From assembly GCF_000943555.1 (NCBI RefSeq), contig NZ_JTDV01000008.1:124001-188000 (forward strand): a stretch of DNA of 64,000 bases, read 5' to 3'. Positions 1 through 64,000 of this stretch are shown piece after piece. The notes beneath the pieces were generated by a model. It saw only the letters and a list, made by a program, of their open reading frames with translations. It was not told where the DNA came from and did not search any database. How positions within the stretch are numbered: the first letter of the stretch is position 1; each line of letters starts with the position of its first letter. Both the position numbers and the translations under genes were made by a program. The DNA is from Neotamlana nanhaiensis (lineage in GTDB: Bacteria; Bacteroidota; Bacteroidia; Flavobacteriales; Flavobacteriaceae).

Positions 1-292
1 ATATGAAATCGCTAAAAAGCAAATGCGATTAGGTGGTAATATTATTGCTTTTGAAGTAAAAGGTGGCATTGAAGGCGGACGTAACTTTTTCGATAGTATA
101 AAATTATGTTCATTATCAGCCAATTTAGGTGATACAAGAACCATTGTAACGCATCCGGCAAGTACAACGCACGCTAAAGTTGAAGATGATGTAAAAGCAG
201 CAGTTGGTATTACAAACGGTATGGTGCGTATTTCGGTTGGGTTGGAGCATGTAGATGATATTATTGCAGATTTAAATCAAGCATTAAACTAA
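1..292 (+). CDS. PLP-dependent trans-sulfuration enzyme, C-terminal fragment (homocysteine synthase type)
   Basis: The frame is open to the left edge of the window, so only about the last 96 residues are present and the true start lies outside. The sequence matches the C-terminal domain of the Cys/Met-metabolism PLP enzymes: a GG..AFEVKGG strand, then SANLGDTRTI, HPASTTH and RISVGLEHVDDIIADL. LGDT and HPA(S/T)T(T/S)H are family signatures near the substrate-binding site. The form fits O-acetyl- or O-succinylhomoserine sulfhydrylase (MetY/MetZ), which makes homocysteine from sulfide. That suits the sulfide- and methionine-forming genes downstream. Cystathionine gamma-synthase cannot be excluded, because the PLP lysine region is missing. 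Confidence 0.85.
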   Translation, partial: YEIAKKQMRLGGNIIAFEVKGGIEGGRNFFDSIKLCSLSANLGDTRTIVTHPASTTHAKVEDDVKAAVGITNGMVRISVGLEHVDDIIADLNQALN

Positions 293-297
293 AAATC

Positions 298-1092
298 ATG
301 CGACTATTTACTATTGATGCGTTTACAAATACACCTTTTAAAGGGAATCCTGCGGCGGTTTGTGTTTTAGACGAACCATTAACCGAAGCCGAATACATCG
401 ATATTGCTCAGGAAATGAATCTTTCTGAAACAGCATACGTGTATCTCGAAAATGGAGAATATCAATTACGTTGGTTTACACCAGAAGCAGAAATTGATTT
501 ATGTGGTCACGCTACATTAGCAACAGCCAAAGTGCTTTTCGATATTTATAATGTAGCACAGGAAGAACTAGCTTTCAACACACGAAGCGGCATTTTAACC
601 GTAAAGCAAGCTGGTAAATTTTTAGAAATGAATTTCCCGATAGGGTATTTAAATCAGGTTTCAAATGAAGATGCACTTTCAGAAGAAGCTCTGGGCGCAA
701 AACCTGTTGAAATTTGGCAGGATAAATCGTGGTGTCTAATAAAGTTAGAGAATGATGAAGCGCTTAAAAATTTAACGCCAAATTTCAATTTGCTAAAAAC
801 ACATCAGCAAACCATGTTTATTGTTACGGCAAAATCTTCCGATGTTAATTATGATTTCTTGTCGCGTTTTTTCGGTCCTTCCGTGGGTATAAACGAAGAT
901 CCGGTAACAGGTTCTGCGCATTGTTATTTAGCGAGTTATTGGTCAGAAGTACTTAATAAAAAAACATTAAAAGCTCATCAAGCCTCAAAACGAGGTGGCG
1001 ATGTGTTTTGTGAAGTTGTTGAAAATAACCGTGTGTTATTGCGTGGTGAAAGCGTTATTATGAGCGAGATAAAATCAATGTGGACTAAGTAA
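298..1092 (+). CDS. PhzF family isomerase/epimerase
   Basis: The 264-residue length and diaminopimelate-epimerase-like fold are typical of the PhzF family. The N-terminus MRLFTIDAFT, the NPAAVCVL segment, the NLSETAYV motif (Glu44, position of the catalytic acid in PhzF) and the DPVTGSAHC segment near residue 203 are all recognisable. The gene starts five bases after the preceding stop and is probably co-transcribed with it. PhzF itself isomerises a phenazine precursor, but no other phenazine genes are present, so this is most likely one of the many PhzF-fold proteins of unknown substrate. Family assignment is firm; the reaction is unknown. Confidence 0.85.
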   Translation: MRLFTIDAFTNTPFKGNPAAVCVLDEPLTEAEYIDIAQEMNLSETAYVYLENGEYQLRWFTPEAEIDLCGHATLATAKVLFDIYNVAQEELAFNTRSGILTVKQAGKFLEMNFPIGYLNQVSNEDALSEEALGAKPVEIWQDKSWCLIKLENDEALKNLTPNFNLLKTHQQTMFIVTAKSSDVNYDFLSRFFGPSVGINEDPVTGSAHCYLASYWSEVLNKKTLKAHQASKRGGDVFCEVVENNRVLLRGESVIMSEIKSMWTK

Positions 1093-1112
1093 ATAATACT
1101 TATATTAGCACC

Positions 1113-1529
1113 ATGCTTTCCAAGAAAACTAAATACGGACTAAAAGCGCTAACCTTTATTGCGCGCAGTACAGACGAAAATCCTGTACAGGTAAGTGCTA
1201 TTGCAAAAAGCGAGCAAATACCTCAAAAGTTTTTAGAAAGCATTCTACTTACCTTAAAAAAATCAGGGATTTTAGGTTCTAAAAAAGGGAAACACGGCGG
1301 TTATTATTTAAGAGTTAGTCCAGAAGAAATATTAATGACCGAAGTGATGCGTGTTCTCGAAGGCCCCATAGCTATGGTGTCATGTGTGAGCCTAAATTTC
1401 TACGAAAAGTGCGACGATTGTGCCGATGAACATGCTTGTAGTGTTAATAAACTCATGATTCAAGTGCGTGATAGCACACTTAACGTATTTAGAAATACCA
1501 CTTTAGCAGATCTTTCTGGTCAGAATTAA
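1113..1529 (+). CDS. Rrf2 family transcriptional regulator with a four-Cys cluster
   Basis: This 138-residue protein has the Rrf2 winged-helix N-terminus (MLSKKTKYGLKAL, then AIAKSEQIPQKFLE and the KKGKHGGYYL wing). The C-terminal half carries Cys91, Cys100, Cys103 and Cys109, a spacing compatible with an iron-sulfur cluster as in IscR-type members, although cluster binding is inference. It lies immediately upstream of the sulfate-reduction genes, as CymR/CysR-type Rrf2 regulators of cysteine metabolism often do. The 17-bp palindrome at 1657-1673 is a plausible operator for it. It starts 20 bases after the PhzF gene and may be read from the same transcript. Confidence 0.88.
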   Translation: MLSKKTKYGLKALTFIARSTDENPVQVSAIAKSEQIPQKFLESILLTLKKSGILGSKKGKHGGYYLRVSPEEILMTEVMRVLEGPIAMVSCVSLNFYEKCDDCADEHACSVNKLMIQVRDSTLNVFRNTTLADLSGQN

Positions 1530-1643
1530 CTAAACATATTGTAAAATAAGCAGTGTTTTACAATCATTTTTAACTATTTACGGGACAAATATTAAAATAT
1601 TCTAAAAAATTAAAAATCTGCTTTTTAGTTTCAATATATGTCT

Positions 1644-1651
1644 TATATTTG
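1644..1651 (+). promoter_or_regulatory. Bacteroidetes -7 promoter box for the cysH operon
   Basis: TATATTTG matches the TAnnTTTG consensus exactly. It lies 48 bases before the cysH start codon in the 170-bp gap after the Rrf2 gene. Transcription would start near 1656-1660, placing the adjacent palindrome over the start point. No clear -33 TTG is visible at the usual distance, which would fit an activated or weak promoter. Confidence 0.6.
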
Positions 1652-1656
1652 TAATT

Positions 1657-1673
1657 CCTATTAAATCGATAGG
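1657..1673. promoter_or_regulatory. Candidate Rrf2 operator (inverted repeat)
   Basis: CCTAT-N7-ATAGG is an interrupted palindrome that overlaps the predicted transcription start of the sulfate-reduction operon and begins 128 bases after the Rrf2 gene ends. Its position would let a bound repressor block initiation. Assignment to the Rrf2 protein is inferred from position and symmetry only. Confidence 0.45.
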
Positions 1674-1699
1674 ATTAATGTAAAAAATAAAATTAACGT

Positions 1700-2326
1700 A
1701 TGTTAGGACACGAATTAGATATCGAACTTTGGAATAAAAAATTACGTAATTTATCTCCAGACGAGATTATTAAATGGGCATTAAACCTTACCGATAATAG
1801 AATAGTAACAACAAGTTTTGGTATATATTCAGCTGTTTTGTTAAGTACTTTAACAAAGCACGACGAAACTATAAAAGTAATATGGTGCGATACGTTATAC
1901 AACGAGCCAGATACTTACGATCATGCCAATAACTTAATTGAAAAATATAAACTAAACATCCAAAAATATCAACCTTTAAAAACAAAGGAAGAAATCGATT
2001 TAACTATTGGTTTACCTGGAGTAGAAGATGAAAACCATTCGTTGTTTTCAGAGGTTGTAAAGCTTGAGCCTTTTAAACGAGCGTTAAACGAGCATCAACC
2101 AGAAATGTGGTTTACAAATATTCGTGACAGAAAAACCGAGTTGCGTAGTAAAAAAGACATTTTAAGTTTAAGTAAAGAAGGGATTTTAAAAGTAAGTCCG
2201 TTTTATTACTGGGACGACGACGCTCTAGATCGATTAATCGAGGAAAAGAAACTTCCTAAAAACGTAAATTATTTCGATCCTGTAAAAGCTCTAGATAATA
2301 GAGAGTGTGGTATTCATTTACAATAA
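1700..2326 (+). CDS. cysH: Phosphoadenylyl-sulfate (PAPS) reductase
   Basis: CysH reduces activated sulfate to sulfite, using a thioredoxin-type reductant in the cytoplasm. The protein has the PP-loop ATPase-like segment TTSFGIYSAV near residue 38, WFTNIRDRKTELR near residue 136, and the C-terminal ECGIHL tail with catalytic Cys203. The only other Cys is in WCDTLYN. The CC...CxxC motif that holds the [4Fe-4S] cluster of APS reductases is absent, so the PAPS-using class is more likely. Its length of 208 residues is slightly short for the family but complete. It is the first gene of the operon continuing through the ferredoxin reductase. ATP sulfurylase and APS kinase genes are not in this window. 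Confidence 0.93.
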   Translation: MLGHELDIELWNKKLRNLSPDEIIKWALNLTDNRIVTTSFGIYSAVLLSTLTKHDETIKVIWCDTLYNEPDTYDHANNLIEKYKLNIQKYQPLKTKEEIDLTIGLPGVEDENHSLFSEVVKLEPFKRALNEHQPEMWFTNIRDRKTELRSKKDILSLSKEGILKVSPFYYWDDDALDRLIEEKKLPKNVNYFDPVKALDNRECGIHLQ

Positions 2327-2338
2327 GACAAAAACGTT

Positions 2339-4432
2339 ATGCAAAGTTTTAGAACAGAAATAGAAAATCCAGTTGTTGAAAAAGATATTATTGAATTAGC
2401 CAATAAAATCGAACTTTTCAAAAACGGAAAAATTGATGAAGAAAAATTTAGAAGTCTACGTTTAGCGCGTGGTGTTTACGGGCAACGTCAAGAAGGCGTG
2501 CAAATGATTCGTATTAAGGTGCCTTACGGTAAATTAAAAAGTAATCAATTGCGCAGAATATCTGATGTTTCCGATGAATATTCACGCGGACGTTTACACA
2601 TTACAACACGTCAAGACATTCAAATTCACTATGTCGATTTAAATCGTACACCAGAGCTGTGGGCAGAATTAGAAAAGGACGATGTTACCCTGCGTGAAGC
2701 TTGTGGTAATGTGGTGCGTAACGTAACGGCTAGCGAAACCGCAGGTATCGATGTAAACGAACCGTTTGATGTGTCGCCTTATGCCGATGCTTTGTATAAA
2801 TTCTTTTTACGTAACCCAATCTGTCAAGAAATGGGACGTAAATTTAAAGTGTCATTTTCGTCAACCGATGAAGATACAGGATTGTCTTATTTACACGATA
2901 TAGGTTACATCGCTAAGGTGAAAGATGGCGTACGCGGATTTAAAGTGATGGTAGCTGGCGGATTAGGATCACAGCCTCGTCATGCCGATGTATTATACGA
3001 TTTTATTGAAACCGATAAAATCATCCCAATCATGGAAGGTGTTTTAAGAATTTTCGACCGTCACGGTGAACGTAAAAGTCGTGCTAAAGCGAGAATGAAA
3101 TTCTTAGTAAAAGATATAGGTTTAGAAGCGTTTAGAGAATTAATTGAGAACGAACAAAAAGCCATTGAGTTTAAAAGTGTTCCAATTGATGCTGATGCTT
3201 ATGTTGCTTCAAAACCAGTACAAGTTGAAGCGCCTCAAGTTGAAATTAAAGAGGAAGAAGCCTTCAATTTATGGAAATCAACAAACTTAATTCCTCAAAA
3301 ACAGGAGGGTTATGTGGCTATCGGCGTTAAAGTGCTTTTAGGTGATTTTTACACAGATAAAGCGCGTTTATTAGCAAATTTAGTCGATAAATATGCAGCT
3401 GGCGAAGTGCGTTTAACATTACGTCAAAACATTGTAATTCCTTTTGTAAAAGAAGAATTAGTGCCGTTTTTCTATCAAGAATTAGAGAAATTAGGTTTTG
3501 TTGAAGCAGGATATAACAAAGCAGTCGATATTACAGCTTGTCCAGGAACAGACACGTGTAACTTGGGTATTGCAAGTAGCACAGGTATTGCTGAAGAGTT
3601 AGAGCGTGTTATTAAAGCTGAATATCCGCAGTATTTAAAAAATGAAGATTTAGTTATAAAGATTAGCGGTTGTATGAATGCTTGCGGACAACACAATATG
3701 GCAAATATTGGTTTCCAAGGAATGACTGTTCGTACAAAAGATAAATTGGTTGCTCCAGCATTACAAGTGCTTTTAGGAGGTGGTAATTTAGGTGATGGTA
3801 ATGCAACATTTGCCGATAAAGTGGTAAAAGTACCAAGTAGAAGAGGACCAGAAGCTTTACGTCGTATTTTAAATGATTATGAAGCTAATGCAAACGGAAA
3901 ACAGTTTGTAGAATATTATAAAGAAACAGGTGATCGTTATTTTTACGATTTGTTAAACGATTTACAAGATGTTACCAATTTAACACAACAAGATTTTATC
4001 GATTGGGGTAACGAAGATGTATATGTAAAAGAAATTGGTATTGGTGAGTGTGCTGGTGTGGTAATCGATTTAATCGCGACGTTATTTTTCGAGAGCGAAG
4101 AAAAAATTGAAAACGCTAAAGAATCGTTCGAAAATGAAGTATATTCGGGAGCCATTTACTTAGCGTATCAATCGCTTGTTAATTCTGCGAAAGCATTGCT
4201 ATTAGCAGAAAACAAAAAAACAAATACGCACGCAGGTATTATTTCTCAATTTGATGAGGTTTTTGTTGAAAGCGGAAAAATAGCATTAGGCACTTCGTTT
4301 TCAGAATTAATCTATCAAATCAATAAAAATGCGCCAACAAAAGCATTTGCGTTAGATTACATTTCAAGTTCAGAGAAATTTTTAGCTGCCGTACGTGCAT
4401 TTAGAGAAGCAGAACAAGCTCAAGAAGCTTAA
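2339..4432 (+). CDS. Siroheme sulfite reductase with C-terminal HEPN-like extension
   Basis: This enzyme reduces sulfite to sulfide with six electrons. The nitrite/sulfite reductase half-domain repeats fill residues 1 to about 530. The siroheme-[4Fe-4S] ligands are Cys401, Cys407, Cys445 and Cys449 in CPGTDTC and GCMNAC, the expected C-x5-C and C-x3-C pairs. Residues from about 530 to 697 are extra relative to a normal hemoprotein. They form a mostly helical segment that resembles HEPN-type four-helix proteins. A ferredoxin-NADP reductase in the same operon suggests electrons come from ferredoxin rather than a CysJ flavoprotein. Siroheme synthesis genes follow directly. The enzyme assignment is secure; the role of the extension is unknown. 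Confidence 0.93.
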   Translation: MQSFRTEIENPVVEKDIIELANKIELFKNGKIDEEKFRSLRLARGVYGQRQEGVQMIRIKVPYGKLKSNQLRRISDVSDEYSRGRLHITTRQDIQIHYVDLNRTPELWAELEKDDVTLREACGNVVRNVTASETAGIDVNEPFDVSPYADALYKFFLRNPICQEMGRKFKVSFSSTDEDTGLSYLHDIGYIAKVKDGVRGFKVMVAGGLGSQPRHADVLYDFIETDKIIPIMEGVLRIFDRHGERKSRAKARMKFLVKDIGLEAFRELIENEQKAIEFKSVPIDADAYVASKPVQVEAPQVEIKEEEAFNLWKSTNLIPQKQEGYVAIGVKVLLGDFYTDKARLLANLVDKYAAGEVRLTLRQNIVIPFVKEELVPFFYQELEKLGFVEAGYNKAVDITACPGTDTCNLGIASSTGIAEELERVIKAEYPQYLKNEDLVIKISGCMNACGQHNMANIGFQGMTVRTKDKLVAPALQVLLGGGNLGDGNATFADKVVKVPSRRGPEALRRILNDYEANANGKQFVEYYKETGDRYFYDLLNDLQDVTNLTQQDFIDWGNEDVYVKEIGIGECAGVVIDLIATLFFESEEKIENAKESFENEVYSGAIYLAYQSLVNSAKALLLAENKKTNTHAGIISQFDEVFVESGKIALGTSFSELIYQINKNAPTKAFALDYISSSEKFLAAVRAFREAEQAQEA

Positions 4433-4446
4433 AAAAAGATAGAAAA

Positions 4447-5211
4447 ATGAATGTGTTAACCCCTAAATTAACAATTGTAGGCGCTGGTCCAGGCGATGAA
4501 GATTTAATTACCTTAAAAGCAATTAAGGCTATTGAGTCGGCAAACGTCGTCTTGTACGACGCGCTTATAAACGAGCGTTTACTAAAATATGCAGCCCAAG
4601 ATGCGGAGCTTATTTTTGTAGGTAAACGTAGGGGGTGTTATGCATATCAGCAAGAACAAATTAACGAACTCATTGTAGCTAAAGCCAAAGAAAAAGGTCA
4701 TGTTGTAAGGCTTAAGGGAGGCGATCCTTTTATTTTTGGTCGAGGTGCCGAGGAAATCGATTATGTACGCCAATTTGGGTTAGAAACTTTTATGGTACCT
4801 GGCATTTCATCAAGTTTGGCAGTGCCAGCTTACCAAGGCATTCCGCTTACCAAACGGGGCGCTTCAGAGAGTTTTTGGGTAATTACGGGTACAACAAAAA
4901 AGCATCAAATTTCTGGCGATGTTGCTTTAGCTGCAAAATCTACAGCTACAGTTGTTATTTTAATGGGCATGGGGAAACTCGATAAAATTGTCGAGATATT
5001 TTCCGCAGAAAACAAACAAGATGCGCACATTGCCATCATACAAAATGGTACGAGACCAGATGAGAAAGTTGGTATTGGTAGAATCCATAATATTGAAACG
5101 ATTGTAAACGAAAAGCAACTAGCAAATCCAGCAATTATCATTATTGGTGATGTTGTAAAAGAACGTGCTGTGTTAAGTTCAATCGCTTCAGAAGTTATAA
5201 ATAACGGGTAG
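4447..5211 (+). CDS. cobA: Uroporphyrinogen-III C-methyltransferase (SUMT)
   Basis: SUMT transfers two methyl groups from SAM to uroporphyrinogen III to give precorrin-2, the first step to siroheme. The glycine-rich SAM loop GAGPGDEDL is at residues 12-20, and the family signature VRLKGGDPFIFGRG is at about residues 87-100. The 254-residue length is that of the stand-alone enzyme. It sits between sulfite reductase and the precorrin-2 dehydrogenase gene (2-base gap to the latter), so the operon makes the cofactor of the enzyme it encodes. Confidence 0.95.
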   Translation: MNVLTPKLTIVGAGPGDEDLITLKAIKAIESANVVLYDALINERLLKYAAQDAELIFVGKRRGCYAYQQEQINELIVAKAKEKGHVVRLKGGDPFIFGRGAEEIDYVRQFGLETFMVPGISSSLAVPAYQGIPLTKRGASESFWVITGTTKKHQISGDVALAAKSTATVVILMGMGKLDKIVEIFSAENKQDAHIAIIQNGTRPDEKVGIGRIHNIETIVNEKQLANPAIIIIGDVVKERAVLSSIASEVINNG

Positions 5212-5213
5212 TC

Positions 5214-5792
5214 ATGGAAAGAAATAATCTATATCCAGTGTTTTTAAAGGTGAAAAACCTCAAGGTACTTATTATAGGTGGCGGATTTGTAGCTGAAGAA
5301 AAGCTAACTTTTCTGTTAAAATCAAGTCCAGATGCCAAAGTAACTATGGTTTCGCCAATGTTTAGAGAAGGTACGCTTGCCTTAGCGGAGACAGGTGATG
5401 TTACATTAATTGAAGATGTTTATAAAAAAGAGTATTTACAAGGGCATCATATTGTAGTGGCAACTACCAATGTGCCAGAAGTCAATGTCACGGTTTGGGA
5501 AGATTGTCGTGCCGAAGCAAAGTTAGTTAACGTAGCCGATAACCCGCCATATTGCGATTTTTATATGGGTGGCATTGTTACTAAAGGAAATGTAAAAGTA
5601 GCGATTTCAACTAATGGAAAGTCGCCAACAACAGCAAAACGTTTACGTCAGTTTTTTGAGGAAGTTATTCCTGAAAATATTGACGATTTGGTTAAAAATT
5701 TAAACGAATACAGAAAAACTATAAAAGGCGATTTCGAACAAAAAGTAGAAACGCTAAATGAATTTACTAAAGGATTAATAGAGAAAAACTAA
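5214..5792 (+). CDS. Precorrin-2 dehydrogenase / sirohydrochlorin ferrochelatase (Met8/CysG N-terminal type)
   Basis: The 192-residue protein oxidises precorrin-2 with NAD and is expected to insert iron to give siroheme. A dinucleotide-binding GGGFVAEEK lies at residues 22-30. ATTNVPEVN, ADNPPYCDF and the STNGKSPT segment follow in the order seen in the N-terminal half of CysG and in yeast Met8. It is shorter than full CysG because the methyltransferase half is the separate gene just upstream. With the two neighbouring genes it completes a dedicated siroheme supply. Confidence 0.92.
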   Translation: MERNNLYPVFLKVKNLKVLIIGGGFVAEEKLTFLLKSSPDAKVTMVSPMFREGTLALAETGDVTLIEDVYKKEYLQGHHIVVATTNVPEVNVTVWEDCRAEAKLVNVADNPPYCDFYMGGIVTKGNVKVAISTNGKSPTTAKRLRQFFEEVIPENIDDLVKNLNEYRKTIKGDFEQKVETLNEFTKGLIEKN

Positions 5793-5801
5793 TATTTCAA
5801 A

Positions 5802-6857
5802 ATGATTAAAACAGATATCATAATAATAGGAGCGGGACCAACAGGTTTATTTACAGTGTTCGAAGCTGGATTATTAAAATTAAAATGTCATTTAATTGAT
5901 GCGTTGCCACAACCTGGTGGACAATGTTCAGAATTATACCCTAAAAAACCGATATACGATATTCCTGGTTTTCCAGAGATTTTGGCGGGCGATTTAACAA
6001 AAAACTTACTAGAACAAGGTAAGCAATTTGAGCCTGGTTTTACCTTAGGTGAGCGTGCCGATACGATTGAAAAACAAGAAGATGGTTCGTTTATTGTAAC
6101 TACAAATAAAGGTACACAACACCAAGCGCCAGTGGTAGCTATTGCTAGTGGTTTAGGTAGTTTTGAGCCACGTAAACCACAATTAGATAACCTTGCAGAT
6201 TACGAAGATAACGGTGTGGAATACATGATTAAAGAACCAGAAATGTACCGCGATAAAGATGTGGTAATTGCTGGTGGAGGCGATTCTGCGTTAGACTGGA
6301 GTATCTTTTTAGCCGATGTTGCAAAAAGCGTAACATTAGTACACCGTCGTAATGAGTTTAGAGGACATTTAGATTCTGTAGAGAAAGTACGTGAGCTTAA
6401 AAACTTAGGTAAAATCAATTTAATTACACCTGCCGAGGTTACAAATATTATAGGTGACGGTAAAGTAGAAGCGATTGAAATTACTAAAAAAGATGAAGCT
6501 CCTTACGAGTTAAAAACCGATCATTTTATTCCTTTATTTGGTTTATCACCAAAGTTAGGACCAATTGCAAATTGGGGATTAGAAATCGAGAAAAACGCGA
6601 TTAAAGTTAATAATGCTTTAGATTACCAAACTAACATACCGGGTATCTTCGCTATTGGTGATGGTAACTCGTATCCAGGTAAATTAAAGCTGATTCTTTG
6701 TGGATTCCACGAGGCAACTATTATGTGTCAAGCGGCTTATAAAATCATCAATCCAGGTAAGAAATTTGTGTTAAAATATACTACAGTTTCTGGTGTAGAT
6801 GGTTTCGACGGAACGCGTAAAGAAGCGCCTAAAGCTGTGGTGCAGGCCATAGGTTAG
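5802..6857 (+). CDS. Ferredoxin--NADP(+) reductase, thioredoxin-reductase-like (type 2)
   Basis: This FAD- and NAD(P)-binding flavoprotein of 351 residues has GAGPTG at residues 10-15, a second dinucleotide loop AGGGDSALDW near 156, and the C-terminal IFAIGDGNSYPG. The CxxC redox pair of thioredoxin reductase is absent, which together with the length matches the YumC-type ferredoxin-NADP reductases. As the last gene of the sulfite reductase operon it most likely regenerates reduced ferredoxin for sulfite reduction. A strong hairpin follows 24 bases after its stop. Confidence 0.87.
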   Translation: MIKTDIIIIGAGPTGLFTVFEAGLLKLKCHLIDALPQPGGQCSELYPKKPIYDIPGFPEILAGDLTKNLLEQGKQFEPGFTLGERADTIEKQEDGSFIVTTNKGTQHQAPVVAIASGLGSFEPRKPQLDNLADYEDNGVEYMIKEPEMYRDKDVVIAGGGDSALDWSIFLADVAKSVTLVHRRNEFRGHLDSVEKVRELKNLGKINLITPAEVTNIIGDGKVEAIEITKKDEAPYELKTDHFIPLFGLSPKLGPIANWGLEIEKNAIKVNNALDYQTNIPGIFAIGDGNSYPGKLKLILCGFHEATIMCQAAYKIINPGKKFVLKYTTVSGVDGFDGTRKEAPKAVVQAIG

Positions 6858-6881
6858 CATTTATAAAAATATATTTAGATT

Positions 6882-6917
6882 TAAATCCTGCAAGTTTCAT
6901 TTTACTTGTAGGATTTA
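6882..6917 (+). terminator. Intrinsic terminator-like hairpin after the sulfite reductase operon
   Basis: Arms TAAATCCTGCAAGT and ACTTGTAGGATTTA pair over 14 positions with one G-U, separated by an 8-base T-rich loop and followed by ATATTTTTG. It separates the ferredoxin reductase gene from cysE, and the T-rich tail also carries the next -7 box. Confidence 0.7.
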
Positions 6918-6918
6918 A

Positions 6919-6926
6919 TATTTTTG
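6919..6926 (+). promoter_or_regulatory. -7 promoter box for cysE
   Basis: TATTTTTG fits TAnnTTTG and lies directly behind the terminator hairpin, 36 bases before the cysE start. This arrangement would make cysE-cysM a separate transcription unit from the sulfite reductase operon. No good -33 element is visible. Confidence 0.45.
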
Positions 6927-6962
6927 AACGTCTCATACCTGAGGAAATTAAAAAAACTTTAA

Positions 6963-7700
6963 ATGAAAAGCTATAACGTTTGTTTAAAAGACACCGTAAA
7001 AAAGTTTACTAAAAAACTCTTTTATTCGTTATTCGATTGCGATCAAGAAGTTGCTAATAGTGAATATTTAGAGCGTACTTTTATAAAAATACTTACCAAA
7101 TTAGATATAGATAATGCTGAAGCTATTTGGGAAACGTTTAAAAGTGAGTTGCCAAACATTAGAAAACAATTAGATGATGATGCAATTGCATTCGAGAATA
7201 GTGATCCTGCATCGCAAAGTCTTGAAGAAATTTATCTAGCATATCCAGGTTTTCATGCCATTTCTATTTACAGATTAAGTCATGCTTTGCATAAATTGGG
7301 TGTTACCATTTTGCCAAGAATGATGAGTGAGTATGTGCATGGTGTAACGGGTATCGAAATTCATCCAGCAGCCACCATTGGTGAATCTTTTTTTATCGAT
7401 CATGGTACCGGAATTGTAATTGGTGAAACATCAATAATTGGGAATAACGTAAAAATCTATCAAGGTGTTACTTTGGGAGGTATTCAAGTTTCAAAAGATT
7501 TGGCCTCTAAAAAGCGTCATCCAACCATTCAAGATAACGTATGTATTTACGCTAACGCAACTATTTTAGGAGGCGAAATTGTTATCGGTGAAAATAGTAT
7601 TATTGGTGCCAACGTTTGGATTACACATTCTGTTCCTAAAAATTCCTTGGTAACCTATCAAACCGAAATTAAAATAAGACCAAAGAAAAATGGCATATAA
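6963..7700 (+). CDS. cysE: Serine O-acetyltransferase
   Basis: CysE acetylates L-serine with acetyl-CoA, giving the O-acetylserine used by cysteine synthase. The 245-residue protein has a helical N-terminal domain and a left-handed beta-helix with hexapeptide repeats. The typical EIHPAATIG (about 131-139), IDHGTGIVIGET (about 145-156) and YQGVTLGG segments are present, including the active-site His residues of the HP and DHG motifs. Its last 11 bases overlap the start of cysM, so the two are translationally coupled. Confidence 0.93.
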   Translation: MKSYNVCLKDTVKKFTKKLFYSLFDCDQEVANSEYLERTFIKILTKLDIDNAEAIWETFKSELPNIRKQLDDDAIAFENSDPASQSLEEIYLAYPGFHAISIYRLSHALHKLGVTILPRMMSEYVHGVTGIEIHPAATIGESFFIDHGTGIVIGETSIIGNNVKIYQGVTLGGIQVSKDLASKKRHPTIQDNVCIYANATILGGEIVIGENSIIGANVWITHSVPKNSLVTYQTEIKIRPKKNGI

Positions 7701-8577
7701 AACAATATTAGAGCAAATAGGAAACACGCCGTTGGTGGATGCTTCGCATTTAGTAAACAAAGACGGTGTGCGTTTGCTTTTAAAGTTAGAAGGCAATAAT
7801 CCTGGAGGAAGCGTTAAAGATCGTGCAGCATATAACATGATTTCTGAAGCGTTAAAACGTGGAGATATCAAAAAAGGCGATACTTTGGTGGAATCTACAA
7901 GTGGAAACACAGGTATTGCTCTGGCTTTTATTGCGCAACTTTTAGGGTTAAATATGATTTTAATTATGCCTGAAAACTCTACAGTTGAGCGTGTAAAAAC
8001 CATGCGCGCGTACGGTGCAGAGGTTATTTTAACACCTGTAGATGTTGGTATCGAAGGGTCTCGCGATTTAGCTTTTAAACTCAGAGATGAAAAAGGGTAT
8101 ACATTACTAAATCAATTTGCCAATAACGATAACTGGAAAGCGCATTATAAAACTACAGGGCCAGAAATCTGGAAAGATACTAGTGGTAGCGTAACACATT
8201 TTGTGTCTGCCATGGGAACCACAGGAACCATTATGGGTGTATCTAGGTTTTTAAAAGAGCAAAACCAAAATGTAACCATTGTTGGCGCACAACCTGCCGA
8301 TGGTGCTAAAATTCCTGGTATTCGTAAATGGCCAGAAGCTTACTTGCCTAAGTTTTTTGAACGCGAACGTGTGGATGAAGTTGTTGAGGTTTCAGAAGAA
8401 GATGCCAAAGCAACCACACAACGTTTAGCTAAAGAAGCAGGTGTTTTTGCAGGAATGAGCAGTGGTGGTTCGGTATTTTCGGCGTTGCAAATAGCAAAAA
8501 CTATTGACGAAGGTGTTATTGTAGCCATAATTTGCGATCGTGGCGATAGGTATTTGTCGTCAACCTTATTCGAATAA
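7690..8577 (+). CDS. cysM: Cysteine synthase B (O-acetylserine sulfhydrylase)
   Basis: This PLP enzyme condenses O-acetylserine with sulfide to give cysteine. The PLP lysine is Lys43 in NPGGSVKDR. The phosphate and substrate loop STSGNTGIA follows at about residues 77-85, and a GTTGTIMG loop near 178 binds PLP phosphate. The 295-residue length and the WKAHYKTTGPEIW segment match CysM rather than CysK. It overlaps cysE and is followed after three bases by the lipoprotein phosphoesterase gene. Confidence 0.93.
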   Translation: MAYKTILEQIGNTPLVDASHLVNKDGVRLLLKLEGNNPGGSVKDRAAYNMISEALKRGDIKKGDTLVESTSGNTGIALAFIAQLLGLNMILIMPENSTVERVKTMRAYGAEVILTPVDVGIEGSRDLAFKLRDEKGYTLLNQFANNDNWKAHYKTTGPEIWKDTSGSVTHFVSAMGTTGTIMGVSRFLKEQNQNVTIVGAQPADGAKIPGIRKWPEAYLPKFFERERVDEVVEVSEEDAKATTQRLAKEAGVFAGMSSGGSVFSALQIAKTIDEGVIVAIICDRGDRYLSSTLFE

Positions 8578-8580
8578 ATC

Positions 8581-9486
8581 ATGAAGCAATTTTTAGTGTG
8601 TATTTGTTTGCTTGTTGCTTTTGTGGCGTGTAAAAAGGAAGCTAAAGTTCCGGAAGCATCAAATTTTAAAATTGGTATTGTAGCCGATTGTCAATATTGT
8701 TTTTACGAGCCTAATGCCGATTTTGGTCGGTATTACAAGCAATCCACTAAAAAGTTGGCAAAGGCTGTAGCCGAATTAAATACACACGATTTAGAATATA
8801 CGGTACATTTAGGTGATTTTATCGATCGCGATTTTGCCAGTTTCGATTCGGTGTTGCCTATTTGGAAAACACTAAAATCGGATCAACATCACGTTTTAGG
8901 AAATCATGATTTTAGTGTGGCCGATTCTTTGAAAGCCATCGTTTCGCGCAAAATGGAAATGCCCAATCGTTATTACAGTGTGCAATACAATAATTGGCGC
9001 TTTATCATTTTAGATGGAAACGATTTAAGTTTCTTCGGCGCATTAACCGATGCCAAAAAAGCTGAAACGGATTCGATGTATAAGCAGCTAAAATCCGAAG
9101 GTTATAAAAATATTAAGAAATGGAATGGCGGCTTAAGTGCAGAACAATTGCAATGGGTAAAATCGGAGTTGGATCAATCCGCAGAAAATAACGAAAATGT
9201 TGGCTTTTATTGTCATTTCCCAGTAGCCGAAAAAGATACGATGCACAGTTTATGGAACTACAATCAGTTCTTTAAAACCATAGATAAATTCAACAATGTG
9301 AAGTTTTATTTTAACGGCCATAATCACGCCGGAGGTTACTTTAAGCGTAAGGGTGTGCATTATGTAACGTACAAAGGTATGGTCGATTTTGCCAATAGTA
9401 CCGCATATTCGGTAGCAACCGTTTATAAAGATTCTGTTTTAATCCAAGGTTTTGGTAGAGAAAACAGCAGAAATTTAAAGTTTTAG
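8581..9486 (+). CDS. Lipoprotein metallophosphoesterase resembling ADP-ribose/CDP-alcohol diphosphatase
   Basis: The N-terminus is a lipoprotein signal with Cys17 after LLVAFVA, so the product should be anchored in the cell envelope. Calcineurin-type metal ligands are visible: Asp36 in VADCQY, Asp79 in LGDFID, GNHD at 107-110, a His in YCHFP, and GHNH at 246-249. The combination of VADCQY, RYYKQS, WNGGLS.EQLQW and a WNY motif closely resembles Mn-dependent ADP-ribose/CDP-alcohol diphosphatases as I remember them, which split pyrophosphate bonds. It is three bases from cysM, so it is expressed with cysteine synthesis. The link is not explained, and the substrate is inferred from similarity only. 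Confidence 0.8.
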   Translation: MKQFLVCICLLVAFVACKKEAKVPEASNFKIGIVADCQYCFYEPNADFGRYYKQSTKKLAKAVAELNTHDLEYTVHLGDFIDRDFASFDSVLPIWKTLKSDQHHVLGNHDFSVADSLKAIVSRKMEMPNRYYSVQYNNWRFIILDGNDLSFFGALTDAKKAETDSMYKQLKSEGYKNIKKWNGGLSAEQLQWVKSELDQSAENNENVGFYCHFPVAEKDTMHSLWNYNQFFKTIDKFNNVKFYFNGHNHAGGYFKRKGVHYVTYKGMVDFANSTAYSVATVYKDSVLIQGFGRENSRNLKF

Positions 9487-9510
9487 CGTAAAAAAGTTAC
9501 TTATTTGTAT

Positions 9511-9518
9511 TATTTTTG
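9511..9518 (+). promoter_or_regulatory. -7 promoter box upstream of the SAM riboswitch
   Basis: TATTTTTG matches TAnnTTTG and ends 25 bases before the first paired strand of the aptamer. A transcript beginning near 9524 would carry the complete riboswitch, which fits a promoter dedicated to the methionine synthase genes. Confidence 0.6.
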
Positions 9519-9543
9519 CGCACTAGTTCATGAAAATTATAGT

Positions 9544-9726
9544 GTTATCAAGAAAGGTAGAGGGACTAGACCCAATGAAACCTTGGCAACCCTTGCCCTG
9601 AAGCATTTTGGGGTCTTACAATCTTAACATAGAAAGATTTAAAAGATTTTGAAACAAGTTCAAGGTAACGAAGGTGCTACATTCTACTGCGTTTTCCAGT
9701 TTTTTGGAAAGTATCAGACAGATAAC
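9544..9726 (+). ncRNA. SAM-I (S-box) riboswitch controlling the methionine synthase genes
   Basis: The conserved core is recognisable in order: P1 strand GTTATC (9544-9549), AAGAAAGG, AGAGGGACTAG-CCC, AATGAAACC, TTGGCAACC, then GAAGGTGCTAC, ATTCTACTG, a P4 hairpin TTTCC/GGAAA, and the closing P1 strand GATAAC (9721-9726). SAM-I riboswitches turn methionine genes off when SAM is abundant. The distance between the GGCAACC and AAGGTGC halves is about 80 bases, much longer than usual. It holds at least one further hairpin (AATCTT/AAGATT near 9620-9639), so P3 is strongly extended. The 3' flank has no terminator with a T-run. Confidence 0.92.
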
Positions 9727-9750
9727 GAAGAGTCTTCACTTACTTTTCTC

Positions 9751-9850
9751 GATAACTTACAAAACATAACAATTAAAATGTTGTCAAACTGAATGTGTTT
9801 CAGTTGATAGCAACAAATTCATTTAAGAAATAAAACTATTTCTGAATGAA
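9751..9850 (+). promoter_or_regulatory. Region between SAM riboswitch and metH: candidate expression platform
   Basis: A second GATAAC at 9751-9756 could pair with the 5' P1 strand at 9544-9549 instead of the first copy. A hairpin of the small-repeat type follows (ACTGAA/TTCAGT, 9782-9807). Another hairpin (9818-9850, GAAATA/TATTTC plus TTCATT/AATGAA) ends 13 bases before the metH start codon. None is followed by a T-run, so control of translation rather than termination is the better guess. These roles are inferred. Confidence 0.4.
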
Positions 9851-9863
9851 AAATATATAGAAG

Positions 9864-10883
9864 ATGCAAGATATAAGAGAAGCTTTAAAAGAACGTATTT
9901 TGGTGTTAGATGGCGCTATGGGAACCATGCTTCAGCGTTATAAATTTACCGAAGAAGATTTTCGTGGCGAACGGTTTAAGGACTTTCCTATTCCGTTGCA
10001 AGGAAACAACGATTTGTTGTCTATTACCCAACCTAAAGCAATTAAAGAAGTTCATGCTAAATATTTTGAAGCAGGAGCCGATATTGTAGAAACCAATACC
10101 TTTTCGGGGACTACAATTGCTATGGCCGATTATCAAATGGAAGATTTGGTTTATGAGCTTAATTATGAGTCGGCTAAAATAGCCAAAGAGGTAGCTGATG
10201 AATTCACAAAAAAAGAGCCAAACAAACCGCGATTTGTGGCAGGATCTATCGGTCCAACAAACCGTACAGCAAGTATGTCGCCCGATGTAAACGATCCGGG
10301 TTACAGGGCTGTAACTTTCGATGAATTACGAATAGCTTACAAACAACAAGTTGAAGCTTTAATGGATGGTGGTGCCGATATTTTATTAGTTGAAACCGTT
10401 TTTGATACGCTTAATGCAAAAGCTGCATTGTTTGCTATTGAAGAAGTAAAAGACGAAAGAAATTTAGATATTCCAATCATGTTAAGCGGTACCATAACCG
10501 ATGCTTCAGGAAGAACTTTATCGGGGCAAACCGCCGAGGCATTTTTAATTTCGGTGTCGCATATTCCGTTATTATCTGTTGGATTTAATTGTGCTTTAGG
10601 AGCAAACTTATTGCAACCGCATTTAGAGGCTATTGCCAACAAAACCGATTTTGCAATTTCGGCACATCCAAATGCTGGTTTACCAAATGCTTTTGGCGAG
10701 TACGACGAAACACCGGAAGAAATGGGCGAACAAATTGAAGCCTATTTAAAAAAGAATTTAATAAATATTATAGGTGGTTGTTGTGGTACAACGCCAGAAC
10801 ATATTAAAGTAATCGCAGATATTGCGGCTAAATACCAACCACGAGAAGCTGTTACTCTTAACGTAGTCAAAGAGTCTCACTAA
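9864..10883 (+). CDS. metH: Methionine synthase, homocysteine-binding module (separate N-terminal subunit)
   Basis: This 339-residue protein corresponds to the first domain of cobalamin-dependent methionine synthase, the zinc-dependent homocysteine barrel. It begins with the DGAMGTMLQ motif, and the three zinc-ligand cysteines are visible: Cys243 in FNCALG and Cys306-Cys307 in GGCCGTT. In E. coli this domain is fused to the rest of MetH. Here the remaining domains are encoded 13 bases downstream, an arrangement common in Bacteroidetes. It lies under the SAM-I riboswitch. Confidence 0.94.
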
Positions 10884-10896
10884 AGCGAAAAGATAA

Positions 10897-13566
10897 ATGA
10901 AAGTGAAGCAATCAAAATACATGCGTTTGTCTGGTTTAGAGCCTTTGGTTTTAAACGAGAATAGCAATTTTATAAACGTAGGAGAACGTACAAATGTAGC
11001 AGGTTCTAGAAAGTTTTTACGATTAATTAAAGAAGAACAATTCGATGAAGCTTTAGATATTGCGCGTCATCAAGTAGATGGTGGCGCCCAAATAATCGAT
11101 ATTAATATGGACGACGGACTAATAGACGGCAAAGAGTCTATGGTACGTTTTCTAAACCTTATTGCTGCCGAACCAGATATTTGTCGTGTACCCATTATGA
11201 TTGATAGTTCCAAGTGGGACATTATCGAAGCAGGACTTCAAGTGGTGCAGGGTAAATGTGTGGTGAATTCTATTTCGTTAAAAGAAGGCGAAGAAAAATT
11301 CATTTGGGAAGCAAAGCAAATAAAACGTTATGGTGCTGCAGTAATTGTTATGGCTTTTGATGAAGTTGGGCAAGCCGATAATTACGAGCGCCGTATTGAA
11401 ATAGCCAAACGTTCGTACGATGTTTTGGTTAATAAAGTAGGATTTCCATCAGAAGATATCATTTTCGATTTAAATATTTTTCCCGTAGCAACCGGTATGG
11501 AAGAGCATCGCAAAAACGCTATCGATTTTATTGAAGCAACCCGTTGGGTACGCCAAAATCTTGAAAATGTAAGTGTAAGTGGCGGTGTGAGTAATGTGTC
11601 GTTTTCGTTTAGAGGAAATAATATTGTACGCGAAGCCATGCATTCGGTGTTTTTATATTATGCCATTCAAGCAGGTATGAACATGGGTATTGTAAACCCA
11701 ACCATGTTAGAGGTTTATGACGATATTCCAAAAGATTTATTAGAGCACGTTGAAGATGTTATTTTAGACAGAAGAGACGATGCAACCGAACGTTTACTAG
11801 AATTTGCCGAAACCGTAAAAGGCACAAAAGTTGAAAAAACAGCCGATTTATCTTGGCGCGAAAACCCGTTGCAAGACCGCATTACACATGCCCTCGTAAA
11901 AGGATTAGATACCTTTATAATTGAAGATGTTGAAGAAGCGCGACAATCGGTTGAGCGACCATTACACGTTATTGAAGGTCATTTAATGACCGGGATGAAT
12001 GTGGTTGGCGATTTGTTTGGCGAAGGTAAAATGTTCTTGCCGCAGGTGGTAAAATCGGCACGTGTAATGAAAAAAGCCGTGGCCTATTTAAATCCGTTTA
12101 TTGAAGCCGAAAAAGGTGAAGGACAAGAAGCGGTTGGAAAGATATTAATGGCCACCGTAAAAGGCGATGTGCACGATATTGGTAAAAATATTGTAAGTGT
12201 AGTATTGGCGTGTAACAACTACGAAATTGTAGATTTAGGTGTTATGGTACCGCCAGAAAAAATTATAGAAACCGCCATAAAAGAAAAGGTTGATGCTATC
12301 GGTCTTTCAGGTTTAATTACGCCGTCGTTGGACGAAATGGTGTATTTAGCTAAAGAAATGCAGCGCGAAAATTTTGAAATCCCGTTGTTAATAGGTGGCG
12401 CAACAACCTCGAAAGCGCATACAGCTGTAAAAATTGATACCGAATATAAAAATGCGGTTGTTCACGTTAACGATGCATCACGAGCGGTAACCGTTGTTGG
12501 TGATTTGCTTAACAAGAAAACATCAAACGAATATGTTTCTAAACTTAAGCAAGATTATGATGAGTTTAGAACCAAGTTTTTAAAGCGAGGAAAAGAAAAG
12601 TCGTATATCGATTTAGAAACAGCAAGAGCACGAAAATATACTATCGATTGGGAAACTTCTGAAATTGTAAAGCCTAAAGAAATGGGCGTGCAAATGCTTA
12701 AGCAATTAAGTTTAAAAGAATTATTACCGTATATCGATTGGAGTCCATTTTTTAGAAGTTGGGATTTACATGGTAAATTTCCAGATATTTTAACCGATGG
12801 GGTTGTTGGCGAACAAGCCACAGTGCTTTATAATGAAGCGCAAGAGATGATTGAAGAGGTTATAGCAAAACAATTACTAAAACCGCGAGCGGTATTTGGG
12901 TTGTTTGAAGCTAATAGCGTGAATGATGATGATATTTCGGTTAAGAAAAAAGGTGAAGAAATAGCGGTTTTTAGAACGCTGCGTCAGCAATTACAAAAGC
13001 GTGAAGGTATACCAAACCATGCCTTATCCGATTTTATTGCGCCAGAAAGCTCAGGTAAAACCGATTATATAGGCGCTTTTTGTGTTGCTATTTTTGGCGC
13101 TCAAGAATTAGCCGAAAGTTATAAAGCAAAAGATGATGATTACAGCGCTATTATGGCGCAAGCGATTGCCGATAGATTCGCTGAAGCTTTCGCCGAATAT
13201 TTACACAAGCAAGTGCGTACAAAGCATTGGGGTTATGCCGCGAATGAAGATTTAACCAATGATGAATTGATTAAAGAAAGTTACAAAGGTATTCGTCCGG
13301 CACCAGGTTATCCAGCGTGTCCAGATCATTTAGAAAAGGAAACCATTTGGGAACTGCTTGATGTTGAAAAAATAATAGGCGTAACGTTAACCGAAAGTCT
13401 AGCCATGTGGCCAGCTGCAGCCGTTTCGGGATATTATTTTGCAAACCCTGAAGCAAAGTATTTTGGGCTTGGTAAAATTACCGACGATCAAGTTCGGGAT
13501 TATGCAGAGCGAAAAGGTATTGCGCTTGATAAAGCAAGAAAGTGGTTGCACCCAAATATTGCTTAA
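10897..13566 (+). CDS. metH: Methionine synthase, methyltetrahydrofolate/cobalamin/activation modules
   Basis: The 889-residue protein carries the remaining domains of MetH in the usual order. A pterin-binding barrel opens with the [14 protein letters not shown] segment. A cap and cobalamin domain follows with [10 protein letters not shown], whose His426 is the lower cobalt ligand. A C-terminal SAM-binding reactivation domain (about 560-889) has the [12 protein letters not shown] segment. It transfers a methyl group from 5-methyl-tetrahydrofolate via B12 to homocysteine bound by the upstream subunit. No stop codon or frameshift is apparent, so the split is genuine. A small palindromic repeat follows 5 bases after the stop. 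Confidence 0.95.
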
Positions 13567-13571
13567 AAAAC

Positions 13572-13606
13572 GTCATTGCGAGGAGGTACGACGACGCAAT
13601 CTTTTA
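13572..13606 (+). repeat. Small palindromic intergenic repeat, family B (TCATTGCGA...GCAATCTTT)
   Basis: GTCATTGCGAGG...ACGACGCAATCTTTT is an imperfect palindrome (ATTGCG with CGCAAT). A double, inverted copy of the same family is found at 47876-47954. The element lies between the second metH gene and the small 80-codon gene and could act as a processing or termination hairpin. Confidence 0.7.
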
Positions 13607-13640
13607 ACGTCAATGTAGGGAAGTAATAAAAATATAACCA

Positions 13641-13883
13641 ATGAGTGAAAAATTTATAGAATTAACCTTAGGTAGTCATATGATATCTCATGGTTATGAT
13701 GCAAACAATAATGAAGTTACTGAGGAGGTTGAGGTAGATTCATTTTCAAAGAAAATTGTTGCGATTTCTAGAATAAAATCGGTTAGTGAAAAATACATTT
13801 TAACCGATTATTTAGACGGACGTTGGATTTATTGGGAATATCAAGAAGATTATAAAACGCTAAAAAAAATACTTTTAAAATAG
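13641..13883 (+). CDS. Hypothetical 80-residue protein
   Basis: The product is a small acidic soluble protein with no signal peptide, membrane segment or recognised domain. Its middle (EVTEEVEVDSFSKKIVAISRI) and end (YILTDYLDGRWIYWEY) look like short beta strands. It lies in the same direction as the methionine genes, 75 bases after metH and separated from it by a repeat. Codon use looks like that of its neighbours, which supports a real gene, but there is no functional clue beyond position. Confidence 0.6.
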   Translation: MSEKFIELTLGSHMISHGYDANNNEVTEEVEVDSFSKKIVAISRIKSVSEKYILTDYLDGRWIYWEYQEDYKTLKKILLK

Positions 13884-13959
13884 ATTAACAATTTGTTGCG
13901 GTTTGCGTAACAAAACAAACAAATAGAAATTACAATTTTGCAGTAAAAAAGTAAAGACA

Positions 13960-14052
13960 ATGAATAAGCTAAAATTAACCTCGGAGATTAAATTCTTTAT
14001 TCAGCTTTTAATGCTTACTGTTGCTGCATTAACGGTTTCTTATTTTGTGTAA
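13960..14052 (+). CDS. Possible 30-residue single-pass membrane peptide
   Basis: An ATG-initiated frame of 30 codons encodes a short charged start (MNKLKLTSEIKF) followed by an almost entirely hydrophobic stretch (LLMLTVAALTV) ending in SYFV, which is one membrane helix. A near-consensus -7 box (CAATTTTG, one base off TAnnTTTG) ends 19 bases before the start. The charge pattern and the promoter-like sequence favour a real small gene. No homolog is known to me, so confidence is moderate. Confidence 0.45.
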   Translation: MNKLKLTSEIKFFIQLLMLTVAALTVSYFV

Positions 14053-14070
14053 CAACTCCTTGGGGTTGTA

Positions 14071-14096
14071 ATCCTGAACTCGTTTCAGGATCTTTT
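14071..14096 (+). terminator. Hairpin with T-run (repeat family A) after the 30-residue peptide
   Basis: ATCCTGAA and TTCAGGAT form an 8-bp stem with a 5-base loop, directly followed by CTTTTT. The stem is a compensatory variant of the family A repeats at 32361 and 32546, and here it can act as an intrinsic terminator. Confidence 0.65.
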
Positions 14097-14186
14097 TAAA
14101 GTTTATACAAAAGTTTGTTATCAAACGGTTGGGGAAAAGCTTTAAATCAAGGTTTGCCAATGACCTAAATTTTTGAAATTGTACCT

Positions 14187-14321
14187 TTGGCAAGCCCGCG
14201 TTAGGGATAGCAGCGAAAAGCCCGCAGCGATAGCGAGGACTTGTAGCGTATAGCCCGACCTGAAGTGCTCCTGCAAGGTTTTTGAAACCTTGAAGGTATA
14301 AGCGAAAGGTAACGCCCAAAA
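14187..14321 (-). repeat. Highly structured intergenic repeat, family C
   Basis: This GC-rich, hairpin-rich block has the arrangement GTTAGGGAT...AGCG.AAAGCCCGCAGCGATAGCGAGGAC...TAGCCCGAC...AACGCCCAAA. It also holds a nested CAAGGTTT/AAACCTTG stem. Read on the minus strand it starts TTTGGGCGTTACC, like the element at 35252. Such blocks are familiar from Flavobacteriaceae intergenic regions. Open frames across it have no gene-like features. The remaining bases before metF are AT-rich with nothing recognised. Confidence 0.65.
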
Positions 14322-14392
14322 TATTAATTAAAGTAAAGATTCCTGAGTGTTTAGGAATGATTAAAATAGATACTGAAATAAATTCAGCATAA

Positions 14393-15346
14393 ATGAAGGT
14401 AACAGAACATATTAAAAATGCGAACGGAAAAACGTTGTTTTCGTTCGAGATTGTAACACCGGTAAAGGGTAAAAATATTCAGGATTTGTATAATAATATC
14501 GATCCGTTAATGGAGTTTAATCCGCCATTTATTGATGTAACCACCTCGCGTGAAGAATATGTTTATGTTGAAAAAAACGGACTTTTAGACCGCAAAACGG
14601 TAAGGAAACGCCCAGGAACTCTTGGTATTTCGGTGTCTTTAAAGCATAAATACAATATTGACCCTGTGCCGCATATTTTGTGTGGAGGTTTTACCAAAGA
14701 GGAAACCGAATATATGTTGGTGGATTGCCATTATCTGGAAATTGATAATGTGGTGGCGCTTCGTGGTGATGCCATGAAACACCAAAAGTATTTTGAGCCA
14801 ACTAAAGGTGGACATACCTATGCTTGCGAATTGGTGCAGCAAATTACCGATTTAAATTCAGGGAAATTTTTACACGAAGAAAACTTAACCGAGTTTAAAA
14901 CCGATTTTTGTATTGGTGTTGCGGGTTACCCTGAAAAGCACATGGAAGCGCCATCGTTACAAACCGATTTAAAACGCCTAAAAGCTAAAGTTGAAGCGGG
15001 TGCCGATTATGTGGTTACGCAAATGTTTTTTGACAATCAGAAATACTTCGATTTTGTAAAAATGGCAAAAGATGCAGGTATTGATATTCCAATCATTCCT
15101 GGTATTAAGCCACTTGCCGTTAACAGACATTTACAGTTGTTACCGCATGTTTTTAGTATAGATTTACCCGAAGATTTAATTAACGCGGTTGATGCTTGTA
15201 AGGATAACAAGGCGGTAAGACAGGTAGGAATCGAGTGGGCGATTCAACAATCTAAAGAATTAAAAGAAGCTGGTGTGCCTGTTTTACATTATTACTCGAT
15301 GGGTAAAAGCGATAACGTGCAAGCGATTGCCGAGGCTTTATTTTAA
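14393..15346 (+). CDS. metF: Methylenetetrahydrofolate reductase
   Basis: MetF reduces 5,10-methylene-tetrahydrofolate to 5-methyl-tetrahydrofolate with FAD, supplying the methyl donor to the two MetH proteins upstream. Typical segments are FSFEIVTP near residue 17, VALRGD near 122, the GVAGYPEKH motif near 182, and the ADYVVTQMFFD and IPGIKPL stretches. The 317-residue length fits the bacterial enzyme. It is 340 bases beyond the small peptide gene, separated by repeat DNA, so it may have its own promoter, which I could not identify. Confidence 0.95.
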   Translation: MKVTEHIKNANGKTLFSFEIVTPVKGKNIQDLYNNIDPLMEFNPPFIDVTTSREEYVYVEKNGLLDRKTVRKRPGTLGISVSLKHKYNIDPVPHILCGGFTKEETEYMLVDCHYLEIDNVVALRGDAMKHQKYFEPTKGGHTYACELVQQITDLNSGKFLHEENLTEFKTDFCIGVAGYPEKHMEAPSLQTDLKRLKAKVEAGADYVVTQMFFDNQKYFDFVKMAKDAGIDIPIIPGIKPLAVNRHLQLLPHVFSIDLPEDLINAVDACKDNKAVRQVGIEWAIQQSKELKEAGVPVLHYYSMGKSDNVQAIAEALF

Positions 15347-15351
15347 ATAAT

Positions 15352-15359
15352 TACTTTTG
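15352..15359 (+). promoter_or_regulatory. -7 promoter box for the PagL-like gene
   Basis: TACTTTTG fits TAnnTTTG and lies 17 bases before the start codon, immediately after the metF stop. The transcript would have a leader of only about ten bases. Confidence 0.5.
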
Positions 15360-15376
15360 GGGTACACAACCAATTA

Positions 15377-16477
15377 ATGAAGTTTTTATTATCCGCTCTG
15401 TTTTGTTTTAGTTTTATTTCTGTTTTTGCACAGAATAAAACAGCTAGTTCGTATGTTGATGTTAATTATTTTAAAGGTAATATAGCATTACATAATAACG
15501 ATATTCTGCATTTAATACAAGGGCATCCAGAAGGGTATATGCTTAGTTGGAATAAGAAAACTTATGGTTTTAACGATTGGGAACAACGTTATAACTATCC
15601 AGATTATGGAGTGAGTTATGCTTACCAAAATATGAAAAACTCTGAGGTTTTGGGTACTTTGGCTTCGTTGTATGCGCATTATAATTTCTATTTTTTTAAC
15701 AGAAACCTCATGTTACGAGTTGGCCAAGGTTTGGCTTACGCCGATAAAACTTATAACAAAGAAACTAATTATAGAAATGTAGCTTACGGAAGCCATATAT
15801 TGAGTAGCACCTTTGCGATGCTTAATTTTAAAAAGGAGCGTATTTTTGATAGGTTTGGTTTTATGGCAGGCGTGAGTTTAATTCACTATTCCAACGCCAA
15901 TGTAAAAGCGCCAAATGCGAGTACAAATACTATTGCTTTTAATGCGGGTATCACTTATAGTTTAAATGAAGTTGAGCCAGAATACCAGCATACTTTAAGT
16001 GACGATGATAGAAAATTTACAGAACCAATTAAGTACAATGTCGCTTTTAGGTTTGGTATTAATGAAAGCGATGTGGTAGGTATGGGGCAGTTTCCGTTTT
16101 ATATTTTTTCTGGATATGCCGATAAACGCATAAACCAAAAAAGTGCTATCCAGTTGGGAACCGATGTGTTTTTCTCAAAGTTTTTAAAAGAATTAATTTA
16201 TTACCAAGGCGTATCGGTGCCAGAAGAAGAGGTTTCGGGTGATGAAGATTATAAACGGGTTGGCGTATTTGCGGGGCATGAATTGTTTATAAATAAACTG
16301 TCGTTGCTAACGCAGTTAGGGTATTATGTGTATTATCCGTTTGATTTTGAAGGACGAATGTATATGCGTATTGGTTTAAAACGCTATTTTGGTAATACAT
16401 TTTTTGGAGCGATAACTTTAAAATCGCACGGCGCTAAAGCTGAAGCGGTTGAATTTGGTGTTGGAGTTAGGTTGTAG
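15377..16477 (+). CDS. Outer-membrane acyloxyacyl hydrolase / PagL-like lipid A deacylase
   Basis: A signal peptide (cleavage after SVFA) precedes a beta-barrel-like sequence of alternating hydrophobic and aromatic residues ending in VGVRL. The IHYSNANV motif, with His170 and Ser172, matches the HxSN catalytic signature of PagL, which removes an ester-linked acyl chain from lipid A. At 366 residues it is longer than PagL itself, as is usual for Bacteroidetes members. The expected site is the outer membrane. It may be cotranscribed with the DUF2807 gene five bases downstream. Confidence 0.8.
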   Translation: MKFLLSALFCFSFISVFAQNKTASSYVDVNYFKGNIALHNNDILHLIQGHPEGYMLSWNKKTYGFNDWEQRYNYPDYGVSYAYQNMKNSEVLGTLASLYAHYNFYFFNRNLMLRVGQGLAYADKTYNKETNYRNVAYGSHILSSTFAMLNFKKERIFDRFGFMAGVSLIHYSNANVKAPNASTNTIAFNAGITYSLNEVEPEYQHTLSDDDRKFTEPIKYNVAFRFGINESDVVGMGQFPFYIFSGYADKRINQKSAIQLGTDVFFSKFLKELIYYQGVSVPEEEVSGDEDYKRVGVFAGHELFINKLSLLTQLGYYVYYPFDFEGRMYMRIGLKRYFGNTFFGAITLKSHGAKAEAVEFGVGVRL

Positions 16478-16482
16478 AATTA

Positions 16483-17229
16483 ATGAAAAAACTAGTTTAC
16501 ATAATTTTAGTAAGTATTGTTTTTGCTTGTAACAGTGAAAATGCTAACGACTGTTTTCAAAAAACGGGCGATATTTTAGAGCAGGAAGTTGCGGTTGAAG
16601 CTTTTACTAAAATTTGGGTAAACAGAGATATTGAATTAATTATTGGACAAGGTGAAACCCAAAAGGTTGTTGTTGAAACTGGAGAGAATCTTATTAATGA
16701 TGTTATAGCAGAAGTAATTGATGGCGAACTTTTTTTAACGGACAATAATGCTTGTAATTATGTTCGCGATTATGGTGTTACAAAAGTGTATGTTACAGCA
16801 CCAAATATTACTGAAATACGAAGTTCTACACAATATGCTATTCGATCTAACGGGGTGTTAACTTATCCTAATTTGAGTCTGTTTTCAGAAGATTTTAACG
16901 AGCCCGATACGTATTTAAGTGGCGAATTTTATCTGGAGGTAGATTGTAATAGTTTAAGAATTCTTTTTAATGGCTTGTCAAATGGTTTTATTTCGGGAAA
17001 AACAAATAGTTTAAATATTACTTTTGCTTCAGGTACTTCGCGTTTTGAAGGACGTAATTTAATAGCGGAAAACGTTTATGTCTGGAACCGAAGTTCTAAC
17101 GATATGATTGTAAATCCGCAGCAATCCTTAAAAGGAAAAATATCAGGAACAGGTAATGTTATTGTTGTAAATACACCACCTGTTGTTGAGGTAGAACAAG
17201 AATATAAAGGCCGATTAATTTACGAATAA
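16483..17229 (+). CDS. DUF2807 (head GIN domain) lipoprotein
   Basis: The N-terminus is a lipoprotein signal with the lipid Cys16 after SIVFA. The rest is beta-rich with the run characteristic of the Bacteroidetes head-GIN domain: ...TKIWVNRDIELIIGQG, VVVETGENLI, then repeated short strands ending in GKISGTGNVIV. These proteins are thought to be right-handed beta-helices at the cell surface or in the periplasm; their function is unknown. Its 3' end overlaps the end of the convergent ackA gene by 15 bases. Confidence 0.8.
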   Translation: MKKLVYIILVSIVFACNSENANDCFQKTGDILEQEVAVEAFTKIWVNRDIELIIGQGETQKVVVETGENLINDVIAEVIDGELFLTDNNACNYVRDYGVTKVYVTAPNITEIRSSTQYAIRSNGVLTYPNLSLFSEDFNEPDTYLSGEFYLEVDCNSLRILFNGLSNGFISGKTNSLNITFASGTSRFEGRNLIAENVYVWNRSSNDMIVNPQQSLKGKISGTGNVIVVNTPPVVEVEQEYKGRLIYE

Positions 17230-18402
17230 ACGTACCGATTGTTTCGCAATTTCTAATTCTTCGTTTGTAGGTACTACTAATATTTTTACTTTGGAAGCAT
17301 CGGAATTAATGGCTCTAAGGTTTTTCGATCTTAAATTGTTTTTAGCTTCATCTAAGGTAATATCAAGAAAATCTAAATCGTCGCAAACCAATTTTCTAAT
17401 TAAAGATGAATTTTCACCAATACCAGCCGTAAATACAATAGCATCTAAACCATTTAATATGGTAGCATAGCTTCCTATGTACTTTTTAATACGATAAGCA
17501 TTCATTTGTAATGCTAGTTTACATTCTGCATTTCCCTCCGAAGCCTTTAGTTCAATATCTCTTAAATCGCTATAACCTGTTAAACCAAGCATGCCGCTTT
17601 CTTTATTTAAAAGGGCGTTAATTTGTTTCATGCTGTAGCCTAAGCTGTCTTTTAAATGAAAGATGACCGAAGGATCAATAGTGCCAGAACGTGTTCCCAT
17701 AATTAATCCTTCTAAAGGGGAGAATCCCATAGAATGATCGACGCTTTTTCCGTTTTTTACAGCAGTCATACTACAACCATTTCCTAAGTGAATGGTTATT
17801 ATTTTAGATTCTTTTTTATTTAAAAACGAATTAGCTTGCTCCGAAACATATTTATGACTGGTACCGTGAAACCCATACATACGAATGTTATGCTTGGTTA
17901 AAAATTCGTTTGGTATGGCATATTTGTAAGCTTTCTCGGGAATGGATTGTAAAAAGGCGGTATCGAAAACAGCGACCTGTTTAGCGCTAGGAAAAATAGT
18001 TTCGGCAACCATAATACCTTCTAAATTCGCTGGGTTATGAAGCGGTGCAAGCGATGATAACGATTTAATTTTTTCTTTTACATCAGCAGTAATTTGAACC
18101 GTATCATTAAAATACATACCGCCATGTACCACGCGATGTCCAACAATTTTTATGTCTTCTGCCGATTTTAGAACACCTTCTTTTTTATTTAAAAGATGCT
18201 TTGAAACTAATTTTAAGGCGGCTTTATGTGTTAAAACTTTGGTTTCGGTTTCCACGTTTAAGAGCTCCGAATTAAATTTAAATCGGGCATCGGTAAAACC
18301 AATACGTTCTACAACACCAGAACAAACAATAGTTTCTTCGGGCATAGTGAATAATTGAAATTTTAAAGAAGAACTTCCAGAGTTTAGTACGAGTACTTGC
18401 AT
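17215..18402 (-). CDS. ackA: Acetate kinase
   Basis: AckA interconverts acetyl phosphate plus ADP with acetate plus ATP. The 395-residue sequence starts with VLVLNSGSSSLKFQL and contains GHRVVHGG, the FHGTSHKYV loop with the catalytic-site His, TIHLGNGCS and MGTRSGTIDPSV, all family signatures. It lies downstream of pta with a 4-base gap, forming the standard pta-ackA operon for overflow acetate metabolism. The convergent DUF2807 gene overlaps its last codons. Confidence 0.96.
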   Translation of the reverse strand: MQVLVLNSGSSSLKFQLFTMPEETIVCSGVVERIGFTDARFKFNSELLNVETETKVLTHKAALKLVSKHLLNKKEGVLKSAEDIKIVGHRVVHGGMYFNDTVQITADVKEKIKSLSSLAPLHNPANLEGIMVAETIFPSAKQVAVFDTAFLQSIPEKAYKYAIPNEFLTKHNIRMYGFHGTSHKYVSEQANSFLNKKESKIITIHLGNGCSMTAVKNGKSVDHSMGFSPLEGLIMGTRSGTIDPSVIFHLKDSLGYSMKQINALLNKESGMLGLTGYSDLRDIELKASEGNAECKLALQMNAYRIKKYIGSYATILNGLDAIVFTAGIGENSSLIRKLVCDDLDFLDITLDEAKNNLRSKNLRAINSDASKVKILVVPTNEELEIAKQSVRLFVN

Positions 18403-18406
18403 GAGT

Positions 18407-20497
18407 TTAGTGGTCTTGCGCTTGAATAGCGGTTATTATTACGGTGCTGTAAATATCATCAACGGTACAGCCGCGGCTTAAATCGTTTACAGGTTTGTTT
18501 AGGCCTTGTAGCATCGGGCCAATAGCGAGAGCGCCTGTTTCTCGTTGAACCGCTTTGTATGTGTTATTACCTGTATTTAAATCTGGGAAAATTAAAACAC
18601 TAGCTTGTCCTGCTACTTCAGAGTCGGGCAACTTGCTTTTTCCAATGCGCATATCTACCGCGGCATCATATTGAATTGGGCCTTCAATTTTTAAATGTGG
18701 TGCTAATGTTTTTGCTATTTCGGTTGCTTTTCTAACTTTATCAACTTCTTCACCTTTACCAGAAGCACCCGAAGAGTAAGAAAGCATAGCCACTTTAGGT
18801 TCTACACCAAATTTTTTAGCCGATTCTGCCGAGGCTATAGCTATTTCGGCCAACTGTTCGGCGTTTGGGTTCGGATTTATAGCACAATCGCCAAAAATAG
18901 ACACGCGATCTTCTAAGCACATAAAAAATACCGAAGACACAATATTTGCGCCAGGTTTGGTTTTTATAAACTGAAGCGCAGGGCGTAACGTGTGTTGAGT
19001 GGTGTGAATAGCACCCGAAACCATACCGTCGGCATGCCCTTTATGAATCATCATGGTTGCGAAATACGACACGTCGGACATGGCATCTTTAGCCATATCG
19101 AGGTTTACATTTTTGTGTTTACGTAATTCGTAAAAGGTGTTTACATAATCATCGAAATATGGCGATGTGGTTGGAGAGACGATGTTTATTTTTTCAATGT
19201 CCAAAGGAATATCGTAGCGAATTAATCGCTCTTTTATTTTATCTTCTTCGCCAATTAAAGTAATATCAACCACTTGGGTTTCTACCAATTTAGTAGTTGC
19301 TCTAAGCACGCGCTCGTCGTAACCTTCGGGTAAAACAATATGTTTTTTGTTTTTAAGAGCCGTTTGTAATAAGTTATACTGAAACATTCTTGGTGTAAAT
19401 ATTTCAGAATTGAAAGTGACTAAACTATCGGCTAATTTCTTGGTATTTACGTGTTTTTCGAAAGTGGCAATCGCGATGTTAATTTTATCGGTGTTTTCGG
19501 CATAAATTCTCGATTTTACTTTTCCAATAGCGTTGGTAGCATTAAAAGTACCTTTATTTACACTTAAAATAGGCACCACGCTCGATAATCCTTCTATGAG
19601 TTTTAATATTGAATCTTCAGGAATTAAGCCACCAGTTAAAACAATACCCGAAATGGCTGGATAGTTTTTAGAAATGTGTGCTTGTAATGAGCCTAGAATA
19701 ATATCGGCACGATCGCCGGATGTAATTACCAGTGAACCTTCCTTTAATTTTGTAATATAGTTTCGTAATTGCATAGCGCCAACACCAGAGTTTTGTACTT
19801 GGTTGTTTAACATGTCTTTGCCAAAAAGTACTTTAGCGTCGAGTGCTTTTGCAATTTCTTTTAAGGTTGGGTTTTGTAAACTTGGTATTTTAGGAATAAC
19901 CGAAATACTGGTTTCAGAATTTATGCGTTCCTTTAATTTGCTTTTTAAGGTTTCTAAATCTTCGGCGTTTACTTTGTTAGCCATAATGGAAAGCACATCA
20001 ACCTCTTCGGTGAACGTGTCGTGAGCAAGTTGTACGCTGTCTAATAAATCCTTTTCCTTTTTACTGCTACCATTTATAACTATAATAACAGGCAAACCAA
20101 GATTTTTAGAAATTAACATGTTAATATCTAGCTCTAAACTGGAGTTTTCATGCGAAAAATCGGTGCCTTCAACTAAAACTAAATCAAAATGTTCTTCAAG
20201 GCGTTTGTACTTTTTTATAATTTCATCAATTACAAAACCCGATTTGCCTTGGTTGTAAAGGTCTAATACTTCGCTGCGTTTAAAAGCGAAGGTTTTTTTG
20301 TAGTTTAAATCGATTTCGAAATGCGATATAACCGTGTTAATGTGGTTGTCCATTTCACCTTCTTCAACATCTTCAATAATAGGGCGAAAATACCCAACTT
20401 TAGCCGTTTTACCCAGAAGCATGCGCATGAGTCCTAAAACCACAACCGATTTACCGCTGTTAGGCTCCATGGTTGCTACATAAATACCTTTACTCAT
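18407..20497 (-). CDS. pta: Phosphate acetyltransferase, long form with DRTGG domain
   Basis: Pta converts acetyl-CoA to acetyl phosphate. The 696-residue protein has an N-terminal P-loop domain (EPNSGKS at residues 11-17) of the dethiobiotin-synthetase type, a middle DRTGG domain and the C-terminal PTA_PTB catalytic domain. The catalytic domain includes SYSSGASGKGEEVDKV and PDLNTGNNTYKAVQR. It precedes ackA in the operon. A TATATTTG box lies 21 bases upstream of the start. Confidence 0.95.
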   Translation of the reverse strand: MSKGIYVATMEPNSGKSVVVLGLMRMLLGKTAKVGYFRPIIEDVEEGEMDNHINTVISHFEIDLNYKKTFAFKRSEVLDLYNQGKSGFVIDEIIKKYKRLEEHFDLVLVEGTDFSHENSSLELDINMLISKNLGLPVIIVINGSSKKEKDLLDSVQLAHDTFTEEVDVLSIMANKVNAEDLETLKSKLKERINSETSISVIPKIPSLQNPTLKEIAKALDAKVLFGKDMLNNQVQNSGVGAMQLRNYITKLKEGSLVITSGDRADIILGSLQAHISKNYPAISGIVLTGGLIPEDSILKLIEGLSSVVPILSVNKGTFNATNAIGKVKSRIYAENTDKINIAIATFEKHVNTKKLADSLVTFNSEIFTPRMFQYNLLQTALKNKKHIVLPEGYDERVLRATTKLVETQVVDITLIGEEDKIKERLIRYDIPLDIEKINIVSPTTSPYFDDYVNTFYELRKHKNVNLDMAKDAMSDVSYFATMMIHKGHADGMVSGAIHTTQHTLRPALQFIKTKPGANIVSSVFFMCLEDRVSIFGDCAINPNPNAEQLAEIAIASAESAKKFGVEPKVAMLSYSSGASGKGEEVDKVRKATEIAKTLAPHLKIEGPIQYDAAVDMRIGKSKLPDSEVAGQASVLIFPDLNTGNNTYKAVQRETGALAIGPMLQGLNKPVNDLSRGCTVDDIYSTVIITAIQAQDH

Positions 20498-20517
20498 TTT
20501 GTTTTGTTTTGAGTTTG

Positions 20518-20525
20518 CAAATATA
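20518..20525 (-). promoter_or_regulatory. -7 promoter box for pta-ackA
   Basis: On the minus strand this reads TATATTTG, an exact TAnnTTTG match, 20 bases upstream of the pta ATG. The implied transcript leader is about 10-15 bases. No TTG is visible at the expected -33 distance. Confidence 0.6.
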
Positions 20526-20641
20526 ATTATTTAGAATGAATATAAATAAATGATATTGCAATTCTGTTATTAATATTACAAAATTATAACCATAAATTGG
20601 TGAGAAAGCTGATATTTATCATTTAAAATAAACTACAACTT

Positions 20642-21535
20642 TTAAGCCGTTAAATCTCTAAATAAACTTTCTAAATTGGCATTTTTTTGATTTAACTGAA
20701 GAATTTTAAGCTGGTTGTCATGAGCAAAGTCAAACACATGCGAACGCATATCGTCGCTAGTTTTAAAAGTTATTTCGTAAACAAAGCCATGCGTGTTGGT
20801 TACCTTGGTTGCTTTAGGGAGTTGTTTTAAAAAGGCGTCTTCAACGCGGTAATCGAATTCTACTATTACGACTTGTTCTTTTTCGTCGCGTAACTCTTTA
20901 AGTTTTTTATCAGCAACAATTTCACCTTTATTTATAATAATAACACGTTCGCAAATGGCCTCAACCTCTTGCATTATATGAGTCGATAAAAAAACAGTTT
21001 TAGTTTGACCAATAGTTTTTATAAGTTGTCTAATATCTGCCAATTGGTTGGGATCTAAACCTGTTGTAGGTTCATCTAAAATTAAAACATCTGGATCGTG
21101 TAATAGCGCATTAGCTAACCCAACACGTTGGCGGTAACCTTTCGATAATTGTCCTATTTTTTTATGGGCTTCAGGTGTAAGTCCTGTAAGTTCAATAACG
21201 TCTTGTATACGTTGTTTATCAACTTTGTAAATATTGGCGTTAAATGCTAAATATTCTTTTACATACATATCTAAATACAACGGGTTGTGCTCAGGCAAAT
21301 AGCCTACACTTTGTTGTACCTGTTGCTTGTTTTGATTAACATCGTGATTATTAACTTTAGCGTTGCCAGTGTTTGCTGTTATGTAGGTGGTTAAAATCTT
21401 CATCATAGTAGATTTACCCGCACCGTTTGGTCCTAAAAAACCAACAATCTCTGGTTTGTTTACTTTAAATGATATATTGTTTAAGGCCTTTTGGCTTCCG
21501 TAAAGTTTAGTTATCCCGTTAACTTCAATAGACAT
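20642..21535 (-). CDS. gldA: Gliding motility ABC transporter ATP-binding subunit GldA
   Basis: The 297-residue ABC ATPase has a Walker A motif GPNGAGKST at residues 35-43, the signature LSKGYRQR and the Walker B LILDEPTTGLDP. The C-terminal tail of about 85 residues is the length and type found in GldA of gliding flavobacteria. GldA works with GldF and GldG, a membrane ABC complex needed for gliding in some species. Those partners are not adjacent here, so a related export ATPase is possible, but overall similarity favours GldA. Confidence 0.85.
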   Translation of the reverse strand: MSIEVNGITKLYGSQKALNNISFKVNKPEIVGFLGPNGAGKSTMMKILTTYITANTGNAKVNNHDVNQNKQQVQQSVGYLPEHNPLYLDMYVKEYLAFNANIYKVDKQRIQDVIELTGLTPEAHKKIGQLSKGYRQRVGLANALLHDPDVLILDEPTTGLDPNQLADIRQLIKTIGQTKTVFLSTHIMQEVEAICERVIIINKGEIVADKKLKELRDEKEQVVIVEFDYRVEDAFLKQLPKATKVTNTHGFVYEITFKTSDDMRSHVFDFAHDNQLKILQLNQKNANLESLFRDLTA

Positions 21536-21552
21536 ATTTAAAAATATTTATT

Positions 21553-21560
21553 CAAAAATA
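21553..21560 (-). promoter_or_regulatory. -7 promoter box for gldA
   Basis: Read on the minus strand this is TATTTTTG, matching TAnnTTTG, 17 bases before the gldA start. A -33 element was not found at the standard spacing. Confidence 0.45.
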
Positions 21561-21641
21561 AATTATTATACAACGTAATATAAGTTTTGCTGTAAAATCT
21601 TAAAAAATTTTAATAAAAGCATAAAAAATCGATGTAAGTGC

Positions 21642-21671
21642 TTTGAGTTTTTAAATAAATAATTACTTTAG
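21642..21671 (+). promoter_or_regulatory. Promoter of the aromatic amino acid operon (-33 TTTG, -7 TACTTTAG)
   Basis: TTTG at 21642-21645 and TACTTTAG at 21664-21671 (one base from TAnnTTTG) are separated by 18 bases, the spacing expected for the Bacteroidetes primary sigma factor. The predicted start near 21678 lies ten bases before the leader peptide ATG. Confidence 0.65.
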
Positions 21672-21687
21672 CACCACAATTAAAACG

Positions 21688-21765
21688 ATGACAATACATT
21701 ATACATATTTTATCAATTTCTTTTATTTCTTTTTTAGCGGAAGAAACGAGGCGTTGTATGTATAA
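21688..21765 (+). CDS. Phe/Tyr-rich leader peptide (attenuator)
   Basis: This 25-codon frame has about seven Phe and four Tyr codons, clustered as YTYFINFFYFFF at residues 5-16. It lies between the promoter and an intrinsic terminator upstream of pheA. Such a peptide is the hallmark of translation-coupled attenuation. Ribosome stalling at Phe/Tyr codons when charged tRNA is scarce would favour an alternative RNA fold and let transcription reach pheA, the aminotransferase and tyrA. It is too short for routine gene calling. The composition is seen directly; the mechanism is inferred by analogy with the pheA and trp leaders of enterobacteria. Confidence 0.8.
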   Translation: MTIHYTYFINFFYFFFSGRNEALYV

Positions 21766-21788
21766 TTTAAAAAATAAATTTAAATATG

Positions 21789-21817
21789 AGTCTCGATGAA
21801 AATCGGGACTTTTTTTT
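21789..21817 (+). terminator. Attenuator terminator before pheA
   Basis: AGTCTCGAT and ATCGGGACT form a 9-bp stem (one G-U) closed by a GAAA tetraloop and followed by a run of T. It lies 23 bases after the leader peptide stop. CGAGGC at 21747-21752, within the last leader codons, can pair with GTCTCG at 21790-21795. That pairing would break the terminator stem and gives a plausible antiterminator. Confidence 0.8.
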
Positions 21818-21858
21818 GTTCAAGAGTTACTTGAAAATTAAAAAACAACCTAATAAAA

Positions 21859-22686
21859 TTGATTAATACAGTAGCCATACAAGGTGTAAAAGGATCGTTT
21901 CATCATATTGTTTCAGAGCAATTTTTTGAAAATCCAGTGTCGCTTATCGAGTGTTTAACGTTCGATAGAGTGGTTGATGCTTTAATAACAAAAGAGTGCG
22001 ATGCGGCTATAATGGCTTTAGAGAACTCTATTGCGGGTTCTATAATACCAAATTATGCGTTAATCGATAATTATGGGTTGCATGTAGTAGGAGAGCATTA
22101 TTTAGATATTCAGCATAATTTAATGGCGTTAAAAGGGCAAAACATAGAGGATATTAAAGAGGTTTACTCTCACCCAATGGCCTTATTACAGTGTAAAGCG
22201 TTTTTTAGAAAACACCCACACATTAAATTGGTTGAAGATAAAGATACCGCCGAAGTTGCCCAACGTATTCACGAACAGCAATTAAAAGGTGTAGGTGCTA
22301 TTGCAAGTGTTTTGGCCGCCGATATTTTTGAACTCGATATTTTATCGCATAGCATCCAAACTATAAAAAATAACGAAACACGTTTTGCAATTGTAAAGCG
22401 AACTAATTCCGAAGTGCCACAAGAGGAAATAAATAAAGCATCATTAAAATTTACAGCAAACCACAAACGCGGTAGTTTAGCTACAATTTTAAATGTTATG
22501 AGCGATTGTAAATTAAATTTAACCAAAATACAATCGTTACCTATTGCCGAAACACCTTGGAAATATGCCTTTTTTGTTGATGTGACTTTTGAACAATATT
22601 CAGATTTCGATAAGGCAAAATCTATAATAAACATTATGGCCGAAGACTTTAAAGTTCTTGGTGAATATAAAAATGCAAAGCTATGA
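21859..22686 (+). CDS. pheA: Prephenate dehydratase
   Basis: This enzyme converts prephenate to phenylpyruvate in phenylalanine synthesis. It is a 275-residue monofunctional protein. It has an N-terminal dehydratase domain (AIQGVKGSFHH, ALENSIAGSI, and the ETRFAIV motif near residue 175 with the conserved Thr-Arg-Phe) and a C-terminal ACT domain from about 195 for feedback binding of phenylalanine. The only reasonable start is TTG, because the frame has no ATG between an in-frame stop at 21832 and MINTVAIQG. It follows the leader peptide and attenuator and overlaps the next gene by 4 bases. Confidence 0.94.
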   Translation: MINTVAIQGVKGSFHHIVSEQFFENPVSLIECLTFDRVVDALITKECDAAIMALENSIAGSIIPNYALIDNYGLHVVGEHYLDIQHNLMALKGQNIEDIKEVYSHPMALLQCKAFFRKHPHIKLVEDKDTAEVAQRIHEQQLKGVGAIASVLAADIFELDILSHSIQTIKNNETRFAIVKRTNSEVPQEEINKASLKFTANHKRGSLATILNVMSDCKLNLTKIQSLPIAETPWKYAFFVDVTFEQYSDFDKAKSIINIMAEDFKVLGEYKNAKL

Positions 22687-23828
22687 TAGAAGTAGCAAAT
22701 CGTTTACATACCGTTGAAGAATACTACTTCTCTAAAAAATTACGAGAAGTAAATTTAATGATTGCCAATGGTAAGCCAGTAATTAACTTAGGTATTGGTA
22801 GTCCAGATTTACAACCACCACAAAAGGTTGTTGATGCGATTATTGATAGTTTAAAAAGTCCGGTTGCCCATAAATACCAAAGTTATCAAGGGTTGCCAGA
22901 GCTAAGACAAGCTATGGCTAAGTTTTATAAAGCAAACTTTAAAGTAAGTCTTAGTGCGAATACCGAAATTTTACCGCTTATAGGTAGTAAAGAAGGTATT
23001 ATGCATATTTCTATGGCATTTTTAAATGAAGGTGACGAGGTGTTAATTCCTAATCCGGGGTATCCTACATACCAATCGGTTACAAAATTAGTAGGCGCCA
23101 AAGGTGTTTTATATAATTTAGATGCTGCCAATAATTGGATGCCAGATTTTAATGCCATAGAGCAACAAGATTTAAGTAAAGTAAAACTTATGTGGGTAAA
23201 TTATCCGCATATGCCAACAGGGGCAAAACCTTCAAAATACGTATTCGAAGAATTAGTGGCTTTTGGTAAAAAACACAATATTTTAATTGTAAATGATAAC
23301 CCGTATGCTTTCATTTTAAACCAAGAACCAACAAGTATTTTAAGTGTAGATGGCGCAAAAGAAGTTTGTTTAGAGTTAAATTCGCTCAGCAAAACGTTTA
23401 ATATGGCTGGTTGGCGTGTTGGCATGGTGGTTGGCGATGGCGAACTTATTAGTCATGTGTTAAAAGTAAAAAGTAACATGGATTCTGGTATGTTTTACGG
23501 TATTCAAAAAGGCGCAATCGAAGCATTAAACTGCTCAAGTATGTGGTTTGCTACGTTAAATAGTGTGTACCAAGAACGCCGCGAATTGGTTTGGCAATTA
23601 GCCGAAGCATTAAATTGTACCTTTAGTCGCGATGCTTCAGGAATGTTTGTTTGGGCGAAATTACCAGCATACATGAAATCGGAAGAATATATTGATATGA
23701 TTTTAAAAGAACATCATATTTTTATTACGCCAGGAACCATTTTTGGTAGCCAAGGCGAGGGATATATACGTTTTTCGCTTTGTGCAACTACCGAAGATTT
23801 ACATGAAGCCATAACACGAGTTTTATAA
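22683..23828 (+). CDS. Class I/II aminotransferase of the aromatic amino acid operon
   Basis: The 381-residue PLP enzyme has the class I fold motifs LGIGSPDLQPP near residue 36, NPGYPTY, VNYPHMPTGA, NDNPY and the PLP lysine in SLSKTFNMAGWRVG. Its place between pheA and tyrA, with ATGA overlap to pheA, indicates that it aminates phenylpyruvate and 4-hydroxyphenylpyruvate to Phe and Tyr. A wider aspartate or methionine aminotransferase activity is possible. The exact substrate range cannot be read from sequence. Confidence 0.88.
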   Translation: MIEVANRLHTVEEYYFSKKLREVNLMIANGKPVINLGIGSPDLQPPQKVVDAIIDSLKSPVAHKYQSYQGLPELRQAMAKFYKANFKVSLSANTEILPLIGSKEGIMHISMAFLNEGDEVLIPNPGYPTYQSVTKLVGAKGVLYNLDAANNWMPDFNAIEQQDLSKVKLMWVNYPHMPTGAKPSKYVFEELVAFGKKHNILIVNDNPYAFILNQEPTSILSVDGAKEVCLELNSLSKTFNMAGWRVGMVVGDGELISHVLKVKSNMDSGMFYGIQKGAIEALNCSSMWFATLNSVYQERRELVWQLAEALNCTFSRDASGMFVWAKLPAYMKSEEYIDMILKEHHIFITPGTIFGSQGEGYIRFSLCATTEDLHEAITRVL

Positions 23829-24680
23829 ATGAAAAATATTTACGTAATAGGCATAGGTTTAATTGGAGGAAGTCTTGTAAAAGATATTAAGCAACAAGAT
23901 CCGTCGGTTACAATTTATGGTATCGATAAAAAAGAAGCTGCACTCGATGAGGCTTTATCACTTAATTTAATTGATAAAAAAGCAGTTTTAGACGATTTAG
24001 AAAATGCCGATTTTGTAATTCTATCTATTCCTGTTGATGCTACTGAAAAACTGCTTCCTGTGGTTTTAAACAAAGTTAACGATAATGCTTTAGTTGTCGA
24101 TGTAGGATCAACTAAACTAGATATTTGTAAAGCGGTTGAAAACCACGAAAAGCGTCGTAATTACTTATCAATGCATCCTATTGCAGGTACCGAATTTTCA
24201 GGTCCAAGTGCAGCTATAAATGGTTTGTTTGTTGGTAAAACAAATATTATTTGCGAGGTAGAAAAAACAGCATTCAAATTACAAGAAAAGGCTTTGGAGT
24301 TGTTTAGAAATATAGGGATGCGTATGTGTTACATGAACCCAGAAGCACACGATAAGCATATTGCATATGTATCACATTTATCGCATATAAGTTCGTTTAT
24401 GTTGGGTAAAACAGTTATTGAAAAAGAAAAAAACGAACGCGATATTTTTGATATGGCGGGTAGTGGTTTTGCATCAACTGTACGTTTAGCAAAAAGTTCG
24501 CCTGCAATGTGGACACCTATTTTTAAACAAAATAAAGCCAACGTTATTGAAACATTAGAAGAATACATAGCCAACTTAACACAGTTTAAGGAACTTATGA
24601 AGCAAGACGATTTTGATGCTATTTTCAACGAAATGGAAAATACAAATTATATAAAAGAAATATTAAAAGGAATAAATTAA
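23829..24680 (+). CDS. tyrA: Prephenate dehydrogenase
   Basis: TyrA oxidatively decarboxylates prephenate to 4-hydroxyphenylpyruvate for tyrosine synthesis. The NAD-binding loop IGIGLIGGSLVKD is at residues 7-19. LSMHPIAGTEFSGP, HDKHIAYVSHLSH and FDMAGSGFASTVRLA are catalytic-domain signatures. The 283-residue length indicates a stand-alone enzyme without chorismate mutase, which is encoded in the next gene. Its ATG directly follows the aminotransferase stop. Confidence 0.94.
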   Translation: MKNIYVIGIGLIGGSLVKDIKQQDPSVTIYGIDKKEAALDEALSLNLIDKKAVLDDLENADFVILSIPVDATEKLLPVVLNKVNDNALVVDVGSTKLDICKAVENHEKRRNYLSMHPIAGTEFSGPSAAINGLFVGKTNIICEVEKTAFKLQEKALELFRNIGMRMCYMNPEAHDKHIAYVSHLSHISSFMLGKTVIEKEKNERDIFDMAGSGFASTVRLAKSSPAMWTPIFKQNKANVIETLEEYIANLTQFKELMKQDDFDAIFNEMENTNYIKEILKGIN

Positions 24681-24759
24681 ATAAAACGCAACTAGAAAAA
24701 TAATTACCAAGACTAATTAATGAAATATTGGAATTTTATTTTTTGAAATTTTAAACACT

Positions 24760-25842
24760 ATGGAAAACACAAAAGAAATGAGAACATGGTTAGATGATTT
24801 AAAACTAGATCATCCGTTAGTAATTGCTGGACCTTGTAGTGCAGAAACCGAAGAGCAAGTATTAAAAATAGCTCACGAGCTAAAAGATACTGATGTTAGC
24901 TATTTTAGAGCCGGTATTTGGAAACCAAGAACACGTCCTGGAAACTTTGAAGGTGTTGGTGCTTTAGGTTTAAAATGGTTGCAAAAAGTAAAGGCAGAAA
25001 CTGGTATGAAAGTTTGTACCGAAGTTGCCAATGCAGCACACGTAAAATTAGCTTTAGAGCATGATATCGATTTACTTTGGATTGGGGCACGTTCTACCGT
25101 TTCGCCATTCATCATGCAAGAAATTGCAGATGCTTTAAATGGTACCGATAAGCCTGTGCTTATTAAAAACCCTGTAAACCCAGATTTATCGTTATGGTTA
25201 GGAGGTATTGAGCGTATTTACAAATCGGGAGTGAAAAATATTGGAGCGATTCACCGTGGATTTTCAACTTACCAAAAAACAAAATACCGTAACATTCCAG
25301 AATGGCAATTGGCAATCGAATTTCAAAATAAATTCCCAGATATTCCATTAATTAACGATCCGTCGCATATTACTGGTAAGCGCGATATGATTTTTGATGT
25401 ATCGCAAACGGCGTTAGATTTAAATTTTGATGGATTAATGATTGAAACACACTACGATCCAGACAATGCGTGGAGTGATGCGGCACAACAAGTAACGCCT
25501 TCAACATTGGTTCAAATTATGAAAGATTTAAAAATCCGTAAAGAAAGCGATGAAGAAGCAGAATACAATAATGCATTAAACAATTTAAGAACTCAAATTG
25601 ATGTTATCGATAACCAAATTATCGAGCAAATTGGTAAGCGTATGGCTGCTGCCGATGCTATTGGAGCCTTAAAAAAGAAGAAAAACGTAGCCGTATTACA
25701 ATCGAAACGTTGGAATGAAATTTTAGGTAAAATGGTTCTTGAAGGTGAGCAACATGGTTTAAGTGAAGAATTTATCTTAAAAATGTTTAAAGCGATTCAC
25801 CAAGAATCAATTAATCATCAAGAAAAGATAATTAACGGATAA
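24760..25842 (+). CDS. Bifunctional DAHP synthase / chorismate mutase
   Basis: The N-terminal 250 residues form a type I-beta 3-deoxy-7-phosphoheptulonate synthase: GPCSAETEEQV at 25-35, RAGIWKPRTRPG, IGARSTVSPF and NDPSHITG. Residues from about 268 to 360 are an AroQ-type chorismate mutase helix bundle (LRTQIDVIDNQII...). One protein therefore catalyses the entry step of the shikimate pathway and the branch step to prephenate. The mutase domain may also serve as a sensor for feedback inhibition, as known for similar fusions. It lies 79 bases after tyrA and ends at a strong terminator. Confidence 0.95.
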   Translation: MENTKEMRTWLDDLKLDHPLVIAGPCSAETEEQVLKIAHELKDTDVSYFRAGIWKPRTRPGNFEGVGALGLKWLQKVKAETGMKVCTEVANAAHVKLALEHDIDLLWIGARSTVSPFIMQEIADALNGTDKPVLIKNPVNPDLSLWLGGIERIYKSGVKNIGAIHRGFSTYQKTKYRNIPEWQLAIEFQNKFPDIPLINDPSHITGKRDMIFDVSQTALDLNFDGLMIETHYDPDNAWSDAAQQVTPSTLVQIMKDLKIRKESDEEAEYNNALNNLRTQIDVIDNQIIEQIGKRMAAADAIGALKKKKNVAVLQSKRWNEILGKMVLEGEQHGLSEEFILKMFKAIHQESINHQEKIING

Positions 25843-25850
25843 TTTATAAA

Positions 25851-25881
25851 AATAAAAGCCTCGTAATACGAGGCTTTTATT
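25851..25881. terminator. Bidirectional intrinsic terminator
   Basis: AATAAAAGCCTCG and CGAGGCTTTTATT form a perfect 13-bp stem around a 5-base loop, with T-runs on the plus strand and A-runs before the stem. It ends the aromatic operon and can also end the convergent gene at 25884-26336. Confidence 0.9.
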
Positions 25882-25883
25882 TT

Positions 25884-26336
25884 TTATTTTTTGGGTCTTT
25901 TAAAGATGTATCTGGTAATAAAAATACCTTGACCATCATCTTTTCCACTATCACTTTCAACAGCACTAGTAACAAAGGCTAGTTCCCAGCCTTCTTCCGT
26001 CATAGTATTTATTTTAGAACTAATAATGGCATCGTTAGATACAATGTTCTGAAAACGAATACCAGCAATGTTGTAAAAATTTAAAAGTTTTGTTTCTTCA
26101 AAATCTTTTACCCTAATGTCGCCTCGCTTCGATTTATTTCTGGTGTTATCTTCTTCGGTTTGTTCCGAGGTGAAATCTTCATAATCTCTTTCTGCATTTG
26201 CTGAAATTAACCTAGAGCGTCCCATGCCACTAGGAACAATAGATTCAACACTTGTTATAACTTTGTATTCTACTTGGGCATTGAATTCAAGAAAAGCAAA
26301 CAAAGAAAAGCTTAAAGCAATTAAAATTTTTTTCAT
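25884..26336 (-). CDS. Secreted hypothetical protein with a DUF4177-like C-terminus
   Basis: A signal peptide (cleavage after FNA) precedes a 130-residue mature protein. A charged middle region (about 45-75, with many Asp, Glu and Thr) links an N-terminal strand EYKVITSVES to a C-terminal NTMTEEGWELAFVTS...TRYIFKR unit. That pattern resembles DUF4177-type small domains, in which the EGWEL motif is characteristic. The likely location is the periplasm. It appears to be a single-gene unit; function is unknown. Confidence 0.65.
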   Translation of the reverse strand: MKKILIALSFSLFAFLEFNAQVEYKVITSVESIVPSGMGRSRLISANAERDYEDFTSEQTEEDNTRNKSKRGDIRVKDFEETKLLNFYNIAGIRFQNIVSNDAIISSKINTMTEEGWELAFVTSAVESDSGKDDGQGIFITRYIFKRPKK

Positions 26337-26422
26337 GTTTATTGATTGATTTGTTAATAGTGAGCTAATATAAATCTTTTATTAAGTTTAAAAGTTGTTA
26401 TTTTGTAACATAAATGTAATTA

Positions 26423-27367
26423 ATGACAGGAATAGTTTATAAATCTACCGGAAGTTGGTACACCGTTAAAACCGAGTTAGGTGAAAGCTACGAATGCCGT
26501 ATAAAAGGTAAATTTCGTATAAAAGGTATAAAAAGTACTAATCCAATTGCTGTTGGCGATATGGTAGATTTTGAGCTAGAAACCAGTAATAACCAGGAAA
26601 CAGGCGTTATTAATAAGATTCATGATCGTAAAAACTTTATTGTTCGTAAGTCTGTTAATCTATCGAAGCAAACTCATGTTATAGCTTCAAATTTAGACTT
26701 GGTTTTTTTAATGATTACTATCAATAATCCGCCAACATTAACCAGTTTTATCGATAGGTTTTTAGTCACGGCCGAAGCGTATTCTATTAAAACCATTCTT
26801 CTGTTTAATAAAATTGATGCTTACGATAAAGACACGCTCGATGAGGTTCGTTATTTAGCTCATATATACCGAGAAATTGGTTACCAATGTATTGGAGTTT
26901 CTGCCAAAACAGGGAAAAATATCGATAAGGTAAAAGCATTAATGCAAGATAACGTGAGTATGTTTGCAGGACATTCTGGTGTTGGTAAATCTACAATTGT
27001 AAATGCCATAGAGCCTTCGCTTAATTTAAAAACTAAAGAAATTTCTAGTCAGCATCAGCAAGGGCAGCATACTACAACATTTGCCGAAATGTTCGATTTA
27101 AGTTTTGGAGCGCAAATAATTGATACACCAGGTATTAAAGGGTTTGGCGTGGTTGATATGGATAAAGAAGAGGTGGGCGATTATTTTCCTGAAATTTTTG
27201 AGCTTAAACAACACTGTAAGTTTAATAATTGTATTCATGTTAAGGAACCAAAATGTGCTGTAAAACAAGCTTTAGATGATGGTGAAATTGCCTTTTCGCG
27301 TTACCGAAGTTATTTGCAAATAATTGAAGGAGAAGAAGAGCATTACCGAACGGATAACTGGGATTGA
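26423..27367 (+). CDS. rsgA: Ribosome small subunit-dependent GTPase A
   Basis: RsgA helps late maturation of the 30S ribosomal subunit. The 314-residue protein has an N-terminal OB-fold and a circularly permuted GTPase domain. NKIDAYD (G4) comes before GHSGVGKST (G1, about residues 185-193) and DTPGIKGFG (G3). A C-terminal zinc motif CKFNNCIHVKEPKC is complete. It stands alone on the plus strand. Confidence 0.95.
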   Translation: MTGIVYKSTGSWYTVKTELGESYECRIKGKFRIKGIKSTNPIAVGDMVDFELETSNNQETGVINKIHDRKNFIVRKSVNLSKQTHVIASNLDLVFLMITINNPPTLTSFIDRFLVTAEAYSIKTILLFNKIDAYDKDTLDEVRYLAHIYREIGYQCIGVSAKTGKNIDKVKALMQDNVSMFAGHSGVGKSTIVNAIEPSLNLKTKEISSQHQQGQHTTTFAEMFDLSFGAQIIDTPGIKGFGVVDMDKEEVGDYFPEIFELKQHCKFNNCIHVKEPKCAVKQALDDGEIAFSRYRSYLQIIEGEEEHYRTDNWD

Positions 27368-27521
27368 TTTTTAGATTTTAGTATTCAGTATTTAGAAATT
27401 AGTATTGAGAAAGCGGTAGGTAGTAGGCAGTCTCAGTATTCAGTAAGCGGTCTCAGTATGCAGTTGTTATTTTGTTTTTGGAGTTTGGAATTAAAAAAAA
27501 TGTTTTGAGTATTTAAAATAT
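27368..27521. other. Low-complexity intergenic stretch with repeated CAGTATTCAGTA / GTCTCAGTAT units
   Basis: The gap between rsgA and dtd consists of degenerate copies of short units such as AGTATTCAGTA, GCGGTAGGTAGTAGGCAG and GGTCTCAGTATGCAG. Similar CAGTCTCAGTCTCAG arrays flank the four-helix-bundle gene at 52005. This may be a scar of such an element or a slippage-prone tract. No gene is present. Confidence 0.5.
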
Positions 27522-27974
27522 ATGAAAATTGTAATACAGCGTGTAACCAAAGCTAGCGTTACTATTGAAGGTGAAAAAGTAGCTAATATTGCTAATGGAT
27601 TACTTGTTTTATTGGGCATTGTAAACGATGATACAACCGACGATATAAAATGGTTAACAAACAAAATTGTAAACCTCCGTATTTTTGGTGATGAAAATGA
27701 TGTGATGAACAAATCGATTAAAGATATCAATGGCGACGCGATTGTAGTGAGTCAGTTTACCTTGCATGCATCAACAAAAAAAGGAAATCGGCCAAGTTAT
27801 ATTAAGGCCGCAAAACCCGATGTAGCCATTCCTTTATACGAAACCTTTATACAACAATTGTCAACCGATTTGGGTAAAGCTATCCAAACAGGACAATTTG
27901 GAGCCGATATGAAAGTTGACATACTTAACGACGGACCCGTAACTATTATTATCGATTCAAAAAATAGAGAATAG
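27522..27974 (+). CDS. dtd: D-aminoacyl-tRNA deacylase
   Basis: Dtd hydrolyses D-amino acids wrongly attached to tRNA, and also Gly-tRNA(Ala). The 150-residue protein begins MKIVIQRVTKASV and contains SQFTLHA, the cross-subunit active-site motif near residue 79, and NDGPVTIII near the C-terminus, equivalent to the NxGPVT motif that supplies the gating Gly-Pro. The length is normal for the family. Confidence 0.95.
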   Translation: MKIVIQRVTKASVTIEGEKVANIANGLLVLLGIVNDDTTDDIKWLTNKIVNLRIFGDENDVMNKSIKDINGDAIVVSQFTLHASTKKGNRPSYIKAAKPDVAIPLYETFIQQLSTDLGKAIQTGQFGADMKVDILNDGPVTIIIDSKNRE

Positions 27975-28136
27975 TTAACCGTTTGTCGAAAAAATCAACA
28001 AGTATTAAATTACTTTATTTAAATTCCTCAACAGAATTAAGAATTTTAATTAACCATAATATTAATAGCGGTTTTCTCTCAATTAATTTTTCTTAAACAA
28101 AAGAAATAAAATATTTAGAAGACATAACTATTATTT

Positions 28137-30050
28137 ATGATTAAACTTAAACGCGTTTGGTATCTACTAATTTTAGTAGTATCCTTTTCGTTCTCTCAAG
28201 AAAATTTATATACAAGCTTCACCCTTCCCGATCATCTTACAAAAAACGCTAACGCTGTTTTGCGTTACGAAAAATTTAATATTGCAATTAACGCTGTTGA
28301 TGATGTAACCATTACCGAAAAGCGGATTATAACCGTTTTAAATGAAAGTGGCGACCGACTAATTCAAGCGGGTTCTTGGTATGATAAATATCGGAAAATA
28401 AAAAAAATAGAAGCTGTAATTTACAACAACTACGGTTCTGAAATTAAAAAGTTTAAGAAAAAAGACTTTATAGATCATAGCGCCGTTGATGGGTTTTCAA
28501 TATACACCGATTCGCGCGTGCTATTTATGGGGTATAAGCCCACATCATATCCTTATACCGTTGAGTTCGATTTAGAGGTAGAAACATCAAACACAGCGGG
28601 TTTATCTTCATGGAGTCCAATAAGCGATTATTATTTAGGCATTCAAAAGTGTGAGTACTCCTTAATTGATAATGCCAATTTAGGTCTTCGTTTTAAAGAG
28701 AAAAATTTAGATGGGTTTAAAATTGAAACCCAAACCAATGCTAATAGCTTAAATTATACTATAACCGATACAAAGGCATTAAAGCCTGAAGATTTAAGTC
28801 CGTCGTTCGAGAATTTTACACCTCAAGTTTTAGTGGCAGTTGAAGATTTTCAGTTTTATGGTATTCGAGGTAAGGCTAAAAATTGGTTAGAATATGGCGA
28901 TTGGGTAAATAATGCCCTGTTAAAAGGTAGAGATGAAGTCACTTTAGAAACCAAACAGCATATTTTAGAAATCACAAGAGGTATTACAGATCCTATTGAG
29001 AAGGCACAAAAGGTTTTCAAATTTGTGCAAAGTAATACCCGCTACATTAGTGTACAAGTTGGTATAGGTGGTATGCAGCCCATAACGGCATTGGAGGTTG
29101 ATCAACTTAAATATGGCGATTGTAAAGGATTAACCAATTATACTAAAGCCCTTTTAAATATTGCTGGCGTAACATCGTATTATAGTATTGTTGAAGCTGG
29201 TAGAGATATTGTAGATTTTGAAACCGATTTTGCTTCTTTAGCTCAAGGAAATCATATTATTCTAGCTATCCCAAAAGAGAACGACGATTTAATTTGGGTA
29301 GATTGTACCAGTCAAGTACATCCGTTTAATTTTATAGGCGATTTTACCGATAATCGCAATGTGCTTATGGTAAAGCCTAATGCTAGTGAGGTGGTTAAAA
29401 CTACTATTTACCCCGATTCTATAAACGCTCAATTTACAGAAGCCGATATAAAAATTTTAAATGATGGTAGTATGAGTTCTGTTTTAAAACGAACCACTCA
29501 TGGTACGCAATACGATAACAGATTTCAGTTAGAAAGACAATCAGATAAAGATGTAAAAGAATTTTATAAAGAGCGTTGGGATTATGTAAACGGTCTTGAA
29601 ATTCTTCAGTATAAATTTAATAATAATAAAACTAAAGTAGAGTTTGAGGAAGATTTGAATTTAGCTTCTAGAAATTACGCCAAACTTACTGGAGATAGGT
29701 TGTTTATGACCTTAAACGCCTTTAATAAAAATACTTTTGTGCCTAAGCGTTACCAAAACAGGAAATTACCTTTAGAAATACAACGTGGATATGTAGACGA
29801 AGATAATTTTGTTTTTGAAATTCCCGAAGGCTATAAAATTGAAGCCTTACCAAAAAACTTAACCATAAATAATAAGTATGGTGTTTATGAAGTTTCAGTA
29901 AAATTTGAAAATGAAAAAATATACTACCACCGTAAACTTTTAATAAAAAGTGGTAAATACCCAAAAACAGATTACGATAAGTATCGCGATTTTAGAAAAC
30001 AAGTAGCCAAAAGCGATAATTCTAAAATTGTGCTAAAAAAATCAAGTTAA
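28137..30050 (+). CDS. Secreted DUF3857/transglutaminase-core protein (Cys present)
   Basis: A signal peptide (ending near FSFSQ) is followed by a DUF3857 beta domain (about 45-230), a transglutaminase-like domain (about 270-400) and a C-terminal DUF2569/DUF3858-like beta region. The catalytic-type Cys is Cys329 in YGDCKGLTN, with a following His (GNHIILA) and Asp region (IWVDCTS). The protein is thus a possible cysteine peptidase or cross-linking enzyme in the periplasm. A paralog of nearly equal length follows after 21 bases, so the two are probably co-expressed. Substrate is unknown. Confidence 0.85.
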   Translation: MIKLKRVWYLLILVVSFSFSQENLYTSFTLPDHLTKNANAVLRYEKFNIAINAVDDVTITEKRIITVLNESGDRLIQAGSWYDKYRKIKKIEAVIYNNYGSEIKKFKKKDFIDHSAVDGFSIYTDSRVLFMGYKPTSYPYTVEFDLEVETSNTAGLSSWSPISDYYLGIQKCEYSLIDNANLGLRFKEKNLDGFKIETQTNANSLNYTITDTKALKPEDLSPSFENFTPQVLVAVEDFQFYGIRGKAKNWLEYGDWVNNALLKGRDEVTLETKQHILEITRGITDPIEKAQKVFKFVQSNTRYISVQVGIGGMQPITALEVDQLKYGDCKGLTNYTKALLNIAGVTSYYSIVEAGRDIVDFETDFASLAQGNHIILAIPKENDDLIWVDCTSQVHPFNFIGDFTDNRNVLMVKPNASEVVKTTIYPDSINAQFTEADIKILNDGSMSSVLKRTTHGTQYDNRFQLERQSDKDVKEFYKERWDYVNGLEILQYKFNNNKTKVEFEEDLNLASRNYAKLTGDRLFMTLNAFNKNTFVPKRYQNRKLPLEIQRGYVDEDNFVFEIPEGYKIEALPKNLTINNKYGVYEVSVKFENEKIYYHRKLLIKSGKYPKTDYDKYRDFRKQVAKSDNSKIVLKKSS

Positions 30051-30071
30051 CCAACCAATCATACTTACATA

Positions 30072-31994
30072 ATGAGAAACCTGTATTTAATTGCTATTTT
30101 AATAGCACAAATGGCCTTTGCTCAAGATTTTAAATTTGGCAAAGTTTCAAAAGAAGAATTACAAGAAGAAAAGTATTTGCAAGATCCATCGGCTAATGCA
30201 GTTGTATTATATAAAAAACAGAGCACGTATTTTTCGTTTAATGCCTCAGGTTCAGCTTTGGTAACCGAAATTCATGAGCGAATTAAAATTTATAATAAAG
30301 ATGGTTTTGATTATGCAACCCAATTAATCGATTTATACAAAAGTAGAAACACTAAAGAAGATATAAGTGGTTTAAAGGCATATACCTACAATCTTATTGA
30401 TGGGGAAATTGAAAAAACAAGCTTAGATAAAAAACAAATTTTTAGAACCGAAGTAAATTACAGTTACGACGAAGTTAAATTCTCTATGCCCAATATTAAA
30501 GAAGGATGTGTTGTAGAATATAAGTATAAAATAACCTCGCCATTTATATGGAATATCGATGAGTTTGTGTTCCAATACGACATCCCGATTAAAAAAGTAG
30601 AAGCTTCAATTAGCACACCAGATGGTCTAAATTTTAAAGAAACAATAAAAGGATTTATTTCTTTTTACGGTAAACCTGGTAAATCATATAACGAAACGCG
30701 TGTTAAGGAATATAACCTGGTACATGTCCCTGCTTTAAAAGAAGAACGTTTTGTAGATAATATTGATAATTATCGAGCAGGCGTTGTATTCGAGTTAAAG
30801 TCCATTATAATTCCGGGTGTAGTGCATAAAACTTACTCAACATCTTGGGCCGATGTAGCTAAAACTATTGGTAATACTAACGATTACGAAACACAATTGG
30901 ATAAAACCCGATCGTTTGATGATAGACTAGACTATGTCTTAAAAAATACTACAACGCTTGAAGATAAAATGAAGGCGGTATTTAATTATGTTAAAGACCA
31001 TATTAAATGGAATAATATGGACGGCAAATACTTTTATCAAGGTATAAAAAAGGCTTTGCAAGAAGGAAAAGGAAATGCTGCCGACGTTAATTTAACTTTG
31101 GTTGCTATGTTACGATATGCTGGTATTAAGGCAAATCCAGTGGTAATTAGTACTAAGGATAATATTATTCCGTTTTTTCCAACAATAGATAGGTTAAACT
31201 ATGTTATTGCCTATGCCGAAATTAATGGTAAATCATATTTTCTAGATGCCACAAGTGAGTTTAGTGATATTAATATTTTACCAATTAAGGATTATAACTG
31301 GAAAGGTATTTATATTGATAATAATAATATGGTGTGGAAAAGTATAGATATTAGTAAACCGCCAATTGCCGAAGAATTAAATATGTTAAGCGGAACCTTA
31401 TCCGAAGATGGTGCGTTTGAAGGTAAAATTCGTTCGAGATACACAAACCATAATGCATTGTTATTTAGAAAGCGTTTTAAAAATGAAGATGTTGATGCGT
31501 TTGTTGCAAAAAAGGAAGAAAAACTTGATAATATAGAAATTTCTAATTACGAAGCCAAAAATACCGATACAACAGAAGGTTACGTTATGGAAACCTTCGA
31601 TTTTAAACATGAAAGTATCGCAAGTAGTGTTGGTGATAAATTGTACGTTAATCCAATATTGTTTTTAAAGCAAAAAGAGAACCCTTTTAAATTAGAAAAA
31701 AGAGAATTTCCTATCGATTTTGGGTTTCCATTTCAAGACAAGTATAATATCACCATAAAATTGCCAGAAGGTTACGTTGCTGAGTCTGTACCAGCTCCAA
31801 TTTATCTTAAAATTCCAGACGATTTAGGTTATTTTAAATTTAAAGTAGTTGTTAATGGTAATATGATGCAGTTGGTTGCTTCCTTAGAAATTAATAGAGC
31901 TATGATAGGTCCTGATAAATATTTATTTTTGAAAGAATTTTTTAATCAAATAGTAATTAAAGAAGAAGAGCAAGTTGTATTAACTAAAGCCTAA
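30072..31994 (+). CDS. Secreted DUF3857 protein, paralog lacking the transglutaminase Cys
   Basis: The 640-residue protein has the same signal peptide and domain order as the gene before it. In the transglutaminase segment the GDC motif is replaced by EGKGNAADVNLTL (about 331-343). The nucleophilic Cys is therefore missing and the domain is likely to bind rather than cut. The frame is intact and the fold residues are otherwise conserved, which argues against a decaying gene. It may act as a partner of its neighbour. The MazG-like gene begins two bases after its stop. Confidence 0.83.
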   Translation: MRNLYLIAILIAQMAFAQDFKFGKVSKEELQEEKYLQDPSANAVVLYKKQSTYFSFNASGSALVTEIHERIKIYNKDGFDYATQLIDLYKSRNTKEDISGLKAYTYNLIDGEIEKTSLDKKQIFRTEVNYSYDEVKFSMPNIKEGCVVEYKYKITSPFIWNIDEFVFQYDIPIKKVEASISTPDGLNFKETIKGFISFYGKPGKSYNETRVKEYNLVHVPALKEERFVDNIDNYRAGVVFELKSIIIPGVVHKTYSTSWADVAKTIGNTNDYETQLDKTRSFDDRLDYVLKNTTTLEDKMKAVFNYVKDHIKWNNMDGKYFYQGIKKALQEGKGNAADVNLTLVAMLRYAGIKANPVVISTKDNIIPFFPTIDRLNYVIAYAEINGKSYFLDATSEFSDINILPIKDYNWKGIYIDNNNMVWKSIDISKPPIAEELNMLSGTLSEDGAFEGKIRSRYTNHNALLFRKRFKNEDVDAFVAKKEEKLDNIEISNYEAKNTDTTEGYVMETFDFKHESIASSVGDKLYVNPILFLKQKENPFKLEKREFPIDFGFPFQDKYNITIKLPEGYVAESVPAPIYLKIPDDLGYFKFKVVVNGNMMQLVASLEINRAMIGPDKYLFLKEFFNQIVIKEEEQVVLTKA

Positions 31995-31996
31995 AA

Positions 31997-32323
31997 ATGA
32001 ATATAAAAAATGCCCAAAAAGACGTAGACGATTGGATTAAAGAGCACGGTGTGCGCTACTTTAATGAGTTAACCAATATGGCGCAACTTACCGAAGAAGT
32101 AGGGGAAGTAGCCAGAATTATAGCCCGTCGTTATGGTGAACAAAGCGAAAAAGAAAGTGATAAAGATAAAGATTTAGGCGAAGAACTTGCCGATGTGCTT
32201 TTTGTAACCTTATGTTTAGCAAATCAAACAGGTGTAGACTTACAAGCCGCTTTCGATAAGCGCATGTATAAAAAAGGAAAACGCGACCACGATCGCCATC
32301 ATAACAACGAAAAGCTTAAATAG
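31997..32323 (+). CDS. MazG-like nucleotide pyrophosphohydrolase
   Basis: The 108-residue all-helical protein has the metal-binding EExxE/ExxD pattern of the MazG/dUTPase-2 superfamily: LTEEVGEVARII near residue 31 and LGEELADVLFVTLCLA near 58. Such proteins hydrolyse (d)NTPs to NMPs for pool sanitation. A short C-terminus rich in Lys, Arg and His is seen. It probably shares a transcript with the DUF3857 genes. Confidence 0.85.
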   Translation: MNIKNAQKDVDDWIKEHGVRYFNELTNMAQLTEEVGEVARIIARRYGEQSEKESDKDKDLGEELADVLFVTLCLANQTGVDLQAAFDKRMYKKGKRDHDRHHNNEKLK

Positions 32324-32360
32324 GGCAGACGGCAAATTTTGACGATAAATTTTAGTTAGA

Positions 32361-32386
32361 TGTCATGCTGAATGTGTTTCAGCATC
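32361..32386 (+). repeat. Small palindromic repeat, family A, copy 1
   Basis: TGTCATGCTGAATGTGTTTCAGCATC forms the stem ATGCTGAA/TTTCAGCAT. It is the first of four family A elements in the 480-bp gap between the MazG-like gene and aroA. Apart from these repeats and the aroA promoter, nothing else was recognised in that gap. Confidence 0.75.
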
Positions 32387-32424
32387 ATTAAGTTAGCCTT
32401 GTTTTTTTAGTTACTTTTATTTTA

Positions 32425-32449
32425 TGAACCTGAAACAAGTTCAGGTTCA
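32425..32449. repeat. Palindromic hairpin related to repeat family A
   Basis: TGAACCTGAA and TTCAGGTTCA form a perfect 10-bp stem with the loop ACAAG. It shares the CTGAAnnnnnTTCAG core with family A, in a variant with changed flanking pairs. Confidence 0.65.
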
Positions 32450-32545
32450 CAAGTTGGTTGGGTAATTTAAATTGTTTTGGTTTTGAGTATCTCGTTTACT
32501 TACTAAGAGCAAAACTTGATAAATAAGGTCTATAAAAAATAATAG

Positions 32546-32574
32546 TGTCATGCTGAACTAGTTTCAGCATCTCA
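32546..32574 (+). repeat. Small palindromic repeat, family A, copy 2
   Basis: TGTCATGCTGAAC...GTTTCAGCATCTCA has the same head and tail as the copy at 32361, with the loop region changed. Identical ends and a variable centre are typical of REP-like elements. Confidence 0.75.
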
Positions 32575-32627
32575 TAGTATGATTTCTCATCTTCAAAACT
32601 TCTGAAAATTAAATCGAATAGCGTCAA

Positions 32628-32658
32628 TGTCATGCTGAGCGCAGTCGAAGCATCTCAG
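32628..32658 (+). repeat. Small palindromic repeat, family A, GCGCAGTCGAAG variant
   Basis: The element begins TGTCATGCTGAGCGC and continues AGTCGAAGCATCTCAG. Its first 24 bases occur with one mismatch inside the coding linker of the GatB-AspRS fusion at 63155-63179. Confidence 0.75.
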
Positions 32659-32772
32659 CAACTAAATAGGTTTAAGGATAGAAAACCGTTGCCATATTTT
32701 CTAACATTTTTAAAAATTCTGTTAAGTATTTAAAAAAAGCCAAATTACTTAGTATTACTCTGTATTATCGAG

Positions 32773-32780
32773 TAAATTTG
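32773..32780 (+). promoter_or_regulatory. -7 promoter box for aroA
   Basis: TAAATTTG fits TAnnTTTG and lies 23 bases before the aroA start codon, just downstream of the repeat cluster. No standard -33 TTG is seen. Confidence 0.5.
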
Positions 32781-32803
32781 CTGCTTTTAAGTTAAATAAG
32801 ACC

Positions 32804-34027
32804 ATGCAAATTACGCTTCAAAAATCTAAAATAGCCAAAAAATCAAATGTTCAAATCACAGGTTCTAAAAGTGAATCAAACCGATTATTACTTTTACAAG
32901 CCTTATATCCAAGTTTAAAGCTTGATAATATCTCAAATTCCGATGATAGTAATTTAATGACAAATGCATTAAACACCGATGCAGAGGTTGTGGATATTCA
33001 TCATGCAGGAACCGCAATGCGATTTTTAACAGCTTATTTTTCGGTGCAAGAAGGACGCGAAACGGTACTAACAGGTTCAAAACGAATGAAAGAGCGCCCA
33101 ATTAAAATTTTGGTTGAAGCATTGCAAGATTTAGGAGCAGAAATCAGTTACGAAGAAAACGAAGGCTTTCCGCCAATAAAGCTAAAAGGTAAAAAACTTA
33201 CTAAAAGTAAAGTAACTTTAAAAGCAAATGTAAGTAGTCAATATATTTCGGCATTGTTACTTATTGCATCAAAGCTAGAGAATGGCTTGGAATTAACTTT
33301 AGACGGCGAAATAACCTCTATTCCTTACATTAACATGACCTTAAGTTTGTTAAACCAAATAGGTGTAGAAACCGTTTTCGAAGGACAAGTCATTACCGTA
33401 AAACCAAACAAAAACGAGCCAACAGTAAATAACCTTGTTGTAGAATCCGATTGGTCTTCGGCATCCTACTACTTCAGTATTGTGGCATTAAGCGAGGTAG
33501 GCACGCAAGTAACCATATCATCTTACAAAGAAAATTCGTTACAAGGCGATTCTGCTTTAATCGATATTTATAAGCATTTTGGAGTTTCAGCAACCTTTAA
33601 CGGTAATAGTTTAACTTTAACAAAAGAAGAAAAAGCTTTAGAAACTTTAACTTTAGATTTAAAAAATGCACCAGACATTGCGCAAACCATTGCCGTAAGC
33701 TGTTTTGCGTTGGGTATTGCCTGCGATTTAACGGGCCTTCATACCTTAAAAATTAAAGAAACCGATAGATTAGTAGCTTTAAAAACCGAAATAGAAAAAT
33801 TAGGTGGTGAGGTCGAGATTACAGATAAATCATTGCATTTGGCGCCATCAACTAAAATTAACGAGTTTGTTTCTATTGCAACATATAACGATCATCGTAT
33901 GGCTATGGCCTTTGCACCAATAGCTCTAAAAGCGCCTGTGGTTATTGAAGATGCTATGGTAGTTTCAAAATCATATCCAACATTTTGGGACGATTTAAAA
34001 GTGCTGGGTTTTAAAATATCAGAATAA
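32804..34027 (+). CDS. aroA: 3-phosphoshikimate 1-carboxyvinyltransferase (EPSP synthase)
   Basis: AroA joins phosphoenolpyruvate to shikimate-3-phosphate in the pathway started by the DAHP synthase at 24.8 kb. Signatures are SKSESNRLLLLQA near the N-terminus, AGTAMRFLTAYF near residue 68, and LKIKETDRLVALKTE near 320. At 407 residues it is a compact member, as in other Bacteroidetes. It is not linked to the attenuated operon and has its own promoter-like box. Confidence 0.95.
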   Translation: MQITLQKSKIAKKSNVQITGSKSESNRLLLLQALYPSLKLDNISNSDDSNLMTNALNTDAEVVDIHHAGTAMRFLTAYFSVQEGRETVLTGSKRMKERPIKILVEALQDLGAEISYEENEGFPPIKLKGKKLTKSKVTLKANVSSQYISALLLIASKLENGLELTLDGEITSIPYINMTLSLLNQIGVETVFEGQVITVKPNKNEPTVNNLVVESDWSSASYYFSIVALSEVGTQVTISSYKENSLQGDSALIDIYKHFGVSATFNGNSLTLTKEEKALETLTLDLKNAPDIAQTIAVSCFALGIACDLTGLHTLKIKETDRLVALKTEIEKLGGEVEITDKSLHLAPSTKINEFVSIATYNDHRMAMAFAPIALKAPVVIEDAMVVSKSYPTFWDDLKVLGFKISE

Positions 34028-34041
34028 ATTTCCGCTTTTAC

Positions 34042-34073
34042 TTGACAACCCCTATGCTCAGATTGTATATTTG
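34042..34073 (+). promoter_or_regulatory. Promoter for queA (-33 TTGAC, -7 TATATTTG)
   Basis: TTG at 34042-34044 and an exact TATATTTG at 34066-34073 are separated by 21 bases, fitting the Bacteroidetes consensus well. The leader before the queA ATG is then about 75 bases long. Confidence 0.65.
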
Positions 34074-34157
34074 CAACTTTGCTATTAAAACAGAGTATGT
34101 AAATATTACTTTTTTAAGGAAGCAATAGGAAGTACTAAACGAATTAAAAACGAGCAC

Positions 34158-35207
34158 ATGAAATTATCAAACTTTGGTTTCGATTTACCAAACGAATTAC
34201 TTGCGGAATATCCTGCAGAAAACAGAGACGAATCGCGTTTAATGGTTTTAAACAGAAAAGAGCAAACCATTGAGCATAAAATGTTTAAAGATTTAATCGA
34301 TTATTTTAACGAAGATGATGTTTTAATTCTAAACAACACCAAAGTTTTTCCTGCGAGATTATACGGTAACAAAGAAAAAACTGGAGCAAGAATCGAGGTG
34401 TTTTTACTTCGCGAGTTAAACGAAGAACAACGTCTTTGGGATGTGTTGGTCGATCCTGCTCGTAAAATCCGTATTGGTAATAAATTATATTTCGGCGACG
34501 ACGATACTTTAGTTGCCGAGGTTATCGATAATACAACATCACGTGGTCGTACACTACGTTTCTTATACGACGGGTCTTACAGAGAATTCCGTTTAAAACT
34601 TAACGAATTAGGCGAAACACCGCTACCTAAATACATTAAGCGCGATGTAGAGCCAGACGACGAAGATCGTTACCAAACCATTTATGCTAAAAAAGAAGGT
34701 GCCGTAGCAGCTCCAACTGCTGGTTTACACTTCTCAAAACACTTATTAAAGCGTTTAGAAATTAAAGGAGTAAACTTTGCCGAGGTAACGTTACACGTAG
34801 GTTTAGGTACTTTTAACCCAGTGGAGGTTGAAGATTTATCGAAACATAAAATGGATAGCGAAGAAATTTCTATCGATAAAGCAGCCGTAGATGTTGTGAA
34901 CAGAGGTATTGCCGAGAAACGTCGCGTTTGTGCCGTTGGTACTACAGTAATGCGTGCCGTAGAAAGTTCGGTATCGTCAAGTGGTATGCTAAACGAAATG
35001 GAAGGTTGGACCAACAAATTCATCTTTCCACCATACGATTTTAGTATTGCTAACTGTATGGTAACCAATTTTCACACGCCAAAATCAACGTTGTTAATGA
35101 TGGTTTCTGCATTCGCAGGTCACGATTTTGTAAAACGCGCTTACGAAGAAGCAGTAAAAGAAAAATACAAGTTTTACAGTTATGGCGACGCCATGTTAAT
35201 TCTATAA
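34158..35207 (+). CDS. queA: S-adenosylmethionine:tRNA ribosyltransferase-isomerase
   Basis: QueA transfers the ribosyl part of SAM to preQ1 in tRNA to form epoxyqueuosine. The sequence starts [24 protein letters not shown] and contains [33 protein letters not shown] and the C-terminal [12 protein letters not shown], all diagnostic. Its 349 residues are full length. A second queuosine gene, queE, is at 58.6 kb. A clear terminator follows. Confidence 0.96.
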
Positions 35208-35215
35208 AACATATT

Positions 35216-35241
35216 AAGCCTTGTTCATTCAAGGCTTTTTT
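35216..35241 (+). terminator. Intrinsic terminator after queA
   Basis: AAGCCTTG and CAAGGCTT form an 8-bp stem with a 6-base loop, followed by TTTTT, starting 8 bases after the queA stop. Confidence 0.88.
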
Positions 35242-35251
35242 ATTGGCTTTA

Positions 35252-35357
35252 TTTGGGCATTCCCACGCTAAGGCGCGGTCGCGCTTTCGGCAGTCGCTTC
35301 CCAGTTTTTAGTAATTGGGAGAGCTCCGCAATGCCTCAATCGCTAATGCACAGGCTA
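35252..35357 (+). repeat. Structured intergenic repeat, family C, plus orientation
   Basis: The block begins TTTGGGCATTCCCACGC and continues with GCGGTCGCGCTTTCGGC and CTCCGCAATGCCTCAATCG. It holds a CCCAGTTT...AATTGGG hairpin. The head and the GGTCG-GCTTTCGGC core resemble the reverse complement of the element at 14187-14321. It is much richer in GC than the surroundings and has no coding character. Confidence 0.6.
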
Positions 35358-35405
35358 ACTTCAATTTATAATTAGGTTAAAAATTAAAAAACCATAGTTA
35401 TTCAT

Positions 35406-35413
35406 TATTTTTG
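35406..35413 (+). promoter_or_regulatory. -7 promoter box for rlmN
   Basis: TATTTTTG matches TAnnTTTG and ends 8 bases before the rlmN ATG. The transcript would be leaderless or nearly so. Confidence 0.55.
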
Positions 35414-35421
35414 CATCACTT

Positions 35422-36462
35422 ATGGCAACAGATAAAAAAGATATTCGAGCATTAACAAAAGCGCAACTTCGCGACTTTTTTGTGTCTCAAGGCGATAAAG
35501 CGTTTCGTGGTAATCAAGTTTACGAATGGCTTTGGCAAAAAGCGGCTTACAGTTTCGATGATATGACCAACATATCAAAAGAAACCAGACAAATGCTAGA
35601 AGATAACTTTGTTATCAATCATATAAAAGTCGATAGTATGCAGCGCAGTAGCGATGGCACTATAAAGAACGCCGTTCGCTTGCACGATGGTTTAATTGTG
35701 GAGTCGGTTTTAATACCAACACCAACCCGAACTACGGCATGTGTGTCAAGTCAAGTAGGTTGTAGTTTAGACTGTAAATTCTGTGCTACAGCACGCCTTA
35801 AACGCATGCGAAACCTAAATCCAGACGAAATTTACGATCAAGTTGTGGCTATCGATAACGAAAGTCGTTTGTATCATAACCGTCCGTTAAGTAATATTGT
35901 GTTTATGGGTATGGGAGAGCCTTTAATGAATTATAACAACGTTATAAAGGCCATCGATAAAATTACTTCCGATGATGGCTTGGGTATGTCGCCAAAGCGA
36001 ATTGTTGTTTCAACTTCTGGTGTTCCTAAAATGATTAAAAAAATGGCGGACGACGAGGTTAAATTCAAGCTTGCTGTTTCTCTACACTCAGCTATCGATG
36101 AGGTAAGAACTTCCATCATGCCATTTAATGCTACATTTCCGTTAGCAAGCCTAAGAGAGGCGTTGCAGTATTGGTATGCAAAAACAAAAAACAGAATAAC
36201 CTATGAGTACGTGGTATGGAAAGGCATAAACGATAAACGAAAAGATGCCGATGCTTTGGTAGAATTCTGCAAGTTTGCACCAAGTAAAGTAAATATCATT
36301 GAATATAACCCAATTGACGATGGCGAATTTCAACAAGCGCAATCATCAGCAATAGATATGTATGTTGATGTGTTAGAAAAAAATCACATCACGGTTACAG
36401 TTAGGCGTAGCCGAGGTAAAGATATTGATGCCGCTTGCGGGCAACTTGCTAATAAAAGTTAA
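35422..36462 (+). CDS. rlmN: 23S rRNA (A2503)/tRNA (A37) C2-methyltransferase
   Basis: RlmN is a radical SAM enzyme that methylates C2 of adenine in 23S rRNA and some tRNAs. The cluster-binding CxxxCxxC is Cys114, Cys118 and Cys121. The second catalytic Cys near the C-terminus is Cys339 in AACGQL. RLHDGLIVESVLIP and MGMGEPLMNYNNV are further signatures. At 346 residues it is full length. Confidence 0.96.
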   Translation: MATDKKDIRALTKAQLRDFFVSQGDKAFRGNQVYEWLWQKAAYSFDDMTNISKETRQMLEDNFVINHIKVDSMQRSSDGTIKNAVRLHDGLIVESVLIPTPTRTTACVSSQVGCSLDCKFCATARLKRMRNLNPDEIYDQVVAIDNESRLYHNRPLSNIVFMGMGEPLMNYNNVIKAIDKITSDDGLGMSPKRIVVSTSGVPKMIKKMADDEVKFKLAVSLHSAIDEVRTSIMPFNATFPLASLREALQYWYAKTKNRITYEYVVWKGINDKRKDADALVEFCKFAPSKVNIIEYNPIDDGEFQQAQSSAIDMYVDVLEKNHITVTVRRSRGKDIDAACGQLANKS

Positions 36463-36502
36463 AAGGTTTTGTTGTAAAGCCGCAATTTATAAACTTTGTC
36501 AT

Positions 36503-36525
36503 TCCCGCACTAGCGGGACTATTTT
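36503..36525 (+). terminator. Intrinsic terminator after rlmN
   Basis: TCCCGC and GCGGGA form a 6-bp GC stem with an ACTA loop, followed by CTATTTTT. The sequence TCATTCCCGCACTAGCGGGA also looks like a small repeat element. Confidence 0.7.
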
Positions 36526-36544
36526 TATAGTTAAATTATTAATT

Positions 36545-36552
36545 TATATTTG
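36545..36552 (+). promoter_or_regulatory. -7 promoter box for the polyprenyl synthase gene
   Basis: TATATTTG is an exact match to TAnnTTTG and lies 19 bases before the TTG start codon, which supports that start. Confidence 0.55.
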
Positions 36553-36571
36553 ATACCACTTAATTTCGAGT

Positions 36572-37549
36572 TTGAAAATAGTAGAACAAATAAAACAGCC
36601 CATAGCTTTCGAAATGGAACTTTTCGAGAAAAAGTTTAAACTTTCCATGTCGAGTAAAGTGGCTTTACTAAACAGAATTACCCATTATATTGTAAACCGC
36701 AAAGGAAAACAAATGCGACCTATGTTCGTGTTTTTGGTAGCCAAGATGGTTTCCGATGGAGAGATAAGTGAGCGCACGTACCGAGGTGCTTCGGTAATAG
36801 AACTTATCCATACGGCAACTTTAGTGCATGACGATGTGGTGGACGATAGTAACCGTCGTCGCGGATTTTTCTCGGTTAATGCCCTTTGGAAAAATAAAAT
36901 TGCCGTTTTAATTGGTGATTTTTTACTATCAAAAGGCTTGTTACTTTCAATAGATAATAACGATTTCGATTTGCTTAAAATTATCTCGATTGCTGTACGC
37001 GAAATGAGTGAAGGTGAATTGCTACAAATAGAAAAAGCTAGAAGTTTAGATATTACCGAAACCGTTTATTATGAAATTATTAGGCAAAAAACAGCTACTT
37101 TAATAGCGGCATGTTGTAGTCTTGGGGCGGCTTCTGTTAAGCCAAACTCACGTCATATTGAAAACATGCGCAAATTTGGAGAACTTATAGGTATGGCCTT
37201 TCAAATTAAAGATGATTTGTTCGATTATGGCGAAACACAAATAGGGAAACCAACGGGCATTGATATTAAGGAACAAAAAATGACTTTGCCGTTAATTTAT
37301 GTCCTAAATCAGGCGCCAAAAAAAGAAAAGCAGTGGTTAATTAATTCGGTTAAAAATCATAATAAAGATACCAAACGAGTTAAAGAAGTTATAGCTTATG
37401 TTAAAGCTCACGGTGGGTTAGATTATGCCATAGATAAGATGAAGGCTTTTCAAAATGAAGCCCTTCAGTTATTAGAAAATTATCCAGAGTCGGAATACAA
37501 AAACTCACTTAAACTTATGGTAAGTTATGTAATTGATAGAAAGAAGTAA
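36572..37549 (+). CDS. Polyprenyl diphosphate synthase (long-chain, menaquinone side chain)
   Basis: This trans-prenyltransferase extends isoprenoid chains from IPP. The two Asp-rich motifs are HDDVVDD (Asp87, Asp88, Asp91) and KDDLFDYGE (Asp214, Asp215, Asp218). A GKQMRP segment lies near residue 45 and the basic RRRG follows the first motif. The 325-residue length suits long-chain octaprenyl- or heptaprenyl-type synthases rather than FPP synthase. The best start is a TTG (MKIVEQIKQP), since no ATG occurs before MELFEKKF and a -7 box fits the TTG. Confidence 0.9.
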   Translation: MKIVEQIKQPIAFEMELFEKKFKLSMSSKVALLNRITHYIVNRKGKQMRPMFVFLVAKMVSDGEISERTYRGASVIELIHTATLVHDDVVDDSNRRRGFFSVNALWKNKIAVLIGDFLLSKGLLLSIDNNDFDLLKIISIAVREMSEGELLQIEKARSLDITETVYYEIIRQKTATLIAACCSLGAASVKPNSRHIENMRKFGELIGMAFQIKDDLFDYGETQIGKPTGIDIKEQKMTLPLIYVLNQAPKKEKQWLINSVKNHNKDTKRVKEVIAYVKAHGGLDYAIDKMKAFQNEALQLLENYPESEYKNSLKLMVSYVIDRKK

Positions 37550-37570
37550 TATGAAATTTTTCGTTAAATT

Positions 37571-37978
37571 TTAGATGGCTGTTTTTACCAAGGGATAAAA
37601 AATTTCTACATATTTTTCAATTTTTCCATTTTTATTAAAAACAAAACTTGCAAAGGTTAAAGTTTTATTTACTGTTGCATCTGTTTTAAAAATCATATCA
37701 ACAATATATTTAACCATAACTGTATCGGATGCTGCATTTCGGTTTACCTCTTCAATTGTAAAATTTGAAAAGCCATAGTTTTTAAAGGTGCTATTCCAGT
37801 AATTTTTAATATGTTCTTTTCCTGTTATACAGTAGGGGAATTCTAATGAATTTTGAGGTCTCGTAAATTTGGCGTTATTACTAAAAAGCTCTACTAATTC
37901 TTTGCTGTTTTTGTTTTCGAGGGCATTAAAAAAGGATTTAATAATTGAGATTTTAGTTTCTGTTGGTTCTAATTTCAT
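37571..37978 (-). CDS. NTF2-like (SnoaL-type) small protein
   Basis: The 135-residue protein has the alpha-plus-beta pattern of the nuclear-transport-factor-2 superfamily. A helical start (SIIKSFFNALENKNSKELVELFSNNAKF) is followed by a YCITGKEHIKNYW turn and then four strands ending EIFYPLV. Members include ketosteroid isomerase-like enzymes and stress-response proteins. The specific role is not predictable. It lies downstream of, and in the same direction as, an AraC regulator, which may control it. Confidence 0.8.
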   Translation of the reverse strand: MKLEPTETKISIIKSFFNALENKNSKELVELFSNNAKFTRPQNSLEFPYCITGKEHIKNYWNSTFKNYGFSNFTIEEVNRNAASDTVMVKYIVDMIFKTDATVNKTLTFASFVFNKNGKIEKYVEIFYPLVKTAI

Positions 37979-38184
37979 GGTTAATAGGTTAAGCAGGTGA
38001 GTAGTTAATTTATATCATGTATTATGTGAAATTTTGTATCTTTTATTGTTTGTAATATTTAAATAGTTAGGGGTAAACTACTATTTCTAAAAACTAGCGG
38101 TTAATTTCTAAATTTAATGTTGGTACTAAGTTGCAATATTATTCCTTTGTAAAAATTCCAAAATCAAATAAAAAAGTATAAAAA

Positions 38185-39099
38185 TTAAAGATTGCTAGAT
38201 TTTCTAAAATTATTGGGTGTAAATCCTGTTTGTTTTTTAAAAAAACTACTAAAATTATTGGGTGAATTAAAATGTAAATCGAAAGCAATTTCTTTTATGC
38301 TATGTTTTGTTTGAATTAATCTGGATTTTGCTAACCTTATAATATGCTTGTTTATTTGGTCTTTCGCAGTATATCCAGTTATTCGTTTTATGGTGGCATT
38401 TAAGTGGTTAGGGTGAACTGCAAGCTTATTAGCGTAATAGCTTGGTGAGTGCGAGTTTTTGTTGTAAGTATCATTTTTTTTAAAGCTCGATTCGATTAAA
38501 GATTGATATCTTGATAATAGATTAATATCTGCTTTTCTAAAAGAAGCTTCGGCATTGGCATATGCCTTGCTATCCAAAAAATAACGTTTAACTACATTCA
38601 GTAAAAGCAATACTTGCGCTTCAATAATTCTGGACGAATCGTTAGTTAGGTTTTGGTGCTCTTCATAGATGTCTTCATAAATTTTAAGAATTTTAGAGAC
38701 TTCATTAACCTTTACTTTAAAGGGTTCAGAATTACTTATTTTTAAAAAAGGAAAGTCATCTAAAATATTTATTAAATGTTTTGATTGACTGATGAATTCT
38801 TTTGAAAACATAAGATAATAACCCTTCCAATCTAAAAGTATATCCCAAGATAGTACTTGAAAAGGAATGTTGAAAAAAACAGTAGCCCCTTCGGGAAAAT
38901 TATTAAAATGTCCAGATATGGCTATGCCTGAGCCCTCTACTTTTATTGCTACCGAATAGAATTCGTGTTTAAAAGCGGGCATTTTAGCAACAACAGTTGA
39001 CATATTTTCCTCAAAGCTTCTTATGTCGAAATAAGGTTGTTTAGGAGGTGATATGTTAATAGCTTTGCAATATTCTGCAATGGTTTTAAAATGTTGCAT
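38185..39099 (-). CDS. AraC family transcriptional regulator
   Basis: The 304-residue protein has an N-terminal cupin-like sensing region (about 20-170) and a C-terminal AraC DNA-binding domain (about 205-300) with two helix-turn-helix units: HPNHLNATIKRITGYTA and IKEIAFDLHFNSPNNFSSFF. The family ending FKKQTGFTPNNFR is clear. Neighbours are an NTF2-like gene downstream on the same strand and ctlX divergently upstream (183-bp shared region), both candidate targets. The inducer is unknown. Confidence 0.9.
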   Translation of the reverse strand: MQHFKTIAEYCKAINISPPKQPYFDIRSFEENMSTVVAKMPAFKHEFYSVAIKVEGSGIAISGHFNNFPEGATVFFNIPFQVLSWDILLDWKGYYLMFSKEFISQSKHLINILDDFPFLKISNSEPFKVKVNEVSKILKIYEDIYEEHQNLTNDSSRIIEAQVLLLLNVVKRYFLDSKAYANAEASFRKADINLLSRYQSLIESSFKKNDTYNKNSHSPSYYANKLAVHPNHLNATIKRITGYTAKDQINKHIIRLAKSRLIQTKHSIKEIAFDLHFNSPNNFSSFFKKQTGFTPNNFRKSSNL

Positions 39100-39257
39100 T
39101 TAGCTAGTTTTATTATTGTAGGTAGTTTTTGCATAGATTTTGAAACTTAACTGTGGAGGTTTTGAAGTTTTGGTTGCTTAAAGATATAGGAAAAAAGCGA
39201 CAAGTAGTATTAAATTTTTCTTAAAAAAAAGAATTAACATAGTATTTAAATTAGCCT

Positions 39258-39265
39258 TATTTTTG
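39258..39265 (+). promoter_or_regulatory. -7 promoter box for ctlX
   Basis: TATTTTTG fits TAnnTTTG and lies 17 bases before the ctlX start in the divergent region shared with the AraC gene. Confidence 0.55.
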
Positions 39266-39282
39266 CGTCCTAACAATTAGAT

Positions 39283-40221
39283 ATGCAACAAACCACAAAT
39301 GCAATTTTAATGATTCGTCCGGTTAATTTTAGGATGAACGAACAAACAGCGGTAAATAATTATTTTCAAGATGCTATTTCAAAAGAAAATAGTGCGATAA
39401 ATGCACAAGCACAGCAAGAGTTTGATGCTTTTGTTCAAAAGTTAAGAGGTGTTGGAGTGCATGTTGTTGTGGTTAACGATAGGGCTGAAACCGATACTCC
39501 CGATTCTATTTTTCCTAATAACTGGGTGTCGTTCCATGCAAATGGCGATGTTGGTTTGTATCCAATGTTTGCAGAAAATCGCAGATTAGAGCGTCGCGAA
39601 GACATTTTAGAGACCTTAGAAGCCGAAGGTTTTTTAATAAACAATATTATTGATTACACTAGTGCCGAAGATGAGCATATTTTTCTTGAAGGTACAGGTA
39701 GTGTTATTTTAGATAGAGCTAACCAAAAGGCTTACTGTGCTTTGTCGGCGAGGGCAGACGAAGATTTGTTTATTGAGTTTTGTGAAGATTTCGAGTTTTT
39801 GCCAATAATTTTTACGGCCTATCAAAGTGTTAATGGGAAACGTAAACCTATTTATCATACCAATGTTATGATGTGTTTAGCCGAAACGTTTGCTGTAATT
39901 TGTTTAGGTTGTATAGATGATAAAAAGGAGCGCAAAGCCATTATTAAAAGTTTAAAGGAAGACCAAAAAGAAATTATTGATCTTACAGAGGCTCAAGTAG
40001 CACAATTTGCAGGCAATATGTTGCAGGTAACAGGGGCTAATAACGAACGTTATTTAGTAATGAGCGAATCGGCCCATAAAGCATTAACACCTATCCAAAT
40101 AAAAACTATTGAGAAGCATTGTAAAATTTTATCGAGTAGTTTAACAACTATTGAGACTTGCGGTGGTGGAAGTGCGCGTTGTATGATGGCCGAAGTGTTC
40201 TTACCAAAAAGCGCTAATTAG
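39283..40221 (+). CDS. ctlX: CtlX-type citrulline utilisation hydrolase (amidinotransferase fold)
   Basis: The 312-residue protein belongs to the guanidine-modifying (pentein) fold. It has ILMIRPVNFRMNEQTAVNN at the start, the PDSIFPNNWVSFH loop near residue 71, EGTGSVILDR near 131, YHTNVMMCL near 190 and the C-terminal GGGSARCMMAE containing the nucleophilic Cys. This motif set is that of the Bacteroidetes CtlX proteins, linked to use of citrulline. No ornithine or citrulline pathway gene is next to it. It converges on the TPR kinase gene with a 4-base overlap. Confidence 0.87.
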   Translation: MQQTTNAILMIRPVNFRMNEQTAVNNYFQDAISKENSAINAQAQQEFDAFVQKLRGVGVHVVVVNDRAETDTPDSIFPNNWVSFHANGDVGLYPMFAENRRLERREDILETLEAEGFLINNIIDYTSAEDEHIFLEGTGSVILDRANQKAYCALSARADEDLFIEFCEDFEFLPIIFTAYQSVNGKRKPIYHTNVMMCLAETFAVICLGCIDDKKERKAIIKSLKEDQKEIIDLTEAQVAQFAGNMLQVTGANNERYLVMSESAHKALTPIQIKTIEKHCKILSSSLTTIETCGGGSARCMMAEVFLPKSAN

Positions 40222-42311
40222 TCTTTTGTAGGGCGGGTTTTAGGTAATTGTACGTAAAAAGTACTACCAACACCTAGCGTACTTTCAACCCAAATTTTAC
40301 CATTATTAAGTTCTACCAATTCTTTACAAATCGATAGGCCTAAACCGGTTCCTTTTTCGTTGTTGGTTCCTATGGTTGTAAATGAGTTGTTTTTAAATAG
40401 CTTTTCCATATTTTCTTTCGAAATACCAACACCTGTATCGGCAACACTAATAATACAAGTGCCGTTACTAATATGGTTTGAAACGGTAATGGTATCCCCT
40501 TTTTTGCTAAATTTTAAGGCGTTAGCGAGTAGGTTTTGTACCACTATTTCAATCATGCTTCTGTCGGCATAAGCAAAATCCCTTAAAGAGTGGTCGGTAA
40601 TATTTATGCCTTTACTTTCTAGCCTGTTTTCAATAATATTTACCTTTTCTTCAAATACTTCTTGTACATCAAAAAGCGTTGGTTTAGGTTCTAATGATTG
40701 CATTTGCGATTTCGACCAATTCAATAAATTAAACAATAGTAAAGAAGCATTACTTGCATTTTCACTAAGTTCTGGTATTAGGTTTTCAAATTCTTCACGC
40801 GATAACGATCCGTCACGAAGTAATTCAATAAATCCTGTAATAGAAGAAAGCGAATCTTTTAAATCGTGCGAAACAATCGAGAATAGTTTGTCCTTAACAT
40901 TATTAACGCTTTCAAGGTGTTTGGTTTGTTCTAAAAAGGCTTGGTTTTGTAATTCTATTTTAACGTTTTTTTCTTCTAATTCTTGGGTGTATTTTAAAGA
41001 GTTGTTACGTTTCAAATACATAAAAATTAAAAAGGTAGATACCACAGCGAGTGCCGCTAAAACACCATAGAATAGAAGTTTTAATTTGTCGTAGTTATCG
41101 TTGTTAGTGTAATTGTTTTCTATGGGTTTAACAACGGGTTTAGGTTCGGCTTCGTTAAGTAAACTATCAAAACTAGATAAGCTATTGTCGTTAATTGTAG
41201 ACGTTGCAATTTGGGTAGATAATTTGTTTTGTTGTTTTAAAATTGCCGTATTTAATTCGTAATATTTTTGCTGCCAAATGTAGGCTCTATCAAAACGTTT
41301 TTTAATCGAGTCTAAATTTTTCATAAGCATATAATGCCTAAGTAGCTCTTTGTTGTTGTTAAGCCTTTTAGCTAATGCGCCCGATTTTTGTAACTGTTTT
41401 TCGGCGATTACTAAACGTTTTTTATTAATGTTTAATTCACTTAAATGATTTAGAACAATTAAAAAATCTTCTTGGTTTTTTGCCTTTATATTTAAGTTGT
41501 AACCTTTTATTAAGTATTTTGATGCGTTTTCAAAATCGTTGAATTTTAAATATTCACCACCAAGTTTAGGGTAAAGGTGCGCACGGTCTTCACGACTTAA
41601 ACTATCCGAATTAAGCATGTTTTCATACACCTCTATGGCTTTTCGGTATTCTTTTTTTAGAGCATAAAGTTCGGCTAGTTTAAAGTTTGTAGTAACTTCA
41701 TCTGTGGTGTTGTTTAATAGTTTTTGAACATCTAAGGCCTTCGTGTAATAACTTATGGCTTTGTCGGTTTCGCTTAAATAATTATAGGTATTAGCTAAAT
41801 TAGTATAGGCACTATTTAACTCGCCGTAAAGCGTTGTGTTTTCTAGATGCTTTACGGCAACTAAAGTGTGTTGCAACCCTTTTTTATAATTACCCTTTTT
41901 TACTTCGAGTAGCCCAATGCTGTTGTTAACTTTGGCAATATTAATAGTGTCGTTAAGGGCTTTAAATAAATCTTTACTTTTCGAGAAACCGCTTATGGCG
42001 TTAATGTAATCTCCTTTTTTGTCGTAAATAAGTGATTTGTAGTAGGTTATTTTTGCTTGGGCATCTTTGTAGTTTAATGCATTCGATAGTTTTTCGCTTT
42101 CAATAACATATTGCAATGCCCTGTCGTACGATCCGTTATCATACAACGATTTTATTAGCTTTAACGAAGTTTCAACTTTAAGAGAGTCTTGTTCTTGAAA
42201 CGCTAACTCAATGGCAAGCGTATCAATATCGTCTTCTTTAGATTGAGCGAATCCTATAAAGGTGATTAAGCATAAAAAAATTAAAAATTTTATCCTCATA
42301 AATTGTTCCAT
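40218..42311 (-). CDS. TPR-containing membrane sensor histidine kinase
   Basis: A signal peptide (FIGFAQS) is followed by tetratricopeptide repeats (about 40-350) in the periplasm. One membrane helix follows (about 413-432, LLFYGVLAALAVVSTFLIF), then a coiled coil, a HisKA domain with phospho-acceptor His482 in VSHDLKDSL, and a HATPase domain ending GTGLGLSICKELV...GSTFYVQLP. No receiver domain or DNA-binding region is attached, and no response regulator gene is adjacent, so it is an orphan kinase here. The fifth residue is a second Met that fits a signal peptide better (MRIKFLIF), so the true start may be 42299. Confidence 0.9.
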   Translation of the reverse strand: MEQFMRIKFLIFLCLITFIGFAQSKEDDIDTLAIELAFQEQDSLKVETSLKLIKSLYDNGSYDRALQYVIESEKLSNALNYKDAQAKITYYKSLIYDKKGDYINAISGFSKSKDLFKALNDTINIAKVNNSIGLLEVKKGNYKKGLQHTLVAVKHLENTTLYGELNSAYTNLANTYNYLSETDKAISYYTKALDVQKLLNNTTDEVTTNFKLAELYALKKEYRKAIEVYENMLNSDSLSREDRAHLYPKLGGEYLKFNDFENASKYLIKGYNLNIKAKNQEDFLIVLNHLSELNINKKRLVIAEKQLQKSGALAKRLNNNKELLRHYMLMKNLDSIKKRFDRAYIWQQKYYELNTAILKQQNKLSTQIATSTINDNSLSSFDSLLNEAEPKPVVKPIENNYTNNDNYDKLKLLFYGVLAALAVVSTFLIFMYLKRNNSLKYTQELEEKNVKIELQNQAFLEQTKHLESVNNVKDKLFSIVSHDLKDSLSSITGFIELLRDGSLSREEFENLIPELSENASNASLLLFNLLNWSKSQMQSLEPKPTLFDVQEVFEEKVNIIENRLESKGINITDHSLRDFAYADRSMIEIVVQNLLANALKFSKKGDTITVSNHISNGTCIISVADTGVGISKENMEKLFKNNSFTTIGTNNEKGTGLGLSICKELVELNNGKIWVESTLGVGSTFYVQLPKTRPTKD

Positions 42312-42732
42312 TACAGCTTACGCACAATAGTTTAAGGTGTTAAAGTTTGAGGGACAAAACTAATGCGAAACGTGTAAATTATACTTGGTTAATAGTTTAC
42401 CACTTGTCGTGGATTTAATAATAGCATTACATAGCAAAAAAATGAAAATTGCAGTTTCTATTTCTAATTTCTACGTTTTAACGCTAATAAATTAGACGAA
42501 AAGCATCGATGAAACGTAGTTTTTAGTTGGGTATTTAAAAACCTACAAATCAGTGATATTTTTAAAAATAATTGAAAATCAGTATAGAATTATTAATAGC
42601 TGTTAATTTGCAGAAAAAATCTTACAAACAAAACAGGCTTTGTACTTTTTATTTAAGATAATATTTGTTGTAATTTCACTTCATTAAAAACCACAAAAAC
42701 TTCATATATTTGCATGCTTAAAAAGCAATGTA
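42312..42732. other. Intergenic region upstream of argS and the TPR kinase
   Basis: This 421-bp divergent region contains an inverted repeat CTACGTTT (42471-42478) / AAACGTAG (42512-42519) enclosing a GCATCGATG palindrome, and the argS promoter box. No open frame with gene-like composition and no RNA gene was recognised. Confidence 0.5.
42705..42712 (+). promoter_or_regulatory. -7 promoter box for argS
   Basis: TATATTTG is an exact TAnnTTTG match 20 bases before the argS start. No TTG is visible at the standard -33 distance. Confidence 0.6.
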
Positions 42733-44514
42733 ATGAGTCTTCATAATACTTTATCGAATTACGTAAAACAAGCGGTTAAAAATCAGTTTAATGTTGATTT
42801 AGAAACGGTAGAATTTCAGGCCACCAGAAAAGAGTTTGCTGGAGATATTACGGTGGTGGTTTTCCCAATGTTACGTTTTGTTAAAGGTAACCCAGTGCAA
42901 ATTGGTGAGACTATTGGAAATTATTTAGTCGAAAATGCCGAAAATGTAAAAGCGTTTAATGTGGTTAAAGGCTTTTTAAATATTGAAATTAACGATTCTT
43001 ATTATGTAGACTTTTTTAATACTATAAAAGCTGAAACTGATTTTGGTTTTGCAAAGCCTGAAGCCAATAAAAAGGCTGTAATGGTAGAGTATTCGTCGCC
43101 TAATACCAATAAACCACTGCATTTAGGGCATATTCGTAACAACTTATTAGGTTATAGTGTTGCCGAAATTTTAAAAGCAGCAGGAAATAAGGTTTATAAA
43201 ACGCAAATTATAAACGACCGCGGTATACATATTTGTAAAAGTATGTTGGCTTGGAAACGATTTGGTAATAACGAAACACCAGAAAGTACGCGTTTAAAAG
43301 GCGATAAGCTAGTAGGTAACTATTACGTTAAGTTCGACCAAGAATATAAAAAGGAAATTGAAGATTTAATAAAATCTGGATCTACCGAAAAGGAAGCTAA
43401 AGCGAATGCGCCATTATTATTGGAAGCTCAAGAGATGCTTCGTAAATGGGAAGCAGGCGATAAAGAAGTTGTTGCGCTTTGGGAAACCATGAATGGTTGG
43501 GTTTACGACGGATTTAACGAAACTTACAAAAATTTAGGCGTCGATTTCGACAACTTATACTATGAAAGTAATACCTATTTATTAGGAAAAGAATTTGTTG
43601 CAGAAGGTTTAAAATCGGGTGTGTTTTATAAAAAAGAAGATGGCTCGGTGTGGTGCGATTTAACCGAAGATGGTTTAGATGAAAAAATTGTACAGCGTGC
43701 CGATGGAACAGCCGTTTACATGACACAAGATATTGGTACTGCCATACAACGTGTAAAAGATTATCCAGATGTTGGTGGTATGGTTTACACCGTTGGTAAC
43801 GAGCAAGATTATCATTTTCAAGTATTATTTTTAATTCTGAAGAAATTAGGATTCGATTGGGCCGAAAACTTATATCATTTAAGTTACGGTATGGTTGATT
43901 TACCTAGCGGAAAAATGAAAAGTCGCGAAGGAACTGTAGTTGATGCCGACGATTTAATTGTAGATATGGCAACAACTGCCGAAGAGATCTCAGAAGAATT
44001 AGGAAAACTTGATGGTTACTCTGAAGCTGAGAAAAAAGAATTGTATAAAACGATTGGTTTAGGGGCTTTAAAATATTACATCTTAAAGGTCGATCCTAAA
44101 AAACGTATTTTATTCGATCCTAAAGAGTCTATCGATTTTCAAGGAAACACAGGGCCTTTTATTCAATATACTTACGCGAGAATTCAATCTATTTTACGAA
44201 AGGCTAATTTAGATGATGCTACTGCCGTTGAAGGTTTTACTGAATTACATCCAAAAGAAAAGGAACTCATCAAGCAAATACAATTATTTCCAGAAGTTGT
44301 TCAAAATGCAGCCGATAACCACAGTCCTGCGTTAATAGCGAATTATACTTACGATTTGGTTAAGGAGTTTAATTCATTCTACCAAAATGTATCTATTCTT
44401 GGTGCCGATAACGAGACTGAAAAAGTATTTAGAGTGCAGCTTTCAAACCTTGTGGCTAACACCATTAAAAATGCGTTTAGTTTATTGGGTATAAATGTGC
44501 CAGAAAGAATGTAG
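42733..44514 (+). CDS. argS: Arginyl-tRNA synthetase
   Basis: ArgRS charges tRNA(Arg). The class I signature HLGHIRNN (HIGH equivalent) follows SSPNTNKPL near residue 121. The MKSREG motif near 396 takes the place of KMSKS, with the variant typical of ArgRS. The N-terminal Add-1 domain (FAGDITVVVFPML) and the C-terminal anticodon-binding helical domain are complete in 593 residues. Confidence 0.96.
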   Translation: MSLHNTLSNYVKQAVKNQFNVDLETVEFQATRKEFAGDITVVVFPMLRFVKGNPVQIGETIGNYLVENAENVKAFNVVKGFLNIEINDSYYVDFFNTIKAETDFGFAKPEANKKAVMVEYSSPNTNKPLHLGHIRNNLLGYSVAEILKAAGNKVYKTQIINDRGIHICKSMLAWKRFGNNETPESTRLKGDKLVGNYYVKFDQEYKKEIEDLIKSGSTEKEAKANAPLLLEAQEMLRKWEAGDKEVVALWETMNGWVYDGFNETYKNLGVDFDNLYYESNTYLLGKEFVAEGLKSGVFYKKEDGSVWCDLTEDGLDEKIVQRADGTAVYMTQDIGTAIQRVKDYPDVGGMVYTVGNEQDYHFQVLFLILKKLGFDWAENLYHLSYGMVDLPSGKMKSREGTVVDADDLIVDMATTAEEISEELGKLDGYSEAEKKELYKTIGLGALKYYILKVDPKKRILFDPKESIDFQGNTGPFIQYTYARIQSILRKANLDDATAVEGFTELHPKEKELIKQIQLFPEVVQNAADNHSPALIANYTYDLVKEFNSFYQNVSILGADNETEKVFRVQLSNLVANTIKNAFSLLGINVPERM

Positions 44515-44543
44515 GTGAAAAAAATTACAATATTAATAATAAC

Positions 44544-46904
44544 CTAAAACCTCACCCTAAAACTCACATTAGGTGTAATGCCCAACGATTCGTTTTCAAT
44601 TTTATTGATGTTATTATCGTTATCTAAGGTGTAGTAGTTATTAATAATGTTTTTGTTGTTTAGTACATTCCAAATGCTGGCGCCAACAGTTGCTTTGGCA
44701 TCATCACTCATATTGAAAGCATATGTGGCAGAACAATCGGTGCGTAAATAATCTGGTAATGTGGCGCTGTTTGGAGCTTCGTAGGTAATTTGGTCGTCAT
44801 TTGGGTTATCCGTTACACTTGGATGTGTAGTTGGTTTTCCAGAATGCCAATTTAAACCCAAAGCAAACTTAAAACTGTTATTAGTATAGGTGCCAGCAAA
44901 CGTAATGGCGTGTTCAATATTGGCATTATTAGGAAACGGATTGCCATAGTTTAAACTATCAAATTTATAATTATTTGAATTGTAAGAATACGACGCCCAT
45001 GTACTTATAATATTACTGAACTGTTTATTAACAAGAACATCAATTCCTTTTATATTATAGCTACCAATGTCGTAAATAAATTGATATTGATTTTGAAAGC
45101 CTTGACTTCTCGATGTAATACCATCGGCCTTTTTTAAATATGCTTCGGCGCTTACCAAAAATTGATTCTTATTAAAATGAATTCCAGCAGAAACCTGTTT
45201 GCTTTTTATAACAGGATTTGGGAAAATAGTTTGATCATCAGTTTCAATAATTTCTGATTGATTATTAGCAAGAACCCAACGGCGTTTTTCAATACCCAAA
45301 AAATCGTTTTGCAAATCGATGACTTGCGAGGTGGTCTGACTTTTAAATTCACCTAAAACTTCAAATCTAAAATAGTTTAAAAACCGCTGACTAAAGCTTA
45401 ATCTTGGTTCGGCAAAAATCATATTAAATTCATTGATAACATTTAAACGCGAGCCTAGAATAATTTTGGTTTTGGCGTTGTGCGATAAAAAATGAGTTTC
45501 GGCATACAAACCATGCGTCCGAAGTACTTCTTTTATGTAACTTCTAAAAACCGGATTGTTAACATCGGCTAAATTACTAATACCAATTTCTGAAAATTGA
45601 TAACCCGCATTAAACTTAAATTGGTGGTTATGCGTGTAGTTGATGTCTAGTTTTGCAGTGCCATCGTAAACTTCGTTTTCTTGAATAAGGCGTAAATCGT
45701 TTATGATGTCAAAATTCGTAGCATCTAAATCGTAGTTGGAAACATAAATTTGGGCGGTGCTTTCTAACTTTGGTGTCCAATGGCGTGTGTATGCGCCGCT
45801 AATAGCCATATTGTTTTGCGATAAGCTACTGTTTAAGGCTTCGTTTTCGTTGTTTATGGTAGATTGCTCGTCGTAATTCAAGCTGTTTTGCACATTTAAA
45901 AAGTGAAAACGAAGATGGTCTTTTTCACTTATGTCGTAGAGGAATTTTGCCGTAAAATCGTAAAAATAAAAGTTCTCGTTTTGCGAAATGGTATTGGCAT
46001 TGTTTTTTCCTTTTGAAAAATCGGAATCTTGAAAAACACGTTTAAAATATTGGTTGTAAGTTGAAGTGCTTACGGCATCGGTTAGCGAACGGCGTGCCGA
46101 AAGTTGTAATTCGGTTTTTTTACTTAACGGAATTGTAGCATTAGCATCGGTGTTGAGCAAATTAAAGCCTATACCAGCTTTAAACTCGTTGTTAATCGTG
46201 TTGGGTAATTCCATATCGATAACACTAGAAATGCCATCGCCGTATTTGGCACGTGTTCCGTTTTTGTAAACATTAACCCGTTTTGTCGTGTACGGATTAA
46301 ACGCCGAAATCAACCCAAAAAAATGTCCCGATTGATACATTTTTATACCTTCCCACAGCAGCAAGTTTTGGTCGTGTGTGCCGCCTCGAACATTAATGTT
46401 CGATACGGTTTCGTCGTTGCTTAAAACTCCCGGAAGCGCTTGTATGGTTTGTAAAACATCGGGTTCTATAAGTCCGGGTAAAATACCAAACGCATCGGGT
46501 TTTAAAGTTATAGAGCCATCGTTTAATTTGGTAATACCCGAAGTTAAATAGTTGGTTACAATAACTTCTTCTAAAGTTTCAATGGTTCTTTTTGATGAGC
46601 TCTTTTCAGCTTCAGCTTCACGAATAATAATGAATCGGTCATCAAGCAACTCAAAATCAAGCTGCGTTTTTTCTTCTAAAAATATAATTAAGTGTTCCAA
46701 CGAAATGTCCTCCGAAGGTAAAGTCAGCATTTTATTTTTTACGGTATCATCAGCAAATGAAAAGCGTATTTGATAACTCGCTTCTAGTTGTTTTAAAATT
46801 TGGGCAAGCGGCTGTTTGTCTTTTTTGTTAGTTTGTGCGTAAGGTGTGGCAACTTTCAAAAAAAACAATAGAAAAAAAATAATAACTCGCGTGTTGCTAT
46901 TCAC
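44544..46904 (-). CDS. TonB-dependent receptor with N-terminal STN signalling domain
   Basis: The 786-residue outer-membrane receptor has a signal peptide (to about residue 24) and an STN domain (about 33-96, ILKQLEASYQIRFSF...FELLDDRFIII). A plug (about 130-235, with ALPGVLSNDETVSNINVRGG) and a 22-strand-type barrel ending in NVSFRVRF follow. An STN domain lets ligand binding signal to a FecR-type anti-sigma factor, and the fecR gene overlaps it by 8 bases. No SusD partner is present, so this is a metal-, heme- or siderophore-type transducer rather than a glycan system. The ligand is unknown. Confidence 0.88.
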   Translation of the reverse strand: MNSNTRVIIFFLLFFLKVATPYAQTNKKDKQPLAQILKQLEASYQIRFSFADDTVKNKMLTLPSEDISLEHLIIFLEEKTQLDFELLDDRFIIIREAEAEKSSSKRTIETLEEVIVTNYLTSGITKLNDGSITLKPDAFGILPGLIEPDVLQTIQALPGVLSNDETVSNINVRGGTHDQNLLLWEGIKMYQSGHFFGLISAFNPYTTKRVNVYKNGTRAKYGDGISSVIDMELPNTINNEFKAGIGFNLLNTDANATIPLSKKTELQLSARRSLTDAVSTSTYNQYFKRVFQDSDFSKGKNNANTISQNENFYFYDFTAKFLYDISEKDHLRFHFLNVQNSLNYDEQSTINNENEALNSSLSQNNMAISGAYTRHWTPKLESTAQIYVSNYDLDATNFDIINDLRLIQENEVYDGTAKLDINYTHNHQFKFNAGYQFSEIGISNLADVNNPVFRSYIKEVLRTHGLYAETHFLSHNAKTKIILGSRLNVINEFNMIFAEPRLSFSQRFLNYFRFEVLGEFKSQTTSQVIDLQNDFLGIEKRRWVLANNQSEIIETDDQTIFPNPVIKSKQVSAGIHFNKNQFLVSAEAYLKKADGITSRSQGFQNQYQFIYDIGSYNIKGIDVLVNKQFSNIISTWASYSYNSNNYKFDSLNYGNPFPNNANIEHAITFAGTYTNNSFKFALGLNWHSGKPTTHPSVTDNPNDDQITYEAPNSATLPDYLRTDCSATYAFNMSDDAKATVGASIWNVLNNKNIINNYYTLDNDNNINKIENESLGITPNVSFRVRF

Positions 46905-47811
46905 GTTTAAGTGTAATGGTCTGGTTTTGTTTAGTGTACGTTAGGTGTAAAGGCAAGGTAATAGATTTTAAGGCAACCTCTAAATTGTTATGTGTAAAAC
47001 TGCCTGTAAAGCGTTGGTTGTCATCTATATTTATAAGTTTAATGTGCACGTTGTATTGTCGTTCAAACTCGGTAAGCACCGTTTTGTAAGGCATACTCTT
47101 AAAGCTACTTTCGTTATTTAACCACGAAGGTGTTGGGCGATTTTCTTTTTCTTTAGCAATACTTTTCCCATCAATAATTAAAAAACTGTCACCAGGTTTT
47201 AATTTGGTTTCTTTGGCATTGTGGGTAACTCCAACTAAACCTTCGTAGCAAATAACTTCAAAATAATTGTTGCGCTGTTTTACATTAAACTGCGTGCCGT
47301 AAACGGTTACCACGCCTTGAGATGTGTTTACGCTAAACGACGAACCTTTGGCTACCTTAAAAAAAGCTTCACCTTGTAAACTCACCTCGCGGTTCGTGTT
47401 CCAACGGCTTTTATTGTATTCTAAAACCGATTTTGCATTAAGTGAAACACTAGAATTATCGGGTAATTCTATGGTTGTTTTTTCGGCAAAAGCAGTTTCA
47501 ATAGTAGTGTTTAAGGTCGTGGTGTAATAGTACAAACTAAAACAAACAGCTAAAATGGCTGCGACACGTAAAAAGGGCTTTAACCATTGGTTTTTAGGCG
47601 CAGGTTTTTTTGTTTTAATTGCAGATAACACGTTGTTTAAAGCTTCAGAGGTGTTAAAATCATCAGCCTCAAAGTGTTGCAGGTTTTGGTTCAATTTTAC
47701 TAAATCGTCGTAGTCTTCAAGCTGTTTAAAAGCTTCAAGTTCTACAGGATTTAGATTGTTATCTAACCATTTCGATATGAGTGTTTCTCTATCCATGTTA
47801 TCGTTATTCAT
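46897..47811 (-). CDS. FecR family anti-sigma factor
   Basis: The 304-residue protein has a cytoplasmic N-terminal part (about 1-80, WLDNNLNPVELEAFKQLEDYDDL) to hold the sigma factor and one membrane helix (about 83-102). The periplasmic FecR domain has PDNSSVSLNAKS, LQGEAFFKVAKG and TVYGTQFNVK. A C-terminal DUF4974-like segment (about 230-304, SFKSMPYKTVLTEFERQYNV) resembles an STN fold. It is translated with the receptor (8-base overlap) and follows the sigma gene after a repeat-containing gap. Confidence 0.92.
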   Translation of the reverse strand: MNNDNMDRETLISKWLDNNLNPVELEAFKQLEDYDDLVKLNQNLQHFEADDFNTSEALNNVLSAIKTKKPAPKNQWLKPFLRVAAILAVCFSLYYYTTTLNTTIETAFAEKTTIELPDNSSVSLNAKSVLEYNKSRWNTNREVSLQGEAFFKVAKGSSFSVNTSQGVVTVYGTQFNVKQRNNYFEVICYEGLVGVTHNAKETKLKPGDSFLIIDGKSIAKEKENRPTPSWLNNESSFKSMPYKTVLTEFERQYNVHIKLINIDDNQRFTGSFTHNNLEVALKSITLPLHLTYTKQNQTITLKRE

Positions 47812-47875
47812 CTATATAACAGTTTAGTTTTATTTTTTCCTACCCTTGGGTTTAATTTTTTTTGAAAATCTTTTA

Positions 47876-47954
47876 TGTCATTACGAACGCAGTGAAGTAA
47901 TCTTTTTAATTTAAAGATTGCCACGTCATTCGTACCTCATTTCTCGCAATGACA
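47876..47954. repeat. Inverted pair of family B repeats
   Basis: TGTCATTACGA...TAATCTTT is followed, head to head, by AAAGATTGCC...CGCAATGACA, giving a long hairpin. The right half is the reverse complement of the single family B copy at 13572-13606 with small changes. It separates the sigma factor gene from fecR and could attenuate or stabilise the shared transcript. Confidence 0.75.
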
Positions 47955-47977
47955 GATTGCTTTAGCATTTATTATTT

Positions 47978-48493
47978 TTACAACTCTTTAATTTCCTTTC
48001 TTAGTTTCTCTAAAGCGCCATAAATGCGTTTTTCAACTGCTTTTGTCGAGATGTTTAAAACTTCGGCTATTTCTTTAAAACGTTTGCCTTCAATTCTATT
48101 CATTAAAAAAGCTTCACGCTGTGCATCGGTTAAATTACTCAGGGCTTTTTGTAATTTTTCGTTGTATTCGGCTTCCTGCATTAAAAATTCAGGACTTTCG
48201 TTGGTGCTCGTTTTGGGTTTGGTTTGCTGGTATTTTAAAACTACTTTTTGGTGAGCAGCTTCGTTAAGCATTAAATTATTAGCGGTGGTGTAAACAAAAC
48301 TTTTGGCTTTTTCGGGCGATACTTTCGCGCAGTTTTCCCAAAGTTTAATAAAAGCTTCCTGTACTTTATCTTTTGGGTTTAATAAATCGCCAAACTTATA
48401 GTATAAAAAGTTGTGTAAATCTTTGGCATGTTTATTAAATATGGATGAAAAAATATGCTCTTCGCAAATATTATCGTGTAATTGTTTACCCAT
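47978..48493 (-). CDS. FecI-like ECF RNA polymerase sigma factor
   Basis: The 171-residue protein has sigma-70 region 2 (HDLHNFLYYKFGDLLNPKDKVQEAFIKLWENC segment, about 25-57, given here as landmarks only) and region 4 (about 118-168, LTDAQREAFLMNRIEG, then FKEIAEVLNISTKAVEKRIYGAL). With the FecR and TonB receptor genes downstream it forms a surface-signalling module. It would be released when the receptor binds its ligand. A near-consensus -7 box (TATTTTAG) lies just upstream on its own strand. Confidence 0.92.
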   Translation of the reverse strand: MGKQLHDNICEEHIFSSIFNKHAKDLHNFLYYKFGDLLNPKDKVQEAFIKLWENCAKVSPEKAKSFVYTTANNLMLNEAAHQKVVLKYQQTKPKTSTNESPEFLMQEAEYNEKLQKALSNLTDAQREAFLMNRIEGKRFKEIAEVLNISTKAVEKRIYGALEKLRKEIKEL

Positions 48494-48617
48494 AGGTATT
48501 GGCGGTTGGTTGCACTAAAATAGAGCTTTTTTACTATTTGGAATTTGCAATTTAAATTTTTTTTAGGATTGTAGGGTAGGAGTTTTTAAAGTTTAGCTGT
48601 TTTATAAACAAAATGCT

Positions 48618-50411
48618 ATGTATAACCCAAACCCATTAATTATGAACACTAAATTAAAATCATTATTAATTATTCCTTTTTTTGTCCTTTTATTTTTTAG
48701 TTCCTGCCAGAAAGAAGCGGTTGAAATTACCAATCCTGAAGAATCTGAAGCCTTAGCTCCAAACGACGAGCTTACAAACCTAATGTTCTCCACATCTACT
48801 ATGGATGGTTCCTACGATAATATTTTAGATAATGCCAGTTGTATTTCGGTTGAATTACCTGTAACTGTTATTGTAAATGGTTTAGACGTTACCATCGACT
48901 CTAAAGAAGATTTTAAAACTATTGAAGCTATTTTTAATGAGTTTGAAGATGATGATGATGCCTTAGAAATTATCTTTCCTATAACCATAGTTTTGTCAGA
49001 TTACGAAGAAATTGTTATTGAAAACCGCGAGCAACTTAAAGAAATAATTAAGGAATGTAAAGGTGAAAATGAAGAAGATGATGATATTGAGTGTATAGAT
49101 TTTCAATATCCTATTTCGTTTTCTGTATTTAATCGAAATTTCGAGATTATTAATGTAGTAGATATTGAAAACGATCGTCAATTATACCGATTTATTAAAC
49201 GCATTAAAAACGAAGCAAACCTAATTGCTAGTTTAAATTTTCCTATTACGTTGGTTTATGCCGATGGAAATACAGTTGAAGTACACAATAATGCAGAGTT
49301 AGCCCAAACGATTAAAGAAGCTAAAGATGCTTGTGATGAAGACGATGATAACGATTATGGTGATGACGATTTTACTAAAGAACGTCTAGACGAATACTTA
49401 AAACTTTGCCCTTGGGTGGTACATGAGTTTAAGCGTAATGAACAAGACCGCACAGTAGATTACGATGCTTATGCATTAAAGTTTAAAGAAGACAATGTTG
49501 TAGTAATGCGAGCAAGAAATGGCGATGTATTAACAGGAACTTGGTCTACTCGTGTAACCGATAATGGCGCTATGATTAAGTTAGAGTTTGACACTCTTGC
49601 AGATTTTACGCTAGAATGGTTTGTTTACGATTTGGCTCCAGGAAGAATTAAGTTTTATCAATCTGGTGGTAACCGAATTATTATGAAGAAAAACTGTGAT
49701 GTTCTGGTCGAAATTACAAAAGAACGTATTGAAAATTATTTACAAGAATGTTACTGGAGAGTTGCAAGGCTTAATGTTGATGGTGCCGATAATGATAAAA
49801 AATACATTGGAACACCATTAAAATTCTTAGAAAATAATCAAGTTAAAATTAGAGTTGAAGGTGAATTTGTTACAGGAACTTACGATGTTTTAGCTTACAA
49901 TTCTAACGGTTTTGTGCTTCAAATTCAAATAGATGGTCGCCCTTATTTACAATTAGAGTGGTTTGTAACTGTTTTAGAAGAAGGCCTAATAAAATTAGAA
50001 AACTTAGGAAATCGTGACGATAAAATGGTACTAAAGCGTCATTGTTTTGATACTGATGATGATGTTAAGTTTATCGACGCCATGTTAATTCAAGGTGCTT
50101 GGGAAGTAGCGTATTACCAAGATGCAAATGTTGATAAAACAGATATTTTTTACAATTATACCTTTAACTTTAAAGTAACAGGTAGAGTAGAAGTAGCAAA
50201 CCCTAACGGTGTGTCGGTAGTAAATGGATCATGGTTGTCTTATCGCGATGAAGGTTTGTATTTAGGACTTTACTTTAAAGATAACGAGCCTTTTAATATT
50301 TTAAATCACCGTTGGAAAATTCTTGAAATTGCAGAAGGTAGAATAGAAGTAAAAGATTTAGCTGCCGATGGTAGTATAGAACGCATTTTAGTTCTGGAAA
50401 AGAAAAGTTAA
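48618..50411 (+). CDS. Multi-repeat lipoprotein of unknown function, divergent from the sigma/FecR/TonB unit
   Basis: The gene faces away from the sigma factor gene across 124 bases. The better start is the ninth codon (48642), giving a normal lipoprotein signal with the lipid Cys in FFSSC. The mature protein has four repeats of about 33 residues (78-110, 117-147, 162-197, 206-238; pattern PITIVxxDxxxVxIxNxEQLxxxIKE), three of them separated by Asp/Glu-rich stretches such as DEDDDND. Three lipocalin-like beta repeats of about 105 residues follow (255-360, 366-476, 486-595; each W-V...GTW/Y...LEWFV...GRIK...MVLKxxC). No function is recognised. Acid stretches may bind metal ions; surface exposure is inferred. 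Confidence 0.8.
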   Translation: MYNPNPLIMNTKLKSLLIIPFFVLLFFSSCQKEAVEITNPEESEALAPNDELTNLMFSTSTMDGSYDNILDNASCISVELPVTVIVNGLDVTIDSKEDFKTIEAIFNEFEDDDDALEIIFPITIVLSDYEEIVIENREQLKEIIKECKGENEEDDDIECIDFQYPISFSVFNRNFEIINVVDIENDRQLYRFIKRIKNEANLIASLNFPITLVYADGNTVEVHNNAELAQTIKEAKDACDEDDDNDYGDDDFTKERLDEYLKLCPWVVHEFKRNEQDRTVDYDAYALKFKEDNVVVMRARNGDVLTGTWSTRVTDNGAMIKLEFDTLADFTLEWFVYDLAPGRIKFYQSGGNRIIMKKNCDVLVEITKERIENYLQECYWRVARLNVDGADNDKKYIGTPLKFLENNQVKIRVEGEFVTGTYDVLAYNSNGFVLQIQIDGRPYLQLEWFVTVLEEGLIKLENLGNRDDKMVLKRHCFDTDDDVKFIDAMLIQGAWEVAYYQDANVDKTDIFYNYTFNFKVTGRVEVANPNGVSVVNGSWLSYRDEGLYLGLYFKDNEPFNILNHRWKILEIAEGRIEVKDLAADGSIERILVLEKKS

Positions 50412-50480
50412 TTTGTTTTTGGTTGATAGAAGGAACACTAGAATTTCGATTTTTGGTTAATTAACTCAGTTTCCTTTTAC

Positions 50481-50518
50481 AAAGGCTGTCAAAATTATTG
50501 TTTTGATGGCCTTTTTTT
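50481..50518 (+). terminator. Intrinsic terminator after the repeat lipoprotein
   Basis: AAAGGC(tg)TCAAAA and TTTTGA(tg)GCCTTT pair around a TTATTG loop and are followed by a T-run. Confidence 0.85.
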
Positions 50519-50597
50519 ATTTCCGCGAAAGCGTTAACCCAGAATAATTTATTAGCGATTTTATAATTAACAGGTTTTTAAATACAAGGCAATTCAC

Positions 50598-50605
50598 TAA
50601 ATTTG
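50598..50605 (+). promoter_or_regulatory. -7 promoter box for ffh
   Basis: TAAATTTG fits TAnnTTTG and lies 25 bases before the ffh start codon. Confidence 0.5.
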
Positions 50606-50630
50606 CACTTCTTAAAATTTCAAGATAATT

Positions 50631-51959
50631 ATGTTTAATAATTTAAGCGATAAATTAGATAAAGCCTTACACGTATTAAAAGGGCATGGGAGTATTACCG
50701 AAGTAAATGTTGCCGAAACCTTAAAAGAAGTTAGAAGAGCCTTACTCGATGCCGACGTTAACTTCAAAATAGCCAAAGAATTTACCAATAAAGTAAAGGA
50801 AAAAGCACTTGGGCAAAACGTATTAACGACGTTACAGCCAGGGCAATTAATGGTTAAAATTGTAAAAGATGAGTTAACCGAACTTATGGGTGGCGATGCC
50901 GAAGGTATTAATTTATCGGGTACGCCTAGCGTAATTTTAATGTCTGGTTTACAAGGTTCGGGTAAAACGACTTTTTCTGGTAAACTGGCTAATTATCTTA
51001 AAAATAAGAAAACCAAAAAGCCGCTTTTAGTAGCTTGTGATGTGTATCGTCCTGCGGCGATCGATCAGCTTCATGTAGTCGGAGAGCAAATAGGTGTTGA
51101 GGTGTTTAGCGATAGAGGAAATAACGATCCTGTGGCTATTTCGCAAGCGGCAATTGCACATGCAAAGTCTAACGGACATAACGTCGTAATTATCGATACC
51201 GCTGGTCGTTTAGCTGTAGATGAAGCGATGATGACCGAAATATCGAACATCCATAAAGCCATCAACCCGCAAGAAACCTTATTTGTTGTTGATTCTATGA
51301 CAGGGCAAGATGCAGTTAATACAGCAAAAGCCTTTAACGATGTCTTGAATTTTGACGGTGTTATCCTTACTAAATTAGATGGTGATACACGTGGTGGTGC
51401 GGCTATTTCTATTAAATCTGTAGTTAATAAACCAATAAAGTTTATTGGTACAGGTGAAAAAATGGATGCGATTGATGTGTTTTATCCATCACGTATGGCC
51501 GATCGTATTTTGGGTATGGGTGATGTGGTGTCGCTTGTTGAGCGTGCTCAAGAGCAATTCGATGAGCAAGAAGCCAGAAAGCTGCAAAAGAAAATTGCGA
51601 AAAATCAGTTTGGTTTCGACGATTTCTTAAATCAAATCCAGCAAATTAAGAAAATGGGTAACATGAAAGACCTTATGGGCATGATACCTGGTGCTGGAAA
51701 AATGCTTAAAGATGTTGACATTGATGATGATGCTTTTAAAGGTATTGAAGCCATTATTCATTCTATGACACCAGGAGAGCGTTCAACGCCTTCAGTTTTA
51801 AATGCAAGCAGAAAGAAGCGTATAGCAAAAGGATCTGGAACATCGGTTCAAGAGGTAAATCAGTTATTAAAACAATTTAACCAAATGAGCAAAATGATGA
51901 AAATGATGCAAGGCGGTGGCGGCAAAAAGATGATGCAAATGATGAAGAATATGCGATAG
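50631..51959 (+). CDS. ffh: Signal recognition particle protein Ffh
   Basis: Ffh binds signal peptides and 4.5S RNA and delivers ribosomes to the membrane. The 442-residue protein has an N domain, a GTPase G domain (GLQGSGKTTFSGKLA at about 106-120, DTAGRLAVDE, TKLDGDTRGGAA) and a Met-rich C-terminal M domain ending in KKMMQMMKNM. The 4.5S RNA gene was not recognised nearby. A short CAGTCTC tandem repeat follows the stop. Confidence 0.96.
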   Translation: MFNNLSDKLDKALHVLKGHGSITEVNVAETLKEVRRALLDADVNFKIAKEFTNKVKEKALGQNVLTTLQPGQLMVKIVKDELTELMGGDAEGINLSGTPSVILMSGLQGSGKTTFSGKLANYLKNKKTKKPLLVACDVYRPAAIDQLHVVGEQIGVEVFSDRGNNDPVAISQAAIAHAKSNGHNVVIIDTAGRLAVDEAMMTEISNIHKAINPQETLFVVDSMTGQDAVNTAKAFNDVLNFDGVILTKLDGDTRGGAAISIKSVVNKPIKFIGTGEKMDAIDVFYPSRMADRILGMGDVVSLVERAQEQFDEQEARKLQKKIAKNQFGFDDFLNQIQQIKKMGNMKDLMGMIPGAGKMLKDVDIDDDAFKGIEAIIHSMTPGERSTPSVLNASRKKRIAKGSGTSVQEVNQLLKQFNQMSKMMKMMQGGGGKKMMQMMKNMR

Positions 51960-52004
51960 GATTTTAGTTTACAGTCTCAGTCTCAGTCTCAGTTTCTTTG
52001 AATT

Positions 52005-52379
52005 ATGGATTTTAAAGATTTGTTAGCATATAAAAAGGCATTCGATTTGGCGATGAATATTTATAAAGTGTCTAAAACGTTTCCGAAAGAAGAGACTTAT
52101 TCACTAACCGATCAAATTAGAAGAAGTTCAAGGTCAGTTTGTGCTAATATGGCTGAAGCTTATAGAAAACGAATATATCCGAAGTATTTTATTAGTAAAC
52201 TAACTGATGCTGATGGTGAAAATTCCGAAACAAGTACGTGGCTAGATTTTGCTTTGAATTGTGATTATATTTCAAAAGAAATGTATGTTGACTTAACAAA
52301 TCAAGGAAATGAGATTGGAAAACTAATAAATTATATGATTAAAAATCCACATAAATTTGGGGTTAAAACTGAAAGCTAA
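52005..52379 (+). CDS. Four-helix-bundle protein (S23/IVP family)
   Basis: The 124-residue all-helical protein shows the family pattern: DLLAYKKAFDLAMNIY, then FPKEETYSLTDQIRRSSRSVCANMAEAYRK and a C-terminal EIGKLINYMI. These small genes occur as intervening sequences in some 23S rRNA genes and as dispersed solitary genes in Bacteroidetes. Function is not established. It sits as an insertion between ffh and folD, with a CAGTCTC array upstream (51973-51993) and a related CTG-rich stretch downstream (52410-52440), suggesting it can move or recombine. Confidence 0.85.
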   Translation: MDFKDLLAYKKAFDLAMNIYKVSKTFPKEETYSLTDQIRRSSRSVCANMAEAYRKRIYPKYFISKLTDADGENSETSTWLDFALNCDYISKEMYVDLTNQGNEIGKLINYMIKNPHKFGVKTES

Positions 52380-52449
52380 AACTTATAAAGTAACCAGTTT
52401 GCAAGCATGATTAACTGTTGACTGCTACTGCGACTGAAAACTATTAAAT

Positions 52450-53325
52450 ATGACAATCTTAGACGGTAAAAAAGTAAGTAACGACATAAAAAACGAAATT
52501 GCAGAACATGTATCTGCAATGGTGTCAAAAGGAGAAAAAGTGCCTCATTTGGCCGCAGTTTTAGTGGGCAGCGACGGTGCGAGTATGACGTATGTAAACG
52601 CCAAAGTAAAAGCCTGTGAAAAAATAGGTTTTAAATCGACGCTTATTGAGTTACCAGAATACACATCGGAAGAAGAATTACTTGAAACAATAAACAAGTT
52701 AAACACCGATAGCGATATTGATGGTTTTATAGTGCAATTACCGTTACCGGAACAAATTGATGAGCAAAAAGTATTGATGGCTATCGATCCTGATAAAGAT
52801 GTTGATGGTTTTCACCCAACAAACGTGGGACGTATGGCTTTAGATTTGCCAACCTTTTTACCTGCAACGCCTTACGGTATTATGGAATTACTAGAGCGTT
52901 ACCAAGTTGAAACTTCAGGTAAAAACGTTGTGGTTATGGGGCGTAGCCATATTGTTGGTCGCCCAATGAGTATTTTAATGAGCCAGAAACGTAAAGCGGG
53001 CGATGCTACGGTTACCGTGGTGCATAGTCGTTCTAAAAACTTAAAAGAAATTACTTTAGGTGCCGATATTATTGTAGCTGCTATTGGTATTTCAGAGTTT
53101 TTAACAGGCGATATGGTAAAAGAAGATGTTGTGGTTATCGATGTTGGTATTACACGTGTGCCAGACCAAACCAAAAAGAATGGTTACCGATTGGCAGGCG
53201 ATGTACATTTTGAAAGCGTAAGCAAAAAGGCAAGCTACATTACACCAGTTCCTGGAGGTGTTGGCCCAATGACGATTGCGATGCTGTTAAAAAACACGCT
53301 ACTAGCTAGAGAGCGTCACGGATAG
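52450..53325 (+). CDS. folD: Methylenetetrahydrofolate dehydrogenase / methenyltetrahydrofolate cyclohydrolase
   Basis: FolD interconverts 5,10-methylene- and 10-formyl-tetrahydrofolate in one-carbon metabolism. Signatures are [19 protein letters not shown] near residue 37, [11 protein letters not shown] near 95, [13 protein letters not shown] near 164 and the C-terminal [11 protein letters not shown]. The 291 residues are full length. Its methylene-folate product feeds metF at 14.4 kb. Confidence 0.96.
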
Positions 53326-53350
53326 AGAAGTTATCAAAACAAAAAAATAT

Positions 53351-53385
53351 AAAAGGAATTAGCGTTGTGTTAATTCCTTTTTCGC
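53351..53385. terminator. Bidirectional terminator between folD and rluF
   Basis: AAAAGGAATTA and TAATTCCTTTT form an 11-bp stem with a 9-base loop, followed by T residues. It overlaps the stop codon of the convergent rluF gene. Confidence 0.8.
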
Positions 53386-54125
53386 GTTTTAGGTGTAAAT
53401 GTTTTTGTAGAATGTTCTAAAAGCTTGTTCAAGTTTGTAAACTCGTCTTTAGTTAACTCACGATATTTTCCAATGGGCATATCGAGGTTTATATTCATAA
53501 TTCTAACGCGTTTTAAGGTTTGTACTTCGTAGTTTAAATAGCTGCACATGCGTCTAATCTGTCGGTTTAAACCTTGCGTTAAAATAATTTTGAATTTGTA
53601 GGTGCCTAATTTTTCAACCTTACATTTTTTAGTAGTTTGCTTTAATTCTTCTAAATAAATACCACCACGCATGCGCTCTAAAAAGGTTTGCGAAATAGGC
53701 TTATCAACGGTAACAACATATTCTTTTTCGTGGTTGTTGCTGGCGCGAAGAATTTTATTAACGATGTCACCATCATCGGTTAATAGAATTAAACCTTCAC
53801 TCGGTTTGTCGAGTCTTCCAATAGGGAAAATACGTTTGTGATAGTTTATAAAATCTATAATGTTGTCTTTTTCAATATTGGTATCTGTAGTACAAACAAT
53901 ACCAACAGGTTTATTGAAGGCTAAATACACAAAACGGTCTTTCGTGTTTTTAATAATTTCGCCATCAACGGCAACCACATCGTTGGGCGCCACTTTGGTT
54001 CCCATTTCGGGTACAACACCGTTTAGGGTTACTCGTCCTGCATCAATAAGTTTATCGGCTTCTCGCCTTGAGCAATAGCCAACTTCACTTAAATACTTGT
54101 TTAATCGTGTTAAATTATCGCTCAA
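53370..54125 (-). CDS. rluF: 23S rRNA pseudouridine(2604) synthase RluF
   Basis: RluF modifies U2604 of 23S rRNA. The 251-residue protein has an N-terminal S4 RNA-binding domain (LNKYLSEVGYCSRREADKLI). The pseudouridine synthase domain has the catalytic Asp in FPIGRLDKPSEGL near residue 100, LTQGLNRQIRRMC near 187, and the RluF-like INYHKRI and ASNNHEKEY segments. A basic C-terminal tail ends it. The alpha/beta hydrolase gene lies 3 bases upstream. Confidence 0.92.
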   Translation of the reverse strand: MSDNLTRLNKYLSEVGYCSRREADKLIDAGRVTLNGVVPEMGTKVAPNDVVAVDGEIIKNTKDRFVYLAFNKPVGIVCTTDTNIEKDNIIDFINYHKRIFPIGRLDKPSEGLILLTDDGDIVNKILRASNNHEKEYVVTVDKPISQTFLERMRGGIYLEELKQTTKKCKVEKLGTYKFKIILTQGLNRQIRRMCSYLNYEVQTLKRVRIMNINLDMPIGKYRELTKDEFTNLNKLLEHSTKTFTPKTRKRN

Positions 54126-54128
54126 AAC

Positions 54129-54968
54129 TTAGTTGTTTATAAAGTTAATTATAGCATCATCAATACTGTCATCTTTCAACCCGTGACCAAAACCTTCGGT
54201 GGTTTTTAAAGTTGAATTTTTATAGTTTCGTGCAATAAGTTCGGCTTCATCGTAGCCAATAACTTTATCTTCTTTATCATGAATAATTAAACCTTCAGTT
54301 TCTATCTTTTTAGAAAAATTGGCCGATGAAAAATAGGCGGTTTCATTGTCGAAACGTTCTTCAACAATCTTATTTAACCCTTTTTCAATCTTACTGTTAT
54401 ACTTCAGCATCTTTACATAACTTTTAAAGATTTTTGTAAATTCTGAAGGCGCTCCAAGAAGCACTAATTTTTCTAAAGATTTTAATTGATGATTATGCTG
54501 AAAAAATACGGAAGCCATACCACCAACCGAATGCCCAATGATGATGTGAGGCTGATAATGATTAGCCACAACATTTATAAACTCGGAATATAAAATGGCG
54601 TTTAATTGCGTGCCTCCCGATTTTCCGTGAGCAGGACCATCGAGCGCCACAATATTGTAGTCGAATTTTTGAAGTTTGTTAATTAATACTTTCCAACGGT
54701 AACTGTTGCTTTCCCAACCATGAGCAAGTAAAATAGTTTTACCGTTTCCTGGCCAATGATAAGTTTGTATGCTTGTGCCGTTGAGGTCAAGCTGAATTTG
54801 CTTTGCGGTATTTAAAAACTCGTTTTGCTTTTCAAGAATTTTACCTTTACGCGGCGTCATAAAAATATCTAAAGCTTTTAAAGTCGCGTATTTAGGCGCA
54901 ATAAAGCTGATAGTATTTAGCGAGGTGCCAATAATTTTAGGTAAGTTTCTTTTAATAATCTTTTTCAT
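54129..54968 (-). CDS. Alpha/beta hydrolase
   Basis: The 279-residue protein has the serine hydrolase fold: the oxyanion segment LLAHGWESNSYRW near residue 77, the nucleophile elbow IIGHSVGGMAS near 145, an acid in HDKEDKVIG near 229, and the catalytic His in EGFGHGLKDD near 259. The substrate cannot be deduced; the family includes esterases and lipases. It is in a tight minus-strand cluster with a cupin gene (3-base gap) and rluF. Confidence 0.85.
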   Translation of the reverse strand: MKKIIKRNLPKIIGTSLNTISFIAPKYATLKALDIFMTPRKGKILEKQNEFLNTAKQIQLDLNGTSIQTYHWPGNGKTILLAHGWESNSYRWKVLINKLQKFDYNIVALDGPAHGKSGGTQLNAILYSEFINVVANHYQPHIIIGHSVGGMASVFFQHNHQLKSLEKLVLLGAPSEFTKIFKSYVKMLKYNSKIEKGLNKIVEERFDNETAYFSSANFSKKIETEGLIIHDKEDKVIGYDEAELIARNYKNSTLKTTEGFGHGLKDDSIDDAIINFINN

Positions 54969-54971
54969 GTT

Positions 54972-55340
54972 CTAATCTTCTCTATGAACCAAATCCATTG
55001 AAAAGGCGGGTAAACAAATGGCTAAATATTCGCAAGCCTCCGTAAAAGGATTGGAATATTGTACTCGTGTGTTTTTCTCGATTTTAATAGATTGTCCTGC
55101 TTGCAAAGTTACAACCTCGTCTTCAATTATAAATTGTTTTTTGCCTTTTATAATAAAAGTGTACTCGTCGAATTCTGGTGTTTGGAACGGTTCGCTCCAA
55201 CCAGGAGGCGCAATCATGTGAGCTATACTTATTTGCGAATCGCCATTGGTGGCATTACCAAAATGTTCTTTTATGGTTTTGCCGTCGGTAGTTGGCACAA
55301 AAAACGGATTATCCTGAATAGTATATTTTTTTGGTTTCAT
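54972..55340 (-). CDS. Cupin domain protein
   Basis: The 122-residue protein is a single small beta-barrel. The first cupin motif is incomplete (PGWSEPFQTPEFDEYTFIIKG; one metal-ligand His of the classic GxHxH is replaced). The second is LQAGQSIKIEKNTRVQYSNP, where a His is also missing. A metal-free or altered binding site is therefore likely. Function is unknown. It sits between the hydrolase and YitT genes with gaps of only a few bases. Confidence 0.8.
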   Translation of the reverse strand: MKPKKYTIQDNPFFVPTTDGKTIKEHFGNATNGDSQISIAHMIAPPGWSEPFQTPEFDEYTFIIKGKKQFIIEDEVVTLQAGQSIKIEKNTRVQYSNPFTEACEYLAICLPAFSMDLVHRED

Positions 55341-55344
55341 AACT

Positions 55345-56325
55345 TTAATGGTCTTTCATGGGTTTGCGCTTTATCATACCACCTTTTAAATCTTTTACAA
55401 CACCCATAATTACAAAAGCTTGCTTGTCGATTTTGTCAATCTCGGTTTCTAATTTCGCGAGTTCTAAACGGGTAACTACCGTGTAGATAATATCTTTGTC
55501 GTAACTTTTTCCGTTAGTTCCAAATCCGCCTTTGCCCGCATAAATTGTACAAGCGCGACGTAGTTTTTCGGTAATCATGTGTTGTAGCGCTTCATGTTTG
55601 GTGGAAATGATGGTAACGCCAACATATTCTTCAACGCCATCAACTACAAAATCTACAGTTTTGGCTGCCGAGAGATAGGTTAAAATCGCGTACAAAGCAA
55701 TTTCAATAGATAGCGTGTAAGCGCCTACCGAGAAAATCAAAATATTAATGAGTAGTAATACATCACCAATGGTTAACGAGAATTTTCGGCTTAAAAAAAT
55801 AGCTAACACTTCGGTGCCGTCGATAACGCTGCCACCTCGCATGGACATGCCAATACCTAAGCCCAAGAAAAATCCGCCAAAAACCGAAATTAAAAGTTTA
55901 TCGTGGGTAATTATAGGATACTCTACAAAGTGAACCACAATAGCTAATAGCGCGATGGCCGAAATACTTTTTAAAGCAAATTTTACGCCTATGGTGCGCG
56001 ATGCTAAAATGATAAAAGGCAAGTTTACCAAAACCAGTAAAATACCTAAATGAAGATTGGTAATGTTGGTTAAAAGTAGCGAAATACCAGTGGCACCGCC
56101 GTCAATAAAATTGTTCGGTAATAAAAAACCTTTTAAGCCAAAACCTGCTGAAAACACGCCAAGAGCGATAAAAAAATATTCTTTTATGGCATGCGTAAAT
56201 TCTACCTGAAGGTTTCTTACCAAAGGCACTAATTCTTTCTTGCTAATGCCTTTTTTGCTTTTTTGTTTAGCTGAAAGACGTTTGCGAGCAATATCGACCA
56301 GTATCTTTGATAAGAAAGGATTCAT
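55345..56325 (-). CDS. YitT family membrane protein
   Basis: The 326-residue protein has an N-terminal basic segment, five or six membrane helices (about 50-225) of the DUF161 type, with GFGLKGFLLPNNFIDGGATGISLLL as landmark near residue 60, and a C-terminal DUF2179 domain (about 230-315, YVGVTIISTKH...KDIIYTVVTR) that may sense small molecules. YitT proteins are inner-membrane proteins of unknown transport role. The start region is longer than in many homologs. Confidence 0.88.
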   Translation of the reverse strand: MNPFLSKILVDIARKRLSAKQKSKKGISKKELVPLVRNLQVEFTHAIKEYFFIALGVFSAGFGLKGFLLPNNFIDGGATGISLLLTNITNLHLGILLVLVNLPFIILASRTIGVKFALKSISAIALLAIVVHFVEYPIITHDKLLISVFGGFFLGLGIGMSMRGGSVIDGTEVLAIFLSRKFSLTIGDVLLLINILIFSVGAYTLSIEIALYAILTYLSAAKTVDFVVDGVEEYVGVTIISTKHEALQHMITEKLRRACTIYAGKGGFGTNGKSYDKDIIYTVVTRLELAKLETEIDKIDKQAFVIMGVVKDLKGGMIKRKPMKDH

Positions 56326-56340
56326 ATAGATTTATAAAGA

Positions 56341-56892
56341 TTACCAGTTGATGAAAAAGTATTTAATTTTTGCGTTATCTGGAATGTGTGTTTCTTCAAT
56401 TTGAAGTTTCATATCGAATCTTAAATTCGCAGGAAGTTCTTCTTTACTAATTGCAAAACTGGCATTTAATTCGTTTACGGTAACTAAAACAGAATTAATC
56501 AAATTACTGATTTTAGATATTTTGTATGCCGAAGAGATATCTTTAAACGTGCTTAAGGTTGAAATGTCTTTATCGGTTTTAAAGCGCTCATCTACTATTT
56601 GAACACTTTTTATTACCGATGTAGAATCAAGAATACGCTCCGGTGTTAATACAAGAAGTTTGTTGCCTCCTTTTTCAAAAATTTCTATGGTATTGATGTC
56701 TCCCGAAAATTCTTCGCCACTTTCAAAATTAGCAATAGAATCGTTAGCAAAAATGGATTTTAAGTCTTTTACCTGAGTGGAATCGGTTAGTAAACCAATG
56801 TTTTGTTTTTCAACTTTAAAAGGATCTTGCTCGTTTTTACAACTTGTAAAAATTAGGGATAGGGCAATGGTGCCGAAAAGTAAATTTCGCAT
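56341..56892 (-). CDS. Hypothetical lipoprotein
   Basis: The N-terminus is a lipoprotein signal with the lipid Cys18 in LIFTSCKNE. The remaining 165 residues look like alternating strands and short helices with no recognised domain. Features are a Gly/Glu-rich FESGEEFSGDINTIEIF and a C-terminal ADNAKIKYFFINW-like end. It lies 15 bases upstream of the YitT gene and 43 bases downstream of the HerA-like gene on the same strand. An envelope location is inferred; function is unknown. Confidence 0.65.
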   Translation of the reverse strand: MRNLLFGTIALSLIFTSCKNEQDPFKVEKQNIGLLTDSTQVKDLKSIFANDSIANFESGEEFSGDINTIEIFEKGGNKLLVLTPERILDSTSVIKSVQIVDERFKTDKDISTLSTFKDISSAYKISKISNLINSVLVTVNELNASFAISKEELPANLRFDMKLQIEETHIPDNAKIKYFFINW

Positions 56893-56935
56893 TAAAATAA
56901 GGGTGTTAATTATTATAGTTTTGGTGCCTTGTGGC

Positions 56936-58480
56936 TTATTTTTTCATCACTTTGGTTAAAATACCAAATACGCTACGTATAAAAGTGGCGCTGGTAAGTA
57001 CTTTAACAACAGGATTCATTCTGGTGCTGCTTCTACGTCTTGTTGTTGTAGTTTTCTTTTTAGCTTCAGCTTTTTTTAGGGCTTCTTGTTCTTTCTTAGC
57101 TTTCTCTTTTGCTTCTTCGGCTTCGGCAGCTTCAATTTTTTTGTTTAGCATTTCGTAAGCACTCTCACGATCTACCGTTTCGTTGTATTTTTTAACGAGT
57201 TTAGAACCTCCTAAAAGGTTATTTAATTCGCTATCGGTTAAAACATCCATGCGACTCATTGGTGCACGCATCATGGTGGCAGCGAGCGGCGTTGGTCGGC
57301 CTTTTTCATCTAAAGCAGAAACTAGAGCTTCACCAGTTCCAAGCGAAGTGAGTACTTCGGCTGTATCGTAATAATCGCTATCGGGATAGTTTTGAGCCGT
57401 TAGTTTGATGGCTTTTCTATCTTTTGCTGTAAATGCACGTAAGGCATGCTGAATTTTTAATCCTAATTGCCCTAAAACTTCTTCGGGAACATCGGTTGGG
57501 TTTTGCGTTACAAAATATAAACCAACGCCTTTACTACGAATGAGTTTTACAATACTTTCAATTTGATTTAATAGGGCTTTTGAAGCTTCTTTAAAAATTA
57601 AATGCGCTTCATCAATAAATAAAACCAATTCTGGTCTGCCACTATCGCCTTGTTCTGGGAATGTAGAATATATTTCGGCCAATAAACTCAACATAAACGT
57701 TGAGAATAGTTTCGGGCGATCTTGAATATCGGTTAATCTTAAAATATTAATGTAGCCGCGACCTTCGTCGTTTACACGTAATAAATCTTCAACATCGAAA
57801 GAAGTTTCACCAAAAAATAAATCGGCGCCTTGTTGTTCGAGTTCTACAATTTTTCTTAGGATAGCACCCGTTGAAGCGGTAGAAATGCGTCCGTAAGCTT
57901 CAGTAAATTCGGCTTTACCTTCTTGAGTGGCGTATTGTAGAATCTTTTTAAAATCTTTTAAATCTAAAAGCGGCAATTTGTTATCGTCGCAATACTGAAA
58001 AATAACCGATACAATACCCGATTGTGTTTCGGTTAAATCTAAAATTCTAGACAATAATACAGGTCCGAATTCACTAATGGTGGCACGTAAACGCACGCCA
58101 TCTTGTTCCGATAAGGTTAAAATCTCAACAGGAAACGCTTTGGCTTCAAAAGGCAAACCAATTTTTTCCATGCGCTCATCAATCTTAACATGTCCTGGGC
58201 TTGGTTGTGCTAATCCGCTTAAATCACCTTTAATATCCATGAGTAAAACAGGAACGCCTTTATCACTTAAATTTTCGGCTAATACTTGAAGCGATTTCGT
58301 TTTTCCGGTACCAGTAGCACCCGCAATTAAACCATGACGATTCATTGTTTTTAGCGGAATTTTTACGTGGGCGTCGGTTATGGTTTCGCCATCAAGCATT
58401 GCAGAACCAACGGGAATAAACTCACCTTTTGTAGTGTTGCCTTCTACGATGTAATTAAAAAAAGTGTCCTTGTTGCTCAT
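56936..58480 (-). CDS. HerA-like ATPase (DUF853, YjgR type)
   Basis: The 514-residue P-loop ATPase has Walker A GATGTGKTKSL at residues 53-63, DIKGDLSGLAQPS near 79, the Walker B LVLFIDEAHLIFKEA near 285 and FVTQNPTDVPEEVLGQLG near 325. A coiled-coil, Lys/Glu/Ala-rich C-terminus (about 440-485) precedes a short hydrophobic tail. It belongs to the FtsK-HerA class of ring ATPases. YjgR-type members are common but of unknown role. There is no NurA nuclease next to it, so it is not a canonical HerA-NurA pair. Confidence 0.88.
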   Translation of the reverse strand: MSNKDTFFNYIVEGNTTKGEFIPVGSAMLDGETITDAHVKIPLKTMNRHGLIAGATGTGKTKSLQVLAENLSDKGVPVLLMDIKGDLSGLAQPSPGHVKIDERMEKIGLPFEAKAFPVEILTLSEQDGVRLRATISEFGPVLLSRILDLTETQSGIVSVIFQYCDDNKLPLLDLKDFKKILQYATQEGKAEFTEAYGRISTASTGAILRKIVELEQQGADLFFGETSFDVEDLLRVNDEGRGYINILRLTDIQDRPKLFSTFMLSLLAEIYSTFPEQGDSGRPELVLFIDEAHLIFKEASKALLNQIESIVKLIRSKGVGLYFVTQNPTDVPEEVLGQLGLKIQHALRAFTAKDRKAIKLTAQNYPDSDYYDTAEVLTSLGTGEALVSALDEKGRPTPLAATMMRAPMSRMDVLTDSELNNLLGGSKLVKKYNETVDRESAYEMLNKKIEAAEAEEAKEKAKKEQEALKKAEAKKKTTTTRRRSSTRMNPVVKVLTSATFIRSVFGILTKVMKK

Positions 58481-58628
58481 CTTCTAAAATTTGTATAAAA
58501 ATACACGAAAAAAGAAGAAGAAAAAAAATGGTATAGGTTAAAGTCGCTATTAATTTTTAACAACTAATGTTTTTAATTTGCCTTTAAATTGAATGTGAAA
58601 ACCTTAAGTTTTGCGTAAAACTTATGTG

Positions 58629-58636
58629 TATATTTG
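58629..58636 (+). promoter_or_regulatory. -7 promoter box defining a leaderless queE transcript
   Basis: TATATTTG is an exact TAnnTTTG match ending 6 bases before the ATG at 58643. TTTTG at 58609-58613 may be the -33 element. Transcription would begin at or next to the start codon, which rules out the upstream TTG at 58634 as a translation start. Confidence 0.65.
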
Positions 58637-58642
58637 CAACCT

Positions 58643-59272
58643 ATGAAAAATGACGTGAAAGAATTGGTAAACAAGGGTGAAATGTTGCCTTTAATGGAAG
58701 AATTTTACACCATACAAGGTGAAGGTTTTTACAAAGGTACTGCCGCCTATTTTATTCGTATTGGTGGATGTGATGTAGGGTGTCATTGGTGCGATGTAAA
58801 AGAAAGTTGGAATGCCAATTTGCATCCGCCAACAGAAATTGTTAAAATAGTTGAAAACGCAAAAAAATATAGCGACACTATTGTAATTACTGGAGGCGAA
58901 CCTTTAATGTGGGATATGGAACCTTTAACGAGTCAGCTTAAATCTGAAGGTTTAAAAACACACATTGAAACTTCTGGTGCTTATAAATTAACAGGTGTTT
59001 GGGATTGGATTTGTTTATCGCCAAAAAAAATGAAGTTACCAACCGAAGAAGTTTCGGCTAAAGCCAACGAATTAAAAGTCATTGTTTACAATAAAGATGA
59101 TTTTCGCTTCGCGGAAGAACAAGCAGCCAAAGTAAATAGCGATTGCATTTTGTATTTACAACCAGAATGGAGCAAGCGCGATAAAGTTGTGCCGTTAATT
59201 GTAGATTACGTTATGGCAAACCCAAAATGGAAGGTGTCGCTGCAAACACATAAATATTTAAATATTCCTTAA
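58643..59272 (+). CDS. queE: 7-carboxy-7-deazaguanine synthase
   Basis: QueE is a radical SAM enzyme that makes 7-carboxy-7-deazaguanine on the route to queuosine, the pathway that also uses QueA at 34.2 kb. The protein (209 residues from this ATG) has the short N-terminal EEFYTIQGEGFYKG typical of the family. The cluster Cys are Cys43, Cys47 and Cys50 (GCDVGCHWCD), followed by ITGGEPLMW near 90. I chose the ATG at 58643 over an in-frame TTG nine bases earlier, because the TTG lies within the -7 box. Confidence 0.94.
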   Translation: MKNDVKELVNKGEMLPLMEEFYTIQGEGFYKGTAAYFIRIGGCDVGCHWCDVKESWNANLHPPTEIVKIVENAKKYSDTIVITGGEPLMWDMEPLTSQLKSEGLKTHIETSGAYKLTGVWDWICLSPKKMKLPTEEVSAKANELKVIVYNKDDFRFAEEQAAKVNSDCILYLQPEWSKRDKVVPLIVDYVMANPKWKVSLQTHKYLNIP

Positions 59273-59280
59273 AAAAATAA

Positions 59281-59313
59281 AGACCTGTCAGGTTTTAAAA
59301 ACCTAACAGGTCT
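59281..59313. terminator. Long hairpin between queE and the DUF2911 gene (terminator / repeat)
   Basis: AGACCTGTCAGGTTTT and AAAACCTAACAGGTCT form a 16-bp stem with one mismatch. It begins 8 bases after queE and lies between two convergent genes, so it can end both. The CCTGACAGGTC type of stem looks like another repeated palindrome of flavobacterial genomes. Confidence 0.75.
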
Positions 59314-59358
59314 GTGAAATAAAATTGTCAATAGGTTAATACCTAATTTCTTGAGTTT

Positions 59359-59883
59359 TTATTTAACCGGAACAGCAACTCTTGTGGTATCCCAAGCTAA
59401 ATACATCTTGCCACCATCAAACGCAATAGAAAAAGCTTCCACAGCATCGCCAGTAGTAACAGGTGCTTTTACGCGTAAAACGTCTTTGCTTTCGCTGTAA
59501 TTGTATGAGCCCCAAACATCGGTATCGTTACTTAAAATTATAGTCCATTCGCTTTCTCCAGGAATGGTGTATAACGCATATGTTCCTGCTTTTACGGCTT
59601 TACCTCCAAAGGTGACATCTTTGTAAAATTTAATTTCGGCAGCTTCGTTAGCGCCTGTACGCCATACTTTTCCGTTAGGAGCTAATTTGTCTAAACTTCG
59701 ACCTTTTAATTGCGGACGACTGTAAATTACTTTGGCAGTTGGTGTTTCGTTGCGACTTGCACGTAAATATGAAATATCTAACGGACTAGCATCTAATTTT
59801 GCAAATTTCTGTGCTTGCATGTTAAGTGACATAAATAAAGCTAAAGCACATGTAATTGTGGTTATTACAGCTGATTTTTTCAT
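59359..59883 (-). CDS. DUF2911 secreted protein
   Basis: A signal peptide (cleavage after MQAQ) precedes the DUF2911 domain that fills the rest of the 174 residues. Recognisable segments are VIYSRPQLKGRS near residue 53, KVWRTGANEAAEIKF near 73, and KAGTYALYTIPGESEWTIIL near 98. The protein is expected in the periplasm. Function of the family is unknown; it is frequent in Bacteroidetes. It appears to be transcribed alone. Confidence 0.87.
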   Translation of the reverse strand: MKKSAVITTITCALALFMSLNMQAQKFAKLDASPLDISYLRASRNETPTAKVIYSRPQLKGRSLDKLAPNGKVWRTGANEAAEIKFYKDVTFGGKAVKAGTYALYTIPGESEWTIILSNDTDVWGSYNYSESKDVLRVKAPVTTGDAVEAFSIAFDGGKMYLAWDTTRVAVPVK

Positions 59884-60000
59884 AAGTTTTGATTTTTTAA
59901 GTTGTTATAGAAAGCTAAAGGTAGTTTTTATAGTCTTAAAGTTTTTATAAAAGTTGTGGTTGCGTGTTAAAGTTTAAATTGCACACTTGTAAAAATTTGC

Positions 60001-60459
60001 TTAATTTTTAGGTTTATGAGGCGGTACGCGTTTCCATGTTTCGTGGTTCCATTGCTCACCATCAAAGCTAAAGGTAAGGTTTAGTGTGTTCGCGTTAGGT
60101 AAGTGGTATTTAATAAATGAATCTTTACCACTGTAATAGGGATTTAAGTAAAGCTCTGCGATGTGTTCTGTTAAGGTGCTGTCTGAAGTGATTTTGTATG
60201 TGCCATATTGACCAATTGAAGTACCTTTTATTGAGTTTACGAACGTGTAATAAGTGCCGTCTGGATTTACAACTTTATAGTTTCCTGTAAAATAGTCTTT
60301 AACTTCGCCGCTAGCGCTTTTTACAGTTACAAACTGTTGCCATATTCCAACTATAGATTTTGAGGTTGGAATATGAATTTGTTCTCCTTGAGCTAAACTT
60401 AGTAAGCTGCTTAAGCATATGCTTGCCGTAAATAAATATTGAAGTGGTTTAATAATCAT
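60001..60459 (-). CDS. DUF4488-like secreted protein
   Basis: The signal peptide (LLSLAQ) is followed by a small lipocalin-like domain with the pattern IVGIWQQFVTV...GNYKVVNPDGTYYTFV...YGTYKITSDSTLTEH...LNLTFSFDG.WNHETWKRV. This is typical of DUF4488 and similar Bacteroidetes proteins with a GxW start and a TWKRV end. The role is unknown. A same-strand secreted gene lies 40 bases upstream. Confidence 0.7.
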   Translation of the reverse strand: MIIKPLQYLFTASICLSSLLSLAQGEQIHIPTSKSIVGIWQQFVTVKSASGEVKDYFTGNYKVVNPDGTYYTFVNSIKGTSIGQYGTYKITSDSTLTEHIAELYLNPYYSGKDSFIKYHLPNANTLNLTFSFDGEQWNHETWKRVPPHKPKN

Positions 60460-60498
60460 GTCTTGTGGGTTTAGTTGGAGTAGGACAACCTAGTTCTA

Positions 60499-61077
60499 TT
60501 AATTTTTTTTAATCTTACGTTCAAATCTTCTTTTTGTTCTTCCAAATGCTGTCGATTCCCATTCAGAATCAAAGCCTTTCCAAAAGACACGTATTTTTAC
60601 CATTCCATCTTGATAAATTAAAAAAGTCATATCATCGTATTGAAAAAACATATTGTTGTTATCTGAATCTTGTGAAAGGTATTTAGATTCATTATTAATA
60701 TAGTTATCTATTCTTCTTAGGATTTCTAAGGCATTTTCTTCAGGCAGGTTTTTAAACGCGTATGCTTGGTAAACAACACCATTGTCATTCCAGTAATCAC
60801 CATAAAAACCGAGAACAAGACCTGTTATATTTTTTTTCTCATAATTGTAGACCAATGAAGTTAATTCTCCAGATGAAGCAGCCGCTAATGGATCTATTTG
60901 AAATTTTGTTAGTTCTGGTTTTACTCCTATTATTTGGGTCATGACGTATTCTTTTGCTTTATAAAGCGCTGTATTTTTACTAAATTCTTTCGCGAAGAAT
61001 ATATCTGAATTTTCAGGAAATTGGGAATATGAAATAGTTGAAATGAACAGAGTCGCAAAAAGTAATTTGATTTTCAT
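60499..61077 (-). CDS. Hypothetical secreted protein
   Basis: A cleavable signal peptide (ISTISYSQ) precedes a mature protein of about 175 residues with no domain I recognise. Landmarks are a YYVMT/YNYEKKNITGLVLGFYGDYW region around 75-95, the acidic asparagine-rich DSDNNN near 142 and a basic end GRTKRRFERKIKKN. It is probably periplasmic. A possible two-gene unit with the DUF4488-like gene downstream is suggested only by distance. Confidence 0.6.
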   Translation of the reverse strand: MKIKLLFATLFISTISYSQFPENSDIFFAKEFSKNTALYKAKEYVMTQIIGVKPELTKFQIDPLAAASSGELTSLVYNYEKKNITGLVLGFYGDYWNDNGVVYQAYAFKNLPEENALEILRRIDNYINNESKYLSQDSDNNNMFFQYDDMTFLIYQDGMVKIRVFWKGFDSEWESTAFGRTKRRFERKIKKN

Positions 61078-61183
61078 AGCCGAGTTTAAATGTGTTTCAA
61101 GTATGTTGTTATGTGAGAAATTTTGATTTTAGAATTATAACTACGTTATAGTTCTCTCGTAAATATAACCATTTCAGAATAAA

Positions 61184-61213
61184 AAAATCCCGACAAAACT
61201 GTCAGGATTTTAA
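61184..61213 (-). terminator. Intrinsic terminator of the gatB-aspS fusion gene
   Basis: On the minus strand, AAAATCCTGACA and TGTCGGGATTTT form a 12-position stem with one internal mismatch or wobble. A run of T follows, about 100 bases after the stop codon of the fusion. Confidence 0.7.
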
Positions 61214-61226
61214 GGGAGATTTTTTT

Positions 61227-61273
61227 GTCATTCCGACGATATGAGGAATCTCATAGCGTAATGAGATTTCTCA
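61227..61273. repeat. Small intergenic repeat (TGTCATTCCGACGATATGAGGAATCTC type)
   Basis: The element starts TGTCATTCCGACG and carries GAGGAATCTCAT and ATGAGATTTCTC, which pair imperfectly. The head TGTCATTCC recalls families A and B and the hairpin at 36501. It lies between the fusion gene terminator and the fusion stop codon. Confidence 0.55.
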
Positions 61274-61306
61274 ACTTTGTTAGAAATAACAAGTATTATT
61301 CTCAAT

Positions 61307-64000
61307 TTATTTGTTTCGCATCACCTTCACATTCATTTCTTCTACTTTTTTATCGGATAGTAGAGATGGTGCACCAAATAGTAAATCGTCGCTAGTACCT
61401 GTTTTTGGGAATGCCATAACCTCACGAATGGATGTTTTCTTTTCTAAAATCATCATCAATCGGTCTACGCCCCAAGCAATACCGCCGTGTGGTGGTGCGC
61501 CATAGTGGAAGGCTTTGTACATGGTGCCAACGCTTTTAAGCATTTCCTCTTTATTGTAGCCCATGTTTTTATAAGTGGCTTCTAAAATTTCAGGTTTGTG
61601 GGCACGAACCGAGCCGCCGCCAATTTCGTAACCGTTAAGAATTAAATCGTATTGCTGCGCGATGATGCTTCCTATTTCTTCTTCCTTGCCATTCATGTGT
61701 TTTTCTATGTCGTAAACGGCTGGCATCGAGAACGGGTTGTGGGTAAAGGTCCAACGACCTTCATCGGTCTTTTCGAACATCGGGAAGTCAATTACCCAAG
61801 CAGGTCTTAATTCCTTTGGATTAATTAATTTTAGCATTTTTCCTAACTCTTGTCGAACGGCATCCAAGGCTTTATTGGCTGTGTCGTAATCGGCAGCAGA
61901 GAAAAACACTATATCGCCCACTTGAGCGATTGTAGTTTCAATTATTTTGCTGGCAATATGTTCACCTAAAAATTTAATTATTGGTGATTGTAAGTCGTTT
62001 TCGTTTACAATAATATAGGCTAAACCACCCAAACCATGTTGTTGGGCAAGTGTGGTTAGTTTTTCAATTTGTCCTTTTGATAGACGCTTTTTACCTTGTT
62101 CTTCAGCTGAAACTTTTATGCATTTCACAATACCGCCATCTTCAATAGGTTTGCTAAATACTTGGAATGTGGTGTCTTTAACAATATTGGTAATGTCTTG
62201 AAGTTTTAAACCAAAGCGTAAATCTGGACGGTCACAACCGTAAGAATCCATCGCTTCTTTATAGGTTAACACTTCAAACGGACGTAAAATCCATTTTTTG
62301 CCATATATTTTGGTGACAATCGTGTTAAACATTTTGGTGTTTAAATCTATAATTTGCTGCATGCTGGCGTAAGCCATTTCAATATCGAGCTGTGTAAATT
62401 CTGGTTGGCGATCACCACGAGAATCTTCGTCTCTAAAACAACGGGCTAACTGAAAATACTTTTCGTAACCACTCACCATTAGCATTTGCTTAAATTGTTG
62501 TGGCGCTTGCGGTAAGGTGTAAAATGCTCCGGCTTGTTTACGCGATGGTACAATAAATTCGCGCGCACCTTCATCGGTTCCTGCGCTTAAAATTGGTGTT
62601 TCAATTTCAAGGAAGTCTTCCTCGTCTAAAATGTCGCGTAATAGTTTTATAACCTTGTGGCGGTTAACAATAGTACGACGCACATCGTTATTTCTATGAT
62701 CTAAAAATTTATATTGAAAACGCACATTTTCGTTCGATTTTGTAGCGCGTTTTATCTCAAAAGGCAGTGTTCTAGATAGGTTTAAAATATCTAAATCACT
62801 CGCTTCTAACTCAATTTTACCTGTGCGTAAACTTGGGTTGTAATCGTCTTCTTTACGCTGTACAATGTTACCCGAAACTGTAATTACCGATTCTGGTTTC
62901 AGTTTTACTAAATCGTCTAAATTAGCAAACGATTCGCGACTTAAACGCACTTGGAAAATCTCGGTGCTAGAATCGCGTAAATCTATAAATATTAATTCAC
63001 CATGATCACGAACACTCGATACCCAACCTGCAAACGTAACTTTGGTATTTATACTTTCGTTGTCAATATCGGTGATTAAATGCGTACGGTATTCATCTTT
63101 TATTACAAGCGGAATTTCGGGTAATATTTCTTCTTGTTGTTTGTTTGTTTTATTGGCTTCGACTGCGCTCAGCTTGACACTATTTGTGCTTCCGTCTTCA
63201 GTCTTCGTGCTTCCGTCAGCATTACCTGCTAACTGCTTTAAAATACCCTCACGAATTACTTTACCCGAAGCGCCTTTGCCAATAATACCAATAACTTTAC
63301 CTACTAAAATACCTGCTTTTCCTTGGTTTCCAGATGTAATATCGCTTGCAATAGCATCGTTTTCGCTGATGACTTTAGCAATGGCGTCTTGAATTTTTTC
63401 TTCGGAAATGGTATTCGCTTCAAAATAAGATTGGTAATCGAATTTAGCATCGTCTAACAACGATTTTATAGCGTTTTGAGCTAAAACTGGCGTTACTTTT
63501 TCCGCTTTAAATAGACTGAAAATTTCAATGAAATCCTGAATGTTTTCAATCTTGCTGTAATCTTCTGCTTTTACATTGTTAGTTAATGTTTTGGCAACAA
63601 ATGACGGGTCTTGAAGCGCATTGTTTATAGTAACAAAGGTTTCTGAACGTAAACTATCAGCTGTAAAAAACTTGGCATCTTGTGGTAAAACACCGCCGCC
63701 AATTAAAATAGATTCTACGGCAAATGGTAAAGCGCTTAAATCGACATCGATACTCTCGATAACCGATTTTATATTTACAAAAGGTAAATCGGGCTCCGAA
63801 ATAAATCGGTAATCGGCCTCATATTCCTTTTTACGCATGGTTTTGGTTTGCTTTAAATCGGCATCAAAAAGTACGGTGGTTTGGTCTGGCCTAAACGCAT
63901 TGTTTTCGATGTAATAGTTAAGCTGTTTTTCAACTTCTTCCTTTAAAGCGTCAACCATAAACTTAAACGAGTTTAAGTTTTTTATTTCGGTTCTTGGGTT
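61307..64000 (-). CDS. GatB - aspartyl-tRNA synthetase fusion (5' end outside the window)
   Basis: One open frame runs from beyond the right edge to 61307. Fourteen codons lie upstream of an internal Met at 63958 and continue the GatB motif (RTEIKNLNSFKF). Numbered from that Met, residues 1-245 are the C-terminal half of GatB (MRKKEYEADYRF near 41, the YqeY-like tail with AGILVGKVIGI near 215). Residues 246-285 are a linker of repeat origin. Residues 288-883 are a complete bacterial AspRS: OB fold with RDHGELIFIDLRD, QAPQQFKQ, motif 2 FRDEDSRGDRQPEFTQ (508-523), a GAD insert (about 580-690) and motif 3 GVDRLMM. The His in RDHG is the type reported for non-discriminating AspRS. Reading: an enzyme that mischarges tRNA(Asn) joined to the subunit that amidates it. 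Confidence 0.88.
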   Translation of the reverse strand, partial: NPRTEIKNLNSFKFMVDALKEEVEKQLNYYIENNAFRPDQTTVLFDADLKQTKTMRKKEYEADYRFISEPDLPFVNIKSVIESIDVDLSALPFAVESILIGGGVLPQDAKFFTADSLRSETFVTINNALQDPSFVAKTLTNNVKAEDYSKIENIQDFIEIFSLFKAEKVTPVLAQNAIKSLLDDAKFDYQSYFEANTISEEKIQDAIAKVISENDAIASDITSGNQGKAGILVGKVIGIIGKGASGKVIREGILKQLAGNADGSTKTEDGSTNSVKLSAVEANKTNKQQEEILPEIPLVIKDEYRTHLITDIDNESINTKVTFAGWVSSVRDHGELIFIDLRDSSTEIFQVRLSRESFANLDDLVKLKPESVITVSGNIVQRKEDDYNPSLRTGKIELEASDLDILNLSRTLPFEIKRATKSNENVRFQYKFLDHRNNDVRRTIVNRHKVIKLLRDILDEEDFLEIETPILSAGTDEGAREFIVPSRKQAGAFYTLPQAPQQFKQMLMVSGYEKYFQLARCFRDEDSRGDRQPEFTQLDIEMAYASMQQIIDLNTKMFNTIVTKIYGKKWILRPFEVLTYKEAMDSYGCDRPDLRFGLKLQDITNIVKDTTFQVFSKPIEDGGIVKCIKVSAEEQGKKRLSKGQIEKLTTLAQQHGLGGLAYIIVNENDLQSPIIKFLGEHIASKIIETTIAQVGDIVFFSAADYDTANKALDAVRQELGKMLKLINPKELRPAWVIDFPMFEKTDEGRWTFTHNPFSMPAVYDIEKHMNGKEEEIGSIIAQQYDLILNGYEIGGGSVRAHKPEILEATYKNMGYNKEEMLKSVGTMYKAFHYGAPPHGGIAWGVDRLMMILEKKTSIREVMAFPKTGTSDDLLFGAPSLLSDKKVEEMNVKVMRNK
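63155..63179 (-). repeat. Family A repeat embedded in the coding linker of the gatB-aspS fusion
   Basis: On the minus strand the bases read TGTCAAGCTGAGCGCAGTC then GAAGCC. The first 24 agree at all but one position with the intergenic element at 32628-32651. Here it is translated as SVKLSAVEA (residues 260-268). Just upstream, GACGGAAGCAC occurs twice at a 21-base period, giving DGST twice. Confidence 0.85.

Follow-up and report, generated by a model that had tools for sequence, protein, structure and literature searches.

Does the DNA upstream of pheA in Neotamlana nanhaiensis carry a leader-peptide attenuator, and if so, which amino acids does it sense? An earlier note, made from the letters alone, had read the locus as a Phe/Tyr attenuator, and this reading was followed up in the 64,000-nt stretch of DNA that contains it (the window) and in related genomes. 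The elements that the note had placed in order (promoter, ORF, terminator and 2:3 helix, ahead of the pheA operon) are all present, and the comparative evidence makes it very likely that ribosome-mediated transcription attenuation controls the pheA-aminotransferase-tyrA-DAHP synthase/chorismate mutase operon. The features of the locus, in window coordinates, are:

21642–21671, plus strand: putative promoter, with TTTG at 21642–21645 and the TAnnTTTG-like TACTTTAG at 21664–21671
21688–21765, plus strand: leader peptide ORF, from ATG at 21688 to TAA ending at 21765; peptide MTIHYTYFINFFYFFFSGRNEALYV
21698–21707, plus strand: segment 1, predicted to pair with 21757–21766 in the 1:2 protecting hairpin (MFE −14.7 kcal/mol)
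21718–21735, plus strand: proposed aromatic control block F11-F12-Y13-F14-F15-F16, supported by the in-frame concentration of TTC, TAT and TGG in 126 leaders
21747–21759, plus strand: segment 2, antiterminator 5′ arm, with the core CGAGGC at 21747–21752 and an extension at 21754–21759
21784–21797, plus strand: segment 3, antiterminator 3′ arm (21784–21795) and terminator 5′ arm (21788–21797)
21802–21817, plus strand: segment 4, terminator 3′ arm (21802–21811) and T-run (21810–21817)
21859–22686, plus strand: pheA, prephenate dehydratase, TTG start; PF00800 (PDT), E 4.2e-55
22683–23828, plus strand: class I/II aminotransferase; PF00155 (Aminotran_1_2)
23829–24680, plus strand: tyrA, prephenate dehydrogenase; PF02153 and PF20463 (PDH_N/PDH_C), NF006307 above cut-off
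24760–25842, plus strand: DAHP synthase fused to a C-terminal chorismate mutase; PF00793 (DAHP_synth_1, type I) and PF01817 (CM_2)

The proposed 25-codon peptide with a dense Phe/Tyr block is indeed encoded here: 10 of its 25 residues are Phe or Tyr, and its stop codon begins at 21763. By the criteria of the family scan given below it is the sole aromatic-dense leader ORF on the plus strand of the 64-kb window, with three more on the minus strand. The upstream neighbour, an ABC transporter ATPase gene (20642–21535), is divergent from the leader and pheA, so the terminator at 21788–21817 does not close a preceding plus-strand gene, and we rejected a plain terminator of the upstream gene as an explanation. 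A further ORF of 26 codons (21786–21866, plus strand) starts just 5′ of the terminator stem and has a stop overlapping the pheA start; it is probably incidental, since by eye several relatives have ATA in place of its ATG. A second DNA match of window positions 21600–21658 in the same genome (L002) was set aside as an AT-rich stretch 3′ of a gene, which resembles an oxoacyl-ACP synthase by eye.

The promoter with both elements suggested by the earlier note is present and of the Bacteroidetes type. TACTTTAG has five of the six fixed bases of TAnnTTTG, the promoter consensus quoted in PMC7366714, and the whole stretch hardly varies among the four genomes of the genus; a sigma-70-type scan of the region does not list it. 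Across the family, the exact box lies within 70 nt at 25 of 126 loci (6% of shuffles), and a box with at least five of six bases at 124 of 126 (63% of shuffles), which points to a box modestly above chance.

The gene assignments of the note (pheA, aminotransferase, tyrA and DAHP synthase-chorismate mutase) hold by Pfam, and among the NCBIfam matches listed tyrA alone passes a curated cut-off. The TTG start of pheA is found at the same place in all four genomes of the genus. The genes downstream of the leader thus make the amino acids proposed as sensed. In tblastn comparisons (1e-5), all three partner genes lie downstream of pheA on the same strand in 86 of 130 relatives, and the aminotransferase and tyrA were seen in 30 more (L003–L032, including the window's own locus), where the compared stretch ends soon after. 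The other pheA loci have the DAHP synthase without the other two (10), the aminotransferase and DAHP synthase (2), the aminotransferase alone (1, a short stretch) or none of them (1). PF00793 has three matches in the window's genome, the operon DAHP synthase and two others that NCBIfam names 3-deoxy-8-phosphooctulonate synthase, and PF01474 has no match in the 21 genomes searched, the window's included. The operon gene is therefore the only DAHP synthase found in this genome. The two 3-deoxy-8-phosphooctulonate synthase copies (L302 and L303) score equally and lie about 189 kb apart on one contig (C2).

Taken by itself the window gives weak statistics, with one terminator-like site in 21300–22200 against 0.5 expected, and the case was thus decided by conservation. 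Of 149 genomes in the family, taken to be Flavobacteriaceae from the best-matching named PheA relatives, 130 have a PheA match, and the upstream DNA of all 130 was compared. Conservation in relatives, whose absence would have spoken against the earlier reading, was found: automatic search followed by manual reading placed a leader upstream of pheA in 127 of the 130, of which 126 are complete, and in these leader, antiterminator and terminator recur with near-constant geometry. In the 300 nt before pheA (plus 20 nt), 124 of 130 genomes have an ATG ORF of 15–45 codons with at least six aromatics in ten, compared with 37 of 2600 mononucleotide-shuffled 300-nt upstreams; in downstream sequence, 28 such ORFs occur on the two strands of 990 kb. 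A chance meeting of a U-rich intergenic stretch with an unrelated terminator would suit the AT-rich region and a single terminator-like site near expectation, yet this excess over the shuffles and the divergent upstream gene leave it a negligible probability, and conservation already refutes it.

Within the genus (four genomes) there is almost no change in the promoter, the peptide, the two arms or the terminator. One of the three relatives has a peptide identical to that of the window, another differs in one residue, and the third encodes MTGYYTYFNFFYFFFSKRNEALYV (or a peptide two codons longer) with the block and the pairing segments kept. Two family loci (L042 and L077) have a more distant leader, several hundred bases separating attenuator and pheA; the extra stretch at L042 has repeated GC-rich hairpins by eye. 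Stems are imperfect at L087 and L109, L027 is cut by a contig end, and the 700, 373 and 700 nt examined upstream at L098, L113 and L122 showed no leader. In another collection, which overlaps the first, the leader is present at all 80 of the 80 best named loci, including Flavobacterium, Maribacter, Zobellia, Tenacibaculum and Capnocytophaga. Outside the family we sampled 40 upstreams, from 31 of the 33 same-class genomes with a match and from 9 hand-chosen, non-random rows of the phylum; six matching genomes of another family in the same order (f5) were left out. Of the 31 genomes belonging to other families of the class, 27 have the leader (in one of them it starts with GTG), as do 4 of the 9 upstreams taken elsewhere in the phylum. 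The triple of segments 2, 3 and 4 was recovered automatically in 21 of these 27 leaders and 2 of these 4.

All 126 complete leaders are short ORFs rich in codons for amino acids that the operon makes, with 6–12 Phe and Tyr per leader. Both Phe and Tyr are present in 126 of 126 peptides and Trp in 85. We counted codons from codon 2 to the block end in frame 0 and in frames 1 and 2. Three codons are sharply concentrated in frame 0: TTC (207/1891 against 2 and 5/1765), TAT (314/1891 against 16 and 7/1765) and TGG (86/1891 against 0 and 3/1765). TTT (445/1891 against 294 and 369/1765) and TAC (82/1891 against 10 and 75/1765) are poorly separated because the stretch is T-rich, and the frame argument is thus carried by TTC, TAT and TGG. 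As the ORFs had been picked for aromatic density, the count was repeated without the last three block codons, which are aromatic by definition, and gave TTC 92/1514 against 2 and 5/1389 and TAT 268/1514 against 16 and 7/1389. For TGG, the 125 of 126 leaders that qualify on Phe and Tyr alone gave, with the same omission, 84/1502 against 0 and 3/1378.

The earlier note had left open whether Phe or Tyr is sensed. In the aroF attenuator AroR of Corynebacterium glutamicum the availability of Phe matters and that of Tyr does not, according to the review PMC11802643, which means that the mere presence of Tyr codons is not proof that Tyr is sensed. By this precedent the same mechanism could sense Phe alone here, with Tyr and Trp codons as passengers. 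Phe is the commonest leader residue (23.3%, Tyr 15.6%), and the last five block positions of 125 leaders hold 437 Phe, 166 Tyr and 13 Trp of 625, the last three positions being aromatic by definition. We nevertheless consider sensing of Phe alone unlikely: TAT is as sharply in frame as TTC, at least two Tyr are found in 125 of 126 blocks, just as at least three Phe are, and tyrA belongs to the operon. The exception on both counts is L116, whose block end is mis-set and which was kept in all counts of 126. Given Phe and Tyr in every peptide, Trp in 85 and all three codons in frame, "Phe or Tyr?" may be the wrong question. The likeliest signal is that either Phe or Tyr runs short, and lineages whose leaders have a Trp codon may respond to Trp as a third input. 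Such a Trp input would vary between lineages, since the presence of Trp has changed at least 22 times on the PheA tree and the window's own leader has no Trp codon.

A bolder version, which we hold tentatively and find somewhat doubtful, is that one leader senses all three aromatics and sets entry to the whole aromatic pathway through the sole DAHP synthase found in the genome, with the trp branch under a second leader that responds to Trp only. Trp-rich leaders (at least two Trp) precede trpE at all 16 loci examined of 30, including that of the window's genome (MNNLLNNIWWWCLRN, L149; the others lie in L139–L154). Three tandem Trp are present in 14 of the 16, and a hairpin with a T-run follows the leader in 15 of the 16 by eye. 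ORFs with at least four His precede hisG at 6 of 10 loci, again including the window's genome (MTFIQFHHHFHICSQAK, L294), where no T-run was seen at the leader. With Trp leaders before trpE and His leaders before hisG, attenuation looks like a standing strategy in these bacteria. The window also contains a SAM riboswitch (RF00162, 56.2 bits, 9542–9728, plus strand) upstream of two ORFs, 9864–10883 and 10897–13566, which by eye resemble the two halves of methionine synthase.

An intrinsic terminator lies between the leader ORF and the first gene. As the note had described, it has a tetraloop and a T-run: a 10-bp stem (21788–21797 with 21802–21811), a GAAA loop and the T-run 21810–21817, with an MFE of −13.7 kcal/mol for 21779–21818. 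The competing 6-bp pairing of 21747–21752 with 21790–21795 is also real, with one G-U among its six pairs. In the MFE structure of 21746–21799, where segment 4 is absent, this core is extended by pairing of 21754–21759 with 21784–21789 and closed by a small AT-rich hairpin (−12.3 kcal/mol). Once segment 4 is included the terminator wins (−14.8 kcal/mol for the stretch). An antiterminator before segment 4 and a terminator after it match the need for a kinetic, cotranscriptional choice. The untranslated ORF is predicted to fold as the 1:2 hairpin, which would hold segment 2.

From this anatomy we infer the transcription start site, leader translation, ribosome stalling, termination and the response to starvation. 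RNA polymerase would start just upstream of 21688, and a ribosome would translate the leader. With ample charged tRNA-Phe and tRNA-Tyr the ribosome would reach the stop codon and cover the segment 2 core, segments 3 and 4 would form the terminator, and transcription would end before pheA. If the supply of an aromatic tRNA falls off, translation would halt in the block ending at codon 16, with the leading edge of the ribosome just short of segment 2. Segment 2 could then pair with segment 3 and block the terminator, and the four operon genes would be transcribed. If the leader is not translated, the 1:2 hairpin would hold segment 2 and the terminator would form.

The geometry of the 126 leaders is consistent with this course. 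With the block end taken as the last run of three aromatics, the distance from the first base of the final block codon to the start of segment 2 is 10–17 nt in 122 of 126 (median 14 nt), and it is kept where the stop codon moves. Segment 2 therefore starts close to the leading edge of a stalled ribosome. If the footprint is assumed to reach from 18 nt on the 5′ side to 13 nt on the 3′ side of the first stop-codon base, a ribosome at the stop overlaps segment 2 in 126 of 126. By computation, the antiterminator is thus exclusive with the terminator, and would be free when the ribosome stalls in the block and covered when it stands at the stop. Before segment 4 is made, the MFE structure contains at least four antiterminator pairs at 124 of 126 loci. 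In the MFE structure of the ORF, at least 3 nt of segment 2 are paired with upstream ORF sequence at 119 of 126, where a 1:2 hairpin is predicted to protect the terminator without translation.

Leaders were picked by aromatic density and stems by the T-run behind them, and for the antiterminator the best helix of each locus was taken; this last choice biases core pairing counts and swaps toward pairing. This circularity was answered by the reduced codon count, by swaps between core classes and by a scan of upstream windows. The segment 2 site outscores every tested upstream window of equal size in 120 of 126. The locus's own segment 2–3 duplex has a mean of −10.8 kcal/mol, compared with −7.0 for swaps between core classes and −5.2 for shuffled segment 2 with segment 3, and at 117 of 126 loci it exceeds the median swap in strength. 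The segment 3 cores of 124 loci fall into the classes GTCTCG (70), GTCCCG (25), GTCCTG (13) and nine others, and class changes are mostly matched by segments 2 and 4. At core positions 4 and 5 there is no mispairing with segment 2: read as segment 3:2, position 4 is T-A in 70, C-G in 51 and T-G in 3, and position 5 is C-G in 109, T-A in 11 and T-G in 4. Position 6 is unpaired in 22 of 124, position 1 in 7, and positions 2 and 3 in one each. Fewer than six contiguous antiterminator pairs are present in 7 of 126 leaders, with only three at L048.

In the alignment, terminator pairs are kept in 95.3% of cells over 126 rows, which were chosen to have a stem. In a free MAFFT alignment, which has register slips in segment 2, 78.0% of the antiterminator core cells are paired, more than in shuffles (mean 72.6, maximum 73.9) or slides (27–58). 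For the extension the value is 67.9% against a maximum shuffle of 67.8, with one slide at 60.5. The 6-bp pairing of the earlier note, the core, recurs across the family; the extension is seen in the window fold and lacks family-wide support. Tree-based compensatory change points in the right direction with few independent pairs: at position 4 four changes go the same way, none the opposite way and two make no difference (median p 0.125), and at position 5 the values are about 1.4, 0 and 1.6.

The same stem might instead act mainly on translation, with the 3:4 hairpin masking the pheA start rather than ending transcription. The stem ends at most 12 nt from the extrapolated pheA start at 42 of 126 loci (e.g., L008, L029 and L036), where it could hinder initiation; at the other 84 it ends further off, up to 517 nt away and 47 nt in the window, and a T-run follows the stem, as was required when stems were sought. 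We regard translational control as the main mode as very improbable. A ligand-binding riboswitch or T-box acting on the same terminator, which any terminator upstream of a biosynthetic gene would allow, appears less probable still. No Rfam family passes its threshold in the leader region, where the five sub-threshold matches are Phe_leader, Trp_leader, L10_leader and two sRNAs, and what is conserved is an ORF whose aromatic codons are specific to its frame. Arrest by the nascent peptide is judged less likely than attenuation as well, as clades differ in the peptide sequence that follows the block. Attenuation by a translating ribosome remains the preferred reading, and sequence and comparison provide its conserved ORF, codon identity, geometry, mutually exclusive helices and operon.

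The locus gives amino-acid control a concrete anatomy in a large group of bacteria for which the literature consulted documents little leader-peptide attenuation. The 126 complete variants are a natural set for comparing signal codons and RNA helices. If Phe, Tyr (and Trp) all act, the enzyme at the entry to aromatic synthesis would be under an attenuator with several inputs. The breadth of the leader also bears on transcription-translation coupling in Bacteroidota. Attenuators of this type require that a ribosome follow RNA polymerase closely. If these leaders work as proposed, their distribution across the class would imply tight coupling in bacteria that start translation without strong Shine-Dalgarno sites.

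Among known systems, the pheL-pheA leader of E. coli has the 1:2, 2:3 and 3:4 architecture and a leader peptide upstream of pheA, as here. The pheL peptide is Phe-rich and has no Tyr block, and E. coli belongs to another phylum. Against the corresponding Rfam family, RF01859 (Phe_leader), the leader region scores 22 bits (E 0.12), below the gathering threshold of 55. The AroR/aroF attenuator of C. glutamicum likewise places a leader peptide before a DAHP synthase operon under ribosome-mediated attenuation (PMC11802643; PMC4046766). It is described by one Phe-Tyr-Phe run and belongs to the Actinobacteria, whereas the pheA leaders carry the longer aromatic content given above, often with Trp, and have pheA and tyrA in the operon; the likeness drawn here is one of description. 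For phenylalanine and tyrosine operons of Actinobacteria, the available text of PMC1262725 reports no conserved regulatory RNA structures upstream. In Acholeplasma, uORFC-13-1 upstream of aroF combines a Phe-containing uORF (at least one Phe) with a terminator stem, as here, and is described as confined to Acholeplasma and environmental sequences (PMC8632094). Phe/Tyr uORFs at shikimate genes, given in the Fig. 6 legend of PMC6429828, share the Phe/Tyr content of the present leader.

Leader-peptide-like sORFs have been described in Bacteroides thetaiotaomicron (PMC7366714). A 2021 study of Flavobacterium psychrophilum found that pheA is preceded by a structured 5′ element, which also occurs in other Flavobacteriaceae genera and is reported there to have no Rfam hit; the study also gives clues for leader-peptide attenuation at amino-acid operons (PMC9723704). 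The structured element is very probably the same as the present leader; the main text, in its available part and supplements aside, gives no peptide, mechanism or signal for this gene. The earlier remark that attenuation is less documented in Bacteroidetes is thus fair, but with that element and those clues on record the present case is not fully new. In the open-access literature (preprints, supplements and subscription papers aside) we found no description of this leader's peptide or antiterminator in Bacteroidota. The kind of control is already known, and what the present locus adds to it is the anatomy, the breadth and the possible sensing of three aromatics.
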